Source: Synechococcus sp. UW179A
GTDB lineage: Bacteria > Cyanobacteriota > Cyanobacteriia > PCC-6307 > Cyanobiaceae
Assembly (NCBI RefSeq): GCF_900473965.1
Contig: NZ_UCNJ01000005.1
Location: forward strand, 1 to 64,000
DNA length: 64,000 bases
Direction of reading: 5' to 3'
Of the stretch, positions 1-64,000 are shown one piece after another. The position numbers were made by a program, and so were the translations under genes. Within the stretch, counting starts at the first letter, position 1. Each line of letters opens with the position of its first letter. The notes beneath the pieces are model-generated. The model made no database searches and was not told the DNA's origin. It worked only from the letters and a program-made list of their open reading frames with translations.

Positions 1-75
1 GTAGACGCCGTGATCAACCGGCATGCCCATGAAACTAGGACACCAGTACTAGCCATGAACGCGAAAGGGCGCTGG

Positions 76-1203
76 TCAGAGAAGCTCGGCTGCACGCTCA
101 ATTGATCCAGCGCGGTAGAAGCGGCTGTAGCGGGCCCTGATCTGTTCCACTCCTGTTGAGGCCAACGTGGATACCGTCAGCTCATCCATGCCTGCTCGAA
201 GGCATCTGGCGATCATTGCGGACCTAAGCACCCTGCACTTCAGGACTTCTGCGGACTCCGGTGACACGGTGCGCTTGACCTGGGTGAAGACGTTGTTCAC
301 GAACTTGTTTGCCTGAGCGACCTGATCGTTCGTCGGTGCCTTATCGCAGGGCATCCAGAGGCCGTCCAGATCGTCCAGCAGGCCATCAAAGCCATCCTTC
401 AGGAGGTGCTTTTGCCAGAAGCCCCTGATCGTGGGCGTTGTTCTGATTTGTCGGTTGCGCTTGCTGTCCCAGGCCAGGACCTGATCGCCAACATCCTTCA
501 CGCCTTTGGCATTCATTGCCAGTGCAGTGGTCCCTCTGCAGCCAGTCGCAATGATCACGCCCACCAGCCATATCCATTCGGGTTGAGCCTTGCTGTCCAG
601 CAGTTCCTGATAGGCGGCCAGGATCGCTTCATCGCTCACCACTTCCACTAATGGCGGCTTGGCGGGCCTGAAATTCTCTTTGTCCTGGATTTCCAGCGGC
701 ACGTTGGCGGCTTTAGCCAGGAGCCTGCAGGCCTCGATCACCTCCCTGCGTTCACGCTTGCGGACATCGGTTTCAAGGATGCATTGCTTGAGCGTGGCGG
801 GTTGCAGCGGTAGCCCCCGTTCCTCCAAGTAGCTGGTGACGTGCTTCACCCAGCGAGCCTTCGCTTCCTCTGTTTGCTGCCGTAGGCCCCGTTCACTGAT
901 CTGTATCAGGACTTCACGCTCAATCGCCCGGAGACGGCCCATAGGGAGCACCCGCGTCTTCCTGTCGCCGCCAGTCATCAGGACGGGGACCAGTTCGATT
1001 GCCGCTTCCAGTGCCTCGAATTCGGATTTGGCTTTCGTAAGGGTGCGGGCGACGTTCGTCAGATCGGGCAATTGACCTACCAGCAAGAACTGCTCACCCT
1101 GCCCAGCGCCTCTATCCACACGCCTCAGGCGGAGCTTTGCGGCTTCCTCTGGCCACTTCGCACGGAGCTGATCTGTGAATGGCTTGAGGGGGAGCTGTGA
1201 CAT
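76..1203 (-). CDS. Divergent tyrosine recombinase (phage-integrase-like)
   Basis: 375 aa. The C-terminal half has the tyrosine recombinase layout: an Arg-I-like segment (TGCRGTTAL), a basic beta-hairpin-like stretch with Lys (WDSKRNRQIR), a box II helix (VLRSAMIARCLRAGM) and a terminal Tyr segment (RARYSRFY) near the C-terminus. The N-terminal half looks like a SAM-like core-binding region. The usual His of HxxR reads as Cys (CRVLR), and the usual GH before the Tyr is replaced (LASTG), so catalysis may be altered or lost. It is alone at the window edge with no other phage gene beside it. It could be the relic of an island to the left. The family call is fairly secure, activity is uncertain. 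Confidence 0.7.
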   Translation of the reverse strand: MSQLPLKPFTDQLRAKWPEEAAKLRLRRVDRGAGQGEQFLLVGQLPDLTNVARTLTKAKSEFEALEAAIELVPVLMTGGDRKTRVLPMGRLRAIEREVLIQISERGLRQQTEEAKARWVKHVTSYLEERGLPLQPATLKQCILETDVRKRERREVIEACRLLAKAANVPLEIQDKENFRPAKPPLVEVVSDEAILAAYQELLDSKAQPEWIWLVGVIIATGCRGTTALAMNAKGVKDVGDQVLAWDSKRNRQIRTTPTIRGFWQKHLLKDGFDGLLDDLDGLWMPCDKAPTNDQVAQANKFVNNVFTQVKRTVSPESAEVLKCRVLRSAMIARCLRAGMDELTVSTLASTGVEQIRARYSRFYRAGSIERAAELL

Positions 1204-1220
1204 GCACCCTTGGAATGTGA

Positions 1221-1242
1221 TGTACCGCTACTGTACCGCCAC
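1221..1242. repeat. Tandem 11-bp direct repeat upstream of the recombinase
   Basis: Two head-to-tail copies, TGTACCGCTAC then TGTACCGCCAC, differ at one base and end 18 bp from the recombinase start codon. An 11-bp period puts both copies on the same DNA face, which suits a protein-binding site (autoregulation or recombination arm site). Function is inferred. The rest of the 151-bp gap up to argB shows no gene. Confidence 0.5.
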
Positions 1243-1354
1243 TGGCTTTCAATCCTTAGAGGCGCCACAAAGATTCCCTGTTTCCATGGGGTGTTCCACA
1301 CGGTTTTACAGGGATTTATCGATTATTGAGCCGTTCGTGATTGGCGCCTAGCCC

Positions 1355-2212
1355 TCAGCTGCGTCCCACCACCATGGTGCCGATGCCAGCATCGGTGAAC
1401 ACTTCCAGCAGCAGGGCATGGGCGACGCGTCCATCCACGATGTGGGCAGCCGAAACTCCCTGGGCGAGAGCTCTGATACAACATTCGGTCTTGGGTGTCA
1501 TGCCCCCGGCCACCACACCCTCGTGAATCAGCTGCCTGGCTTCTGAAAGCTTCAGCTGACGGATCAGCGATCCCGGATCCTCGCGGTTGCGCAGGATGCC
1601 TGGTGTGTCCGTTAACAAAATCAGCTTCTCGGCTTGCAGGGCGGCGGCAACTTCGCCGGCCACGGTGTCGGCGTTGATGTTGTGGGCAACTCCATCGGGG
1701 TTTGCGGCCACGCTGGAGAGCACGGGCACATAACCACCCTCCAGCAGTGCTTCAAGCACGTCGGGATTGACCTTGGCCACATCGCCGACCATTCCGTGGC
1801 TGCCATCTCCCCAGGAGCGGGCTTCCACCAGGCTGCCGTCACTGCCGCTCAGGCCGACCGCTTTGGCGCCAAGTCGGTTGAGTCCGTTCACGATCTGTTT
1901 GTTGACTCGGCCAACTAGGACCATTTCCACCACGTCCATCGTTTCGTGGTCAGTCACTCGCAGACCATCCTTGAATTCAGGTGCGATGGCCAGTCGCTTC
2001 AACCAGTGATTGATTTCTGGCCCCCCGCCGTGCACAACAACTGGCTGGACTCCAACACTGCAGAGCAATGCCAGATCTCTGAACACGGCTGTTTGTAGCT
2101 CGGCATGGGCCATGGCCGCACCGCCGTACTTGACCACGATCCTGCGGCCTGCAAAGCGCTGGATATAAGGAAGAGCCTCACTCAAAACAGAGACTCTGAG
2201 GGCATCATCCAT
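1355..2212 (-). CDS. argB: Acetylglutamate kinase
   Basis: 285 aa, full length for the family. Phosphorylates N-acetyl-L-glutamate in the second step of arginine synthesis, in the cytosol. Visible motifs are the amino-acid-kinase phosphate loop with Lys28 and GG 30-31 (VVKYGGAAM), the substrate loop HGGGPEIN at 61-68, and [15 protein letters not shown], which helps form the nucleotide and substrate site. In cyanobacteria this enzyme is typically activated by PII and inhibited by arginine (family knowledge). Its start overlaps the end of the upstream DUF2854 gene by 8 bp, suggesting cotranscription. Confidence 0.97.
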
Positions 2213-2789
2213 TCGCCAGTTCTCCGGAGTCAGCTGGCTGATCGGATGTCGAAACGCCCACTGGCAGAAGAATCAGATCCAGTCGTTCTCCACTTAAAGG
2301 GGTGATTGTTGCCTCGAAGCCTTTGGCAAAAAAGCGGCTTAATCGGTCTCTTCGCTCCTGCCAAGTCTGTAAAGGAACGGCCTCACAGGCGAAACGCAGC
2401 CGCAGTCCGTAGTGACCGCTCTGAACGATCTCCTCGATTTCCAGCAGCTGAGGAGGGTTGTCTTCATCCCACAGTTTGAGCGATTCCAGAGAACTTTCCA
2501 GATGCGCTTTCTGGCCATAGCGCCAACGGGTGACATCGCCGAGAAGTTTCCCCAGTTCAGGAGTGGCCGCCTCACGTTCTCGCTTGAGTTGGGCTTTGGG
2601 CGTGATGCGCTTGGCTGGTGGTAATTCCGATGACTTCAAGGCCAGTCCACCCAGCAGGATTGGAATGCCGTAAAAAATGGTCGGAAGGCTCAAGTTGGCG
2701 GCGCCGGTGCCGTAGGCCACAGCACCCACCACGGTGAGCACACCTCCGGCGATGGTGACCAGGCTTCCTGGCGAGAGCAGATCGTTCAT
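2205..2789 (-). CDS. DUF2854 membrane protein
   Basis: 194 aa from the ATG at 2789. A longer frame up to 3005 exists but its extra N-terminus is Pro/Ala-rich and not family-like. Two hydrophobic segments at about residues 9-27 and 35-51 precede a soluble domain. The pattern matches the DUF2854 family of cyanobacteria and plastids, whose role is unknown. The gene overlaps argB by 8 bp, so the two are probably one transcript, but nothing in it suggests an arginine function. Confidence 0.8.
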
Positions 2790-2857
2790 GCGGCATTGGA
2801 AGTGGCGCCATTCTGACCGTGCGGGGTTCAGGATGGATGGGCCTGCGGCCGCAGTTG

Positions 2858-3076
2858 ATGGACAGCACCCGATCGCATGACCAGGATCAGAACTCGACGG
2901 AGGATGCAGCTGTGCTGATTCAGCAGCTTGAGCAGGACAGGGCCTGGTTGCTGGAACAGATTGACCGGGGACGATGGCAGGAGTTCCGCCTGGACCTGGC
3001 TGCACTCGAGCGTGAGCTTGGCCAGCTGTTGCAGCGAGCCTCAGAGCAGTTCAGTTCCGGCACCGATCAGCGCTGA
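2858..3076 (+). CDS. Small conserved-type hypothetical protein
   Basis: 72 aa from the ATG at 2858 (an in-frame ATG at 2819 would overlap the divergent promoter space). Sequence is acidic and helical, with heptad-like Leu spacing (LIQQLEQDRAWLLEQI, LAALERELGQLL), so a short coiled coil is likely. No domain recognised. It sits between the divergent DUF2854 gene and the convergent ssb, 16 bp from the end of ssb. Confidence 0.6.
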   Translation: MDSTRSHDQDQNSTEDAAVLIQQLEQDRAWLLEQIDRGRWQEFRLDLAALERELGQLLQRASEQFSSGTDQR

Positions 3077-3092
3077 ATCGATTGCTCTGTTT

Positions 3093-3545
3093 TCAGAACG
3101 GAATGTCGTCAGTGTCGGGAACCAGCGGAGCGGTGTTCCACTGCGCTGCAGGCTCTTTCGCAGGCGCAGGAGCCGCCGCCGCTTCAGTCCGTTTGGCAGG
3201 AACAGCAGCTACAGGTTGGGCCTGAGCCGTGGCACCGGCTCCTGCTGTCAGCGGGTGCAGTCGGGCGAGTGTGAATTCAGCACGTTTTTCCTTAGTGCCG
3301 TCCTGACGGGGCACCGTGTTCATCCGCAGCCTGCCCTCGATCAGCAGACGCTGGCCCACCTGCACGCGATTCTGCAGGTCTTGGGCGAGGTTGCCCCATC
3401 CCACCACCTTCAGTTGGCCCCTGGGGTCATCGGGACGCAAGGCATCAAAACCAACCTCCATTTCAGCAATAGGTGTCTGATTGTCTTGGGTGTATCGCAG
3501 GGTGGGAGCCTGTAGAACATCCACCTCAAGTACGCAGTGATTCAT
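3093..3545 (-). CDS. ssb: Single-stranded DNA-binding protein
   Basis: 150 aa. Residues 1-105 form an OB-fold typical of SSB (VVGWGNLAQDL, GQRLLIEGRLRMN). An Ala/Pro-rich linker follows, and the protein ends in the acidic tip DTDDIPF that recruits replication and repair partners. It is somewhat shorter than E. coli SSB, as usual in cyanobacteria. Its 5' end lies 29 bp from the divergent cobK start, so the promoters must overlap. Confidence 0.93.
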   Translation of the reverse strand: MNHCVLEVDVLQAPTLRYTQDNQTPIAEMEVGFDALRPDDPRGQLKVVGWGNLAQDLQNRVQVGQRLLIEGRLRMNTVPRQDGTKEKRAEFTLARLHPLTAGAGATAQAQPVAAVPAKRTEAAAAPAPAKEPAAQWNTAPLVPDTDDIPF

Positions 3546-3574
3546 CCTCGGCCTGGTCGGTGAGCGCCATCCTG

Positions 3575-4399
3575 ATGCACCGCTGGCGGAATCGCCAGAA
3601 CCATGTGCTGGTCTTTGCTGGAACCGGTGAAGGACCAGCGATCGCCAGGACTCTGCTGGAGTCCGGTCACCGCGTCAGTATCAGCGTTGTCAGTGCAGCT
3701 GGGGCAAGGGCTTACTCCGCCATGCATCTGGATGACCTGCATGTGGGACCGTTCCCCTCTCAGCAATCTCTCGAGGAACACCTGGCGGCGCTGGGCGTGA
3801 CGTTTGTTCTGGATGCGACCCATCCCTTCGCCCTGCAGATCAGTGCCCAACTCCGTTTGGTCTGCTCCATTCTCAATCTGCCGCTGCTTCGATTCGAGCG
3901 GCCTGACCATGACATGTCGGATCAATTAGTGCTTTCAACAGTTGCTGATCTCTCGGATTGTGCACTTTCGGGCCACCGTCTGCTTCTTGCCGTCGGAGCC
4001 CGGCAGCTGGCCGCCGCCGCGACGGCAGCGAGGCTGGCAGGAGCCTCTGTTCACGCCAGGGTTCTTCCCACGCCTGAAGCTATCCGCCAGGCAGGTCTTG
4101 CGGGCTTGTACGGCGAGCGATTGGCCGTGTTGAGACCTGGAACCGGGGATCGCATCGGGGGATTGGAAGCTGCGTTATGTCGCCGCTGGCAGATCACCGA
4201 TGTGCTCTGTCGTCAGTCGGGGGGGGCTGCCGATCAACTTTGGAGTGATCTGGCCCGTCGCCACTCCATTCGGCTCTGGAAGTTGAAACGACCTAACCCG
4301 GTGCCCAACGTTGACGTGGTTTATAGCGTGAGCCAGTTGTGTCGACAGCTGGATGACCATGTCAACGGACCTGAGTTTGGTCCTCACCACGGAGGCTGA
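3575..4399 (+). CDS. cobK: Precorrin-6A/cobalt-precorrin-6A reductase
   Basis: 274 aa from the ATG at 3575. The longer frame from 3473 would run antisense into ssb. Reduces the precorrin-6A ring with NADPH in cobalamin synthesis. Motifs: N-terminal FAGTGEG nucleotide loop, the CobK signature DATHPFALQIS, and a C-terminal half ending in the DVLCRQSGG-type segment. Size is usual (about 250-270 aa). It overlaps cutA by 47 bp in another frame, an unusually deep same-strand overlap. Confidence 0.88.
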   Translation: MHRWRNRQNHVLVFAGTGEGPAIARTLLESGHRVSISVVSAAGARAYSAMHLDDLHVGPFPSQQSLEEHLAALGVTFVLDATHPFALQISAQLRLVCSILNLPLLRFERPDHDMSDQLVLSTVADLSDCALSGHRLLLAVGARQLAAAATAARLAGASVHARVLPTPEAIRQAGLAGLYGERLAVLRPGTGDRIGGLEAALCRRWQITDVLCRQSGGAADQLWSDLARRHSIRLWKLKRPNPVPNVDVVYSVSQLCRQLDDHVNGPEFGPHHGG

Positions 4400-4730
4400 C
4401 CAGATCAAGGCTGGAGCCCTCGCTGAGCAGTTGATCACGCTCCGTTTAGCGGCCTGTGTCAGCTTGATGCCAGTGCAGTCTTGCTATCGCTGGAAGGGGG
4501 AGATTGAGCGTTCGCAGGAAGTGCAGCTGCTGATTAAAACGAGCTCTCAACGCCTGGAGCAGCTGATTTCAGGTCTTGAGGCCCTGCATAGTTATGCCAC
4601 GCCCGAAATTCTCCACCTGCCAGCTCAGGCTGGAGACGCCTATGCGGCATGGGCGCTAGGTGCTCTCAATCCAGATGCTCCTTCATCAGCTCAGGAAGAG
4701 AGACCAGGGAGCGAGCACCCAGCTGGGTGA
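4353..4730 (+). CDS. cutA: Divalent-cation tolerance protein CutA
   Basis: 125 aa; the start may instead be the ATG at 4359. CutA is a small trimeric ferredoxin-like-fold protein linked to metal tolerance, with no firm biochemical role. Conserved features: AACVSLMPVQSCYRWKGEI and EVQLLIKTSSQRLEQL, then YATPEILHLPA. The C-terminal tail from about residue 105 is not family-like, and its 65 bp lie antisense to the end of the convergent PfkB gene. Confidence 0.9.
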   Translation: MTMSTDLSLVLTTEADQIKAGALAEQLITLRLAACVSLMPVQSCYRWKGEIERSQEVQLLIKTSSQRLEQLISGLEALHSYATPEILHLPAQAGDAYAAWALGALNPDAPSSAQEERPGSEHPAG

Positions 4731-5685
4731 CGATTTGACCAGCGCAAAGAGCTCCCAGCTGACCGCAGCGCTCTAGTGAATCGCCCTGGGTGAAGGCATG
4801 CAGAAATCCTCCGGCGTAGAGATCACCGGCACCGGTGGTGTCAACGAGTTCGCCGAGCCCGTAGATGCCGATGTCCCAGCGCTGATCTCCGCTGAGCACA
4901 ACCGATCCATCGCTTCCGCGAGTGACTGCCGTCACCGAGCAACAACCGCGTACCTTCTCGATTGCGGTGTCGAAGTCTTTCGTTTGATACAAGGCTTTGA
5001 TCTCCACTTCATTGGCGAACAGGACATCGACATGACCGTTCACTAGTTCGAGAAAGCTTTCCCTGTGGCGATCCACGCAGAAGCCGTCGGAGAGGGAGAG
5101 AGAGACTTTCCCTCCTGCCGCACGGCAAGCTTCCGCTGCGGCGATGAAGGCCCGCTTGGCTGCAGGGCTGTCCCACAGATAGCCCTCCAGATAGAGCACT
5201 TTTGTTTCCTCGACCATGGAGAGATCAAGATCCTCCGGCTCAAGCTGTGTTGATGCTCCGAGGAAAGTGCACATCGTCCGCTCTGCGTCGGGCGTCACAT
5301 AGATGAGACAGCGTGCAGTGGTGGCGCCGGTGGTTGCCGAGGGTGTCTCAAACCTGGTTCCCACTGCACGAATGTCGTGGCTGAAGATCGATCCGAGCTG
5401 GTCATCACGCACTCGACCGATAAACCCTGTTCGCCCGCCAAGCTGAGCGATGCCGACCATGGTGTTGGCTACTGATCCGCCGGATGTTTCCAGCCCAGGA
5501 CCACTCGATGTGTAGAGAGCTTCCGCCTGCTGTTCATCGATCAGGCACATTCCCCCTTTCTGCAGACCGTGCTCACTGAGAAAACCGTCCTTGGTCTGGA
5601 CCAGCACGTCAACAATGGCGTTGCCGATTCCCACCACATCCAAGGAGGCGTTGGGCTGGAAACGGGAGGAATCGGCCATGAACAA
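4666..5685 (-). CDS. PfkB-family carbohydrate/adenosine kinase
   Basis: 339 aa; start at 5685, or 5679 (MADSS). Ribokinase-fold kinase: N-terminal substrate region GIGNAIVDVLV, the GGSVANTMVGIAQLGG glycine-rich stretch, and the ATP/catalytic motif DTTGAGDLYAGGFL near residue 290. Length and the N-terminal pattern fit proteins usually labelled adenosine kinase in marine Synechococcus, but substrate cannot be settled from sequence. It lies 48 bp downstream of purA on the same strand, so a purine salvage role would fit the context. Confidence 0.85.
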   Translation of the reverse strand: MFMADSSRFQPNASLDVVGIGNAIVDVLVQTKDGFLSEHGLQKGGMCLIDEQQAEALYTSSGPGLETSGGSVANTMVGIAQLGGRTGFIGRVRDDQLGSIFSHDIRAVGTRFETPSATTGATTARCLIYVTPDAERTMCTFLGASTQLEPEDLDLSMVEETKVLYLEGYLWDSPAAKRAFIAAAEACRAAGGKVSLSLSDGFCVDRHRESFLELVNGHVDVLFANEVEIKALYQTKDFDTAIEKVRGCCSVTAVTRGSDGSVVLSGDQRWDIGIYGLGELVDTTGAGDLYAGGFLHAFTQGDSLERCGQLGALCAGQIVTQLGARSLVSLPELMKEHLD

Positions 5686-5733
5686 ACTTGTGTTGACTGC
5701 GGCAGTCTTACGCCCTGATGGGATTTGCCGGAA

Positions 5734-7053
5734 TCAGGCGCTGAGAAGCGCCCGTTTTGGACCGTGGATCGGATCCTCAACAACAATGGTTTGATCGCGA
5801 CCGGCACCCAGTGACACGATGGCGATCGGGACCTCCATTAGATCGGCCAGGAAGCGCAGGTACGCCATGGCTTTCTCGGGAAGATCCTCAAGGGTGCGGC
5901 ATTCAGCGGTGGAACACTGCCAGCCCGGGAGCGTCTCGAAAATCGGTTGACAGCGGGCGAATGCTTCTGCACAGGAAGGAAAGTGTTCGATCCTTTCCCC
6001 ATCAAGCTCATAGGCCACACAAACCTGAAGTTCGTCGAGTTCGTCCAACACATCGAGTTTGGTGACGGCCAGGCAATCCAGGCCGTTCACGCCAACTGCA
6101 TAGCGTCCGATCACACCGTCGAACCAGCCACAGCGCCGGCGTCGGCCGGTTGTGGTGCCGAACTCGCCACCCCGGTCGCAGAGATGATCGTTGAGGCTGC
6201 CATCGAGTTCGGTGGGGAAGGGCCCCTCTCCCACTCTGGTTGTGTAGGCCTTGGCCACGCCGATCACTCGGTCGATCAGGGTCGGTCCCACGCCAGCCCC
6301 AATGCAGGCCCCTCCTGACACAGGGTTAGAAGAGGTGACGTAGGGATAGGTGCCGTGGTCGAGGTCGAGCAGAGTTCCCTGTGCGCCCTCGAAGAGAATA
6401 TTTTTACGGTCGCGTGCCGCCTGGTGAATCTCCCGTGTGCAGTCCACTACATGGGGTGCCAGTCGTTTGCCGTAGGCCAGATATTCACTGATCACCGCTT
6501 CCGCATCGAGCGGTTCCACGTGGTAGATGGTCTGCAGAAGCTGGTTTTTCTCATTCAAAGGGCCTTCAAGACGATCGCGCAGACGCGCTTCGTCCAGAAG
6601 GTCGATCACGCGGATTCCACTTCTTTGGGATTTGTCCGCGTAGGTCGGACCGATGCCCCGCCCTGTGGTGCCGATGCGTCGATCGCCGCGCTGCTTCTCA
6701 ATCGCCTGGTCGAGCAGACGGTGGTAAGGCATGGTCACATGCGCTGTTGAGGAGAGCTTCAGCCCGGCGATGTCGATCCCGTTCTCGATCAGCATGTCGA
6801 GTTCGCCGAGCATCACTTTGGGATCGACGACGGTTCCTGAGCCGATCAAGCAAACGGTATCGGGATAGAGAATTCCAGAGGGAATCAGGTGAAGCTTCAG
6901 AACCTGATCGTCCACAACGATCGTGTGGCCAGCGTTGACGCCCCCCTGATAGCGAACGACGACATCAGCGGAACGGCTGAGGAGATCTGTGATCTTTCCC
7001 TTCCCTTCGTCACCCCACTGCGCACCGATGACGACAACATTGGCCAAAGACAC
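5734..7053 (-). CDS. purA: Adenylosuccinate synthase
   Basis: 439 aa, full length. Makes adenylosuccinate from IMP, Asp and GTP, the first committed step to AMP. The GTP loop GDEGKGK is at 14-20, the catalytic His is in NAGHT near residue 43, and [11 protein letters not shown] and the C-terminal [11 protein letters not shown] are present. The 117-bp gap upstream, shared with the end of psb27, shows no gene. The PfkB kinase follows on the same strand. Confidence 0.97.
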
Positions 7054-7170
7054 CGCGGCCCGAAGCCGCCATTCTGCACAATCCGGAACTATCTCAGATC
7101 TACCTGCCTGAGGTCAAAGAGAGTTGCGAAATTGTGATTGGATCTTGAGAAGCCTTGTGGGTTCTTGAGC

Positions 7171-7593
7171 TCAGGTGCCTCGAAGAGCGGCTTTTTCGGC
7201 TTTGCTCAGCTCTTTTTCGACGCGAGTGCGCAGGGCTTCTGGCACGGGGCGATTGGTGTAGGTGTTGTAGTGACCCTGCAGAGAATTTAGAGCCGTCTGC
7301 ATCGTGGTGAAGGAGCTGAGACCATTCACGCGTGATTTTGGACGATACCTCGACATGTAGTCATTGATGAGGTCGTGGGCTTCCTTTTCTGAGGCCTGCA
7401 ATCCTTCAGCATCGGAGGGGAGTGAAAGCGTGGTCTGCAGCGAATGAACAACTGCCACTGTGTCTTCGACGTAGTCTCCCGTCATGGTCGAAACGGAGTC
7501 GCCGCAGGCGGTAAGCAACAAAGAGAGACCCAGGCATAGGGCCAGCGTGAACCCCCTGAGTTGGCGGCTGAGGCGTTGCAGCGCTATTCGCAT
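7171..7593 (-). CDS. psb27: Photosystem II assembly lipoprotein Psb27
   Basis: 140 aa. Signal peptide with lipobox LTAC (Cys30), so lumenal and lipid-anchored. The mature four-helix domain has Psb27 hallmarks: GDYVEDTVAVVHSLQTTL, a central YRPKSRV segment and a final helix ending in ALRTRVEKELSKAEKAAL. It assists CP43 and Mn-cluster assembly and PSII repair (family knowledge). It follows proS on the same strand with a 38-bp gap that holds a 6-bp inverted repeat (AAAGTT/AACTTT at 7601-7617). Confidence 0.95.
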   Translation of the reverse strand: MRIALQRLSRQLRGFTLALCLGLSLLLTACGDSVSTMTGDYVEDTVAVVHSLQTTLSLPSDAEGLQASEKEAHDLINDYMSRYRPKSRVNGLSSFTTMQTALNSLQGHYNTYTNRPVPEALRTRVEKELSKAEKAALRGT

Positions 7594-7631
7594 GGCAGGA
7601 AAAGTTTGACGAACTTTAAGGCGGTGCAGCT

Positions 7632-9422
7632 CTAAAGCAGCGGGCGAACCTTGACGGCCTCGAGCACAGAGGTCATTGCGTCCTGATGCGACATGGTGTT
7701 GTTGGAGCGGGTGGATCGTTCCACGACCTCGACTCGGCCGGATTCGGCTTCGCGACCCACAACGATGCGCCAGGGGATTCCGATCAGATCGGCATCCTTG
7801 AATTTGACTCCCGCTCGTTCACTGCGGTCATCGAAGAGTGCATCGACCCCTTTGGATTGAAGCGATCCGTAGAGAGACTCTCCCAGAGCTAACTGTGTGT
7901 CGTCCTGAACGTTCGCGACAACAACAATCACCTGAAAGGGCGCAATGCTCACGGGCCAGCAGATCCCCGCGTCATCGTGATGCTGTTCAACTGCCGCTTG
8001 GGCGAGGCGAGAGATGCCAATGCCGTAGCAACCCATCAGCAGCGAAGCCTGTTTGCCGTCCTTGTCGGTGAAACGGGCCTCGAGCGCGTCGGAGTATTTG
8101 CTTCCAAGTTGGAAGATGTGGCCCACTTCGATGCCCCTGCGCTCCTCGAGAATCTGCTCTTGGTTGTGGAGAGACCGATCTCCGGCCTTGGCATTGCGGA
8201 GATCAGCTCGGATCTGTTCCGGCATTGAGGACCACGTTGCCCCCCAGCGATGCTGGTCTGAGACGTTGGCGCCGCAGACAAACCGCTCAACATCCAGGGC
8301 GGTTGGGTCCGCTAGGCGTTCAAAACGGTTTTCCCAGCTTCGGGCACCCTGCAACGAGCTGTCTTCAAGGTGCGGCCCAATGGCGCCGAAGGGTAGGGGC
8401 TTGAGCCCCTGTTGCCGGAGCTGCTCGGGGGTGATCGGAGCAATTTCCAGTGCAGAGGATCCCAGTCGCTGGGTCACGGCATTGGTCAACTTGACCTCAT
8501 TCAGTTCCTGGTCGCCACGCAGGCTGACCAGCAGCGGTTGTTCTCGACCATCGTCCAAGCGGGCCAGGAGCGCCAGCACCTTGACGGTTTGACAAGGGGA
8601 GAGGTTGTTGGCAGAGCAGAGATCCTCAATCGACGCCTGATGAGGCGTATCGAAGAGTCGTTCCTCACCCGGCGGCAAAGCTTCCGCTGGGGATGGATGC
8701 GACACCGCTTTTTCCTGATTGGCGGCGTAGGCCCCGTCGGGCGTGGAGAGGATGAGGTCTTCCCCCGCATTCGCTATCACCATGAATTCCTGGGAAGCGG
8801 CTCCTCCAATGGCGCCGCTGTCGGCGTCTACACCAACGGCATTGAGACCGCAGCGCTTGAAGATGCGGGCATAAGCCCCGGCCATCAATGCATAGGTCTG
8901 CTCCAGATCCGCTGCTTCGGAATGGAAGGAGTAGGCGTCTTTCATGATGAATTCCCGACTGCGCATTAGCCCGAAACGGGGTCTGATCTCATCGCGGAAC
9001 TTGGTCTGAATCTGATAAAGCGTGACCGGCAGCTGTTTGTAGGAGCGCAGCAGCTCTCCAGCGAGTTCTGTAACCACTTCTTCATGGGTAGGACCGAGGC
9101 CCACACGCCGGCCCTGGCGATCCTCCAGGTGAAACATGATGCCCTCGCCGGCGGTGTAGCCCTGCCATCGACCGCTGCGTTCCCATGGTTCGGCAGGTTG
9201 AAGTTGCGGCAGCAGTGTTTCAAGTGCACCGAGGCTGTCAAGCTCCTCACGAACGATCGTGCTGATCTTGCGCAGCACGCGCCACATCAAGGGGAGGTAG
9301 GCGTAAAGACCCGGTCCAACACGTCTGATGTAACCACCACGAACAAGTAATTGATGCGATGGAATTTCAGCGTCTGCGGGCACGTTCCTCAACGTCACCA
9401 GCGACAGGCGGGAGACGCGCAT
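7632..9422 (-). CDS. proS: Prolyl-tRNA synthetase, bacterial type with editing insertion
   Basis: 596 aa, close to the usual bacterial length. Class II synthetase: motif 1/2 region (GLGPTHEEVVTELAGE, FRDEIRPRFGLMRSREFIMKDAYSFH), an insertion domain at about 240-400 for misacylated-tRNA editing, then the motif 3 region LMGCYGIGISRL and the anticodon-binding domain. Divergent from the HTH gene at 9570. The 147-bp gap between them contains CTGAG-T-CTCAG at 9517-9527 but no gene. Confidence 0.97.
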   Translation of the reverse strand: MRVSRLSLVTLRNVPADAEIPSHQLLVRGGYIRRVGPGLYAYLPLMWRVLRKISTIVREELDSLGALETLLPQLQPAEPWERSGRWQGYTAGEGIMFHLEDRQGRRVGLGPTHEEVVTELAGELLRSYKQLPVTLYQIQTKFRDEIRPRFGLMRSREFIMKDAYSFHSEAADLEQTYALMAGAYARIFKRCGLNAVGVDADSGAIGGAASQEFMVIANAGEDLILSTPDGAYAANQEKAVSHPSPAEALPPGEERLFDTPHQASIEDLCSANNLSPCQTVKVLALLARLDDGREQPLLVSLRGDQELNEVKLTNAVTQRLGSSALEIAPITPEQLRQQGLKPLPFGAIGPHLEDSSLQGARSWENRFERLADPTALDVERFVCGANVSDQHRWGATWSSMPEQIRADLRNAKAGDRSLHNQEQILEERRGIEVGHIFQLGSKYSDALEARFTDKDGKQASLLMGCYGIGISRLAQAAVEQHHDDAGICWPVSIAPFQVIVVVANVQDDTQLALGESLYGSLQSKGVDALFDDRSERAGVKFKDADLIGIPWRIVVGREAESGRVEVVERSTRSNNTMSHQDAMTSVLEAVKVRPLL

Positions 9423-9569
9423 GACAGGAAGTTATAGAGAGGGCAAGGAAGCTATCACCGCCAAGAAAACGGTCGATCCGGGAACTGTCACTTTTGCTGT
9501 GATCGATGCTGGCGTCCTGAGTCTCAGCTGCTATGTTCTGCGAAATCCAAACTGTCCCAGCGCTGTCTC

Positions 9570-10034
9570 ATGTTTCCTCGGCCGTTAGAAGTTTCAGTAC
9601 CGGCCGTGAGTGAATCTTCGGATTTTCGGAGTGATCCTGCCAGTGTTCTTTCCCAGTCGGATGCGTTGGTTGGAATTGATGATGTTCAGAAGTCGCTGAA
9701 CAGATCGCGTGCATCTGTGTATCGCTACACCAACACCGATCCGCGCAACCTCAACCCCGTTTTTAATCCCCGCAAACTCAATCCTGAATACAGAAGCGAT
9801 CAAAAAGATCCTCTCCTGTTTCATCCCAATGAGGTCGCCCGATTTGCCAAGGATGTCCTGAGGATCAAGGAGGTCACCGTTGAGGTCCTCAATTCACCTT
9901 CAACGGCCACACAGCAGGTCCTCGGAGCCATTCTCGATGAGCTGCGTTTGATCAGATCCCGCCTTGATGGCCTCCCCGAGGCTCCCTCTGACCTGGCATC
10001 GCGCCGCGATCGTCAGGAGCGTCCTGCTGCATAA
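9570..10034 (+). CDS. Small HTH-type DNA-binding protein, conserved in cyanobacteria
   Basis: 154 aa. Residues about 36-56 (GIDDVQKSLNRSRASVYRYT) look like a helix-turn-helix of the resolvase/MerR kind, followed by a basic NPRKLNPEYRSD stretch and a helical C-terminal half (VLGAILDELRLIRSRLDGL). Homologues are sometimes labelled resolvase, but no serine-recombinase catalytic domain is present here. Role unknown; nucleoid or regulatory binding is the simplest guess. It lies between proS and ppa. Confidence 0.7.
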   Translation: MFPRPLEVSVPAVSESSDFRSDPASVLSQSDALVGIDDVQKSLNRSRASVYRYTNTDPRNLNPVFNPRKLNPEYRSDQKDPLLFHPNEVARFAKDVLRIKEVTVEVLNSPSTATQQVLGAILDELRLIRSRLDGLPEAPSDLASRRDRQERPAA

Positions 10035-10175
10035 GACTTGCATTGGTGTCAGAATGATTGAAAGTTTTGATTCTTCGAACTCAAAGCTCAATCTCCCTAC
10101 AGATCGTCCTTCGGGCGTTTTGAACGACTTCTGAGCCCCGTGCATGAAGTTAGGGATGTCCCCGATCACCACTGA

Positions 10176-10403
10176 ATGGACCCTGAGCCTGCCCCCAAGC
10201 CCTCTGTGCATGCAGCGCAGTTCGTGGCCGTCCCTGCTCTTGCTGTTCTCGGGTTCACCCTAGCCATCACAGGGCTGGGCATTCCATTGGCCGCTGTGCT
10301 GACCGATCGCCCCACCCACTCCTCCGTCACCGCCAAGGAGAGTTATGGATCTCAGGGCTCTTACCCCATCTCCGTCTCCAGGACTGGTGAATCTGATCGT
10401 TGA
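10176..10403 (+). CDS. Small one-helix membrane protein (hypothetical)
   Basis: 75 aa. One or two hydrophobic segments at about residues 14-42 ([24 protein letters not shown]). The last 59 bp overlap ppa in another frame, and its 3' part carries the ppa ribosome-binding site. It could be a genuine leader-positioned gene whose translation affects ppa, or a chance frame. No recognised domain. The 141-bp gap before it has only a 26-codon frame at 10054-10134. Confidence 0.45.
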
Positions 10404-10857
10404 GATTCCAGCGGGAAGCAGCAACAAATATGAATACTTTGCTGAAGCTGGAGTGATGGCCCTTGATCGGGTTCTTCATTCATCGGTCAGATATCCATTC
10501 GATTACGGCTTTATTCCCAACACCCTGGCCGAGGATGGATCACCTCTCGATGCCATGGTGATCATGGCCGAACCCACTTTCGCGGGATGCCTGATTCAGG
10601 CCCGACCCATCGGGGTGCTGGATATGCATGACATGGGTCATTACGACGGCAAGATTCTTTGCGTGCCTGTTGCTGATCCACGTCAGAAAGGTATTCAGAG
10701 CATCCTGCAGATCGCGCCCAGTCAACTTGAGGATGTTGCTGAGTTTTTCCGCACCTACAAAAACATGGAAGGTCGTGTGACGGAGATCGGTGGCTGGCGC
10801 GATGTTGATGCGGTTCAGCCTTTGCTTGAAACATGTGTCCAGGCGGCTTCCGCTTGA
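10345..10857 (+). CDS. ppa: Inorganic pyrophosphatase, family I
   Basis: 170 aa. Soluble Mg-dependent hexameric enzyme that hydrolyses PPi from biosynthesis. Motifs: IEIPAGSS-type start ([13 protein letters not shown]), [24 protein letters not shown] with the metal-binding acidic residues, and VPVADPR. The start at 10345 is preceded by an AAGGAGAG Shine-Dalgarno sequence. A GCACCA/TGGTGC inverted repeat lies just after the stop, without a T-run. Confidence 0.96.
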
Positions 10858-10966
10858 TTGGCCATCGGCCCAGGGGAGCACCATGCTCAGCCTGGTGCAC
10901 GGGACCAAATCCCCGGTAGCAATCGTGGTGCTTGTAAATTAAGCGACATTCCTATGTAAAAGATCC

Positions 10967-11326
10967 GTGCCCACCATCCGTTTTGAGCAGGAAGGCCAGC
11001 AAATAGGTTGTATCGAGGGTGCCAACCTGCGCAAAGCGGCTCTCTCAGCAGGTGTCAACCCTTACAAAGGTTTGAACAACCTCAACAACTGTGGTGGCGT
11101 CGGTCAGTGTGGAACCTGCGTGATCGAAGTTCTTGAAGGTGCCCAGAACCTTTCCCCCCTCAGTGATGTCGAGGAGGTTTACCTGGCTGACCGTCCTGCC
11201 AACTATCGCCTCAGTTGTCGGACCACCGTCAATGGTGATGTGACCATTCGGACACGTCCCGGAGACGGTGTGGGTCAGGGCTCTAACAGTCTTGTTGGGG
11301 CTGTTAAGAGCCTTCTCGGTCGATAG
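10967..11326 (+). CDS. 2Fe-2S ferredoxin-type protein
   Basis: 119 aa from a GTG start. Beta-grasp ferredoxin with cluster ligands CGGVGQCGTC and a fourth Cys in YRLSCRT, so C-x5-C-x2-C...C. The NNLNNCGGVGQCGTC loop differs from PetF-type ferredoxins and suggests a specialised electron carrier whose partner is not indicated. A TTGTAA...TATGTA promoter-like pair sits in the 109-bp gap upstream, with a poor 15-bp spacer. The next gene begins 2 nt after its stop, so they are probably cotranscribed. Confidence 0.88.
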   Translation: MPTIRFEQEGQQIGCIEGANLRKAALSAGVNPYKGLNNLNNCGGVGQCGTCVIEVLEGAQNLSPLSDVEEVYLADRPANYRLSCRTTVNGDVTIRTRPGDGVGQGSNSLVGAVKSLLGR

Positions 11327-11328
11327 GC

Positions 11329-11688
11329 GTGGCTGGTTTCACAGTGTTCAGCTATCCCCGCTGCAGCACCTGTCGAAAAGCCCTTGCGTGGCTTGAAGTT
11401 GAGGGATTGAAGCACGACGTGATTGATATCACCCTTGCTCCGCCATCGCTCGAACTTCTCCATCTGGCATTCAGGCAGTTCGGACAGGTCAAGCCGTTGT
11501 TCAATACAAGTGGTCAGAGCTACAGGGCTATTGGTGCGGAGGCGGTCAAAAAGATGAGCGATGAGCAGGCGCTTCAAGCACTTGCGGCAGACGGAAAACT
11601 GATCAAGCGACCTTTTGTTCAATGTCCGGATGGTCGATTTCTGGTCGGTTTCAAGCCAGAGGTTTGGTCTGAGTTGCTTCGGCACTGA
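11329..11688 (+). CDS. Spx/ArsC/MgsR-family thioredoxin-fold protein
   Basis: 119 aa from a GTG start 2 nt after the ferredoxin gene. N-terminal YPRCSTCRKALAWLE carries the CxxC of the Spx/MgsR branch. KRPFVQCPDGRFLVGFKPEVW matches the family's C-terminal strand. May be a redox-sensitive regulator or a reductase; arsenate reduction is not shown. Coupling to a ferredoxin suggests a redox context (inference). Its last 38 bp lie antisense to the end of the convergent membrane protein gene. Confidence 0.82.
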   Translation: MAGFTVFSYPRCSTCRKALAWLEVEGLKHDVIDITLAPPSLELLHLAFRQFGQVKPLFNTSGQSYRAIGAEAVKKMSDEQALQALAADGKLIKRPFVQCPDGRFLVGFKPEVWSELLRH

Positions 11689-13156
11689 AGTTCAATCCGT
11701 CAAGCTCTGTGATCAGTTCATCAACATCCTTCTGGAATCTCAGCTGGTTCATGCTGCTTCTCTTGAAATCCTCGAGAAAAGCGGCTACGAGTTCCTGGCT
11801 GCGTTCAAGCACTGGACCCTGCTCCAGAGTCTTCGCTAACTCTTCCCAGAAGCGGTCAATGGCCTGGATCCCCAGCTCTTGAAGCATGGGGTCCTTTTGT
11901 GCAAAACGATCTCCAGCGTTGCGGGAGAGATTCAACAGGGAGTCAACGAGGCCTGTCGAAAGCTGAAGACTGAGCTGAGTTTCGGCTTTGCCCATCCCAG
12001 GTAGTGCACGAAGTGGAGCTGGGATCGCCGTTTCTTCAAGATTGCGTCGCAGAGCATGACTCACCAAGGCAACCAACTGGGGCCGCATGCCTGGTCCCAC
12101 CTGGGTTAACACCAATGGAAGCCACAGGCGCAGCAGTTCAGCGAGTTCTCGTTCCCCATCCGATTCGATGCTCTGATGGCTGCAGAGGCGCCGAATCTTC
12201 TCGGGCCAATGGGGGGAACGCACTGCATCCTGGGCAGCATCAAGGATGCGCAGGGTGATCACTTCGAATAACTCGAGGGCGAGTACGGCGACCACACCGC
12301 GGCTGACAGCGGCTCTAAGGGGTTCCAACTGGATCATGCGTGCGCTGGACAGACGCTCTGTAACGGGCACGATTCGCAGCAGTCTCCAAAACGGAATCAG
12401 CAGAGGCAAATCAATCCACCGGCGTAGCAGTGCGTCTCTCCAGGCGATGGCCGGGTAGCGCTGCTTCAGTCGAATAGCCCGCAGCATGATGTCCAGAAGG
12501 AAGAGAATCTGAAAGGGAAGATCGATCCTCCACGAGAGATCGATCGGTTGGCCGTTCTCGTCGGTACCGCGCCAGTAATTCGTGGACGCGAGTGGAAGAA
12601 TGCTTTTGCGCCAGAATCTTCGCTCTGCTTCCCATCTTTCATCTGTCAGATAGCGCTCTCCAAGCAAATGGGCGGCGGATTGTTTGGCTGAATCCATGCC
12701 TGCCCTGGCCCTCAGGCGACTTTTGATTTTCTCCAGCGTTCCCGTTTTGTCGGAGCTGACAAAAGGGTTTTCATCGATCAGCTGACTGTTGCGCACCACC
12801 ATTTCCAGCCGCAGCTGTTTGGCTGCAGGGCTGTTTATACCGCTGGCTGCTGCAGCGCTCTCCAAACGCTGAAAATGTTTGATGTAGGCATCGGTGTCCT
12901 GATGCGGCTCAATTCCCTTCACCGGGTCGTACAGGGGAGTGATGTCGGGCAGCCAGGGCAGCGGAACAGCAAGGCTGATGGATGGCAGCGGAAAGAGTGT
13001 GCGCTGCAGCCAGAAGTTGCGCAGGGGCACATAGGTCACATCGAAAATGACCCAGGCCAGGTTTAGGGCTGCGATCCCTGCCAGCAGCCTGTCCCAGCCA
13101 AGCCAGAATCGACGGCTTGCGGACGGTTTCACACCTTGCCACCGAGGTCTGACCAT
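11651..13156 (-). CDS. Unknown cyanobacterial membrane protein with voltage-sensor-like segments
   Basis: 501 aa, not recognised by name. A hydrophobic helix at about 23-43 is followed by about 165 mostly polar residues. A second cluster at 210-305 then reads LPFQILFLLDIMLRAIRL, RRWIDLPLLIPFWRLLRIVP and VVAVLALELFEVITLRIL. The DLPLLIPF...RLLRIVP order recalls S3-S4 of cation channels (inference). The C-terminal 190 residues are soluble and helical (SLMNLSRNAGDRF-type, ending EELAKTLEQG...VDELITELDGL). No pore motif seen. Overlaps the Spx/ArsC gene convergently by 38 bp and is divergent from lepB, 52 bp away. Confidence 0.7.
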   Translation of the reverse strand: MVRPRWQGVKPSASRRFWLGWDRLLAGIAALNLAWVIFDVTYVPLRNFWLQRTLFPLPSISLAVPLPWLPDITPLYDPVKGIEPHQDTDAYIKHFQRLESAAAASGINSPAAKQLRLEMVVRNSQLIDENPFVSSDKTGTLEKIKSRLRARAGMDSAKQSAAHLLGERYLTDERWEAERRFWRKSILPLASTNYWRGTDENGQPIDLSWRIDLPFQILFLLDIMLRAIRLKQRYPAIAWRDALLRRWIDLPLLIPFWRLLRIVPVTERLSSARMIQLEPLRAAVSRGVVAVLALELFEVITLRILDAAQDAVRSPHWPEKIRRLCSHQSIESDGERELAELLRLWLPLVLTQVGPGMRPQLVALVSHALRRNLEETAIPAPLRALPGMGKAETQLSLQLSTGLVDSLLNLSRNAGDRFAQKDPMLQELGIQAIDRFWEELAKTLEQGPVLERSQELVAAFLEDFKRSSMNQLRFQKDVDELITELDGLNFSAEATQTKPLA

Positions 13157-13208
13157 GGGTGTGAGCGTTCTCAGCTGAGGCTAGGAGGCCATCGCCATCA
13201 GGCCTATC

Positions 13209-13970
13209 TTGGATGCCTCACGGTCAACAAGGTTTCCGTTGCCAGACGCCCAGCACGACGCTCCGCCTCCAAAAGCTGATTCTCAATCGGATTCGTCTTC
13301 GGCTCCCACCAAGTCGCAGGGCCAGAAAGGACATCCGTTTTGGGATTTCTGGGGACCTGTGATCTTCACCCTGGCTCTGTATCTCGGGATCCGCCATTAC
13401 GTGGCTGAAGCACGATTCATCCCTTCCGGTTCGATGCTTCCAGGTCTACAGATCCAGGACCGGCTGCTGGTTGAAAAACTTTCCTACGCCACACGAGGCC
13501 CAAAGCGTGGAGAGATTGTTGTGTTCAACTCGCCGCATGCTTTTGATCCAGCGTTGAAAACCGCTGGCTCCCCACCACCATTCCTCTGTGCTCTGGCCAA
13601 CTTCCCTCTTTTGGGTTTGATCCCCGGTCTTGGCCACCCTGCCTGCGATGCCTACATCAAGCGGGTTGTCGCTGTGGGTGGAGATCAGGTCTCAGTGAAC
13701 CCGCGGGGGGAAGTCCGCGTGAATGGAGATCCCGTGGATGAGCCCTATGTCACCAAATACTGCCCGGTTGATGAACAGGGAATGAGTCTCTGCCGCACGC
13801 TGAATGTGACGGTGCCTGAAGGGCATGTGCTTGCACTGGGCGACAACCGCAGCAACAGCTGGGATGGACGCTACTGGCCAGGTGGTCCGTTCTTGCCTGA
13901 GGATCAAATCATTGGCCGAGCGCTCTGGAGGTTCTGGCCTCTCAATCGGCTGGGCTCGCTGGGCTCCTGA
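13209..13970 (+). CDS. lepB: Signal peptidase I
   Basis: 253 aa if the TTG at 13209 is the start; the first 40 residues are polar and low-complexity, so the start is uncertain. Membrane-bound Ser/Lys protease that removes signal peptides. One N-terminal TM helix (VIFTLALYLGIRHYVA), the catalytic Ser in FIPSGSMLPGL, the catalytic Lys in YIKRVVAVGGD, and the box GDNRSNSWDGRYW are all present. The last 29 bp overlap the convergent dihydroorotase-like gene. Confidence 0.93.
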   Translation: MDASRSTRFPLPDAQHDAPPPKADSQSDSSSAPTKSQGQKGHPFWDFWGPVIFTLALYLGIRHYVAEARFIPSGSMLPGLQIQDRLLVEKLSYATRGPKRGEIVVFNSPHAFDPALKTAGSPPPFLCALANFPLLGLIPGLGHPACDAYIKRVVAVGGDQVSVNPRGEVRVNGDPVDEPYVTKYCPVDEQGMSLCRTLNVTVPEGHVLALGDNRSNSWDGRYWPGGPFLPEDQIIGRALWRFWPLNRLGSLGS

Positions 13971-15222
13971 GGCCGCATTGCAGAACGCGTCCACTCAAAG
14001 GCCTATCGAGGCATGGCTGATTGGCTGCTCGTGAAGCCCATGGATCCGATCGGGTGGGTGTCCAGGTCACCTTCGGATCAAACAGAAGCCAGCGATTGCT
14101 TCCCAGGATGAGACGTTCCTCTTCAACTCCCAGCAGTCGTGAGGGCCCGAAGCTGAGCACGTCCCAGAGACGTTCAGCTGTCCAGCCGTTCGACACCACA
14201 AGCGCTTGCCAGAGAGAGGGAAGCACGTGTTGGTGACCGGCAATTCCACGTTGGCGTTGATCAGGAGGTAGCAGGCACTCTTCATCATCCAGCGGTGATG
14301 CATGCACGGCTATCGCCTGGATCAGGCCAGTGCTTAGGCCTTCAATGAGTGCATCGCGATCTCTTCTGTTGCCAAGGGACGGAGAAACAAACCACGAGGC
14401 TGCCGTGGCTGCACTGGAGCAGTTGCTCGTCAACACGTGCCACCAACTCACGGTCGCCGCAGGAGGCAACGTCGACCGCTGGAGGAGATCAACGCCTGCT
14501 GCGGTCGACAGACTCATCAGCATCAGCTTGCGCTGTGGGTGCTCCTGCTGAAGCTGAGCAAGCTGGCTGAGGGGCAATGTTTCGCTGCTCAGAGGATCAG
14601 TGGGCCAGCCTGCTCTCAGTGCTTCGGGGCTTTCCCGAAGTAGCCCCTCCCCGCGCAGAACGGCATTAAGGGGTGGGATCAGAACAGGTGATGAACCTGA
14701 CTCGCCAAGGGTGAGGGCGCGGTCGAGCAAGGGGACCGGCGGCATGCTGTCGCCATCCGACAGGCCCACGGCGCCTGCCTCGATCAGGTCGGCATGAGCA
14801 GTCAGGTGTTCTCCCTTGCCTTCCTGACTGAAGCCGCCCCAGAGATGGACAGCCAAGTCACAGTTGGACAGCTCAAATCCGCGCAGCCGATCAGGCCGCT
14901 CACGACGATTCCCTGACGCCTCCGGCAGTAGAGCAATCTGTCCATAACCGCCTGCAGCGGCTGAGCGTACGAGGCTTTCAAGTGTTTCGCCTTGGCCCTG
15001 GAATGGTTCTGGCAGAAAGGAATGAACATCGACCAGGCATGGAGCCAGCAGCTGATGCCCGGCATCCCTCGAGGCGATGCCCGCTGATCGAGCCGCTTCG
15101 CGGGCCATTTCGCCGAGTGCCTCGAGACGTCCCTCACAGAGCAGGGCCGCACCCTGCTCCTGCAGCGGCTGGTCGGGCCCGACCAGCACCCTCACGGGGT
15201 CGAGCAGGATCATCTCGTTCAT
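13942..15222 (-). CDS. Dihydroorotase-like amidohydrolase, probably inactive
   Basis: 426 aa from the ATG at 15222 (the frame runs up to 15297, over the stop of the upstream gene). Fold and order match type I dihydroorotase: N-terminal VRVLVGPDQPL strand, APCLVDVHSFLPEP where active enzymes have PGxxDxHVHLREPG, SAAAGGYGQIALLPEAS, and a C-terminal FGPSRLLGVE box. The HxH metal pair reads HSF, and the following Arg is also absent, so zinc binding is likely lost. It may be a noncatalytic partner, as known for PyrC-like subunits of aspartate carbamoyltransferase complexes. It lies 11 bp after the tandem phosphatase on the same strand. Confidence 0.75.
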   Translation of the reverse strand: MNEMILLDPVRVLVGPDQPLQEQGAALLCEGRLEALGEMAREAARSAGIASRDAGHQLLAPCLVDVHSFLPEPFQGQGETLESLVRSAAAGGYGQIALLPEASGNRRERPDRLRGFELSNCDLAVHLWGGFSQEGKGEHLTAHADLIEAGAVGLSDGDSMPPVPLLDRALTLGESGSSPVLIPPLNAVLRGEGLLRESPEALRAGWPTDPLSSETLPLSQLAQLQQEHPQRKLMLMSLSTAAGVDLLQRSTLPPAATVSWWHVLTSNCSSAATAASWFVSPSLGNRRDRDALIEGLSTGLIQAIAVHASPLDDEECLLPPDQRQRGIAGHQHVLPSLWQALVVSNGWTAERLWDVLSFGPSRLLGVEEERLILGSNRWLLFDPKVTWTPTRSDPWASRAANQPCLDRPLSGRVLQCGLRSPASPAD

Positions 15223-15233
15223 CGATCTCAGTG

Positions 15234-16589
15234 TCAGAGCGCTCCAGCTGCCGTGCGATCCAGCACACCGCCGAGGTGGGAGGTGAGGTTCAGGCATGCA
15301 ACCACTGCAGGCTGCCCCGGTTCGGATGGCATGTCGACCACCGTGACGCCTCCGTTGCCCTGTTTCACGGCCCAGATGTCAGCAGGGGTGAGACCCAGAA
15401 GATGGCAGAGGATTGTTTTGTTGACAGCGTCATGGGCCACCACCAAAGCGGTTTCTGTCGAATCGAGGCTGGATGCAATCGCATTCCAGCTGTCAACGGA
15501 GCGATTCCAGACGTCCTGGATGGTTTCTCCTTCAGGCATCTGCACCGTGTCTGGTGTGCGTTTCCACTCCTCAAGCAGATCGCCCCAGTCGGTGCTGATT
15601 TCGGATTCAAGTTTGCCTTCCCAGAGGCCATGACCGATTTCCATCAGCCCGTCCGTGAGCGTGATGGAGATGCCTGGATGGGATTTCAGGATGCCTTCAG
15701 CCGTTTCGCGCGGGCGCGACATCGAACTGCTGTAGGCCTTCTGCAACGACACATCCTGCAGAAAGCCCCTCGCAGCCTCCGCCTGGGCATGCCCATTGTT
15801 GTTGAGAGGGATGTCAATTTGCCCCTGGAAGCGACCTTCTCGATTCCAGTTCGTCTCGCCGTGTCGAACAAGGATGAGCCGTGATCCTGCGCCTTTGGCG
15901 GGAAGTGGGGGCTCAAGGTGTGCGGTGCTGTTCAGGCACTCGATTTGAACCTGATGGCCATTGTCGCTTGAGCTGAGATTGAAGATCGACAGTGAGGCAT
16001 TGTCGAGGCGGAGTCGACGGAAGCCCCGTTCCGGATCTCCCAGCATGGTCACGATCAAGCAGCGCAGAATGGCGTTGTGCCCCACCAGCAGCACGGTTTC
16101 ATCGCTGGTGATGGGGTGTCGCCTGACCAGCTCGTCCAGGAAACGACGGGCCTGTGTCATCAATTCTTCGTAGGGGCGGTAACGGCTCCCGTCCTTCCTG
16201 GTTAGCTCCAAAGTCTCCGGCTTCCGTTTCCAGGTGGCGAATTCGTCTGGGAAACGTTCCGATCGTTCAGCCGCAGTTAGTCCACTCCACGGTTCGAGAT
16301 CAATCTCCAGGAGGCCATCATCGAAGCTGGGCTCAAGTCCGTCGTCACGGGTTTCAAGGATTCCCGCCGCTGTGGATGCAGCCCGTTTAAGTGGAGAGCT
16401 GTAAACCGCCTTGATAGGGACATCGACAAGCGCCTGCCCGAGCCGACGAGCCTGCTCCTGTCCAGAGGCAGTGAGGGTGGAGAGATCGTCTCGCCCCTGG
16501 ATCCTCCGCTCCACATTGAAGCTGCTGAGACCATGGCGAACGAGGAGAAGACGCAGGGGCACCGCTACATGCTGAAAGAGCGCCGCCAT
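15234..16589 (-). CDS. Tandem histidine-phosphatase (phosphoglycerate-mutase-like) protein
   Basis: 451 aa from the ATG at 16589. Two complete histidine phosphatase domains: the first has RHGLSSFN, SSPLKRA and VGHNAIL, the second RHGETNWN, SSSMSRPRETA and VAHDAVN. Each keeps the catalytic His-Arg-His set and an acidic residue (LLEIDLEPWSG; LMEIGHGLWEG). Such two-domain proteins in cyanobacteria are usually called phosphoglycerate mutase, though at least one homologue has been reported as a metal-independent phosphoserine phosphatase; substrate cannot be fixed here. Divergent from the CPBP protease, 82 bp away. Confidence 0.88.
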   Translation of the reverse strand: MAALFQHVAVPLRLLLVRHGLSSFNVERRIQGRDDLSTLTASGQEQARRLGQALVDVPIKAVYSSPLKRAASTAAGILETRDDGLEPSFDDGLLEIDLEPWSGLTAAERSERFPDEFATWKRKPETLELTRKDGSRYRPYEELMTQARRFLDELVRRHPITSDETVLLVGHNAILRCLIVTMLGDPERGFRRLRLDNASLSIFNLSSSDNGHQVQIECLNSTAHLEPPLPAKGAGSRLILVRHGETNWNREGRFQGQIDIPLNNNGHAQAEAARGFLQDVSLQKAYSSSMSRPRETAEGILKSHPGISITLTDGLMEIGHGLWEGKLESEISTDWGDLLEEWKRTPDTVQMPEGETIQDVWNRSVDSWNAIASSLDSTETALVVAHDAVNKTILCHLLGLTPADIWAVKQGNGGVTVVDMPSEPGQPAVVACLNLTSHLGGVLDRTAAGAL

Positions 16590-16671
16590 CGTATGAGCGT
16601 GCCCCAGGTGCACTCTTCATCGGCTCAGCCACGCGCTACCGACGAGAATCCAACGCAGTTGACCGATCTGT

Positions 16672-18048
16672 GTGACCAGCCCACCCTCCGGACGTTCAAC
16701 AGCTGCCCCGTCCTGGAAGGTGCTGCTTGCCCTTCTATCGCTGCTGCTAGCCACCACCGTGTGGGCGCTAGGGCTGGTGGACAGTTTCGCTAAACCTTCT
16801 GTTGCTCCTGCACTGTCGTTGGAGCAGCAAGAGCTGACGCTGCTGGCAGAACCCCAGATTCCCCCGTTTCTGCGAACGCTTCTGCTTGGAACGGATGCCT
16901 CTGACTCCCTGCTGAGCAGCCTGCGACAAATTCCACTGGATCGGCTGGATGACCGCCAGAAGATTTTGTTCACTGCTTTGGAGACGGACCCAGAGCTTCG
17001 GAGCAGCCTCCAGCAGGTGGATCTCGAATCGAGTGATTTGCTTCAGCTTCAGAGGGCTCTTGCGAAAGACGACAGTCGCAATGTCTCGGTGGATGAGCGT
17101 TCCAGGCTGCTGCTGCTCACTTCCGACCCATTAAATCGTCGACTCGCCTGTGAGGCACTCGGTGGTGAAGAGGAGAGCTGTCTCGATCAGGCCTCTGCCA
17201 AGAGGGCTGCACGCCGGCTGGTGATCAGCGAGCTGCTTCCCATCGTGGCTCTGCTGCTCGGTGGACTGTTGCTGTTACGCCATTTATGGCAATTGCTGCG
17301 TCGTCGACTGCCGTCCTGGCCGACTCTGCTCGCTCCTCCGCTCGGGGTTCTGGACATGGTGCTGCTTGTGGCGGGCGGCTTCGTGGTGCTCGGGGAGGTG
17401 TTGATGCCTCTGTTGGTGATCCCGATCTCCTCCGCTTTCACGCGTGGCCTTTCAGCACCATTGACGCAGGGCATCAACGTGTTTCTCGGTTATGTCGCCT
17501 TGGCAGGACCTCCGCTGCTGATCCTGCGTCAGCAGCTGGGGCAGCTTGACCGTGCGCAGATGCCTCCGCAAGGATGGCTGCAGTGGCGGATTCAGCCTCT
17601 GGGCAGTGCCCTGCTTCAGGGGGCCCGCGGCTGGCTGATGGTTTTACCTCCCGTTGTTTTGAGCGGCTGGTTGATCACTCGTCTGATCGGCGATCAGGGC
17701 GGCAGCAACCCATTGCTCGAGATCGTCCTCAACAGTCAGGACCCCCTTGCCCTATCCCTGCTCTCTATCACAGCTGTTGTTCTGGCCCCGTTGTTTGAAG
17801 AAACGATCTTCCGCGGCGTGCTGCTGCCTGTGCTGGGCCAGTTTCTCGGTCGATTAGGTGGCGTGCTGGTGAGTGCTCTGGTCTTTGCCGTAGCTCATCT
17901 CAGCATCGGTGAACTGGCGCCTCTGCTGGTGCTCGGCCTTGGTCTTGGCCTGCTGCGTCTTAGCACTGGCCGCCTGCTTCCCTGTGTGGTGATGCATGCC
18001 CTTTGGAACGGCGTGACCTTCCTGAATCTCGTGTTGCTAGGCGGCTGA
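16672..18048 (+). CDS. CPBP (CAAX-like) intramembrane protease
   Basis: 458 aa from a GTG start. N-terminal TM helix, then a roughly 150-residue soluble part, then several TM helices. The three abortive-infection/CAAX motifs are intact: EETIFRG (about residue 376), FAVAHLS and HALWNG. These supply Glu/His ligands for an intramembrane metalloprotease. The family is common in cyanobacteria with mostly unknown substrates. The N-terminal soluble region is not recognised. An 83-bp gap separates it from the FtsL-like gene. Confidence 0.9.
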   Translation: MTSPPSGRSTAAPSWKVLLALLSLLLATTVWALGLVDSFAKPSVAPALSLEQQELTLLAEPQIPPFLRTLLLGTDASDSLLSSLRQIPLDRLDDRQKILFTALETDPELRSSLQQVDLESSDLLQLQRALAKDDSRNVSVDERSRLLLLTSDPLNRRLACEALGGEEESCLDQASAKRAARRLVISELLPIVALLLGGLLLLRHLWQLLRRRLPSWPTLLAPPLGVLDMVLLVAGGFVVLGEVLMPLLVIPISSAFTRGLSAPLTQGINVFLGYVALAGPPLLILRQQLGQLDRAQMPPQGWLQWRIQPLGSALLQGARGWLMVLPPVVLSGWLITRLIGDQGGSNPLLEIVLNSQDPLALSLLSITAVVLAPLFEETIFRGVLLPVLGQFLGRLGGVLVSALVFAVAHLSIGELAPLLVLGLGLGLLRLSTGRLLPCVVMHALWNGVTFLNLVLLGG

Positions 18049-18131
18049 TCCAATCTTCAGTCCTGGTCAAGGTTTCAGGCTTGCGATGTCCTCCCTCAGA
18101 TGGTTCACTGGCGCATTGATGAACCTTATCC

Positions 18132-18587
18132 GTGGTCGCGGTTCCGCAGTCACAACCGTCCTCCGCGCAACGTCCGGCCTCCAGTAGTCCGTTCGAGGTC
18201 ATTCAGGGATCGCTCTCTGCGCGACGCGTTGCACGCAAGTCTCCCTTGTTGGCAGGGCTGCACCGCACGGCAGATGGCAGCCTGATCGGAGTGTTCGCCG
18301 CTGTTCTTGTGCTCAGTGGGCTCACGCTGCACTGGCAACATCGCTGGACGCTGGCGTTTCGTCAGCTTGAGATGACCCGGGACTTGGCCCATCGCCTGAC
18401 CGAATCCACGGCCATGCTCGAACGACATCTGTTGGAGCGTTCCCAGACCCCCAAGCAGATGGTTCCCACCACGGTGGCCAATCTGGTTTACCTCGACCGT
18501 CCCTCCGCGGCTTCCGCCAAGCCAGGGATCGATCACCTGGCCATGCTCGGTTCGCTCATGGAGCGCACCATTCATCACGGCTACTGA
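18132..18587 (+). CDS. FtsL-like bitopic membrane protein upstream of ftsI
   Basis: 151 aa from a GTG start. A basic N-terminus leads to one TM helix (IGVFAAVLVLSGLTLHW, about 52-68) and then a coiled-coil-like stretch (RQLEMTRDLAHRLTESTAMLERHLLERS). This topology, and a position 3 bp before ftsI, match FtsL, which couples FtsI to FtsB/FtsQ at the septum. Sequence identity to FtsL cannot be shown by eye, so the call rests on topology and synteny. Confidence 0.65.
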   Translation: MVAVPQSQPSSAQRPASSSPFEVIQGSLSARRVARKSPLLAGLHRTADGSLIGVFAAVLVLSGLTLHWQHRWTLAFRQLEMTRDLAHRLTESTAMLERHLLERSQTPKQMVPTTVANLVYLDRPSAASAKPGIDHLAMLGSLMERTIHHGY

Positions 18588-18590
18588 TTC

Positions 18591-20396
18591 ATGGGCCGTT
18601 CCACCAAGCCCACCCGGCCAGGCGCCAGTCGTCAGCGCAGAAGGGTTGTGCCTCTGGAGCCAGTCCCGGCAGGACGAATGCGCTCGGTGTTCGCGCTTCT
18701 ATGTCTTGGTCTTGTTGGCCTAATGGGTAGAATGGCTTGGCTGCAGGTGTTTCAGGCCAGCGAACTCGAGGCTCGTGCCCGTTTAGTACAGACTCAGCGC
18801 ACCAAGCCACTGGGGACCCGTCGGCCGATTGTTGACCGCACCGGGCGATTGGTCGCTCTTGACGAAGAGCGCTACCGCCTATGGCTACATCCGCGCTACT
18901 TCAATCTTCCCGGTGATGCTCCAACGCTGATTCGCCCTCCTGCCGATGTCGCGGCACGATTAGCGCCTTTGCTCGCACTCACTGAGGCGGAGATCCTGAA
19001 GCGTATCGGCGATCGTCCCTCCGGGATCAAGCTGATTGAAGGTCTGGATCCCGAGACTGCATCAACAATCCGCTCAGCTGGTATCTCCGGAGTTGATCTG
19101 GAGTCCTACCCGCACCGTGTTTATCCCCAGGGTGATTTGTTCGCCAACGTCGTCGGCTTTCTCAATCAGGATCGAGAACCTCAGGCAGGGCTTGAACAAA
19201 GCCGACACAACGAACTTCAGCGCCATGAACAGGCCCGAAGCCTTCGCAGAGGAGCCGATGGCACTCCGCTGCCAGACAATCTCGATGCTGGAGTCTTTTT
19301 CGGGGATGATCTGCGACTTCAGCTCACCCTCGATGCACGTCTACAGGCTGTTGCCGCGAAGGCCCTTGCCGCACAGATCAAAACCTGGAAAGCCCAGAAA
19401 GGGGTTGCCATTGTCATGGATGTCACCAATGGCGAGTTGCTGGCGCTGGCATCCGTTCCCACGTACGACCCGAACAGCTACTGGAGTTTTCCGGCAGGTC
19501 GTTTCCGGGAATGGTCGGTTCAGGACCTCTATGAACCCGGATCGACGTTCAAGCCCATCAACCTGGCGCTGGCTCTGCAGGAAAATGCCATTCAGACAAC
19601 AGGACGTGTTCAGGACAGCGGTTCCGTCACGATCGGTGGCTGGCCGATTAACAACCACGACCGGCGAGCCAATGGTCTGATCGACTTCGCCACGGTGCTG
19701 CAGGTGTCTAGCAACGTCGGCATGGTTCAAGCCATGCGTAATTTGCCCTCCTCCACCTACTGGGACTGGCTGAGCCGCCTCGGGTTGGACGCACGGCCTG
19801 ACACAGATTTGCCCGGAGCCGTTGCCGGTCAGCTCAAAACCAAGGAGCAGTTCACCACCCAGCCGATCGAGCCAGCCACAGCGTCCTTCGGCCAGGGATT
19901 CTCGCTAACACCGTTGAAGCTTGTGCAGCTCCACGCCTTACTCGCCAACGGCGGCCGTCTTGTCAGCCCCCATATCACCCGAGGATTGAGAGCCGGCGAT
20001 GCGCTGGCTCCGCCTGGATCGCGTCAGGGCAAGCCATTGCTGAAACCTGAGGTCACCCAGACAGTGATGGCCTGGATGGAATCGGTGGTTGAGCAAGGGA
20101 GCGGCAAGGGCGTCAGAACGCCGGGGTACCGCATCGGTGGCAAGACTGGAACCGCTCAGAAGGCCCTGAACGGCGTTTACGTTCCCGGCGCTCTGATCTG
20201 CAGCTTTGTGGCGACCCTTCCCGTCGATGATCCGAAATATGTCGTGCTGGTGGTGGTGGATGAGCCCCAGGGAGACCATGCCTACGGATCCACAGTGGCT
20301 CTTCCGGTTGCGAAATCAATCATCGATGGTCTCTTAGTGATTGAAAAGATTCCGCCCAGCACAGCTCGCAAGTCTGCTCCTGCTCAAGCTGGTTGA
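18591..20396 (+). CDS. ftsI: Septal peptidoglycan transpeptidase (FtsI/PBP2-like)
   Basis: 601 aa. Short cytoplasmic tail, one TM helix near residues 27-47 ([15 protein letters not shown]), a PBP dimerisation domain ([14 protein letters not shown]) and a transpeptidase domain with EPGSTFK (SxxK), SSN and KTGTAQ. Cross-links septal peptidoglycan in the periplasm. It follows the FtsL-like gene by 3 bp. Its stop lies 92 bp before the transaldolase start, and that gap carries a stem-loop. Confidence 0.92.
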
Positions 20397-20442
20397 GGCC
20401 AAGCCATTGCTCGCCTGAGGTTGCAGCTTCCCGCAAGATGCC

Positions 20443-20460
20443 AGCTGCGAAAACGCAGCT
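20443..20460 (+). other. Perfect 7-bp stem with AAAA loop in the transaldolase leader
   Basis: AGCTGCG-AAAA-CGCAGCT, 28 bp before the transaldolase ATG. No T-run follows, so it does not look like an intrinsic terminator. It may be an mRNA-stability or translation-control element, or an operator. Confidence 0.45.
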
Positions 20461-20488
20461 ACGTTACGAGCAACAAGCCTTTAGCGAC

Positions 20489-21661
20489 ATGGCAACTCTT
20501 CTTGAGCAGCTCTCTGCAATGACCGTCGTGGTGGCGGATACGGGTGATCTTGAAGCGATCCGTAAATTCACGCCACGGGACGCAACGACCAATCCTTCTT
20601 TGATTCTGGCAGCTGCTCAGATCCCTGCCTATCAAAGCCTGATCGACGAGGCCCTGCGATCCTCCCGTCGTTTGATCGGCGACAGCGCGCCCGTCGAGAC
20701 AGTGGTCAAGGAGGCGCTCGATGAGATCAGTGTGATCTTTGGCAAGGAAATCCTCAAGATCGTTCCTCGCCGAGTGTCCACTGAGGTGGATGCACGCCTT
20801 AGTTTCGACACTGCTGCCACGATTGAAAAAGGCCGCAAACTCATCCGCCTCTACAACGATGCCGGAATCAGCAATGATCGCGTGCTGATCAAGGTGGCCT
20901 CCACCTGGGAGGGGATCAAGGCCGCTGAAGTTCTCGAAAGAGAAGGAATTCACTGCAACCTCACTCTCCTGTTTGGCTTCGCTCAGGCCGCAGCGTGCGC
21001 TGAGGCCGGTGTGACTCTCGTTTCACCTTTCGTTGGCCGCATCCTCGATTGGTATAAAGCCGATACGGGAAGGGACTCCTATCCTGGTCCTGAAGATCCA
21101 GGCGTGCTGTCTGTGACCAAGATCTTCAACTACTTCAAGACCTACGGCTACAAAACCGAGGTAATGGGGGCCAGCTTCCGCAATATCGACGAGATTACCG
21201 AGCTTGCTGGTTGTGATCTGCTCACCATTTCACCCAAGCTGCTCGATCAGCTGCGTTCCAGTGAGGCCACGCTCACCCGCAAGCTTGACGGTGCCAATCC
21301 CTCCAGCACTGAGTCCCAGATCCATGTCGACCGAGACATGTTCGATTCGATGATGGCAGCTGATCGCATGGCCACCGACAAACTCGGCGAAGGCATCAAG
21401 GGTTTCAGCAAGGCCATTGAGACCTTAGAGAGCATGCTTGCCCATCGGCTTGCGGAACTCGAGGGAGGACAGGCCTTCGGTCATGCCGTGCAGGAGATCT
21501 TCATGCTCAATGACATGAATGGTGACGGTTGTATCACCCGGGATGAGTGGCTGGGCAGTGATGCCGTCTTCGATGCTTTGGATGCGGATCATGACGGCAG
21601 ACTCACCCAGGAGGAGGTTCGTCGCGGTTTCGGCTCTGCCTTGTCACTGACCAGAGCCTGA
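20489..21661 (+). CDS. tal: Transaldolase with C-terminal EF-hand pair
   Basis: 390 aa from the ATG at 20489 (the open frame extends to 20393). Residues 1-325 are a type I transaldolase (TTNPSLIL, catalytic Lys in [12 protein letters not shown]) for the pentose phosphate pathway. Residues about 335-390 add two canonical EF-hand loops, [12 protein letters not shown] and [12 protein letters not shown], with Asp/Asn/Glu at the calcium positions. The normal enzyme is about 320-330 aa, so this is a real extension. It suggests calcium-responsive control or tethering (inference). Confidence 0.95.
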
Positions 21662-21689
21662 TCTTCTCCTTGAATCCGACTACCCGTCC

Positions 21690-22076
21690 GTGAATGCCCT
21701 TGACACCATGCGTGCCCTCGCTCGGAAAAGTGAGGTGCACGCCGTTAACGCTGGTGACGTCATTTTCAAGGCTGACGACGCCGGTGCGTCGATGTTCGGT
21801 GTTCTCGAGGGAACGGTTCGACTGACCTGGACCAATGAGAACGGCCAGCAGGGATATGAACTGATTGCGGCCGGAAACGTCTTTGGTGCCGGGGCCCTGG
21901 TGATGGAAGGTCATTGCCGCCTTGGCACGGCACAGGCCGAAACCGATTGCCGCCTGATTGAGATGAACCGCGAGAAATTCCTATTTGCCGTCCAGGAGTC
22001 GCCCATGTTCGCCATCGAGCTGCTGGCTTCTGTTGACGCGCGTTTGCGTGATCTGAAGATCGCAACCCACTCCTGA
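21690..22076 (+). CDS. Stand-alone cyclic-nucleotide-binding-like domain protein
   Basis: 128 aa from a GTG start (an in-frame ATG exists at 21708). The whole protein is a CRP-type beta-roll: VNAGDVIFKADDAGASMFGVLEG and NVFGAGALVMEGHCR. No HTH follows, so it is not a CRP/FNR regulator by itself. The phosphate-binding cassette lacks a clear RxA core, so nucleotide binding is doubtful. It lies 28 bp downstream of transaldolase and may be cotranscribed. Possibly a sensor or protein-interaction module. Confidence 0.78.
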   Translation: MNALDTMRALARKSEVHAVNAGDVIFKADDAGASMFGVLEGTVRLTWTNENGQQGYELIAAGNVFGAGALVMEGHCRLGTAQAETDCRLIEMNREKFLFAVQESPMFAIELLASVDARLRDLKIATHS

Positions 22077-22125
22077 CTCAGTCTGATTAGTTTCGTCTGA
22101 GTTGGGTGGAGCTGTCCCGCATTCG

Positions 22126-23592
22126 ATGGCAGTGCAGCTGGTCTGGTTCAAGCGTGACTTGCGGCTCGAGGATCACAGGCCGCTGATCCAGGCATTGACT
22201 CTTGGAGACGTGCTGCCTCTTTACATCGTTGAACCTGAGTTCTGGCTTCAGCCGGATGCTTCGGGCCGTCAGTGGGAATTCTGCAGGGAGGCGCTTTTTG
22301 ACCTCAGGCAGGCCATGGCAGCCCTTGGTCAGCCCCTGGTCATTCGTTGTGGGGATGCGGTGGCTGTGCTCGAGCGTGCCAGGCGTCAGCTCGGTGTGTC
22401 GGGCCTCTGGAGTCATGAAGAAACTGGTAATGACTGGACCTACGCCAGAGACCGACGCGTCGCTGCGTGGGCAAGGGAGCGGAGTATTCCCTGGAGACAG
22501 ATTCCGCAGTTCGGTGTGATCCGGCCGCTCCGGACACGTGGTGGATGGGCTCGGCGCTGGGAAGAGCGGATGGCGGAGCCGATCACGCCTGCTCCCGATC
22601 ATCTTGAGCCACTGCCGGGTGTCTCACCCGGTGAATTGCCAACGGCCGCTGAACTGGGACTCCAGCCTGATCCGTGCCCCCATCGTCAGCAGGGTGGCCG
22701 CGATGCCGGGTTCAACGAACTCGGGCATTTCCTGGAGCAACGGGTGGATGACTACTGTCGTTCGATTTCCAGTCCGAATAGGGCCTTCACGGGATGTTCC
22801 AGGCTTTCCAGTTATCTCACCTGGGGTTGCCTCTCCATGCGTGAGGTGCTTCAGCGCAGTCGTGGGATGCAGGGACGTGGTGCCCGCAGCTTTGGCTCAA
22901 GACTTCACTGGCATTGTCATTTCATTCAGAAGCTCGAAGATCAGCCATCGATTGAATGGCAGGACTTTCACCCTTTCATGCGTGATCTCCGTGAGTCTGA
23001 TGCCGAGCGTCTGGCGGCCTGGGCGGAAGGCCGGACGGGGATACCGTTTGTGGATGCTTGCATGCGCGCCCTGAGGGCGCATGGTTGGATCAACTTCCGG
23101 ATGCGGGCGATGTTGATGTCGTTCGCGAGCTACAACCTCTGGCTGCCTTGGAGGGACAGTGGTCTGCACCTCGCCCGTCAGTTTGTGGATTACGAACCAG
23201 GGATTCACTGGAGTCAATGCCAGATGCAGTCGGGCAGCACCTCCATCAACACAATCCGGGTTTACAACCCGATCAAGCAGGGGCATGACCATGATCAGGA
23301 CGGGGTTTTCATCCGCCGCTGGTGTCCTGAATTGGCCGATGTACCCACAGTGCATCTACATGAACCCTGGGCGTTCAACGGCGTTATGCCGATTGTCGAT
23401 TGTGCTGATTCGGCCAGGCAGGCCAAGGAGCGGATCTTCGCGATCAGGCATTCAGCCGGATTTGAGCGTCATGCTGATGCCATTCAGCGGCGACATGGTT
23501 CCAGGCGGGCTGGTCTGCCGGCATCATCCCAACGACGTTCACGTCGCCGCAGGAGTGATCCAAGCGTGCAGCAACTGGCCTTCGATCTCTAG
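22126..23592 (+). CDS. Photolyase/cryptochrome family flavoprotein
   Basis: 488 aa from the ATG at 22126 (MAVQLVWFKRDLRLEDH). N-terminal alpha/beta antenna domain, then the FAD domain with SRLSSYLTWG, WRDSGLHLARQFVDYEPGIHWSQCQMQSG and INTIRVYNP. The Trp/Asp/Asn pattern fits the family. Whether it repairs cyclobutane dimers or 6-4 products, or acts as a cryptochrome, cannot be settled by eye. The C-terminus (RRHGSRRAGLP...RRSRRRRSD) is strongly basic. It converges on the reductase gene with a 4-bp overlap. Confidence 0.88.
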   Translation: MAVQLVWFKRDLRLEDHRPLIQALTLGDVLPLYIVEPEFWLQPDASGRQWEFCREALFDLRQAMAALGQPLVIRCGDAVAVLERARRQLGVSGLWSHEETGNDWTYARDRRVAAWARERSIPWRQIPQFGVIRPLRTRGGWARRWEERMAEPITPAPDHLEPLPGVSPGELPTAAELGLQPDPCPHRQQGGRDAGFNELGHFLEQRVDDYCRSISSPNRAFTGCSRLSSYLTWGCLSMREVLQRSRGMQGRGARSFGSRLHWHCHFIQKLEDQPSIEWQDFHPFMRDLRESDAERLAAWAEGRTGIPFVDACMRALRAHGWINFRMRAMLMSFASYNLWLPWRDSGLHLARQFVDYEPGIHWSQCQMQSGSTSINTIRVYNPIKQGHDHDQDGVFIRRWCPELADVPTVHLHEPWAFNGVMPIVDCADSARQAKERIFAIRHSAGFERHADAIQRRHGSRRAGLPASSQRRSRRRRSDPSVQQLAFDL

Positions 23593-24719
23593 CTGCGCTG
23601 CAGCAATAGCCGGCGAATGACTCGCTGGGCGATATCGCCGTATCCCATCTCTCCGGAGAGGATCTGGGCGATTCGTCTGGGAGCCGTCGGACGTTTCACC
23701 CCCAGCTGATAGCCCACACCGGGGAAGCGGTAAAACACCTGTGCGATCCGACGACCCCAGGCCATGGAGTCTCCCCAGCGCTGTCGCATCGCCCTGGAAT
23801 AGCCCTGTAGGGATTGCTCTTCGCCGTTGAGCCAGCGGTCCAGGTGCTTCGCTGCTTCACAACCGCTCATTAGAGCTGGACGTAATCCTTCCGCAAGGAA
23901 GGGATCGCAGAGCGATGCGGCATCGCCCACTGCCACCACCCCGTGGGCATGAAGCGCGCTGTGCCCATTCCAGACCCTCAGGTTGGCCTCCTGCCGAAGA
24001 CCTGCATTGGCAGCAAAGCCGAGATCAGGCAGTAGTGCATTCAGGATCGTCTCCGAATCGGTGACGTCACGACCGATGAAGGTGCCAACTCCAACATTGA
24101 TCCCGTCTGCTAGCGGGAAAGCCCATGCAAAACCGTGGTGTACCAGGCCGAATTCGAAGCGTGCCGTTCCAGGAGCGAGTGTTCCGAGACCTTCCAGGCG
24201 AACCGACAGCGTGCTCGCCATATGCAGGGAGCTCGGGCCGATGCCGACCTGTTGCGGCCAGGGGGACCCTGAGCCATCAGCGATCACGACTGCTCTGGCC
24301 TGAACAGGCTCTCCCCGCTCCCCTGTGAGTGTCCAGCACTCGCCTTTACGTTCGAGGGCCTTCACACGACATGGTCGCTGAACGGTGGCACCAGCACTCA
24401 CTGCCTTCTCAAGCAATAAGGAATCCAGATGCTCACGTCTCACAATCCAGAACGGCGCTTCACCGGGAAGTTCCGCGATAACCGGATCCTCCAGGCACCA
24501 GCTGAAGTCGACCTGGCGGATCACATCATCAACCGCTGGGCTTAGGTCGAAAGGGAACCAGCGCTGTACTGAGGAGGCCATACCTCCACCGCAGGGCTTG
24601 ATTTGAGCCCCGGTTTGCGCCTCGAGAATGGTGACTGAATGCCCTGCTTGAGCCAGGTGGAAAGCAGCTGAAGTGCCGGCAGCTCCGGCACCGATCACGG
24701 CAACGTCGGTTTCAATCAC
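23589..24719 (-). CDS. Geranylgeranyl-reductase-family FAD oxidoreductase
   Basis: 376 aa. N-terminal Rossmann FAD loop [13 protein letters not shown], then IKPCGGGM, and the second FAD motif [23 protein letters not shown]. Such enzymes reduce isoprenoid double bonds, but this copy is shorter than canonical ChlP and probably a paralogue of unknown substrate. Its start overlaps the end of frr by 4 bp (ATGA type), placing it in the pyrH-frr transcript. Confidence 0.85.
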
Positions 24720-25264
24720 ACCTTGAGGATGTCGGCCTCCTTGTCGGCCAAGTGCTTCTCCAATTGTGCGATGAACTTCTCGAGGGTTTTCTGGATGCTC
24801 TCCTGTTCGTCATGGCTCTGGTCTTCTGAAAACTCACCTTCCTTTTCCTGTTTCTTGATCTTGTCGATGGCGTCGCGGCGGATGTTGCGCAGGGCCACCT
24901 TCCCTTCTTCGGCGTATTTGGAGGCGAGCTTGCAGAATTCCTTGCGACGTTCCTCAGTGAGGGGAGGCACATTGATGCGGATGATCTTGCCGTCGTTGTT
25001 GGGGGTAAAGCCCAGTTCACTCATGGCAATTGCCTTCTCGATCCCCGCCAGTGAGCTGATGTCGAAGGGCTGGATTTGGATGGTCTGTGAGTCAGGTGTT
25101 GTCAGCGTGGCTAACGATTTCAGTGGCGTGTCGGCGCCGTAGTACTCCACGGAGATGCGATCGAGCAGAGCCGAGTTGGCCCGCCCTGTTCGGATGGTGT
25201 TGAACATGCGCTGGGTGGATTCCACCGACTTCTGCATGTTTGCTTCGAGGTCTTGCTTCGACAT
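24716..25264 (-). CDS. frr: Ribosome recycling factor
   Basis: 182 aa, standard size. Splits post-termination ribosomes together with EF-G. Typical sequence includes [25 protein letters not shown] and [14 protein letters not shown]-like [13 protein letters not shown]. Follows pyrH by 8 bp, the conserved bacterial order pyrH-frr, and overlaps the next reductase by 4 bp. Confidence 0.97.
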
Positions 25265-25272
25265 AACGATTG

Positions 25273-25980
25273 TCAGTTGTTGATCCGGGAACCGATCGGC
25301 TCTCCAGCCACGGCTTTGCCGATGTTGCCAGGTTCAAACAAATTGAAAACAACAATCGGGATGTTGTTGTCTTTGCAAAGTGCGATGGCAGTGCTGTCCA
25401 TCACGGCCAGTTCACCGCTCAGAACCTGTTGATAAGTGAGGTGTTCCTGCTTCACGGCATCGGCATGCACTGCAGGATCCTTGTCGTAGACCCCATCCAC
25501 CTTGGTGGCTTTGAACACCACATCCGCATTGATCTCGGCTGCCCGCAAGGCTGCTGTGGTGTCGGTGGTGAAGAAGGGGTTGCCACAACCGGCGCCGAAC
25601 ACCACCACACGGCCTTTCTCCAGATGGCGAATGGCTTTGCGGCGAATGTAGGGCTCTGCGACTTCCTGCATGCCAATGGCGGTTTGGACTCGAGTTGGTA
25701 TACCTGCGCGCTCCAGTCCGTCCTGAAGTGTGATCGCATTCATCACAGTGGCCAGCATTCCCACGTAGTCGGCTGTGGCCCGATCCATTCCAGCTGCCGA
25801 TCCCTTTAGGCCACGAAAGATGTTCCCGCCGCCCACAACAATCGCCAGCTGTGTGCCCCCCTCAATCACCTTGGCAACGTCTTCAGCGATGGACTGCACG
25901 ATGGCGGGATCGATTCCATAGCCCTGATCTCCCATCAGCGCTTCTCCGCTGAGCTTCAGCAGTGCACGCGCGTAGGCCAT
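25273..25980 (-). CDS. pyrH: Uridylate kinase
   Basis: 235 aa. Phosphorylates UMP in pyrimidine synthesis; hexameric amino-acid-kinase fold. Motifs: [29 protein letters not shown] and [13 protein letters not shown]. First gene of the pyrH-frr-reductase run. Upstream, 25981-26271 is a gap of about 290 bp with one doubtful small frame. Confidence 0.97.
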
Positions 25981-26082
25981 TCATCCACCTGATCCAGCTG
26001 ACAGTAGCAAGCAGGATCAGACGGTCCTGCTACTGGCGCACCTGCGGTGGAACCGCTTGGATGGAGCAGCGTCAAAGCCCCC

Positions 26083-26268
26083 ATGTCAGATGAGATCGGA
26101 GGACGCAGTTCGGTGATGGCTCGCCTCACCCTCTCCGCGCTGCATCGTGCCAGTCAGGATCCATCCTGCTGGCGTGATCCCGTGGTTCATCGTGCTCTGC
26201 TGGTTAGTGGTCTGTCGGTGCTAACCGCTGCATCAGGGTTGATCAGACGTGATCTGGCTCAGGACTGA
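26083..26268 (+). CDS. Doubtful small hydrophobic protein
   Basis: 61 aa from the ATG at 26083; the frame opens at 26047. It has one weakly hydrophobic stretch (ALLVSGLSVLTAASGLI) near the C-terminus and no recognised domain. It ends 3 bp before the convergent cobO stop and faces away from pyrH. It fills an otherwise empty stretch of about 290 bp, so may be real, but nothing else supports it. Confidence 0.35.
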   Translation: MSDEIGGRSSVMARLTLSALHRASQDPSCWRDPVVHRALLVSGLSVLTAASGLIRRDLAQD

Positions 26269-26271
26269 CGT

Positions 26272-26937
26272 TCAGTATTCGATGCCTGCCTGAGCTTTGA
26301 CACCCTGCTCTCTGAATGGGTGTTTGCTCAAAGTCATTTCGGTGACCAAATCGGCCGCTTCAATCAACGCTGAGGGTGCGCCTCGACCGGTGACCGCTAC
26401 GTGGCAAAGCTCAGGCCGCTCCTTGAGCCCAGCAATCACCGTTTCGGGGCCGATGTAGCCCAGTTTTATGGCCACGTTGAGTTCATCTAGAAGAACCAGC
26501 TTGATCCGGTCGTCACGCAGGTGGCCCAGAGCTGTTTGCCAGGCCTCCGTGACCAGTTGCTGATCACGTTGCCGGTCTTGGGTTTCCCACGTGAATCCCT
26601 CCCCCAGTGCATGCCAGCAGATCTGGTTGCCGAAGGCTTTTAACGCTCTGGCTTCACCCGGTTCCCAACCACCCTTGATGAACTGCACAACCGCCACCCG
26701 TTCACCGTGGCCGAGGGTGCGAAGCACCAGCCCCAGGCCTGCCGTGGTCTTGCCCTTGCCGTGTCCGGTGAATACCAGAATTAGTCCCTTCTCCTTGTTG
26801 CGTTCTTCGACGCGCTGGCGTTGCACCTGCTGGCGTCGTTCCATGCGCTTTCGGTAGCCGGCATCGTCTTGCTCTGGTGCAAGGTTGCCTCCCATGCCCA
26901 GTTCCGCTGCAGTCTGATCGAGATTGTTGTTGCTCAT
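26272..26937 (-). CDS. cobO: Cob(I)alamin adenosyltransferase, CobO/BtuR type
   Basis: 221 aa. Transfers adenosyl from ATP to cob(I)yrinic acid or cobalamin. P-loop FTGHGKGKTTAGLG, then VVQFIKGGWEPGE and VLLDELNVAIKLGY. The N-terminal 50 residues are charged, as usual. Its ATG overlaps the stop of the upstream methyltransferase by 4 bp. Part of cobalamin synthesis together with cobK elsewhere in the window. Confidence 0.95.
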   Translation of the reverse strand: MSNNNLDQTAAELGMGGNLAPEQDDAGYRKRMERRQQVQRQRVEERNKEKGLILVFTGHGKGKTTAGLGLVLRTLGHGERVAVVQFIKGGWEPGEARALKAFGNQICWHALGEGFTWETQDRQRDQQLVTEAWQTALGHLRDDRIKLVLLDELNVAIKLGYIGPETVIAGLKERPELCHVAVTGRGAPSALIEAADLVTEMTLSKHPFREQGVKAQAGIEY

Positions 26938-27584
26938 CGAGAAGTTGTGTCGACGCTGGGGCGCGCAGCGGTAATCCGTTGTAGGGCCTGCCCGGCCAGT
27001 AATTCCTGCTTCACCGCTGTGAAACCGAGCTGCTGCAGCTGAGAGGGCAGGTCATCTTCCAGCATGGACGTGGCCGTATCGGTTTCAAACAAGGCGCAGA
27101 ACAGTTGTTGAGGCAGTCGTAGCCATGGCCCTGCAGGGTGCAGGTCCACAATCACCAGCCAGCCTCCTGGTTTCAGCAGGCGCAAGCTCTGGCGCAGCAC
27201 CATCTCTCGCTCGCGGCGGGGAAATTCATGCAGCGCCACGCTCAGCTGGACGGCAAGGAAGCTTTCGTCCTGTAGCGGTGGTTCCTCCGCTAAGCCCTCC
27301 ACCCGCTTGAGGCTTGGGTGTCGTTGGGCGGCTAGAGCTAGGGCCAGTGGTGAGATGTCAAGCCCTGAGACATGGAAGCCTGCGGCCAGCCAGGGTGCTG
27401 CGGCCTCTCCGCTGCCGCAGCAGAGATCCAGCACCGCGGCACCAGGCTCAATCCTGGATTGCAGGGCTGCCAGCCCCAAACTGCGGAGTTGCTCAACTCC
27501 ACCCACGCTCAGGGATGAGATCGCCGTGACCGTGTCGTAAATCCAGCGGTAGCGGTAGGCCAGGGGCCGCAGAAACGAGGTCAT
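26934..27584 (-). CDS. Class I SAM-dependent methyltransferase
   Basis: 216 aa. Motif I VLDLCCGSGEAAAP and the adjacent acidic strand GLDISPLALALA bind SAM, and VALHEFPRREREMVLRQ plus LKPGGWLVIVDLHPAG fit a UbiE/small-molecule branch. Substrate unknown. Translationally coupled to cobO by a 4-bp overlap, which hints at but does not prove a corrinoid link. The 169-bp region upstream to the recombinase shows only a short GATCG-ATAG-CGATC repeat. Confidence 0.85.
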   Translation of the reverse strand: MTSFLRPLAYRYRWIYDTVTAISSLSVGGVEQLRSLGLAALQSRIEPGAAVLDLCCGSGEAAAPWLAAGFHVSGLDISPLALALAAQRHPSLKRVEGLAEEPPLQDESFLAVQLSVALHEFPRREREMVLRQSLRLLKPGGWLVIVDLHPAGPWLRLPQQLFCALFETDTATSMLEDDLPSQLQQLGFTAVKQELLAGQALQRITAARPSVDTTSR

Positions 27585-27753
27585 CAGGATCAGGAATAGA
27601 TGAGAGGGGCGTTATCCTGCGAGTTCATGTTGCCGCTGATCGATAGCGATCTGCGGAACCGAAAGCCGGCAGTCAGTTGAGGGCGCGATCCGATTCGTTG
27701 AACTCATCGCAACCGTTATGACCAGCTGCATACCAAATGGATTCACTGACGTC

Positions 27754-28944
27754 TCATGACGCCTGTTGTCGGGCTAAGGCCGCATCAACAGCTTGTTGCT
27801 GATCGCGTCGGGTGATCCAGTGGTGATAGGTGCGAGTGTGAATCGCCACGGAGTGGCCCATCATCCTGGCAGAAACCGTGTCAGGCAGACCGATATGGAT
27901 GGTTCTTACCGCCCAGGCATGGCGAAGGTCATAAGGGGTGAGCGGAAGGTCGTAGCGGCGAAACTGCTCGGTGACCCGTCGTCCCACCTGCTGCAGGGTC
28001 GTTCTCCTCAGATCGGTGCTGATCACCGGCAGAGCCTGCGGCTCTCGTCCAAGTTTCAACAGGTCAAAACGCTCGACCCATTCAGGGTTGAAAGGCCACA
28101 CCTGATGTTCACCTGTTTTGGTGGTGGGCAGAACCCTGATCACACGATCTCCTTCGGCGCACAGAGCTGACAGGTCGCTGAAGAACACCTCATGGTTGCG
28201 AAGGCCATACGTGGCCATCAGGCCATAGGCCAGTCGCCAGCGTGGATTGGGAATCTGCAGGATGCCCTCGAGAATTTGTTGATCGCTGGGGAGTTGGCGG
28301 AACCGGGCTCGATGCAGGCCATAGCCTGCTGCCTCTGCTCGCCAGTGATCGGGCAGTTCCAGTTCCAGATGCCTGGCCAGGCCACCTAGGGCTGTGCTGC
28401 ATTGCTGGCGACTGCGGCTTCCATCGGGGTAGCTATGCAGGGTCTGAAGCAGCAGCTCTGCAGCGATTGGGCCCTTGTCTTTGCCAGCAAGTGTGCGCAG
28501 TCGACGCAGATAGGGGTTGTAAGCACCTGTCCATGTGGTTCGACTGCCGGAAGGGGAGCGGCGGCGACGTGGATCGGCAAAAAAGGCTTGCTCGAAGCTC
28601 ATGAGTTGCTGCTCAAGCAGGGCATGGGCTCGACCTGATGAGCCGGATGTGGACGACGCCTGCGCGGGCGCCTTGATCCATTGCTCCCATCGAAACTGGT
28701 CGCGCTTGAGCTGGGCATCAATGACCCGTGCGATCTGCTCGGCTTCGCGCAGGCCATCCCTGTCATTCTCAAGGCCGAGGCTCAGGCGTTGCACCGATCG
28801 CTGGCCTGGCTTTGTACGCCCAGGCAACAGCCCACGCAGGTTTAACCGGCGACCGCGACATTCGATACGCAGGCCGATGCCGATCGAGGCCAAGGCTGCA
28901 TTCGAATTTCGCCTGATCACTTCGAGCGGCTCGCTGCGAGTCAT
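27754..28944 (-). CDS. Tyrosine recombinase (integrase/Xer fold)
   Basis: 396 aa. Arg-I in [10 protein letters not shown], a Lys hairpin [12 protein letters not shown], box [17 protein letters not shown] before the nucleophile, and Tyr in HTRTYHHW. The first box II His is Tyr here. The long basic N-terminus includes an arm-like region. It stands alone between a methyltransferase and hemH with no phage genes or visible att repeats, so it may be a domesticated cellular recombinase rather than a recent insertion (inference). Divergent from hemH, 71 bp away. Confidence 0.85.
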
Positions 28945-29015
28945 CCATTCCTTCAGGACATCGTCAAGATGCCGTTAACGCGGGTTACTCTCAACCCCTG
29001 CAATCGTTTCCAGAC

Positions 29016-30191
29016 ATGGCTCGGGTCGGTGTCGTACTGCTCAATCTGGGTGGCCCTGAGCGAATTCAGGACGTAGGTCCCTTCCTTTTCAATCTCTTTG
29101 CCGACCCAGAGATCATTCGGCTGCCAATTCCCGCTCTGCAGAAGCCTTTGGCCTGGTTGATCAGCACCCTGCGCAGCGGCAAATCACAGAGCGCCTACCG
29201 CTCCATCGGTGGCGGCTCTCCATTGCGTCGGATTACTGAGCAGCAGGCCAGGGAGCTGCAGAGCCTGCTTCGGCAACGGGGTATCGAGGCCACAAGCTAC
29301 GTGGCCATGCGCTACTGGCATCCCTTCACGGAATCCGCCGTTGCAGACATCAAGGCTGACGGAATGGATCAGGTGGTTGTGCTGCCGCTCTACCCGCACT
29401 TCTCCATTAGCACCAGTGGTTCGAGTTTCCGTGAGCTCCAGCGGCTGCGTCAGGGAGACGGTGTCTTTGAGAAGCTGCCGATCCGTTGCATCCGTAGCTG
29501 GTTTGATCATCCTGGCTATGTCACGGCGATGGCTGAGCTGATCGCTGAGGAAATCCGCAATAGCGATGACCCTCTCCAGGCTCATGTCTTCTTCAGCGCC
29601 CATGGTGTGCCGAAGAGTTACGTCGAAGAGGCCGGTGATCCTTATCAACAGGAAATCGAGGCCTGCACTGCCCTGATCATGAAGAAGCTGCAGGAGCTTA
29701 TGGGCCATGACAACCCCCATACCCTCGCTTATCAAAGCCGTGTGGGTCCGGTCGAATGGCTGAAGCCCTACACCGAAGAGGCCCTTGAAGAGCTGGGTAA
29801 AGCCAAGATCAATGATCTTGTGGTGGTGCCGATCAGCTTTGTCAGTGAGCACATCGAAACGCTTGAGGAGATTGACATCGAGTACCGCGAACTTGCGACC
29901 GAGTCTGGTGTGGTGAATTTCCGGCGAGTGCGGGCTCTCGATACCTACCCCCCCTTCATCGAAGGACTGGCTGATCTTGTTGTGACCAGTCTTGAAGGGC
30001 CTGAAGTCAGCCTTGATGCGGCAGCTGAACTGCCCACCAAGGTGAAGCTTTATCCCCAGGAGAAATGGGAGTGGGGTTGGAACAACAGTTCCGAAGTCTG
30101 GAACGGGCGACTGGCCATGCTGGGCTTCTCCGCCTTTCTGCTCGAAATCATCAGTGGCCAGGGCCCACTACATGCACTCGGACTGCTCTGA
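29016..30191 (+). CDS. hemH: Ferrochelatase with C-terminal chlorophyll-binding helix
   Basis: 391 aa. Inserts Fe2+ into protoporphyrin IX. Catalytic region [19 protein letters not shown] with the metal-binding His. About residues 347-391 add a linker and one hydrophobic helix with the LHC/HLIP motif ExxNGRxAMxGF ([12 protein letters not shown]), giving thylakoid anchoring and possible pigment binding. The tail is a known cyanobacterial feature that balances heme and chlorophyll synthesis. ilvB follows after 60 bp. Confidence 0.96.
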
Positions 30192-30251
30192 GCGCCGGCA
30201 CAGTGGCGGGCCGGCCCTTAATCTTGAGGGTCAGTTCCCCGTGAAGACACA

Positions 30252-32063
30252 GTGACGCTGATCTCCGCTCCCACGGCCGACACAGCGTCCAGCAGTGATG
30301 GAATCCGCAGGATGAGCGGAGCCCAGGCCTTGATGGATGCGCTGCGTCGACATGGTGTGGACACGATTTTTGGCTACCCGGGCGGTGCCATTCTTCCGAT
30401 CTATGACGCCCTGCACATAGCGGAGAGCGAGGGTTGGTTGCGTCACTTTCTCGTGCGTCACGAACAAGGCGGAACCCACGCTGCGGATGCCTATGCGCGT
30501 GCGACCGGCCGAGTGGGGGTGTGCTTCGGCACGTCCGGCCCTGGGGCCACCAATCTGGTAACGGGTATTGCAACTGCCCAGATGGATTCAGTGCCGATGG
30601 TGGTCATCACTGGCCAGGTGCCGAGGACGGCGATTGGGACCGATGCCTTCCAGGAGACCGACATCTTCGGCATCACCTTGCCGATCGTGAAACATTCATG
30701 GGTTGTGCGAAACCCTGCCGATCTTGCTTCAGTGGTCGCGCAGGCTTTTCACATCGCAGCCTCAGGTCGACCGGGGCCCGTGTTGATTGACATCCCCAAG
30801 GATGTTGGCCAGGAGGAGTTTGATTACATCCCGGTTGAGCCAGGTTCCGTTGTCCCTGCAGGTTTCGGCTCCACCCCTCCGCCTGATTCCCAGTCGATTG
30901 AGGCAGCGCTTGATCTGATTTCCGAAGCCCAACGCCCTCTCCTTTATGTGGGAGGGGGGGCGATCGCCTCATCCGCCCACGACAGTATCGGCGTGCTGGC
31001 GGAGCGCTATCAGATCCCTGTCACCACAACGCTGATGGGGAAGGGCGCCTTTGATGAGAACCATCCACTGGCGTTGGGCATGCTGGGCATGCATGGCACG
31101 GCTTACGCCAATTTTGCAGTAACAGATTGCGATCTGCTGATTGCAGTCGGGGCTCGATTTGATGATCGCGTGACCGGCAAGCTCGACACCTTTGCCCCGC
31201 GTGCCCGGGTGATCCATTTCGAGATCGACCCAGCTGAGATTGGCAAAAACAGGCGCCCTGATGTCGCTGTTCTCGGTGATGTCGGCACCAGTCTTGCCGC
31301 ACTGGTTGATCTGAGTCTGCGCCGTTCTCCTGAACTGCAGACCAGCGTTTGGTTGAAGAGGATTCGTGACTGGAAAGAGCGTTATCCCCTTTCCATTCCG
31401 CCTCAGGAAGGTCCCATTTACCCCCAGGAAGTTCTGATGGCTGTCCGTGACCTGGCCCCTGGAGCCATTGTCACGACGGATGTAGGACAGCATCAGATGT
31501 GGGCTGCTCAGTATTTGCGCAATGGTCCACGTAGCTGGATCAGCAGCGCCGGACTGGGGACGATGGGTTTCGGGATGCCAGCCGCCCTGGGTGCCCAGGT
31601 CGCCTGTCCTGATCGTCAGGTGGTGTGTATCGCAGGTGACGCCAGTGTGCTGATGAATATCCAGGAGCTGGGCACCCTCGCCCAATACAGGCTCCCCGTG
31701 AAGGTGGTGATTGTGAACAATCACTGGCAGGGCATGGTTCGTCAGTGGCAGGAGAGTTTCTACGAAGAGCGTTATTCCGCCTCTGACATGCTGGGCGGCA
31801 TGCCTGATTTCGAAGCTCTGGCCAAAGCCTTTGGCGTAGAAGGCATGAAGATCGTTGAGCGCAAAGATCTGCACAACCGTTTAGCGGAGGCGTTTGACTC
31901 TCCGCATCCAACCTTGGTGGATGTGCATGTTCGCCGTGGTGAGAATTGCTATCCGATGGTTCCTCCCGGTTGCAGCAATGCCCAGATGGTGGGTCTGCCG
32001 GCCCATCCAGAGCTGGCTTTCCAGGATTCCGGAAGTTCTTCCTTCAACCCAGGAGGCCAGTGA
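30252..32063 (+). CDS. ilvB: Acetolactate synthase large subunit
   Basis: 603 aa from a GTG; an ATG at 30312 ([11 protein letters not shown]) is an alternative. ThDP enzyme of branched-chain amino acid synthesis. Motifs: [32 protein letters not shown] with the catalytic Glu, and the ThDP motif [14 protein letters not shown]...NN (about 460-490). A regulatory small subunit is not in this window. The stop TGA is shared with the GTG start of the next gene. Confidence 0.96.
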
Positions 32064-32419
32064 GAGCAGGCATTTTATTGGCAGCTGCTCTCAGCTTGAT
32101 GCTGTTGTTTGTGCTGCCTTCTCAGGCTTTTGCCGCAGAGGTTCTGCAGGTGCGTTCGGCGACGCTGCTTCAGATTGGTGACCGCAATCGTAATTACAGT
32201 GTGCAGCTGGCTTGTGTTCAGGTTGAGCCTGAAGATGAGCAGCGAGCGCAGGATTGGATGCGTCGTGAACTTCCCCGCCGACGAAGGGTGAATCTGCGGC
32301 CAGAGGGCAGTGCAGATGGTGTTCTGCTGGCAAGGGTCACTCCGATCGGAGATGATCTCGATCTCGGTGCAGCTCTGGTGAATGAAGGCCTGGCCCAGGT
32401 CACATGCCCAGGAGCTTGA
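32060..32419 (+). CDS. Secreted SNase-like (OB-fold) protein
   Basis: 119 aa from the GTG at 32060, overlapping the ilvB stop, with AGGAGG just upstream at a short 3-nt spacing. Signal peptide [22 protein letters not shown], cleaved near AFA-AEV. The mature part follows the staphylococcal-nuclease order: [53 protein letters not shown]. The catalytic Arg/Glu residues and DGDT of active nucleases are missing. Hence a nuclease-like fold probably used for binding (inference). Confidence 0.65.
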
Positions 32420-32420
32420 T

Positions 32421-32645
32421 ATGGCACGCAATCGCATTGCCTCAGGGATTGTGATGGTGCCCTGTGTGCTTCTGGGTTCAGCTTTTCTGAGTACGGCCAT
32501 CTGGGGTGACGCCGCGTCTGACAATCGCTTTCTTGCCATCGGAATCGGCAGTCTGCTGCTGATCGCCGGACTGCTTTCACTGGCGATCCCCGGGGGGAGT
32601 CCCGAAGCTGAGCTTAAGGATGACAAAACGGAACAGTCTCCCTAG
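32421..32645 (+). CDS. Small two-helix membrane protein
   Basis: 74 aa from the ATG at 32421. Two hydrophobic segments, about 7-27 (ASGIVMVPCVLLGSAFLSTAI) and 36-55 (FLAIGIGSLLLIAGLLSLAI), with a charged C-terminal tail. No domain recognised. Begins 1 nt after the SNase-like gene and is probably cotranscribed with it and ilvB. Confidence 0.6.
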   Translation: MARNRIASGIVMVPCVLLGSAFLSTAIWGDAASDNRFLAIGIGSLLLIAGLLSLAIPGGSPEAELKDDKTEQSP

Positions 32646-32713
32646 CAGGCCAACGATCGGTCTGATCTCCGCTCAGTAGGGTTTGTACTAGGGGTCAGGA
32701 GAGGAGGGAGCTC

Positions 32714-34381
32714 GTGCTGCGCCTGAGCGAGCTTCGACTGGAGTTGGACCACACCGAGGATGACCTTGAGCAGGCTGTTCTGCGTTGTTTGCGAGTACCT
32801 CGTGAGCAACTGATCTCCTGCCAGTTGGTGAAGCAAAGCATTGATGCCCGGCGTCGGGATCGAATCCGGATCATCTACAGCGTGGATGTCCAGGTACGGG
32901 GGGAGAAAGCGTTGCTACGTCGATGCTCCGCCGACCGTCGCATTCGTCGCAGTCCCGATGAGTCCTACCGATTCGTTGCGCGTGCTCCATCCAGTCTGGT
33001 CGATGCGTCCTGGCAGCGACCCGTGGTGATTGGGGCAGGACCCTGTGGTTACTTCGCAGCATTGCTGCTGGCACAGATGGGATTACGCCCACTGTTGCTG
33101 GAGCGCGGACAGGTGGTAAAGCAGCGAAGCCGCGACACGTTTGGATTCTGGCGTCGTCAATCGACGTTCAATCCCGAATCCAACGTGCAGTTTGGCGAAG
33201 GTGGGGCAGGAACCTTTTCCGACGGCAAGCTCTACAGCCAGGTGAGCGATCCCGTTCATTACGGTCGCAAAGTGCTGGAAGAGTTGGTGAAATGCGGCGC
33301 CAACCGCGACATCCTCACGCGTCATCGGCCCCATATCGGCACCTTCAAGCTGGCGACAGTAGTCAGGGGGTTACGTACTCAGATTGAGGCTCTTGGCGGT
33401 GAGGTCCGCTTTGGATCCCGCGTGGAACAACTTCTCTTGGAGCCTGCCAGCGCCACTGACGCCAAGCCGATGCGGATCATTGGTCTGCAACTGGCCGATG
33501 GCAGCCGTCTTGACTGCAGTCAGGTGGTTTTGGCACCTGGACATTCGGCAAGGGACACCTTCGCGATGTTGGATCGGACGGGTGTTGCCATGGAGCGGAA
33601 GCCCTTCGCGATTGGCCTTCGCATCGAGCATCCGCAGTCGCTGATCGACAACGCTCGCTGGGGAGATGCTGCTGGCCATCCGTTGCTCGGTGCTGCTGAA
33701 TACAAGCTGGTGCATCACGCCGCCAATGGTCGCTGTGTCTACAGCTTCTGTATGTGTCCAGGTGGGTTTGTGGTGGGTGCGACCTCTGAACCAGGTCGTG
33801 TTGTGACCAATGGCATGAGCCAGCACTCCCGCAACGAACGCAACGCCAACAGCGGCTTGGTGATCCCTGTGTCGGATGCCGACCTGGAGGCTCACGAGCG
33901 CTGGCCAGCTGATCCACTCGCGGGTCTGGTGTTCCAGCGAGAACTCGAATCCCTCGCTTTCCAGCTCGGGGGGGAGGACTACAGCGCCCCGGTGCAGCGA
34001 CAGGAGGACTTTGTGGCCGGAAGGCCATCCACCTCTCTCGGATCGGTCATTCCTTCCTATCAACCCGGTGTCCAACCCGCGGACCTTGCCCAGCTTCTAC
34101 CAGAAACAATGGTGGAGGCCCTGAGGGAAGCTCTGCCGGCATTCAGTCTGAAGATCTCCGGTTATGACCACCCCGATGCCGTTCTGACTGGCGTCGAAAC
34201 TCGTACCTCTTCGCCGCTGCGCATCCCTCGTGATGATCGGCTGGAGTCAATCAATGTGCTCGGTCTTACGCCAGCGGGCGAGGGTGCCGGTTACGCGGGC
34301 GGAATTCTTTCGGCAGCGATCGATGGCATCCGTGCTGCTGAAGCGGTTGCATTGCGTCTGCTTCCTCAGACATCGAACTGA
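32714..34381 (+). CDS. FAD-dependent oxidoreductase (uncharacterised dehydrogenase family)
   Basis: 555 aa from a GTG with a GAGGAG-type SD. An N-terminal part of about 95 residues is followed by FAD loop VVIGAGPCGYFAALLLAQMG, then FGEGGAGTFSDGKLYSQV and the C-terminal GAGYAGGILSAAIDGIRAAEAV. This matches the COG2509-type family, with no established substrate. The FAD domain begins late, and the leading domain is typical of the family. Its end lies 12 bp from the convergent pgeF. Confidence 0.85.
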   Translation: MLRLSELRLELDHTEDDLEQAVLRCLRVPREQLISCQLVKQSIDARRRDRIRIIYSVDVQVRGEKALLRRCSADRRIRRSPDESYRFVARAPSSLVDASWQRPVVIGAGPCGYFAALLLAQMGLRPLLLERGQVVKQRSRDTFGFWRRQSTFNPESNVQFGEGGAGTFSDGKLYSQVSDPVHYGRKVLEELVKCGANRDILTRHRPHIGTFKLATVVRGLRTQIEALGGEVRFGSRVEQLLLEPASATDAKPMRIIGLQLADGSRLDCSQVVLAPGHSARDTFAMLDRTGVAMERKPFAIGLRIEHPQSLIDNARWGDAAGHPLLGAAEYKLVHHAANGRCVYSFCMCPGGFVVGATSEPGRVVTNGMSQHSRNERNANSGLVIPVSDADLEAHERWPADPLAGLVFQRELESLAFQLGGEDYSAPVQRQEDFVAGRPSTSLGSVIPSYQPGVQPADLAQLLPETMVEALREALPAFSLKISGYDHPDAVLTGVETRTSSPLRIPRDDRLESINVLGLTPAGEGAGYAGGILSAAIDGIRAAEAVALRLLPQTSN

Positions 34382-34393
34382 TGACTGAGAGGT

Positions 34394-35233
34394 TCAAATT
34401 GCAGCCTGCCCCACGATTCCACTCCACTGAACCGCCTTCACCTGATCGCGTCGCCAGGAGTGAAACAGGCTCGGCTCAGCGACTGTGCAGAGCGGACATG
34501 TCCTGATCCTGGTGCTGTCAATTCCTTCCGCTTCCAGTTGCTGCAGGGCGGCTTGTCGGATATCTAGACGGCAGCGCCCCTGCTCTGGATCAGGATCAAT
34601 CACGGCTTGCTTCTGCAACTCCTCTAGTGATCTGGGCTCGGTTGCCAACGCCTCACCCACCTGAAGGGCCACGGATTGCGCCACTTGATAACGCTCACCA
34701 CTGACCGCTGGCCCGAGGGCCACGATCAGCTTTTCTTTCCGGGCACCACGTTGTTCGAGCCTGGCGATGGCCGCTGGCAAGATGCGGCTGGCCACGCCAC
34801 GCCAGCCGGCATGGCATGCAGCTACGTGCCCACTGTCGGGATCCGCAAGCAAAACAGGTGTGCAGTCGGCTCCACAGACCCAGAGGCTCTGCCCTCCGCG
34901 ATCGCTTACCAGTCCGTCGGCATCGGGCCATGGTGCTGCACTGGCAGCGGAGGCTTCAAGCACCACGTTCCCATGCACCTGCTGCGGGCGATGAACAGAG
35001 ACACCACAAGACAGGTAGGCAGCCAGCTCGTCGGGACCACGACCTTGCCAGCGGCGTGTGAAGAATCCATGCTCAAAACCAGCGTCAGTCAGGTGGTCCG
35101 CGGTCAGGTAATAACCGCCATAACACCCCACCCAAGTCCATCCCGACAGGGTGTTGAAGCGACTGTCAGGCTGAGAGAGAGGATCCTCTCTCTCAGCTCC
35201 AGCGCCTGGGTCTGCTCCCTGAGCGGCGCTCAT
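34394..35233 (-). CDS. pgeF: PgeF/YfiH-family polyphenol oxidase (laccase-domain) protein
   Basis: 279 aa. Signature residues: QVHGNVV, PDADGLVS, CGADCTPVLLADP, AACHAGWRGV and SLFHSWRRD, giving the Cu/Zn-type His/Cys site. Family members have been linked to purine nucleoside phosphorolysis and to peptidoglycan editing. The ATG is set by a 4-bp ATGA overlap with the Tab2 gene, so it is the third gene of the S1-Tab2-PgeF operon. Confidence 0.88.
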   Translation of the reverse strand: MSAAQGADPGAGAEREDPLSQPDSRFNTLSGWTWVGCYGGYYLTADHLTDAGFEHGFFTRRWQGRGPDELAAYLSCGVSVHRPQQVHGNVVLEASAASAAPWPDADGLVSDRGGQSLWVCGADCTPVLLADPDSGHVAACHAGWRGVASRILPAAIARLEQRGARKEKLIVALGPAVSGERYQVAQSVALQVGEALATEPRSLEELQKQAVIDPDPEQGRCRLDIRQAALQQLEAEGIDSTRIRTCPLCTVAEPSLFHSWRRDQVKAVQWSGIVGQAAI

Positions 35234-36144
35234 GGTTGCGGTTGATCCCTCAGCATCCAGAAGCCTTCGAAACGCTCACTGTCTGGAGAGCTCTGCACAG
35301 CGATGAACTGAAGGCCACGCAGGTTCAGGCACGACGCGTTCAGAGCGGCTGAGATCTGTTCGGCTTCCTGTTGGCTCAGATCACTGACCAGCCAGGAGTC
35401 GTCCTGACCAGCATCAAGAATCAGTTGGAGGGAGCTCACACGCAGCCGCACGGGTTCTAGCCCGCCTAGCCAGCCTGCGAGGGCCAGGGCTCTGGTGCGA
35501 CTGAACAGACGTAGGCCAGGAACTTCAAGCTCCTCCTCGAGAGAGGGAGGAACTGGCAGCAGGCCGTTGAAGCCAAGAGGCCACTCACTGGCATCCTTGA
35601 GGCTGCCGACCGGAAGACCTGCCCAGGTCCAGGCATCGCCCCGGACGGCTTCGGGCAATGGCAAAGGTGGTGTCTCGACTGGGGAAGGCGGCAGGGCCAG
35701 GGGGCCTGCCATGAAGCCCTCCTCCTGCGGGTAAAGCGTCCGCTCGCGTTCATCAAGCCAGTCGAGTAGGGCATAGGTGCGTCTGCTCGATACCACTTCC
35801 AAGAGCAGTTCTGCTGCAGCACGCTGCACCATCGTTTTCATGGCGCTGCGCCAGGCGCGCAGCCTTTGCGGTGGCTTCCAACCTTGGCCTTTAGCCTCAG
35901 CCAAGGCTTCTCGCAGGGCCGCGGCCAACCAGGTGGAGTTCACTTCGCTTGCCGGACAGAGCTTTGCGAAACGGAAGGACTCGTTGCAGTTGATGTCAGG
36001 GGTGCTGATGATCAGCAGTTCCCAGCGCTTCTTCCCATCCTTTTCCAAAATGGGCCTTGAATAGAAATCAAGCTCCCAGTCGGCCTGAAGTTGGGTTCGG
36101 GACTGGGGGCCGGCGTCACCGGCAGGCATGGAAGCTGTGATCAT
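35230..36144 (-). CDS. Tab2/Atab2-family RNA-binding protein
   Basis: 304 aa. N-terminal WELDFYSRPILEKDGKKRWELL matches the DUF1092/Tab2 family, whose algal and plant members bind the psaB 5' leader and activate photosystem I translation. A central Pro-rich linker (LALPPSPVETPPLPLPEA) joins N and C parts, and FIAVQSSPDSERFEGFW ends the protein. It overlaps the S1-domain gene and pgeF by 4 bp each, so it is translationally coupled on both sides. Confidence 0.88.
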   Translation of the reverse strand: MITASMPAGDAGPQSRTQLQADWELDFYSRPILEKDGKKRWELLIISTPDINCNESFRFAKLCPASEVNSTWLAAALREALAEAKGQGWKPPQRLRAWRSAMKTMVQRAAAELLLEVVSSRRTYALLDWLDERERTLYPQEEGFMAGPLALPPSPVETPPLPLPEAVRGDAWTWAGLPVGSLKDASEWPLGFNGLLPVPPSLEEELEVPGLRLFSRTRALALAGWLGGLEPVRLRVSSLQLILDAGQDDSWLVSDLSQQEAEQISAALNASCLNLRGLQFIAVQSSPDSERFEGFWMLRDQPQP

Positions 36145-37436
36145 CCAGCTGACTGTTCCTGCTGCCTAAGGACGTTACGGGCTCTGTTGGCTCGATCGGT
36201 AGCCTCGGCCATCACGGTGTCCTTATCCACGAGAAGCTCCCCTGGCTGTCCCTCCAGTAGGGCAGTGTTGAGTCCGATTCGGCCTCGACCGGGATCCAGT
36301 TCGGTGATCAGTGCTCGCACGGTATCGCCCTGTCCGAAGACTTCGCGCAGTGATCGCAAACTGCCACCGGTGATCACTGACTGATGCAACAGTCCACTGA
36401 CGCCTCCCAGATCGATGAACAGTCCATAGGGCTTGATGGAGGCGACCTGACCTTCGACCAACTGCCCCACCTCAAGCTCTGAGAAACGGGCGGCCGTCGC
36501 GGCGCGCTTTTCGGAAAGGACCAGTTTTCGGGTCTCGGAGTTGACCTCTAGGAAAGCGACGCCAAGTGTTTTACCCACGAGAGATTCGTGATTTTCTCCC
36601 TCCTGAAGCTGGGATCTGGGAATGAAGCCCCTCAACCCTTCGAGGTCGCAGGTGACACCACCACGATTGAAACCGGTGATTTTGACCTGAACCACCTTGC
36701 CGTCCTTGGCGAGCTGCTTCACCTTGTCCCAGCTTTTGCGCAGGGCCAGGGCACGGCAGCTGATGGTGACCATGCCATCGGCGTTTTGTTCACGGGTGAC
36801 CAGCACCTCAACCTCAAGTCCCTTGGGAAAACGTTCCTTCAGGTTGGTGATCACCCCAAGTCCGCATTCGCTTTTGGGCATGAAGCCGGGAGCCTTGCCT
36901 CCGATGTCGACATAAACACCATCACTCTCCATACCGATCACGGTGCCGGTGACCACCTCACCTGTTGTGCCTACAGGCTCATTGGCATCGAGCGCTGCTA
37001 GGAAGGCATCCTCATCGAAATCAAAATCGTCAACGCTGCGGCTTGCTGCAGTTGCCGGATCGGAAGGCGAATTGTTCAGTAGGCGGCCTGTGTCGGAGCC
37101 GCCCAGCAGGTCGGCCATGGTCATTCCGGCTAGATCATCATCGTCGGGATCCCGCGATGGAGTGAAAGACGTCTGTGGCCCTTTTGGTGGTGCAGGCGGA
37201 CTGGGAGCAACAGACTGACCACCTTCTGCGGCAAGTGCGGCCTGCTCGAGCTGTGCGGCACGCTGTACAGCCGCATCAGCGGCTGCACGGGCTTGCTCAG
37301 CCTCCTTGCGCAGACGATCCTGCTCTTCCCGCTTGCTGATATGCATCACCTGAAGCGGTTTTCGTGGTGGCTGCGCCGAAGCTGCAGCAACCTTGCCACC
37401 ATCAAGTCGTGAATTCTGACGTTCTGTTCCGGCCAT
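36141..37436 (-). CDS. S1-domain RNA-binding protein (ribosomal protein S1 homologue)
   Basis: 431 aa from the ATG at 37436. The N-terminal 175 residues are charged and coiled-coil-like (KREEQDRLRKEAEQARAAAD) then acidic. Three S1 domains follow: GEVVTGTVIGMESDGVYVDIGG, KVVQVKITGFNRGGVTCDLEG, and GQLVEGQVASIKPYGLFIDLGG. A basic helix ends the protein. Cyanobacteria often have two S1-like proteins, and the long N-terminal extension marks this as the nonstandard one (inference). First gene of the S1-Tab2-PgeF operon, divergent from the creatininase gene. Confidence 0.88.
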   Translation of the reverse strand: MAGTERQNSRLDGGKVAAASAQPPRKPLQVMHISKREEQDRLRKEAEQARAAADAAVQRAAQLEQAALAAEGGQSVAPSPPAPPKGPQTSFTPSRDPDDDDLAGMTMADLLGGSDTGRLLNNSPSDPATAASRSVDDFDFDEDAFLAALDANEPVGTTGEVVTGTVIGMESDGVYVDIGGKAPGFMPKSECGLGVITNLKERFPKGLEVEVLVTREQNADGMVTISCRALALRKSWDKVKQLAKDGKVVQVKITGFNRGGVTCDLEGLRGFIPRSQLQEGENHESLVGKTLGVAFLEVNSETRKLVLSEKRAATAARFSELEVGQLVEGQVASIKPYGLFIDLGGVSGLLHQSVITGGSLRSLREVFGQGDTVRALITELDPGRGRIGLNTALLEGQPGELLVDKDTVMAEATDRANRARNVLRQQEQSAG

Positions 37437-37487
37437 GGGACCCATCGTCCTTGGCAGGACAGTCTGACAGCAGAAGGTTGATTCAGG

Positions 37488-38321
37488 ATGAGCGGCAACG
37501 GTGGACAAAAGTCCAGGCGGCTTGAGTGCATGCACTGGCCTGAGGCTGCTCTGGCATTTGAACGGAGCGGTTCAACCCTTGTATGGCCATTCGGTGCTTT
37601 TGAGCAGCACGGTCCGCAGCTTCCCCTGCTCACGGATGCTCTGTTCGCGGAACGCATCCTTAATCACGTGCTGGAAGGTCTTCCTGAGGAGATGCCGATC
37701 TGGGCTCTGCCAACCCAGACAATCGGTCTTTCACCTGAACATCGTGGCTTTCCGGGAACACTCAGCCTCAGTGCCGAACTGTTGATTCGCCTTGTCAAAG
37801 AAGTTGGTCAACAGCTTGCGGACCAGGATGTGAAGCGCTTGGTGTTGTTCAACGCCCATGGCGGTCAGATTGGTCTTCTGCAAACCGCTGCCCGAGAACT
37901 GGCAGCGGAAACTCCTTCAATGGCCGTTCTTCCCTGTTTTCTTTGGAGCGGGGTTTCAGGACTCAAGTCCCTCGTGCCGGCTGATGAGCTTGCACATGGA
38001 TTGCATGCGGGGCTGGCTGAGACGAGCCTGATGCTGGCGCTTGAGCCCTCGCTGGTCGGCGAACAGAGACCTCTCGATGGTGACCATGTCAGCGAGAGGG
38101 CGGCAGCCACACCCCCTGAAGGCTGGAGTCTTGAAGGTCCCGCACCCCTCGCCTGGTTCACCGCCGACCTCAGCCGCTCCGGTGTTGTAGGGGATAGTCG
38201 AGGCGCAAACGAGAAGCTTGGAAGTCAGTTGGAGACTGCGCTTGTGGCCCATTGGCATCGACTCTTTACGAACCTGATGGCATCCAGCTGGCCACCTAGT
38301 GGAGACCAGCGACGTATCTGA
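37488..38321 (+). CDS. Creatininase-family amidohydrolase
   Basis: 277 aa from the ATG at 37488 (internal ATG at 37530). Metal-dependent amidohydrolase fold: [38 protein letters not shown] and [14 protein letters not shown] hold the His/Asp/Glu ligands. Homologues act on creatinine, formamides or cyclic pterin/riboflavin-type substrates, and the true one here is unknown. Starts 51 bp from the divergent S1-domain gene. Confidence 0.85.
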
Positions 38322-38394
38322 ACACCAGCAATCGAACATCCAATTTCGGCAACACTGGTTACAGTCATCTGCGTTGAACGTTACGGAAAGATTT

Positions 38395-39120
38395 ATGCCG
38401 ACCCCCGTCAGCCCCGAGGTCGCCGTCCTTGACGAACGGGATGCATCGGCTCAGCAATTGCCTGACTTCTCCACCGAGGCCTATAAGGACGCCTACAGCC
38501 GGATCAACGCCATCGTGATCGAGGGAGAGCAGGAGGCCTATGACAATTACATGGCCCTGGGAACGTTGATCCCGGAAAACAAAGACGAACTCGCCAAACT
38601 GGCGAAGATGGAGATGAAGCACATGAAGGGCTTCACGTCTTGCGGTCGCAACTTAGGTGTGACGGCAGACATGCCTTTCGCCAAAAAGTTCTTTGGCCCT
38701 CTCCATCAGAATTTTCAGAAAGCTCTCAAGGAAGACAGAGTCGTGACTTGCCTGCTCATTCAGGCACTCCTGATTGAAGCTTTCGCTATTTCCGCTTATC
38801 ACATCTACATCCCCGTTGCTGACCCCTTTGCTCGCAAGATTACTGAGGGTGTCGTCAAGGATGAATATCTCCACCTCAACTACGGGGAACTGTGGTTAAA
38901 GAACAATTTTGAGGCCAGTAAAGAGGAGCTTTTCGCTGCCAATAAGGAGAATCTTCCACTCATTCGTTCCATGCTCGACCAGGTTGCATCCGATGCGGCC
39001 ACTCTCCATATGGAGAAGGAAGATCTGATCGAAGATTTTCTGATCGGCTATCAGGAAGCCCTCAGCGAGATCGGCTTCAACATGCGTGAAATTGCTCGAA
39101 TGGCTGCTGCAGCTCTTTGA
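38395..39120 (+). CDS. ado: Aldehyde-deformylating oxygenase
   Basis: 241 aa from the ATG at 38395 (open frame to 38299). Nonhaem di-iron enzyme that converts fatty aldehydes to alkanes and formate. Iron ligands appear as Glu in [12 protein letters not shown], ExxH in [10 protein letters not shown], Glu in [14 protein letters not shown], and ExxH in [12 protein letters not shown]. All four helices are present at normal length. Followed by aar after 162 bp, which carries a stem-loop. Known cyanobacterial pair for hydrocarbon synthesis. Confidence 0.96.
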
Positions 39121-39178
39121 CTTAGTTGAAACCAGCGCTCTATGTTCCAGTTGAGCGATTCAGGTCCGCTTCAACGAC

Positions 39179-39204
39179 AGGCACGTTTCCCATTGAACGT
39201 GCCT
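39179..39204 (+). other. 9-bp perfect stem-loop between ado and aar
   Basis: AGGCACGTT-8 nt-AACGTGCCT, 59 bp after the ado stop. No T-run follows. It may mark the end of the ado transcript, a processing site or an operator for aar. The rest of the 162-bp gap has no gene. Confidence 0.5.
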
Positions 39205-39282
39205 ACATGGGATCATGAGTGATAAGCCCCCTACCAGGGTGAGGTCTATTTCAATGCGTACACGTACGACCGTCGGCACTAT

Positions 39283-40323
39283 ATGTTTGGTCTGATCGGG
39301 CACTCCACCAGCTTTGAGGCGGCGAGGCGCAAGGCCTTAGATCTCGGGTTCGATCACATTGCCGGGGGGGATCTCGACGTGTGGTGCAGTGCACCACCTC
39401 AGCTCGTAGAGAACGTTGAGGTCACCAGTGCCACTGGCAAGACCATTTCTGGTGCCTACATCGATTCCTGCTTTGTGCCCGAGATGCTGAGCCGCTTCAA
39501 GACGGCCAGGCGCAAAGTGCTCAACGCCATGGAGCTTGCGCAGAAAAAGGGGATCAACATCACCGCACTAGGCGGCTTCACTTCGATCATCTTTGAAAAC
39601 TTCAACCTTCTCCAGCATCAGCATGTGCGCAGTACAACCTTGGAGTGGGAGCGGTTCACCACGGGCAACACCCATACGGCCTGGGTGATCAGTCGCCAAG
39701 TTGAGAACAACGCTCCTCTTCTGGGCATCGATCTGGCCAAGGCCAAGGTTGCCGTGGTGGGTGCCACCGGAGATATCGGCAGTGCTGTCTGCCGCTGGCT
39801 CTCCAATCGGACGGGTGTCGCTGAGCTGCTGCTGGTCGCTCGTCAGCAGCAGCCCCTCAAGGATCTCCAGTCTGAACTCGGTGGTGGAAGAGTTCTCAGC
39901 CTTGATGAGGCACTTCCTGAGGCTGATGTGGTGGTCTGGGTCGCGAGTATGCCTCGTACGCTGGAGATCGATTCGGCTTCTCTGAGGAAACCCTGTCTGA
40001 TGATTGACGGGGGATACCCGAAGAACCTCGATGCCAAGGTCGCCTGTGAGGGCGTCCATGTGCTGAAGGGAGGCATCGTTGAATTTGGCAGTGACATTGG
40101 CTGGACGATGATGGAAATCGCTGAGATGGAAAAACCTCAGCGCCAGATGTTTGCCTGCTTCGCTGAAGCGATGCTGCTTGAATTCGAGGCGTGTCACACC
40201 AATTTCAGCTGGGGGCGTAACAACATCACTCTGGAGAAAATGGATTTCATCGGCGCCGCATCGGTCCGCCACGGTTTTTCCACTCTCAATCTTCAAGGAC
40301 AGCCTCAGGCTGTCGTTGTCTGA
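39283..40323 (+). CDS. aar: Long-chain acyl-ACP reductase
   Basis: 346 aa. NADPH-dependent reductase that turns fatty acyl-ACP/CoA into aldehyde for ADO. Rossmann motif [13 protein letters not shown] at about 157-169, catalytic-type Cys in [15 protein letters not shown] near residue 292, and the N-terminal acyl-binding region [18 protein letters not shown]. accA follows 20 bp later, so acyl supply and reduction genes are clustered. Confidence 0.96.
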
Positions 40324-40343
40324 AGTCGTTTCCACCTCCCTTC

Positions 40344-41333
40344 ATGGCCCGCCGCCCGCTGCTTGATTTCGAGAAACCGCTGGTGGAGCTCGAACAACAG
40401 ATCGAGCAGATCCGTCAGCTGGCAAGGGATTCGGAAGTGGACGTCAGCCAGCAATTGCTGCAGCTTGAAACGCTCGCAGCCCGACGTCGCGATGAGATTT
40501 TTCGTTCTCTGAGCCCGGCTCAGAAAATTCAGGTCGCCCGTCATCCCCATCGACCAAGCACCCTCGATTTCATCCAGATGTTCTGTGATGACTGGGTTGA
40601 GTTGCATGGGGATCGCCGTGGCAGTGATGACCAGGCACTGATTGGTGGGATCGGACGGCTGGGGGAACGCTCGGTTGTTCTGATCGGGCATCAGAAAGGA
40701 CGTGACACCAAGGAGAACGTTGCACGGAATTTCGGTATGGCCACCCCAGGTGGCTACCGCAAGGCTCTGCGGCTGATGGAGCATGCCGACCGTTTCGGTC
40801 TGCCAATCCTGGCCTTCATTGATACACCCGGTGCTTATGCCGGTCTGCTTGCAGAGGAACAGGGGCAGGGTGAGGCCATTGCCGTCAACCTGCGCGAGAT
40901 GTTCGGCTTGCGAGTTCCCATCGTCGCCACGGTGATCGGTGAGGGTGGCTCCGGCGGTGCTCTCGGTATCGGAGTCGCCGACAGGTTGATCATGTTTGAG
41001 CACAGCGTCTACACCGTCGCCAGCCCTGAAGCCTGTGCTTCCATTCTTTGGCGTGATGCGGCGAAGGCTTCCGAGGCTGCGGCTGCGTTGCGCATCACCG
41101 GCAAGGATCTGCTCAGTCTTGGCGTTGTGGACGAAGTCTTGCCTGAACCCGCTGGTGGTAACAATTGGGCCCCCCTCGAAGCGGGTGAAACGCTGAGGGC
41201 AGCGCTGAATCGGCATCTCGACGATCTGCTGGCTCTGTCGGTCGATGATTTGAGAGATCAGCGCTACATGAAATTCAGGGCTATGGGGCGTTTCCTTGAT
41301 GCCACCTCGCCGGAAGGCGGTTTCGCTGCCTAG
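40344..41333 (+). CDS. accA: Acetyl-CoA carboxylase carboxyltransferase subunit alpha
   Basis: 329 aa. Transfers CO2 from carboxybiotin to acetyl-CoA, first step of fatty acid synthesis. Crotonase-type oxyanion sequences [28 protein letters not shown] and [14 protein letters not shown] are intact. Directly downstream of aar, a conserved cyanobacterial order linking fatty acid synthesis to alkane formation. Confidence 0.97.
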
Positions 41334-41357
41334 GGTGCTTCGGATTGCACGGATTTC

Positions 41358-42065
41358 TTGCCCTCCGTTCTGATCACCGGCGCATCACGTGGAATCGGTC
41401 ATGCTGCTGCCAAGGCTTTTGCTGAGGCGGGGTGGGATTTGCTTCTCGTTTCCCGCAGTGAGGCTGCTTTGCAGTCTCTTAAGTCGGAACTGAGCGCAGG
41501 TGATGTTCGAGTCGCTTATCAAGCGATCGATCTCACCGACTCATCTGCCATCGCCCCAGGCATCGATGCATTGCTGAATCAAGGGCTTCGCCCCTCAGTT
41601 CTCATCAACAACGCTGGAGCTGCTTGGACAGGGGGATTACTCGAGATGCCCCTGGATCGTTGGAACTGGTTGATTCAACTCAACCTCACCAGTGTTTTTC
41701 AGGTTTGTTCCGCAGTTGTCCCTGCCATGAGGCCAGCAGGTGGATTGGTGATCAACGTGAGTAGCCATGCGGCCAGAAACGCTTTCCCCGATTGGGGGGC
41801 CTACTGCACCGTCAAAGCTGCTCTTGCGAGTTTCACTCGCTGCCTGGGTGAGGAAGAACGTGCTCATGGCATTCGTGCCTGCACTCTCACGCTTGGTGCG
41901 GTCGATACCTCCCTCTGGGACTCCCCGACCGTCGACAGTGACTTCGACCGACGTGCCATGCTGCCAGTCAATCAGGCCGCTGCCGCTCTTCTTCACTTGG
42001 CCCAGCAACCTGCCACTCAGGTTGTTGAGGATTTAACCCTCATGCCAGCTACAGGCGCTTTCTGA
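41358..42065 (+). CDS. Short-chain dehydrogenase/reductase
   Basis: 235 aa from a TTG start at 41358. NAD(P) motif ITGASRGIGHAAAKAF, NNAG, catalytic Ser in INVSSHAA and YCTVKAAL (YxxxK). Classical SDR; substrate not evident. Sits in the ado-aar-accA-folE strand run, so lipid or pterin reduction are both possible. Confidence 0.9.
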   Translation: MPSVLITGASRGIGHAAAKAFAEAGWDLLLVSRSEAALQSLKSELSAGDVRVAYQAIDLTDSSAIAPGIDALLNQGLRPSVLINNAGAAWTGGLLEMPLDRWNWLIQLNLTSVFQVCSAVVPAMRPAGGLVINVSSHAARNAFPDWGAYCTVKAALASFTRCLGEEERAHGIRACTLTLGAVDTSLWDSPTVDSDFDRRAMLPVNQAAAALLHLAQQPATQVVEDLTLMPATGAF

Positions 42066-42077
42066 CTTCTGAAAGAG

Positions 42078-42872
42078 ATGACTTCTACCCTTCCTACTTC
42101 CACTAACGCAACCAGTGCCGCAGCTCTCAGTGAACTGAGCTCGCATGCGTCACTCAGCAATGGCCGTGGTCAGTTCGCCATCACTGACGCCAAGATTTCC
42201 GATGTGATTCGCGAGCGTCTGCGCGAGCGTGGCGCTTCATTTCTCGCCAATGACAACATTGCCGATCACATCCTCCCGGGAGAATTAGAAGAACTTCAGA
42301 TGGAAGTCGCTGATCGTTTTCGCGATCTTCTTCACAGTCTTGTGATTGATATTGAGAACGACCACAACACTGAAGAGACAGCGGAACGGGTCGCCAAGAT
42401 GTATTTGCAGGAGGTGTTCAAGGGGCGATACCACCAACAACCCAAGGTGGCGAGCTTTCCGAACGTGAAGCAACTCGACGAGATTTATACAGTCGGACCT
42501 CTTACTGTGCGTTCCGCCTGTTCTCACCACTTTGTTCCGATCATGGGCAACTGCTGGGTCGGGATTAAGCCTGGTGCTCGCGTAATTGGTCTCTCCAAAT
42601 TCACCCGCGTGGCGGATTGGGTTTTCTCCAGACCTCATATCCAGGAAGAGGCTGTGATGATCCTTGCCGACGAAATCGAGAAACTCTGCGAGCCCAAGGG
42701 TCTTGGGATCATCATCAAGGCTCAGCACTACTGCATGAAATGGCGTGGTGTGAAAGAGCCACAGACAAGCATGGTTAATTCCGTTGTTCGGGGTGACTTC
42801 CGCCATGATCCCAGCCTCAAGCAGGAGTTCTTTGAGCTTGTGCGCCAGCAGGAAGCTTTGCTCAGTAACTAA
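42078..42872 (+). CDS. folE: GTP cyclohydrolase I
   Basis: 264 aa. Makes 7,8-dihydroneopterin triphosphate for folate. Zn-site sequences ACSHHFVPIMGNCWVG and KAQHYCMKWRG, with ARVIGLSKFTRVADW. The HHFVPI variant differs from the E. coli EHHLLPF type, as in many cyanobacteria. The 35-residue Ser/Thr-rich N-terminus is variable. Converges on the secreted-protein gene at 42930. Confidence 0.95.
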   Translation: MTSTLPTSTNATSAAALSELSSHASLSNGRGQFAITDAKISDVIRERLRERGASFLANDNIADHILPGELEELQMEVADRFRDLLHSLVIDIENDHNTEETAERVAKMYLQEVFKGRYHQQPKVASFPNVKQLDEIYTVGPLTVRSACSHHFVPIMGNCWVGIKPGARVIGLSKFTRVADWVFSRPHIQEEAVMILADEIEKLCEPKGLGIIIKAQHYCMKWRGVKEPQTSMVNSVVRGDFRHDPSLKQEFFELVRQQEALLSN

Positions 42873-42901
42873 TCTGATCTGCTCGTTTTTTCAGTCGAAA
42901 G

Positions 42902-42923
42902 GGGGCACTGCTCGCAGCACCCC
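42902..42923 (-). other. Hairpin in the folE/secreted-protein convergent gap
   Basis: Read on the minus strand, GGGGTGCTG-CGAG-CAGTGCCCC folds as 9 bp including two G-U wobbles, 7 bp after the minus-strand gene ends. No U-run follows on that strand, though the plus strand has T6 at 42887-42892 before it. Weak terminator candidate. Confidence 0.35.
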
Positions 42924-42929
42924 AACTCT

Positions 42930-43421
42930 TTAATCGCTGATTGGCCCGATCACGTTGCTGCTGATCCGTTGGATTTTGCCATCACGGCTGCGCACTACCA
43001 GCACAGCCATCAGCCTGTCTTGTTGATCTTTGGGGCCTACCCGGTAGCTGTGCCCTGAGCCGGATTCCACCAGCTCCCAGTTCCCCTGGGCACTTCGGCG
43101 GTACCAGTGGACATCGAGTTCATCCACGTCAGCTCCCTGGAGCGTCAGTTCAGCTTGCAGCAACGCTCCTTCCCTTGCTTCTCCGACCAGCACGAAGCGT
43201 TGCAGTCCTTTGATGGCTTGCTGGAGATGTCCTTCCTGCTGAAGTCCTTGATCGATCTGTCCGTCCAGCACCTGAATCTGTTTCTCAGGGCTGGCTGTGA
43301 GACCGGGTACACATTGAAGACTGCCGTTCTCCAGCCGGCATCCCGGCAACATTCCCTGGGCTGAGGCCCCGAGAGGGACAGCCGCCATCAGGGTGAAGCA
43401 AATTGTCGTAGCCCGAAGCAT
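42930..43421 (-). CDS. Secreted protein of unknown function
   Basis: 163 aa from the ATG at 43421. Signal peptide MLRATTICFTLMAAVPLGASAQG, cleaved near ASA-QG. The mature protein has two Cys near its start (CRLENGSLQC), a helical Gln-rich stretch and then a beta-rich part (DVDELDVHWYRRSAQGNWELVE). No recognised domain. Follows trpF on the same strand after 25 bp. Confidence 0.65.
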   Translation of the reverse strand: MLRATTICFTLMAAVPLGASAQGMLPGCRLENGSLQCVPGLTASPEKQIQVLDGQIDQGLQQEGHLQQAIKGLQRFVLVGEAREGALLQAELTLQGADVDELDVHWYRRSAQGNWELVESGSGHSYRVGPKDQQDRLMAVLVVRSRDGKIQRISSNVIGPISD

Positions 43422-43446
43422 GGATGCTGTTGAGGGGAGATTCAAC

Positions 43447-44130
43447 CTATCCCTGGTTGCCCGAATTGACCCTGACCGCTTCGACCAGTGCTTCGACACG
43501 ACGGAGATCCTTCACCCCAGGACTGTGCTCTAGGCGGCTGGAAGCATCTAGACCAAAGGGGGTGACTTGATCTAACAGTGTTGTGACCCATTCAGCGCTG
43601 ATCCCTCCAGCAAGCCACCATGGCAGATCGCTGCAGAGCCCTGTCTCTAGCCGCTCAAGCCAGGTGGGATCGAGACGATGGCCAGTCCCACCAAGCTGTT
43701 TCGGGCTCCAGGCATCCAGAAGCAGGGCGTCCACGCTGGTGGCATAGGCGTCGATGCCGTTGAGATCCGCTTCGCCACGCAGGCGTAGCGCTTTCCACCA
43801 GTGGACCCCGGGATATCGCAGACGCAGATCAGCGCATCGCTGCGGCGATTCTTCTCCGTGCAACTGCACAACGGTGGGCTGTCCCTCACCCGACAGTGCC
43901 GATCCCAGCTGTTCATCGCTGGGGTCTGCCACAACCCAGACCCGCTTCAGCTCAGGATGCTCCTGGGTCAGTCTCCGGAAGATTGCTCTGCGCTGATTCG
44001 GCTCCACGAAACGCGGAGTGTCCGGCACTCCGATCACGCCGATCGCATGCACCCCCATGGCAGCAATCTCACAGGCCTGGTCGCAGTCGGTCAGGCCGCA
44101 GATCTTGAGAGACAGGCCCTGATCGAGCAT
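43447..44130 (-). CDS. trpF: Phosphoribosylanthranilate isomerase
   Basis: 227 aa. Third step of tryptophan synthesis, beta/alpha barrel. LKICGLTDCDQACEIA carries the catalytic Cys, VQLHGEESPQRC and LAGGISAEWV the phosphate site, GLDASSRLEHSPGVKD the C-terminal loop with the catalytic Asp. Start is 12 bp from the divergent M50 protease start. Confidence 0.94.
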   Translation of the reverse strand: MLDQGLSLKICGLTDCDQACEIAAMGVHAIGVIGVPDTPRFVEPNQRRAIFRRLTQEHPELKRVWVVADPSDEQLGSALSGEGQPTVVQLHGEESPQRCADLRLRYPGVHWWKALRLRGEADLNGIDAYATSVDALLLDAWSPKQLGGTGHRLDPTWLERLETGLCSDLPWWLAGGISAEWVTTLLDQVTPFGLDASSRLEHSPGVKDLRRVEALVEAVRVNSGNQG

Positions 44131-44142
44131 CGGGGAGCAGCA

Positions 44143-45468
44143 TTGGATGTCCTTTCTAGGATTGAGTCAACACTGCCGGCCAGCCCGCCGGAGAAGCATT
44201 TGGGTGATGGCTGGCAACTGATGCGAATCGGCGGGATCCCTCTGAGGGTCCATCCCAGTTGGTTCATTGTTCTGGTGTTGTTCACCATGGCCTTTCAACA
44301 GCAGGTCGCCAAACTCCCAGCTGCGGCAGGTGCTGACTGGATCAGCTGGTCGATGGGGCTACTCACTGCGCTGCTGCTGTTCGTGTCGGTGCTGCTGCAT
44401 GAGCTTGGTCATTCCCTTGTGGCCCTGCGCGAGGGCGTGAAAGTGAGCAGCATCACGTTGTTTCTGATGGGCGGAGTCGCTCGGGTGGAACGGGAATGTT
44501 CCACGGCGATGGGCTCGCTGAGGGTGGCTGCAGCAGGCCCGGCGGTGAGTCTGATTCTTGGCGCTGTGCTGCTCTTCAGTGTTCACGCGGCTGAACATGT
44601 CAGCCCTCTGCTGGGGAACCTTGTGGCTCAGCTGGGAGGACTCAATCTGGTGCTGGCGCTGTTCAATCTCTTGCCAGGGTTGCCTCTGGATGGCGGCTTG
44701 ATTCTTAAATCCATTGTCTGGCAATGGACGGGCAGTCAACGTCGGGGAATTCAGGTGGCGACGGCCAGTGGTCGGTTCTTGTCACTCCTCGCCCTGATGA
44801 TCGGTTTCTGGATTGTGCTCAGGGGAGGGGGATTCGCCGGTCTTTGGCTGGTGCTGCTCGGCTGGTTCGGAATGAGCGCTTCCCGCAGTCAGACCCAGAC
44901 CTTGGCGCTGCAGCAGGTGCTCAAAAGGGAAACCGTTGGACCAGCGACATCGCGTCGATTCCGCGTGGTCGAGGCGGATCAGAGTCTGCGCAGTCTCAGC
45001 AAGCTGCGTCTAGGAGCCGTGGATAGCGGCGATTCTTGCCTTCAGGACTGGGTGCTCGTCTGTCGAGGCGGTCGATGGATTGGCTTCATTACTGATCAAC
45101 CGCTCAAGGATCTCCCCGTTCAGCAATGGGATCGCCAGACCATCGCCGATCATCTTCAGCCGCTCGAGCGCCTGCCTTCAATTCAGCAGACCGCACCTCT
45201 CTGGGAGGCGGTCCTTGCCCTGGAGGACACTGAGCAGGGGCGCCTGCTGGTTTTAGGCCCTGCCGGTCTGCCCGACGGAACCCTTGATCGCTGTGACCTG
45301 GGCGAAGCGGTTCTCAAGGGCTTATCTGTGAAACTGCCAGAATCGATGCTCACGGCTGCCCGTCGCTCCAATACCTATCCCTTTGGAATGCCTCTGGGGC
45401 AAGTGGTGAAAAGCATGCGTGCCTCTGGGCTGCTCGATGATCAAAGCTCCGATGGGTCGAGTCGATAA
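44143..45468 (+). CDS. M50 site-2 protease with C-terminal CBS-like region
   Basis: 441 aa from the TTG at 44143, preceded by GGGGAG at a 5-nt spacing; the ATG at 44221 is the alternative. Intramembrane zinc protease: HELGH at 86-90 and NLLPGLPLDGG from about 175. Six or so TM helices, then a soluble C-terminal half with degenerate CBS-like sequence (FRVVEADQSLRSL, PLWEAVLALED). Such proteins cleave membrane-anchored factors; substrate unknown. Its end overlaps the convergent lipoate-ligase gene by 28 bp. Confidence 0.88.
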   Translation: MDVLSRIESTLPASPPEKHLGDGWQLMRIGGIPLRVHPSWFIVLVLFTMAFQQQVAKLPAAAGADWISWSMGLLTALLLFVSVLLHELGHSLVALREGVKVSSITLFLMGGVARVERECSTAMGSLRVAAAGPAVSLILGAVLLFSVHAAEHVSPLLGNLVAQLGGLNLVLALFNLLPGLPLDGGLILKSIVWQWTGSQRRGIQVATASGRFLSLLALMIGFWIVLRGGGFAGLWLVLLGWFGMSASRSQTQTLALQQVLKRETVGPATSRRFRVVEADQSLRSLSKLRLGAVDSGDSCLQDWVLVCRGGRWIGFITDQPLKDLPVQQWDRQTIADHLQPLERLPSIQQTAPLWEAVLALEDTEQGRLLVLGPAGLPDGTLDRCDLGEAVLKGLSVKLPESMLTAARRSNTYPFGMPLGQVVKSMRASGLLDDQSSDGSSR

Positions 45469-46214
45469 TGCTGGGCCCCTTGATGCATCAAGGTGCATTC
45501 CTCGACACTGAGTGGCTGATCAGTCCAATCTTCAGTCGACAGCCCTAATCCGAAACTGGAGATCAGCGTTGTTTCGACTGCTGAAACGTCGGGAACTGCT
45601 GGCAGCCATTGCGGTGGGTCGGCTCCGAACACGGCCTGCCAGAGACCCGCTGGTGGAATCAGAGGAATTTCGCCGTGCTGAAGAAGATGACCGTGCTGCC
45701 AGAACTGGGCACTGCCAATGCGTTTGGTTCCATGCTTATCCACAAGGTCGGCAGTTGTTGAATGGGCAAAGCAATTGATGCCGCCGGCTTCTGCAGGGGA
45801 GTCGCCAGGATGGAGACTCACGCCCAGTTGTGCAAAGCCTGCAGTGATCCATCGGTTCACCTGCAGATAAGCCTCCCGCTTCCGTCGAGGCGCTTCAGGC
45901 CACACCAGTGCGTAGGTCAGCCCACCGGCGTGGAGCACGGCGCCGCCACCACTGGGGCGTCGTAGAAGATCCAGCTGCCCTGTTCTTGCCAGGCTTAGCC
46001 AAAGGTCTGGAATCTCCTGTTGGTGCTTGCCCAGGGAGAGTGATGGCCTCTTCCAACCGTAGAAGCGCAAGATCGGTTGGTTCTGCCCATTGGTCCAACA
46101 CTGTTCAAGCAGCAGGGCATCCAAGGCCATCTGCTCGGCACCGTTGAGCGTGAGGTTTGGCAGGAGGCGACCTTGGCGTGAAGGCTTGGAGCGGCAGGAT
46201 GCTGGCAGCGTCAT
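45441..46214 (-). CDS. Lipoate/octanoate-protein ligase-like enzyme
   Basis: 257 aa from the ATG at 46214. LplA/BirA fold: RFYGWKRPSLSLGKHQ, LLRRPSGGGAVLHAGGLTYALVWP, the substrate Lys in GTKRIGSAQF. Attaches lipoyl or octanoyl groups to E2 subunits. Its start codon shares bases with the divergent TauE/SafE start (CATG at 46212-46215). The N-terminus past 46214 is not family-like. Confidence 0.85.
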   Translation of the reverse strand: MTLPASCRSKPSRQGRLLPNLTLNGAEQMALDALLLEQCWTNGQNQPILRFYGWKRPSLSLGKHQQEIPDLWLSLARTGQLDLLRRPSGGGAVLHAGGLTYALVWPEAPRRKREAYLQVNRWITAGFAQLGVSLHPGDSPAEAGGINCFAHSTTADLVDKHGTKRIGSAQFWQHGHLLQHGEIPLIPPAGLWQAVFGADPPQWLPAVPDVSAVETTLISSFGLGLSTEDWTDQPLSVEECTLMHQGAQHYRLDPSEL

Positions 46215-46992
46215 GGCGGCGATGACATTGACGGATGTGCTGCTGGCCGTGCCATTAGGGCTCCTGGCAGGAGCTCTGGCCGGTCTGCTGGGAATCGGTG
46301 GTGGTCTGATCTTCGCGCCTCTTCTGCTTTGGATGGGCCTCAGCCCCCACCAAGCTCTTGCAACAAGCACCTTTGCCATCGTGCCCACGGCGATCGGCGG
46401 CAGTTACACCCACTGGCGCGCGCGCACGCTTGAGCTCAATCCTGGCCTGGCCATTGGTTTGTCGGCCTTTGCCACCGCCTTGGTGTTCAGCCGTCTTGGT
46501 CGACTCGCCGCAGGCTGGCAGTTGCTGACCCTTCAGGCACTGCTTTATTTCCTGCTAGCGCTCACGATTCGTGCTGAGAGTGGTGATCAAGGTCCTGAAT
46601 CTGATCAGCCTCTGCCATTAAGAGGTCTCACGGCCGTTGGAGCTGTTGCTGGACTGGCGGGGGGGATGCTCGGTCTTGGCGGTGGGCTTCTGATGGTTCC
46701 GTTGATGGTGAACGGCCTGTCGGTGCCAATTCGGCAGGCGATTCGTCTCAGCACCCTGGCTGTGGCCTGCTCGGCCAGTGCCGCCTCATTGCAATTTCTC
46801 CACGAAGGACGTGGTCAGTGGATGCTGGGTCTCGTGCTCGGAGCCGTTGCCGCGTTCGCCGCTCAGTGGACGGCGGCACGGTTGGATCGGGTGAATACCG
46901 GAACCCTTGCTTGGCTGCTCAAACTGCTTTCGCTTTTGCTGGCGGTTGATAGCGGCAGAAGGGCTGTTCAGCTGGCATTGCAGTGGGGGTGA
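46213..46992 (+). CDS. TauE/SafE-family anion exporter
   Basis: 259 aa from the ATG at 46213 (or 46222). About eight hydrophobic segments with the internal repeat typical of the family: GALAGLLGIGGGLIFAPLLL and GLAGGMLGLGGGLLMVPLMV. Family members export sulfite, sulfoacetate or related anions. Substrate not shown. Convergent with the transpeptidase-like gene at 47004, 11 bp apart. Confidence 0.9.
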   Translation: MAAMTLTDVLLAVPLGLLAGALAGLLGIGGGLIFAPLLLWMGLSPHQALATSTFAIVPTAIGGSYTHWRARTLELNPGLAIGLSAFATALVFSRLGRLAAGWQLLTLQALLYFLLALTIRAESGDQGPESDQPLPLRGLTAVGAVAGLAGGMLGLGGGLLMVPLMVNGLSVPIRQAIRLSTLAVACSASAASLQFLHEGRGQWMLGLVLGAVAAFAAQWTAARLDRVNTGTLAWLLKLLSLLLAVDSGRRAVQLALQWG

Positions 46993-47003
46993 CCGATGGG
47001 GGA

Positions 47004-47591
47004 TCAGTTCACAACCCTCAGTTTCTTGAGGTCGACCTCCTTCATCCAGGCCGTGAGAGCCAGCAGCGACGAACGATCCGGCAGGCAGAGACAGCCGCTG
47101 CCTGGATTGCAGTGGTGAATCCCCAGTCCGCTGCGGCTGGTGTCAAAACGGGGAGCGAGCGTTATCCAGATATCTTTCCCCCACGGTTCCGGGGTACCCA
47201 GGCTGTAGTCACCTTGCGGCAGTGGAGCTCCGTTGCCAGGAGACCAGCGCCGTTCAAGGTCCTGGCTGCTTGGGGTCCCGCTCACCGCAGACCAGCTGGC
47301 CAGCACCATTCCGGCATGGTGCAGTTCCAGTCGCCACTGGCGTTGTCCGTCTGTTTGTTGAAAGTCAGTGCGTCGGGCGATGAGTTGTACTTTCTTTCCC
47401 TGCAGGCGGGCCAGCAACTCTTGGCTCGGCCCAGCCTGGCCTGGGGGTAATGGCTTCGAAGTGGCTTGTTGTGGTGCTGTCTTGGCGTGCTGACCAGGTA
47501 AAACAAGTTCTGCTTCGGACCCGCAGCTCCCCGAGCAGAGGGTTAACAGCAGCAGGGGCAATCCGGCCCAGTTCCGCATGGTGTGGCTCAT
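47004..47591 (-). CDS. L,D-transpeptidase-like lipoprotein
   Basis: 195 aa from the ATG at 47591, fixed by an ATGA overlap with crr6. Signal peptide and lipobox region LLLLTLCSGSC. The catalytic domain resembles YkuD: PLPQGDYSLGTPEPWGKD, SGLGIHHCNPGSGCLCLP where active enzymes have IHG...SHGCIRL. The His of SHGC is Gly here, so activity is uncertain; the Cys remains. Likely periplasmic peptidoglycan role. Confidence 0.75.
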   Translation of the reverse strand: MSHTMRNWAGLPLLLLTLCSGSCGSEAELVLPGQHAKTAPQQATSKPLPPGQAGPSQELLARLQGKKVQLIARRTDFQQTDGQRQWRLELHHAGMVLASWSAVSGTPSSQDLERRWSPGNGAPLPQGDYSLGTPEPWGKDIWITLAPRFDTSRSGLGIHHCNPGSGCLCLPDRSSLLALTAWMKEVDLKKLRVVN

Positions 47592-48088
47592 GGTGATTGA
47601 TCGAGCAGCTCCCAGAAACCACCATCCAGCTCGAAGCCAAGACTGGCGGCCATCAGGCTGAGGTTGCCGCGCTGACCACCGGAAAGGTCCGAGGAGCTGC
47701 CCAGCTGGTTCAGCAGCATCAGACGATGGGTGATCCACAACTCGAGGGCCTGGGGGTCGAAGCGAATGCCCTCACTGGAGCTGAAATTGTGGGGAACCAG
47801 CATCGCCACATGTTGAGCCAGGCTTCCGCCGCTGCGATCTAGCAACAGAGGCAGCCAGGGGTAGCGAGCATCTGCACGTAGGGCCCAAAGCCGAGGCTCG
47901 GGACATTCGCTCAGTTCTCTTGGGTCATCAACTTCACGGGGCCACTCGTAGCGCAGTTCCAGGACAGCACCGCCCTCGAGCAGGGTCTGAAGAGGGCGTT
48001 CCATCCAGACTGCAAGAGCCTGCAGATTCAGTGTCCTGATCGCTTTTGCGTCGATGGTCACCAGGCAATCAGGACTCAAGGCTTCCAT
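47588..48088 (-). CDS. CRR6-family NDH-1 assembly factor (DUF1817)
   Basis: 166 aa. Matches CRR6: LRYEWPREVDDPRELSECPEPRLW, DARYPWLPLLLDRSGG, QHVAMLVPHNFSSSEGIRF and ALELWITHRLMLL. Plant CRR6 is needed to assemble the NDH-1 subcomplex with NdhI; cyanobacterial members act similarly. Overlaps the transpeptidase-like gene by 4 bp. Divergent from psaM, 79 bp away. Confidence 0.88.
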   Translation of the reverse strand: MEALSPDCLVTIDAKAIRTLNLQALAVWMERPLQTLLEGGAVLELRYEWPREVDDPRELSECPEPRLWALRADARYPWLPLLLDRSGGSLAQHVAMLVPHNFSSSEGIRFDPQALELWITHRLMLLNQLGSSSDLSGGQRGNLSLMAASLGFELDGGFWELLDQSP

Positions 48089-48167
48089 GCGGGTGTGACA
48101 GGCCTTTGCGAATGATGGCGCCCCGAGGCCTGCGCAGGAAAGAATGCAAAGGTTTCAAGCTTCCGTC

Positions 48168-48272
48168 ATGGTCAGCACCCTTACCCAGGCCGAAATCTTC
48201 ATCGCTCTCGTGGTGGCTGCTCACGCCGGTATCCTCGCGATCCGCCTTTGCGTGAGTCTCTACCGCGCCTGA
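48168..48272 (+). CDS. psaM: Photosystem I subunit PsaM
   Basis: 34 aa: begins MVSTLTQAEIF and ends CVSLYRA, with one TM helix (IALVVAAHAGILAIRL). The LTQxxIFxALV...AIRL...LYR pattern matches PsaM, which sits at the PSI trimer interface and binds chlorophyll. Easily missed because of its size. Start fixed by length and the family N-terminus. Upstream 79 bp shared with crr6. Confidence 0.8.
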   Translation: MVSTLTQAEIFIALVVAAHAGILAIRLCVSLYRA

Positions 48273-48321
48273 GCTGTATCGGGCCTCTTGGCACGAACGG
48301 TACGCCGCGTTACAAGCGGAC

Positions 48322-48663
48322 ATGCAGAAAGCCGTTTCTTCAGCGCCTGATGCTGCCTCTCTGGCGGCCTTGCTTCAGCAGCAGAATGATCGGAGGGAAC
48401 TGTTGTGCAGTGCCCTGGCGCTTGCCGTGAAGGGTGGTCTGATCTTTCTGGGCGTGGTGAGTGTTGTGCGGTTGTCGATGGCGTATCAGGAACGGCTCGA
48501 CCGCCATGGAGAGCTCGCGGCAGTTGTGGATGTGGAAGCCACCAAGCTGCAAGGGCTGCAACAGCGCTTTGACACCCTGTTCACTCTCGGTGGGGACGAA
48601 CGTCTGATGGATGAGCAGGAGCAATGGATTGCTCCCAATCGCTTACGGGTGATTTGGCGTTAA
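48322..48663 (+). CDS. Unknown one-helix membrane protein with coiled coil
   Basis: 113 aa. N-terminal DAASLAALLQQQNDRRELL, one TM helix (ALALAVKGGLIFLGVVSVVRL, about 32-52), then a coiled coil (ERLDRHGELAAVVDVEATKLQGLQQRFDTLF). No domain recognised. 49 bp after psaM; may be cotranscribed. The gap from 48664 to por contains no gene. Confidence 0.65.
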   Translation: MQKAVSSAPDAASLAALLQQQNDRRELLCSALALAVKGGLIFLGVVSVVRLSMAYQERLDRHGELAAVVDVEATKLQGLQQRFDTLFTLGGDERLMDEQEQWIAPNRLRVIWR

Positions 48664-48745
48664 CCGTCTGATTTCTGCCCTGACAACTGCCCGCTGAGAT
48701 TCGTGACCGGTGGCCGTTGTACGCATGGTCTGAGCGGCAGACTGA

Positions 48746-49729
<984 letters not shown>

Positions 49730-49732
49730 AGC

Positions 49733-50644
<912 letters not shown>

Positions 50645-50773
50645 TCAATCTCATTCAACAGCAACACATGCACCTTGGCTGATATTCACCAAGAAATAAA
50701 AGATCCGGCATCTTGATAGTTGCTTGGCCACTTTATTTTCTTTGGATTGATTAAAAGAATTGAGTGAATTTAC

Positions 50774-52354
50774 TCATGCCTTGTAGTGGGCTTTTGCGTC
50801 ATAGAGAGTTTCGCTGCTGATCTCTTTGCGGCCCTCCTGGCGCGCATAGGTTTCGGTGTTTCTGCGCACCTTGCCACGCACAAAGAAGGGGATTTTTTTC
50901 AGTTCTGCCTCGCCGTCGGCAGTCCACACCGGGCCTTGCTCCTCAGCGCTAACGACCACGGTTGATTGTCTGTCTGCTTCGGTGGATTGATCCGTCCCGC
51001 CGCGATGACCTAGGTGGCTCTGATGTCCGTCCACGAACTCAAAGTCATGGCGGAACATGCCGATCAGATGTTCTTCAAGCCCCATCATCAGCGGATGCAC
51101 CCAGGCGTCGAAAATCACATTGGCGCCTTCCCATCCCATCTGAGGGCTGTTGCGAGCAGGAACGTCCTGCACGTGCATTGGTGTGCTGATCACGGCGCAG
51201 GGGATTCCTAGGCGCTTGGCGCTGTGCCGCTCCATTTGGGTTCCAAGCACCAGTTCGGGGGCTGCGTCGGCCATGGCCGCCTCCACCTCGAGATAGTCAT
51301 CGCTGATCAGTGCATCAAGGCCGAGCTCCTTGGCGGCCGCACGGACCGATCGCGCCATCTCACGGCTGTAGGTGCCAAGGCCGACCACTTTGAATCCGAG
51401 CTCCTCACTGCAGATGCGTGCTGCAGCTAGGGCGTGGCTGCCGTCGCCAAAAATGAACACCCGCTTACCTGTGAGGTAGGTGGAATCCACGGATTCCGAA
51501 TACCAGGGAAGCCTTGAACAGCGATAGCCTTCCTCCGCTGTGGGGGGATCCATGCCCAGCAGTGTGTGCAACTCCACCAGGAAGTCGTGGGTGGCACCGA
51601 CGCCGATTGGAACCTTGCGTGTGAAGGGCATTCCGAAGCTCCGCTCAAGCCAGCTGCAGCTCGATTCGGCGATCTCCGGATAGAGGCAAACATTCAGATC
51701 TGCCTGCGGGATTCGCTGGATATCACTGACCTCCGCTCCCAGCGGTGCCACCACCCCGACATCGATGCCATGCACGGTGAGCAGTCTCTGGATTTCGAGC
51801 ACGTCATCACGACATCGAAATCCCAGCAGGGACGGGCCGATCAGATTGACCCGAGGTCGTCGGCCGACGGCCATCCAGGCCTTGGGATCATGCTGCGGCT
51901 GATCAGGTGCCTGGGGCTTCAGCAGATTGCGCACAAGTTGGTAAAGCGTTTCCGCTGCTCCCCAGTTCTCCTTTTTGCTGTATGCGGGCAGTTCCAGGGT
52001 CACAACAGGCATGCTCAGTCCCATGCCCTGGGCCAGGGCGCCCGGTTGATCCTGAATCAGTTCAGCGGTGCAGCTTTCGCCCACCAGCAGTGCATCCGGA
52101 CGAAAACGTTCTGCCGCTTCACGCACTGTGCGTTTCACCAGTTCGGCTGTGTCGCCGCCCAAGTCGCGTGCCTGAAAGGTGGTGTAAGTCACCGGTGGGC
52201 GCTGCCCGCGCCGTTCGATCATCGTGAACAGAAGGTCGGCATAGGTGTCACCTTGGGGCGCATGCAGCACGTAGTGCACGCCGCGCATCGAGGCGGCGAT
52301 GCGCATGGCCCCCACATGCGGTGGTCCTTCGTACGTCCAGAGCGTCAGTTGCAT
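50774..52354 (-). CDS. chlB: Dark-operative protochlorophyllide reductase subunit ChlB
   Basis: 526 aa. Forms the catalytic heterotetramer with ChlN, holding substrate and a NB-cluster ligand Asp. N-terminal [58 protein letters not shown], and the C-terminal [13 protein letters not shown] tail match. The mid-protein [11 protein letters not shown] linker is standard. Follows chlN by 5 bp. Confidence 0.97.
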
Positions 52355-52359
52355 GGGAA

Positions 52360-53712
<1,353 letters not shown>

Positions 53713-53771
53713 TCATTGCGGTCGAAAATTAGGAATCTGGGTACATTTCGGCGATCGACTTTGATCCATTC

Positions 53772-54263
53772 ATGTCCTCCCTGCGTGTTCTCCCTGCTGC
53801 TCTCGCGTTGAGCCTGGCACTCGTGGCCTGCCAGTCGGCTGACAAGAAGGCTGGCAATGATGAGGTGAAGGTTGTCAAAGGCGTTGAGGTCGTCTGTGCC
53901 GCCCAGGCTGACGTTGACGCCGCGGTGGACCAAGTCAATGGACTCACTCCAGACTCCACCGTGGCGGATGCTCAAAAGGCGGGAGACAAGCTCAAGGATG
54001 CGCTCTCGGCTCTCAACAAAGCTGAGGGTCAGCTTGAAAAGGCTGAAGTGAAGGAGTATCGCGATCAAGTGGAAATCTTCCGCAAGGCGGTTGATGAGGT
54101 CAGCAAGAAAAAGGACCTGACCCTGGCAGCAGCGGCGGAGCAACTGCAGGGCAAGGCTGCTCCACTGATTGCTGCACGTGAACAACTGGCTTCAACAACG
54201 GTTTGCATCGATGCTGTCGATGACAGCTCCGACGCCAAGACGGATGAAAAGTCGGAGTCCTGA
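53772..54263 (+). CDS. Predicted lipoprotein, Ala/Lys-rich helical
   Basis: 163 aa. Signal peptide with lipobox LVAC (Cys20), then DKKAGNDEVKVV. The mature part has two further Cys (VEVVCAAQAD and TVCIDAVDD) that could form a disulfide, and a long alpha-helical hairpin (ADAQKAGDKLKDALSALNKAEG...). No known domain. Divergent from chlN and ends near a hairpin at 54249-54281. Confidence 0.7.
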   Translation: MSSLRVLPAALALSLALVACQSADKKAGNDEVKVVKGVEVVCAAQADVDAAVDQVNGLTPDSTVADAQKAGDKLKDALSALNKAEGQLEKAEVKEYRDQVEIFRKAVDEVSKKKDLTLAAAAEQLQGKAAPLIAAREQLASTTVCIDAVDDSSDAKTDEKSES

Positions 54264-54281
54264 TCAGGACCAAGACGACTT
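54249..54281 (+). terminator. Compound hairpin at the end of the lipoprotein gene
   Basis: Outer stem AAGTCG/CGACTT (54249-54254 with 54276-54281), inner stem GTCCT/AGGAC around GATC, spanning the stop codon. Followed by a short T-rich stretch (CTTCATTGTTT), not a proper T-run. Possible terminator in the convergent gap before the gene ending at 54305. Weak. Confidence 0.35.
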
Positions 54282-54304
54282 CTTCATTGTTTAAAAGGTG
54301 CTCC

Positions 54305-54712
54305 TCAGAGACGGCGGCGGAAGCGATCATCAGCAAAGCTGCCGCCGCCTCGTCCTGAAGAGTCGTCAATGCGGCTGAGTCGCCAGACATTGCGGCTGAC
54401 ACGGCGGGCTGTAAGACCTCCCCTATCAACAGATTCAGTTCCGGGTCGAGCTCCGAGCAGATAGGTGACTTCAGCTGTTGTCAGTGGGGCTCCGCTATCA
54501 ACGGCTAGGGCGGTTAGTTCGAGTCTCTGGCGAAGCTGCCGCACCATGCCTGCATGGCTGCCGTTATCAGTTTCAAGCCAAGGCATCTCGGCTTGGCCTT
54601 CGCGGGCAAGACGCTGCATCAGGCTGTAGCTGACCAGTCCCAGGGCCTGTTCGGCATTGAGTTCAGTGGAGAGCTGGCCAGGTTCCTCTGATTTTTTAGG
54701 GGCGGAAGCCAT
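54305..54712 (-). CDS. Conserved-type hypothetical protein next to csoS1D
   Basis: 135 aa. Helical N-terminal half ([33 protein letters not shown]), then a basic, wHTH-like segment ([20 protein letters not shown]) and a Gly/Arg-rich C-terminus ([15 protein letters not shown]). A DNA- or RNA-binding role is conceivable (inference). Divergent from csoS1D, with the shared 96-bp gap holding a 16-bp palindrome. Confidence 0.65.
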
Positions 54713-54756
54713 GGCTCACTGGGCGATTGGGCTGAAGTTATCGGCTGTTTCCTGCT

Positions 54757-54772
54757 GTGCAAGCGCTTGCAC
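54757..54772. promoter_or_regulatory. Perfect 16-bp palindrome upstream of csoS1D
   Basis: GTGCAAGCGCTTGCAC is self-complementary over all 16 bases and lies 36 bp before the csoS1D ATG and 44 bp from the divergent gene's start. The central AAGCGCTT resembles LacI/GalR-type operators (similarity seen, binding inferred). Could control one or both genes. Confidence 0.5.
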
Positions 54773-54808
54773 GCTGTTTGCCGACCGGCTTCCGGTAAGA
54801 TCCGCGCC

Positions 54809-55594
54809 ATGAATCGTTTTGCCGGCATCGACGCCAGGGAGCGGCGGGTTGGCGGAAGCGCTCTCGTCACCGGTACGGAGGTGAATTCCTCCGCGTCTGG
54901 TGCAAGCTGCGTGGTCACCACCGATTCCGAATCCATCCGGCTGAAGCGACGCAATAGCCATGTGCAGTCGATCGAGCTGCGCACGCACGTGTTCATTGAT
55001 TCTCTGCAGCCACAGCTTGCGGCTTACATGGGTTCGGTGAGTCAGGGATTCTTGCCAATACCCGGTGACGCCTGCCTTTGGATGGAGGTTTCGCCTGGTA
55101 TGGCGGTTCACCGAGTGACCGATATTGCCCTGAAGGCGAGCAATGTGCGCCTGGGCCAGATGGTAGTGGAGAGGGCCTTCGGCTCCATGGCTCTGTATCA
55201 CAGGGATCAGAGCACGGTGCTTCACTCCGGGGATGTGGTCCTCGAGGCCATTGGTAGTTCTGTTGATCAGCGAAATCCCGCCGAAGTGAGTTGGACAGAA
55301 GTGATTAGGGCTATCACTCCTGATCATGCCGTGCTGATCAATCGTCAGAATCGACGTGGCTCGATGATCGAGGCGGGGATGAGCATGTTCATCCTGGAGA
55401 CTGAACCCGCCGGCTACGTGCTGATCGCCGCGAATGAAGCGGAAAAGGCCTCTAATATCACTCTTGTGGACGTCAAAGCAGTCGGAGCTTTCGGTCGTCT
55501 GACTCTCGCGGGACGCGAAGGCGATGTTGAGGAGGCCGCAGCCGCGGCAATGCGCGCGATTGAAATCGTGAATCGCAGTTCTGCAGTGCGCTGA
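54809..55594 (+). CDS. csoS1D: Tandem-BMC carboxysome shell protein CsoS1D
   Basis: 261 aa from the ATG at 54809 (frame opens at 54767). Two BMC domains after a roughly 55-residue N-terminal extension: domain one [18 protein letters not shown]...[13 protein letters not shown], domain two [19 protein letters not shown]...[20 protein letters not shown]. The Glu-Arg pair E121/R122 matches the gated pore described for this protein. The N-terminal extension contains VTGTEV (20-25), like CsoS2 repeats. Converges on rdgB. Confidence 0.94.
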
Positions 55595-55598
55595 ACGG

Positions 55599-56177
55599 TT
55601 AGTCCAGTCCCAGTTTTCTGCGCAGACCGGGTGCCAGAGCGCGGGCGGCTTTGCCTCGGCTCCCAAGTTTGGAGAGTTGGGAAGTGTTCAGTTCTCCATA
55701 ACTGCAGCCGGCCTCACGTACCCAGAACAAGGATTCAATGCCGCCTCCTGGATAGGCCGGTTGACAGAGAAGCTCACCCCAACAGATTCCTTCCGCCTGC
55801 TCATCGCAAAGCCCATCGGGTGAACAGAGCACCATGGCGCTCCGAAAGCGGGCACTTCGATAGGGCACGTCCTCCATGGCATGAATAAGCTTCGCGAGCT
55901 TGTCCTCATTACTTGAGGCGAGTCGTGCCGTGAAGAGTCCCGGAGCTCCATCTAGGGCATCCACTTCTAGCCCAGAATCATCAGCCAGAGCCCAACAGCC
56001 AGTTCTTGCTGCCGCAGCGCTGGCTTTCAGGCGCGCATTCTCGGCGTATGTACTGCCAGTTTCCTCAACATCCAGATCGGATGGCTGTCGTTGCACTGGC
56101 ACATCAATGGGGCCGAGCATCGCTTCGATCTCAGCAACCTTATGGGGATTGCCGCTGGCAATGATCAGCGTGCGCAA
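55599..56177 (-). CDS. rdgB: RdgB/HAM1-type non-canonical purine NTP pyrophosphatase
   Basis: 192 aa. Hydrolyses dITP/XTP to prevent misincorporation. SGNPHKVAEIEAML start, ETGSTYAENARLKA, ADDSGLEVDALDGAPGLFTARLA and the C-terminal LSKLGSRGKAARAL follow the family. The FWVREAG and Cys-rich YPGGGIESLFW segment is somewhat divergent. Located between csoS1D and csoS1, as usual in marine picocyanobacteria. Confidence 0.94.
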   Translation of the reverse strand: MRTLIIASGNPHKVAEIEAMLGPIDVPVQRQPSDLDVEETGSTYAENARLKASAAAARTGCWALADDSGLEVDALDGAPGLFTARLASSNEDKLAKLIHAMEDVPYRSARFRSAMVLCSPDGLCDEQAEGICWGELLCQPAYPGGGIESLFWVREAGCSYGELNTSQLSKLGSRGKAARALAPGLRRKLGLD

Positions 56178-56522
56178 AGCACTATTCCTGAATGGAGCCC
56201 CATTGTGTGTGATCAGGTGTAAGTCATCTGAACTTCAGTCGTCACAGGAAACCTGAACAGGTTGAACATCCCACCCGGTTAGCCCGGATTTTCAGGTATC
56301 CGCAGGTAAAGCTATGCACCTTTGCCAGGCATGCCACCGCATGTGTTGGCGTGCTGACCTCGGAGCGCACAGTTCTTTAGATCAGTCCCTGACAGGGTGA
56401 TCAGCAGGGCTTATCAGGTTCACTACGGACAGTGATCCAGAGAAAGCGCATTAGGCCTTGACGGGTTGCCCTCCGGCAGAGCAGTCTCACCGGCGAACAT
56501 CCCCCCCTATTCCCGGTAGGTA
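56178..56522 (+). promoter_or_regulatory. Carboxysome operon leader, no gene
   Basis: 345 bp between rdgB and csoS1 with no credible gene. It holds CTGAA-C-TTCAG at 56228-56238 and AACCTG-AA-CAGGTT at 56250-56263, whose centres are about 24 bp apart. A TTGACG hexamer at 56458 lacks a clear -10 partner. This is the likely promoter region for the operon; a LysR-type CbbR-like regulator could bind here, but that is inference. Confidence 0.5.
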
Positions 56523-56834
56523 ATGGCAAACGAAACCATGGGCATCGCTCTCGGCATGATCGAGACACGCGGCCTCGTTCCTGCGATCGAAGCGGCTGAC
56601 GCCATGACCAAGGCTGCCGAAGTGCGCCTGATCGGTCGTGAATTCGTCGGTGGCGGTTATGTCACCGTTCTGGTGCGCGGCGAAACCGGTGCTGTGAACG
56701 CTGCAGTGCGTGCTGGCGCCGATGCCTGTGAGCGCGTTGGCGACGGCCTCGTTGCTGCTCACATCATTGCCCGCCCCCACCGCGAAGTGGAGCCTGCACT
56801 GGGCAACGGCAACTTCCTTGGTCAGAAGGACTGA
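56523..56834 (+). CDS. csoS1A: Hexameric carboxysome shell protein CsoS1
   Basis: 103 aa, a single BMC domain: GIALGMIETRGLVPAIEAAD, RLIGREFVGGGYVTVLVRGE, AGADACERVGDGLVAAHIIARPH. Forms the shell facets and gates small molecules through the central pore. The C-terminal tail (EPALGNGNFLGQKD) is short. cbbL starts 71 bp later. A second BMC protein, CsoS1E, begins at 63541. Confidence 0.97.
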   Translation: MANETMGIALGMIETRGLVPAIEAADAMTKAAEVRLIGREFVGGGYVTVLVRGETGAVNAAVRAGADACERVGDGLVAAHIIARPHREVEPALGNGNFLGQKD

Positions 56835-56843
56835 GATCGTCTG

Positions 56844-56863
56844 AACCTCTGAATTTTGAGGTT
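56844..56863 (+). other. Stem-loop between csoS1 and cbbL
   Basis: AACCTC-8 nt-GAGGTT, 9 bp after the csoS1 stop and 42 bp before the cbbL ATG. Lacks a T-run. A likely mRNA-stability or processing element that would let cbbL and csoS1 levels differ. Confidence 0.45.
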
Positions 56864-56905
56864 GCAACGACTCACCCGCCTTCAACGACTTAACGGAGTT
56901 TTCTC

Positions 56906-58321
56906 ATGAGCAAGAAGTACGACGCCGGGGTAAAGGAGTACAGAGACACTTACTGGACTCCTGATTACGTCCCCCTAGACACTGACCTGCTGGCCTGCTT
57001 CAAGTGCACCGGCCAGGAAGGTGTGCCCAAGGAAGAGGTTGCCGCTGCTGTGGCTGCGGAATCCTCTACAGGCACCTGGTCCACCGTGTGGTCCGAGCTC
57101 CTCACCGATCTCGATTTCTACAAGGGCCGCTGCTACCGCATCGAAGATGTCCCTGGAGACAAGGAGTCTTTCTATGCCTTCATCGCTTACCCGCTCGATC
57201 TGTTCGAAGAGGGTTCTATCACCAATGTTCTGACCTCACTGGTCGGTAACGTTTTCGGTTTCAAGGCTCTGCGGCACCTACGTCTTGAAGATCTGCGGTT
57301 CCCGATTGCTTTCATCAAGACCTGCTACGGCCCCCCGAACGGCATCTGCGTCGAGCGCGACCGGATGAACAAGTACGGCCGTCCTCTGCTGGGTTGCACC
57401 ATCAAGCCGAAACTCGGGCTGAGCGGTAAAAACTACGGCCGTGTGGTCTATGAGTGCCTGCGTGGCGGTCTGGACTTCACCAAAGATGACGAGAACATCA
57501 ACTCCCAGCCTTTCCAGCGTTGGCAGAACCGTTTCGAGTTCGTCGCCGATGCCATCAAGCTGTCTGAGCAGGAGACCGGCGAGCGCAAGGGTCACTACCT
57601 CAACGTGACCGCCAACACTCCCGAGGAGATGTACGAGCGCGCTGAGTTCGCCAAAGAACTCGGCATGCCGATCATCATGCACGACTTCATCACCGGTGGC
57701 TTCACCGCCAACACCGGACTGTCGAAGTGGTGCCGCAAAAACGGCATGTTGCTGCACATTCACCGTGCAATGCACGCGGTGATCGACCGTCATCCCAAGC
57801 ACGGCATCCACTTCCGCGTTCTCGCCAAGTGTTTACGACTCTCCGGTGGTGACCAGCTTCACACCGGCACCGTGGTCGGCAAGCTCGAAGGTGATCGTCA
57901 GACCACCCTCGGATACATCGACCAGCTGCGCGAATCATTCGTGCCTGAAGACCGCAGCCGCGGCAACTTCTTCGATCAGGACTGGGGTTCCATGCCTGGC
58001 GTGTTTGCAGTTGCTTCCGGCGGTATCCACGTGTGGCACATGCCTGCACTGGTGGCGATCTTCGGTGACGACTCCGTTCTGCAGTTCGGTGGTGGTACCC
58101 ACGGTCACCCCTGGGGCTCCGCTGCAGGTGCTGCTGCCAACCGTGTGGCCCTCGAGGCCTGCGTTAAGGCACGCAATGCCGGTCGCGAGATCGAGAAAGA
58201 AAGCCGCGACATCCTTATGGAAGCCGGCAAGCACAGCCCTGAGCTGGCGATCGCTCTCGAGACATGGAAGGAGATCAAGTTCGAGTTCGACACCGTCGAC
58301 AAGCTTGACGTTCAGAACTGA
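56906..58321 (+). CDS. cbbL: RuBisCO large subunit, form IA
   Basis: 471 aa. Catalytic sequences [17 protein letters not shown] (active-site Lys), [17 protein letters not shown] (carbamylated Lys and Mg ligands), [12 protein letters not shown] and loop 6 [10 protein letters not shown] are intact. The N-terminus [17 protein letters not shown] is the form IA, proteobacterial-like type used with alpha-carboxysomes. Carboxylates RuBP in the carboxysome lumen. SD GGAG upstream. Confidence 0.98.
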
Positions 58322-58380
58322 TCGCAACCACGGCCGGTTGATTGAACCGGCCACCTCTTTTACTTACACCCAGGATCCCC

Positions 58381-58722
58381 ATGCCTTTCCAGAGCACCGT
58401 GGGTGACTACAAAACAGTCGCCACCCTGGAGACCTTCGGCTTTCTTCCGCCGATGACCCAGGACGAGATCTACGACCAGATCGCCTACATCATTGCCCAG
58501 GGTTGGAGCCCGCTCATCGAGCACGTCCACCCCAGCAACTCCATGGCCACCTATTGGTCTTATTGGAAGCTGCCCTTCTTTGGTGAGAAGGACCTCAATG
58601 TTGTTGTGAATGAGCTCGAGGGTTGCCATCGCGCCTACCCCGACCATCACGTGCGCATCGTCGGTTACGACGCCTACACCCAGAGCCAGGGTGCTTGCTT
58701 TGTGGTGTTCGAAGGACGCTAA
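58381..58722 (+). CDS. cbbS: RuBisCO small subunit, form IA
   Basis: 113 aa from the ATG at 58381 (frame opens at 58342). MPFQSTVGDYKTVATLETFGFLPPM, HPSNSMATYWSYWKLPFFGEKD and VRIVGYDAYTQSQGACFVV fit form IA small subunits. Lies 59 bp after cbbL. A terminator-like hairpin follows 20 bp after its stop. Confidence 0.97.
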   Translation: MPFQSTVGDYKTVATLETFGFLPPMTQDEIYDQIAYIIAQGWSPLIEHVHPSNSMATYWSYWKLPFFGEKDLNVVVNELEGCHRAYPDHHVRIVGYDAYTQSQGACFVVFEGR

Positions 58723-58742
58723 TCCTTCGAACCTTTGGTTCC

Positions 58743-58778
58743 GAGCCCTGATCTGAGTTCAGGGCTCCAGATTTTTTT
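58743..58778 (+). terminator. Intra-operon rho-independent terminator-like hairpin
   Basis: Perfect 9-bp stem GAGCCCTGA/TCAGGGCTC with a 7-nt loop, followed after 4 nt by seven T. Lies between cbbS and csoS2. It probably ends a share of transcripts so that RuBisCO mRNA exceeds shell and linker mRNA, or stabilises the cbbLS 3' end. Confidence 0.75.
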
Positions 58779-58823
58779 CGGGAGCATCAGCTCCTAGCTC
58801 TTCGACGACTTCACCGGGCGGAC

Positions 58824-61145
58824 ATGGCAAGACTTTCCAGTCGAGAACTCGCACTTGAGCGCCGCAAAGCGCTGACGACCTCCGGCAAGAAGGCGTCTGC
58901 CGCCGCCGGTGGTAACAACCGTGTGCGCACTGTGACCGATGCCCGGCCTACCCGAACGGAAGTCACGGCAGTGAGCGAACCCGCGGCGACTGCTCCTGTA
59001 ACGGCCGCTCCCCAACGTGCGGCCTCTCTCACTCGGTCGCCCGCACGCTCCCAGAGTTCAAACGCGAAAGCGCTGCGCAATCCCAGCCGCGATCTGGTGC
59101 TGTCCCGTCGTGAAGCCTTATCTCGCCGCGGCAAGACCGCAGCATCCAGCCGCGACCGCAACCGTGCTGATGTGGCACGCGAAGCTCCGGCCGCTGCAGC
59201 GGTTGTTGCTGCTGAAAAAGTTGACCGTCCAGCCGTCACCGTTGAGCTGACATCGCGCTCCGCTGATCGCCGTTCCGGTCTTGAACGCCGCTCAGTCACC
59301 CCCAAGAGACGTTCTATTGAAAATCCCAGCCGTGCCCTGGTGCTGGCCCGTCGTGATGCCATGTCAAAACATGGCAAAACCGCAGGTAAGCAGCCCACCA
59401 GTGCAGCCGCTGTGGCCCGTCAGGCCAATCCTGATCTCTCCAGCCGGGAGATCGCTCAACAGGTGCGTGAGCTGCGGGCCAAAGCCGGTGCGATCAGCAA
59501 GCAGAACGCTGGCGTTACCCGTCCCACCGGCCCAAATCGCCACGGTGCCAAGCAGGCTGCCGCCGCTGATGCTCACTGGAAAGTGGGAGAAAGCACGACG
59601 CCATCCGGACAGACCGTGACCGGGACCCAGGCCAACCGCTCGTTGAAGACCACCGGTAACGAGGCCAGCACCTGCCGCTCCATCACCGGAACCGAGTACC
59701 TCGGAGCTGAAGTTTTCCAGACGTTCTGTCAGCAGGCCCCCGTGCCCACCACACCCGCCAAGGTGAGAGTCACGGCCACAAGTCACGGCAACCGTGTGAC
59801 CGGTAATGAAGTGGGTCGATCGGGCAAGGTCACGGGCGATGAGCCTGGTACTTGCAAGAGCGTGACTGGCACGGAGTACATGTCCGCCAATCAGTCCGCT
59901 GCCTACTGCGGTGGTTCCAACCCCTCCCCTCGCAAGGTCGGTCACAGCCTCACCCTTGAGGGCCGCCCCGTGAGTGGTGTGATGGTGGGCCGTTCCGCCA
60001 GCGTCACCGGCGATGAAGCCGGAGCCAACAGCAGCCTCACCGGAGATCAGTACCTCGGTTCAGATCCCCTCCCCGATGGTCGACCAGCCTCGAAGGTCGG
60101 TCTGTCCGCCACTCTTTCAGGCACGGGAGTGACCGGCACATTGGTTGGTCGTTCCTCCCAAGTGACCGGTGATGAGTTCGGATCCTGCCATCGTGTGACC
60201 GGTGATCAGTACATCAGCTCTGAACAGGTCAATAGCTTCTGCGGAGCACAACCTGACCCCGAGGCGGCCAAGGTCGGTTTCAGCATTACCAACCGCAATC
60301 AAGTAGTGAGCGGCACCCGTACGGGTCGTTCCGAGCGCGTGACCGGTGATGAGCCCGGCAGCTGTCAGGCCGTGACCGGAACGCCCTATGCAGGTCTCGA
60401 GCAGGCAGGTCAGCATTGCGGAACTCCTGCTGTCCAGGCGATCAGAGAACGCACACCTGTGCGTCCTGGCACACCTTCCGCCGCCATGACCGGCATCCAA
60501 CCCGGTGTGGGCGGAGTGATGACCGGTGATCAGCGTGGTGCCTGTGAAGCGGTGACGGGTACTCCCTATGTGGGTGCAGACCAGCTGGCTGCAGCCTGCG
60601 GTGCAGAGGCTCCGGCCGGCACCGACACGCATGGTCAATCGCCCGAAGGTGCCGCCTGGACTCGTTTCAGCGTGATGTCACCAGCTCGTGCTGCTCAGCA
60701 ACAGCGTGATGCCCAGGGTTCCGTTACTGGAACCTCCTATGAGCAGGGCAATCGCATCACCGGCCCTTTTGACATGGCCGGTGGCAAGGTCACCGGCACC
60801 GAGCAGTTTCGCTTTGACAACCGTGACTTTCAGCGCCGGCACTTCCAGCCCACAGTGGCCGTTGTCAGTGAGCCTGCGGATCAACCAACCTCTCGGGTAA
60901 CGGGTGAGGGCTCCTCCACCAAGGTCACAGGAGACGACTGGGATCGTGGCGAGCATGTCACCGGTACCGAGGGTGCTTCAGCCCGTCGCCGCAACCCCAG
61001 CCGTCCCGGTCCCATGGGAGCCATGGCTCCGTTCGAGCGCAAGCGAAATGAGCAGGCCGAGTGGCCCGTCTGCCGTGTGACCGGATCCCATGGCAACACC
61101 GACAAAGGCTCACTGATCACCGTCTCCGGCGGCGCAAGGGGCTGA
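58824..61145 (+). CDS. csoS2: Carboxysome assembly linker protein CsoS2
   Basis: 773 aa, intrinsically disordered. N-terminal region has RuBisCO-binding repeats at about 5-24, 86-106, 167-187 and a looser one at 203-223 (pattern RxLxLxRRxAxxxxGKxA). Six middle repeats of about 50 aa from residue 253 to about 600 carry VTG(T/N/D)E-type motifs and mostly a CxxVTG...C pair; repeat 3 lacks both Cys (GANSSLTGDQY). C-terminal region with VTGTE, ITG and the conserved ITVSGGARG end. Bridges RuBisCO to the shell. Confidence 0.96.
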   Translation: MARLSSRELALERRKALTTSGKKASAAAGGNNRVRTVTDARPTRTEVTAVSEPAATAPVTAAPQRAASLTRSPARSQSSNAKALRNPSRDLVLSRREALSRRGKTAASSRDRNRADVAREAPAAAAVVAAEKVDRPAVTVELTSRSADRRSGLERRSVTPKRRSIENPSRALVLARRDAMSKHGKTAGKQPTSAAAVARQANPDLSSREIAQQVRELRAKAGAISKQNAGVTRPTGPNRHGAKQAAAADAHWKVGESTTPSGQTVTGTQANRSLKTTGNEASTCRSITGTEYLGAEVFQTFCQQAPVPTTPAKVRVTATSHGNRVTGNEVGRSGKVTGDEPGTCKSVTGTEYMSANQSAAYCGGSNPSPRKVGHSLTLEGRPVSGVMVGRSASVTGDEAGANSSLTGDQYLGSDPLPDGRPASKVGLSATLSGTGVTGTLVGRSSQVTGDEFGSCHRVTGDQYISSEQVNSFCGAQPDPEAAKVGFSITNRNQVVSGTRTGRSERVTGDEPGSCQAVTGTPYAGLEQAGQHCGTPAVQAIRERTPVRPGTPSAAMTGIQPGVGGVMTGDQRGACEAVTGTPYVGADQLAAACGAEAPAGTDTHGQSPEGAAWTRFSVMSPARAAQQQRDAQGSVTGTSYEQGNRITGPFDMAGGKVTGTEQFRFDNRDFQRRHFQPTVAVVSEPADQPTSRVTGEGSSTKVTGDDWDRGEHVTGTEGASARRRNPSRPGPMGAMAPFERKRNEQAEWPVCRVTGSHGNTDKGSLITVSGGARG

Positions 61146-61152
61146 TTCGCAA

Positions 61153-62916
61153 ATGGTTCGCTCCATGCCTTCCCGTGGCGGGCGACCTCTTGCGCCCACA
61201 GCTCCCACTCGCCGCCAGCTCCAGGCATCCCTGGCTCAGGACACTGCCAGCGTTGAATCCTCTTCACCAGGTGGGGGTCGTTCAATTGCTGGCAGCACTG
61301 TCCGGCAATCGGCTCTTCAACGCCGCCAGGCCCTGACCACATCCGGTAAGGCAGCTCTGCCAGAGGGTGGTTCTGTTTCAGGTGGACGCATCCGTTCCCA
61401 GGCTGACCGACGTCGCCCCACTCCCCAGCAGCCCGGCTGGGTCAAGCGTGGAGAGTCCAGGACTTCTGTCGCCGTGAATCTCAGCAGAACATCCCTTCCC
61501 TGGTCAGTGGAGTCCCATCCGCTGACCGATCAGGAGGCCAATGAACGCCTTAAGGCCTATGAGCTGGAGGTGAAGGGTCGCTTCGATCGAATTGTTCCGC
61601 TGTTGAAGCAGGTCTCCGCTCTGCAGCACGAACCTGATTTTTTGGTGCAGGCTCAGCGGCTTGCCCGCGCGGAGCTTGGGTTCGATCTTCCCGATCACAT
61701 CCTTGAGAAGTCATGGGTGAGACCTCTCGATATGCGCGCACTGTTTGCATGGTGCGTCTTCCAGTCCCACCAGTTGTTCAGTGACCGTTTTTTCCAGGAC
61801 GACCCCCTAGAAGCCGCTGCTGGTAGCCGGTCTTCAGAGGAATTCAATACATTCCTTCTCGATTGCGGTTTTCATCTGCTTGACGTCACGCCTTGCGCCG
61901 ATGGTCGCTTGGCTCACACGATCGCCTACGCACTGAGAATTCCTTTCAGTGCTGTGCGACGTCGTTCTCACGCAGGTGCGATGTTTGATGTTGAGAACAC
62001 CGTCAATCGCTGGATCAAGACCGAGCATCGCCGTTTCCGCGAGCAGGTGCCGAATGAGGCGCATTCGCCAACGCGGTACTTAAAGGTGGTGGCTTATCAC
62101 TTCAGCTCTCTCGATCCGACGCATCAGGGTTGTGCGGCCCACGGCAGCGATGACTCCCTGGCGGCTGCCTCGGGTCTGCAGCGTCTGCATGACTTCCGTG
62201 AAGCAGTTGAGAACAGCTTCTGCTGTGGTGCTTCGGTTGACTTGCTCCTGGTCGGCCTAGACACGGACACCGATGCCATTCGTGTTCATGTTCCTGATCA
62301 GGACGGTGGGATCCTTCTGGATCAGTGGCTCTGTGCCCGGGCGCTGTATGAGAGCACCGCTCCGCTGACGGTGCAACAGGCCAGGGATGCCGTCCAGGCC
62401 GCTGTGCAGACCCATGTGTCGTCTGCTCCCGATGAGGGCATGGTTCGGTTCATCACACGGCTGCTTGTCAGCAACATCTCCCAGCAGGATTATGTCCGCT
62501 CGCTTCATCACGGTCCCTACCCGGATGCAGGGCATGCGGAGCGTTTCATCGGGGTCGGCATCGGCTTCAAGGAGGTGCACCTTCGCAACCTCACCTATTT
62601 CGCCCATCTCGACACCGTTGAGCAGGGAGCTCCGGATCTTGATGTGGGTGTGAAAATCTTCAAGGGGCTCAATGTCGCCCGCGATCTGCCGGTTCCTGTC
62701 GTCGTGCGTTTCGATTACTCCGGCAAGGTTCCCGGTGCACGGGAGCGTGCCATTGCCGATTGCCGTCGAATTCAGAAGGCCATCGATGAGCGTTATTCAG
62801 CGCTCGTCAGCGAAGGTCTTCTTCACACACTTCTCACCATCCGTGACCGTGACCAGCCCCTTCCGGCGGTGGCGGTAGGTTCCACACTCGATCCCGTCCA
62901 GCAGGAGGCTCACTGA
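61153..62916 (+). CDS. csoSCA: Carboxysomal carbonic anhydrase CsoSCA
   Basis: 587 aa. Beta-type (epsilon-class) carbonic anhydrase for CO2 release inside the carboxysome. Zn ligands Cys248, His316 and Cys327 with the Asp250-Arg252 dyad (TPCADGRLAHT; YHFSSL...GCAAHG). Their spacing matches the known enzyme. The N-terminal 110 residues are disordered and basic, and hold ALQRRQALTTSGKAAL (54-69), like CsoS2 N-repeats. Starts 7 nt after csoS2. Confidence 0.95.
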   Translation: MVRSMPSRGGRPLAPTAPTRRQLQASLAQDTASVESSSPGGGRSIAGSTVRQSALQRRQALTTSGKAALPEGGSVSGGRIRSQADRRRPTPQQPGWVKRGESRTSVAVNLSRTSLPWSVESHPLTDQEANERLKAYELEVKGRFDRIVPLLKQVSALQHEPDFLVQAQRLARAELGFDLPDHILEKSWVRPLDMRALFAWCVFQSHQLFSDRFFQDDPLEAAAGSRSSEEFNTFLLDCGFHLLDVTPCADGRLAHTIAYALRIPFSAVRRRSHAGAMFDVENTVNRWIKTEHRRFREQVPNEAHSPTRYLKVVAYHFSSLDPTHQGCAAHGSDDSLAAASGLQRLHDFREAVENSFCCGASVDLLLVGLDTDTDAIRVHVPDQDGGILLDQWLCARALYESTAPLTVQQARDAVQAAVQTHVSSAPDEGMVRFITRLLVSNISQQDYVRSLHHGPYPDAGHAERFIGVGIGFKEVHLRNLTYFAHLDTVEQGAPDLDVGVKIFKGLNVARDLPVPVVVRFDYSGKVPGARERAIADCRRIQKAIDERYSALVSEGLLHTLLTIRDRDQPLPAVAVGSTLDPVQQEAH

Positions 62917-62918
62917 CC

Positions 62919-63245
62919 ATGCTGATTGTCAAGGTCCTGAAGCCGCTCGTTTCAACCAACCGGATTCCTGATTTCGAGCACAAGCACCTCCAGGTGGTGC
63001 TGGACGGCAGCACGAAGAAAGTGGCCGTTGATGCAGTCGGGGCCAAGCCCGGCGACTGGGTGATCTGCGTGAGCAGTTCCGCAGCGCGCGAGGCTGCCGG
63101 AAGCAAGTCTTACCCCAGTGACCTCACAATTGTGGGAATCATTGACCACTGGGAACCCGATCCACCCAAACCGTCTTCTGCAGCCCCCACTGCACCTGCA
63201 ACCTCCAAACCATCCCCTTCCACCAAGACAGGAGATCCGACCTGA
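62919..63245 (+). CDS. csoS4A: Carboxysome vertex protein CsoS4A
   Basis: 108 aa. EutN/CcmL-type pentamer: MLIVKVLKPLVSTNRI, LQVVLDGSTKKVAVDAVGAKPGDWV, TIVGIIDHWEPDP. The last 25 residues are Pro/Ser/Thr-rich and probably disordered. Begins 2 nt after csoSCA. Its stop TGA overlaps the csoS4B ATG by 1 nt. Confidence 0.95.
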   Translation: MLIVKVLKPLVSTNRIPDFEHKHLQVVLDGSTKKVAVDAVGAKPGDWVICVSSSAAREAAGSKSYPSDLTIVGIIDHWEPDPPKPSSAAPTAPATSKPSPSTKTGDPT

Positions 63246-63496
63246 TGGAGATCATGCAGGTGATGGGGACACTGGTTTGTTCTTACCGCCTGGCGGGGTT
63301 GGATCACATGCACCTGCGGATTCTCAGGAACAACAAGGGCAAGCAATTGGTTGCTGTTGACCCGGTCGGAGCTCGAGAGGGCAACTGGGTTTTCACCGCC
63401 AGTGGTTCTGCAGCCCGGTTTGCGTGCCCCAACAGTGCTGTGCTCACGGATCTGACGATCGGTGGAATCATCGATCACTGGATGCCGGATGGGTAA
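63245..63496 (+). CDS. csoS4B: Carboxysome vertex protein CsoS4B
   Basis: 83 aa. Second EutN/CcmL pentamer: MEIMQVMGTLVCSYRLAGL, KQLVAVDPVGAREGNWVFTASGSAAR, LTIGGIIDHWM. Caps shell vertices with CsoS4A. Overlaps csoS4A by 1 nt (TGATG). csoS1E follows after 44 bp. Confidence 0.95.
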   Translation: MEIMQVMGTLVCSYRLAGLDHMHLRILRNNKGKQLVAVDPVGAREGNWVFTASGSAARFACPNSAVLTDLTIGGIIDHWMPDG

Positions 63497-63540
63497 CTGA
63501 CCGCTTTCCGTCCTTCACCCCATCCTTCTCATCACTTCCC

Positions 63541-64000
63541 ATGGCCAGCCCAGCTCCCCGTCGTCGCTCCTCCGCATCCGCCGCTGCAGCATCAACGACA
63601 TCAGCGCCTGCAAAGGCTTCCGGCCAGGTGTCTACGGGGGCGAAGAAAAGCACTACCGCTGCATCAGAAGCCGTCGCGGCCGGTTCTGATTCCGCAGCCT
63701 CTTCGGCAACGGTGGATGTGACTCCCGTCGCCAGCAGCCGCTCCACAACCACCCGTCGCAGCACCACAGCACGGTCTGGCGCTAGCCGATCCCTGGCGGC
63801 ACGCAGTGGCAGTAGCCGTCGCGCCTCATCCTCCTCAGGATCTTCAGGGTCCGGTAGCGCCTCCAAGTCCGTTACAGCTGCTCCAGAGCCTTCTGTGAAG
63901 GGAATTGCCCTCGGCATGATCGAAACCCGCGGCATGGTGCCGGCTATCGAGGCCGCTGACGCGATGACGAAGGCCGCCGAAGTGCAATTGATCAGCCGTG
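63541..64000 (+). CDS. csoS1E: Carboxysome shell protein CsoS1E, 5' part
   Basis: The frame is open to the window edge, giving 153 codons. About 119 residues of Ser/Ala/Thr/Arg-rich low-complexity sequence (PAPRRRSSASAAAAS, SSRSTTTRRSTTARS) precede a BMC domain that starts KGIALGMIETRGMVPAIEAAD and is truncated at LISR. The BMC core is nearly identical to CsoS1. The extension resembles CsoS2 linker composition, so it may contact RuBisCO or CsoS2 (inference). Confidence 0.9.
   Translation, partial: MASPAPRRRSSASAAAASTTSAPAKASGQVSTGAKKSTTAASEAVAAGSDSAASSATVDVTPVASSRSTTTRRSTTARSGASRSLAARSGSSRRASSSSGSSGSGSASKSVTAAPEPSVKGIALGMIETRGMVPAIEAADAMTKAAEVQLISR

Follow-up and report, generated by a model that had tools for sequence, protein, structure and literature searches.

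The N-repeat of the carboxysome scaffold protein CsoS2 was reportedly described by Oltrogge et al. in 2020. A 2023 paper, cited below as PMC10614612, is presumably that of Blikstad et al.

As printed, the RuBisCO-binding motif of CsoS2 is R-x5-RR-x6-GK (PMC10614612). The available parts of that paper also place the motif in “a handful” of sequences of CsoSCA, the carboxysomal carbonic anhydrase, which are attributed to Prochlorococcus, “suggesting an evolutionary relationship”. In Halothiobacillus, a CsoSCA peptide is described there whose RuBisCO site overlaps with the CsoS2 site, although its motif and binding mode differ; the two proteins share one site and compete. For proteobacteria, the same parts report no convincing conserved CsoSCA motif. 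A 2025 study, in its accessible text, attributes the encapsulation of CsoSCA in Halothiobacillus to interactions with the shell (PMC12646314). CsoSCA is hexameric in a Cyanobium structure, as given in the available portion of PMC11086599.

The route by which carbonic anhydrase enters cyanobacterial α-carboxysomes is unsettled, as the contact described in the available parts of PMC10614612 is proteobacterial and relies on a motif that lacks conservation between species. The core idea of a CsoS2 motif in CsoSCA is in print. New here are a two-part module, its specific likeness to the first CsoS2 repeat (N1), its near-fixation in two genera, its absence from loci labelled Prochlorococcus (28/28), the selection on it and its apparent losses. 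Within the literature searched (preprints and most subscription papers lay outside it), the available texts make no mention of the downstream block, N1 specificity, the spread in Synechococcus or the losses.

The CsoSCA tail and its N-repeat-like segment

The window, which is the whole stretch of 64,000 nucleotides analysed from Synechococcus sp. UW179A, carries part of a cso operon, with the order cbbL, cbbS, csoS2 and csoSCA (56906-62916), with more small genes after csoSCA (Table 1). The csoSCA start codon is the ATG at 61153, and the tails of 21 aligned relatives all start with MVR or MVW. Three Pfam domains were matched, each above cut-off (PF20687, E 2e-41; PF20686, E 3e-116; PF08936, E 2e-53). 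CsoSCA_N, CsoSCA_cat and CsoSCA_C span residues 122-577, and structure 8thm aligns from residue 121 on. The folded part begins at residue 122, with residues 1-121 forming an extra N-terminal tail. The published cyanobacterial element PTAPx[R/K]R occurs in this tail as PTAPTRR (residues 15-21).

Table 1 Features of the cso operon in the window, with the basis of each assignment
Feature	Position	Strand	Basis
cbbL, form IA RuBisCO large subunit	56906..58321	+	Alignment to 1svd, 7smk, 6uew
cbbS, RuBisCO small subunit	58381..58722	+	Alignment to 1svd_M
csoS2, carboxysome scaffold, 773 aa, directly upstream of csoSCA	58824..61145	+	8wxb_Y match E 3.5e-229; Pfam CsoS2_M
CsoS2 N-repeat 1 (N1) RELALERRKALTTSGK	58842..58889	+	R-x5-RR-x6-GK match, profile
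CsoS2 block after N1, RVRTVTDAR	58920..58946	+	R[VILT]Rxxx[DE] pattern
CsoS2 N-repeat 2 (N2) RDLVLSRREALSRRGK	59088..59135	+	Repeat search
CsoS2 N-repeat 3 (N3) RALVLARRDAMSKHGK	59331..59378	+	Repeat search
csoSCA, carboxysomal β-carbonic anhydrase, 587 aa	61153..62916	+	ORF, Pfam, 8thm alignment
CsoSCA PTAPTRRQLQ, residues 15-24	61195..61224	+	Contains published cyanobacterial PTAPx[R/K]R element; pN/pS 0.13
CsoSCA N-repeat-like 16-mer RQSALQRRQALTTSGK, residues 51-66	61303..61350	+	Full R-x5-RR-x6-GK match; CsoS2-only profile
CsoSCA second shared block GRIRSQADRRR, residues 78-88	61384..61416	+	Counterpart of N1's RVRTVTDAR
CsoSCA QPGWVKR, residues 93-99, further conserved island	61429..61449	+	pN/pS 0.24

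The first-pass annotation had claimed that RRQALTTSGK in the tail nearly equals a peptide in N1. The claim is borne out, as the 16-mer around it is identical to N1 at 12/16 positions and has the full consensus, both CsoSCA RQSALQRRQALTTSGK and N1 RELALERRKALTTSGK fitting R-x5-RR-x6-GK. The span given for it, 61306-61365, corresponds to residues 52-71 and was right within a few residues, the decapeptide actually lying at residues 57-66 (61321-61350).

When the 121-residue tail is shuffled 200,000 times, the strict pattern arises in 117 cases. Aligned to N1 without gaps, the tail has at best the 12/16 given above, and among 50,000 shuffled tails the highest value is 10, seen once.

A profile was built from 19 CsoS2 repeats only, with no CsoSCA among them. 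Searched against the window's whole genome, it gave four matches at E ≤ 10, three of them to the CsoS2 repeats, all with E 7.9e-10 or better, and the fourth to CsoSCA with E 1.3e-4. When the same profile was applied to 31 genomes of the genus, CsoSCA frames ranked next under the CsoS2 repeats, and the first match that was neither had an E-value of 0.002. On a repeat matrix, the three CsoS2 repeats and CsoSCA are the sole sites above 6 bits among 72,086 16-mers of the window. Other motif-bearing proteins above 6 bits were found neither in the window (frames of at least 40 aa) nor in the 18 kb that follow on the contig.

The CsoSCA 16-mer scores 28.0 bits on the N-repeat matrix, below every one of the 96 CsoS2 repeats used (37.2-52.4), so that it may bind more weakly. 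CsoS2 has several N-repeats, and each CsoSCA chain has one in 48/48 genomes; any multivalency would therefore come from the oligomer. AlphaFold2 places a helix at CsoSCA residues 49-65, with pLDDT under 50 throughout the helix.

When the tail was compared with its own CsoS2 by Smith-Waterman alignment, nine of ten motif-bearing genomes beat the highest shuffle, some narrowly, and L127 failed to do so (70 vs 84). Because of this failure and the narrow margins, this one-pair comparison carries less weight than the profile tests.

Likeness to N1 in two blocks

The first strict match in each CsoS2 was taken as N1, the second as N2 and the third as N3; in 1 of 48 genomes, the second match starts like N3. 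N1 is the repeat nearest to the CsoSCA 16-mer in all 48 genomes in which both genes were read. The mean identity of the 16-mer is 11.7/16 to N1, 8.0/16 to N2 and 7.1/16 to N3, and with the five consensus positions excluded it is 6.7/11, 3.0/11 and 2.1/11, respectively. An acidic residue follows the first R in N1 (48/48) and N2 (47/48), but only in 3/48 CsoSCA.

The likeness extends beyond the 16-mer. A block R[VI]RxxxD stands about 10 residues downstream of it in both N1 and CsoSCA. In its broader form R[VILT]Rxxx[DE], the block follows N1 in 88 of the 88 cyanobacterial CsoS2 examined, and R[VILT]RxxxD is present in 45/48 CsoSCA, vs 113 of 24,000 shuffled versions of these 30 residues. An R[VILT]R no more than 30 residues on is found in all CsoSCA and after all N1 (48/48 each), but after no N2 (0/48) and few N3 (2/48). 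The gap from GK to the block is 12 residues in 48/48 CsoSCA and 9-11 residues in N1.

A profile of 21 CsoSCA tails was also compared with all PDB sequences, and its three best matches were CsoS2 chains, namely 8wxb (E 5.7e-5) and two CsoS2B sequences (E 0.015 and 0.074). The RuBisCO-CsoS2 N-peptide fusion 6uew was among the weak matches with an E-value of 0.96, not significant alone. In the CsoS2B chains 8b12 and 9ly8, taken here to be from Halothiobacillus, one repeat has a similar block, GRVRPQQ, after it.

As read from the sequences, what is shared with N1 is a module in two parts, about 35-40 residues long and more than a decapeptide. That both parts are common to N1 and CsoSCA favours common descent over convergence, and the CsoSCA module is most likely a homologous copy of the RuBisCO-docking module of N1. 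Like the CsoS2 N-repeat, as described in the available parts of PMC4499774 (Cai et al. 2015), it has the R-x5-RR-x6-GK consensus, with the R[VI]RxxxD block of N1 downstream. Unlike the CsoS2 N-repeat, it is a single copy in an enzyme tail and has no acidic residue after the first R in 45/48 cases.

Distribution, probable losses and selection

For its distribution, 399 genomes of the order were scanned with the tail profile. Full matches, with E 6.7e-33 or better, were obtained in 48 genomes out of 51 sampled from two genera (24/26 in the window's genus, g1, and 24/25 in another genus of the family, g9), and none in the 348 other genomes searched. Among the matches listed in module-less genomes (E 9e-9 and weaker, to 4.5e-7), nearly all are CsoS2-sized frames. 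The 48 genomes used for repeat comparison and selection overlap with these 48 but are not identical to them, as G401 and G403 are in and G319 and G355 are out.

Among 35 named loci, collected in a search that was seeded with the window's protein and thus favours near relatives, the motif occurs in 7/7 labelled Synechococcus, all of the window's genus, and 0/28 labelled Prochlorococcus. The module and the ‘handful’ in the available parts of PMC10614612 have the same 16-residue consensus, and both sit in cyanobacterial CsoSCA tails; unlike that handful, attributed to Prochlorococcus, the module is found here in 48/51 genomes of two genera and in no Prochlorococcus-labelled locus.

The motif was in none of 38 loci read from other genera (L165-L202). 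Since the other α-cyanobacterial genera sampled have no N-repeat in CsoSCA, other elements must suffice there. An island RGTRARA is common to the N-repeat-less CsoSCA tails of L006, L010, L011, L017, L020 and L029, and KVLRQRELA is common to those of L004, L008 and L022; either island might be a further docking element. Cyanobium-like tails were searched for remnants of the module, and none are supported, the Smith-Waterman score against the own CsoS2 falling under the highest of 300 shuffles in 11/11 genomes. Two proteobacterial CsoSCA loci were reached, both from plasmids and both without the motif.

Three genomes of the two genera deviate. In G055 and G056 (g1), PTAPTRRQLQ runs straight into QPAWVRR or QPAWIRR, and the whole module is absent. 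In G035 (g9), the 16-mer is absent, with PTAPTRRQLQ, the GRVR block and QPGWVRR kept. All three retain CsoSCA and three strict CsoS2 repeats. Two sublineages thus live without the repeat, which is therefore not indispensable.

In a CsoSCA tree of 92 rows, G055/G056 and G035 fall among repeat-bearing rows. The repeat trait requires 4 changes on this tree, 3 of which are forced by starred branches. The two genera as one clade, with one gain and two losses, are not rejected (p-AU 0.343, on 90 rows with the long rows L181 and L061 left out). With this placement and an unrejected single clade, the absences are likely two losses by in-frame deletion. A gain in the two genera and a loss in Prochlorococcus would both be compatible with the unrooted CsoSCA tree.

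In the same tree, the g1 loci L134 and L123-L126 (G076, G004, G012, G018 and G020) cluster with g9. This may reflect exchange of the cso operon between lineages.

Selection was assessed by pN/pS over 48 distinct sequences, in which pS is high (about 0.7), so that only contrasts are trustworthy. The 16-mer has a pN/pS of 0.24, indicating purifying selection, as against 0.87 for the preceding linker and 0.18 for the folded enzyme. The three tail linkers are at 0.87, 0.73 and 0.79, and the other tail parts are at 0.13 (PTAPTRRQLQ), 0.24 (QPGWVKR), 0.45 (the R[IV]R block) and 0.53 (the spacer before it). Residues R51, R57, R58, A60, L61, G65, K66, A68, R79 and R81 are invariant in 48/48 CsoSCA. 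PTAPTRRQLQ and QPGWV[KR]R are two other strongly conserved tail islands in both genera.

At the DNA level, recent gene conversion from csoS2 is unsupported. Codons of identical residues agree in 180/562 cases within the own genome (0.320), vs 8,667/26,701 in pairs from other genomes (0.325). With codon agreement at background, copying, if it happened, would be old, the protein being held by selection. Covariation of position 14 with the own N1 is likewise unsupported; the two are equal in 20/48 genomes, and 4,890 of 5,000 shuffles reach that number. A pair of TIVGK (N1) and ATVGK (CsoSCA) endings in G140 (L163) resembled co-evolution, but is a single case.

A docking model and its alternatives

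We propose, with a probability of about 0.75, that the CsoSCA tail in marine Synechococcus carries the N1 docking module and that RuBisCO is docked in the N-repeat manner. The module would consist of the 16-residue N-repeat, which is probably helical, and the R[VI]RxxxD block about 10 residues on. The N1 region of the adjacent csoS2 would have been copied in the ancestor of the group, or earlier with loss elsewhere, after which the DNA diverged and the protein was presumably kept by selection. The helix would cover the groove formed by two CbbL subunits and CbbS, where its arginines could make cation-π and salt-bridge contacts. Carbonic anhydrase would thereby be retained within the condensate of RuBisCO and CsoS2 and be packaged into carboxysomes. 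A CsoSCA hexamer would present six such stickers per particle. We infer the helix, the binding, its site and mode, the role in encapsulation, and the direction and route of transfer.

The partner surface was read by alignment. The residues of the docking groove are CbbL F71, D98, S344, F345 and G361 and CbbS Y99, the last equivalent to Halothiobacillus Y96. D98, S344, F345, G361 and Y99 are kept, and Tyr72 of Halothiobacillus CbbL is Phe here. At this position (cbbL codon 71), Phe was found in 113 of 115 loci, Tyr in one, and one was not read; the CbbS Tyr is kept in 118/118 loci (in both counts, several loci come from the same genomes). Phe is able to stack on arginine, yet provides no hydroxyl contact such as that used by R23 of Halothiobacillus CsoSCA. 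The Tyr-to-Phe change would fit the N-repeat mode better than the Halothiobacillus mode. Tyr72 has been described as conserved in α-carboxysome RuBisCO, and it is Phe in the cyanobacterial form IA read here. The kept groove residues and the competition of CsoSCA with CsoS2 in Halothiobacillus speak for the docking model. The repeat-less sublineages and other genera, the low matrix score, the rarity of the acidic residue, the unsupported covariation, the background level of codon sharing, the Smith-Waterman failure of L127, the Phe at the Tyr72 position and the shell-mediated encapsulation concluded for Halothiobacillus speak against it.

The first-pass annotation had read the shared motif as suggesting a common docking code of two cargo linkers and had pointed to a bacterial precedent. 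The code is well supported by the sequences, in that the likeness is specific to N1, goes beyond the 16-mer, is present in 48/51 genomes and is under purifying selection, but the precedent reported for Halothiobacillus uses a different motif and binding mode, and so by itself is no support for the N-repeat mode. Like the Halothiobacillus peptide PRLDLIEQA (7SMK; available parts of PMC10614612), the module sits in a disordered tail and would dock at an overlapping RuBisCO site, putatively so here. Unlike the module, that peptide has an unrelated motif and a buried hydrogen-bond mode, and its Tyr72 partner is Phe here. The PRLDLIEQA element is absent from the window's CsoSCA and from 48/48 CsoSCA.

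It is possible, although we would not favour it, that cyanobacterial CsoSCA contacts RuBisCO (or the shell) mainly through PTAPxRR, with the N-repeat as an auxiliary sticker or as an addition that the protein can do without. No other island of the tail is as constrained as PTAPTRRQLQ, which is retained in the repeat-less sublineages G055/G056 and G035, and PTAPx[R/K]R is common among CsoSCA without the repeat; the available parts of PMC10614612 put it in 87% of cyanobacterial sequences. However, the N-repeat is likewise constrained and is kept in 48/51 genomes of the two genera, and the strict PTAPx[R/K]R is present in only 24/48 N-repeat-bearing CsoSCA (a looser form in 48/48). The two contacts are moreover not mutually exclusive. 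Because PTAPTRRQLQ is more constrained, has a core pattern common without the repeat and persists where the repeat is missing, a two-sticker tail of PTAPTRRQLQ and the N-repeat with partial redundancy is quite possible.

Convergence, in which the same RuBisCO groove selected the same arginine spacing independently of any copying from CsoS2, appears unlikely. Short motifs are capable of it, codon sharing with N1 is at background, and the Halothiobacillus CsoSCA tail reaches this site via an unrelated motif, as described in the available parts of PMC10614612. On the other hand, the likeness spans about 35 residues, its two blocks come in one order with almost equal spacing, and it singles out N1 from N2 and N3; old divergence would erase codon sharing as well.

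It is quite improbable that the positive charge of the module serves to bind another partner, such as CsoS2, the shell or nucleic acid. The tail is arginine-rich, and shell contacts of Halothiobacillus CsoSCA are reported in the available parts of PMC12646314. However, the kept positions include exactly the RuBisCO-binding consensus (R51, R57, R58, G65 and K66) rather than general charge, and the groove residues of RuBisCO are largely kept. Chance or low-complexity resemblance, to which a short tail rich in R, S and A would lend itself, is contradicted by the shuffle tests, the own-genome profile search with no further non-CsoS2 match at E ≤ 10, the presence in 48/51 genomes and the low pN/pS.

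Returning to docking by the N1 module, a bolder extension is tentative. The whole module rather than just the 16-mer could be a portable docking unit whose R[VI]RxxxD block makes a second, hitherto undescribed RuBisCO contact, and in marine Synechococcus the CsoSCA oligomer could be a multivalent RuBisCO cross-linker within the condensate, both scaffold and client, with a mode taken from the neighbouring scaffold gene. If so, there would be one N1 module per subunit, and six if CsoSCA is hexameric as in Cyanobium.

The locus looks like a docking module passed from scaffold to cargo enzyme. For marine Synechococcus, the near-fixed N1-type module provides a defined candidate peptide, and the natural absences in G035 and G055/G056 provide controls. 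For work on CsoS2, a second conserved block after N1 is brought to attention. For engineering, the module might serve as a tag with which enzymes are recruited to cyanobacterial RuBisCO.

In the CsoSCA of L073 / L136 (G094), a run of short QTSNR repeats lies between the tail islands and the folded domain, which indicates that linker length can vary through small tandem repeats.
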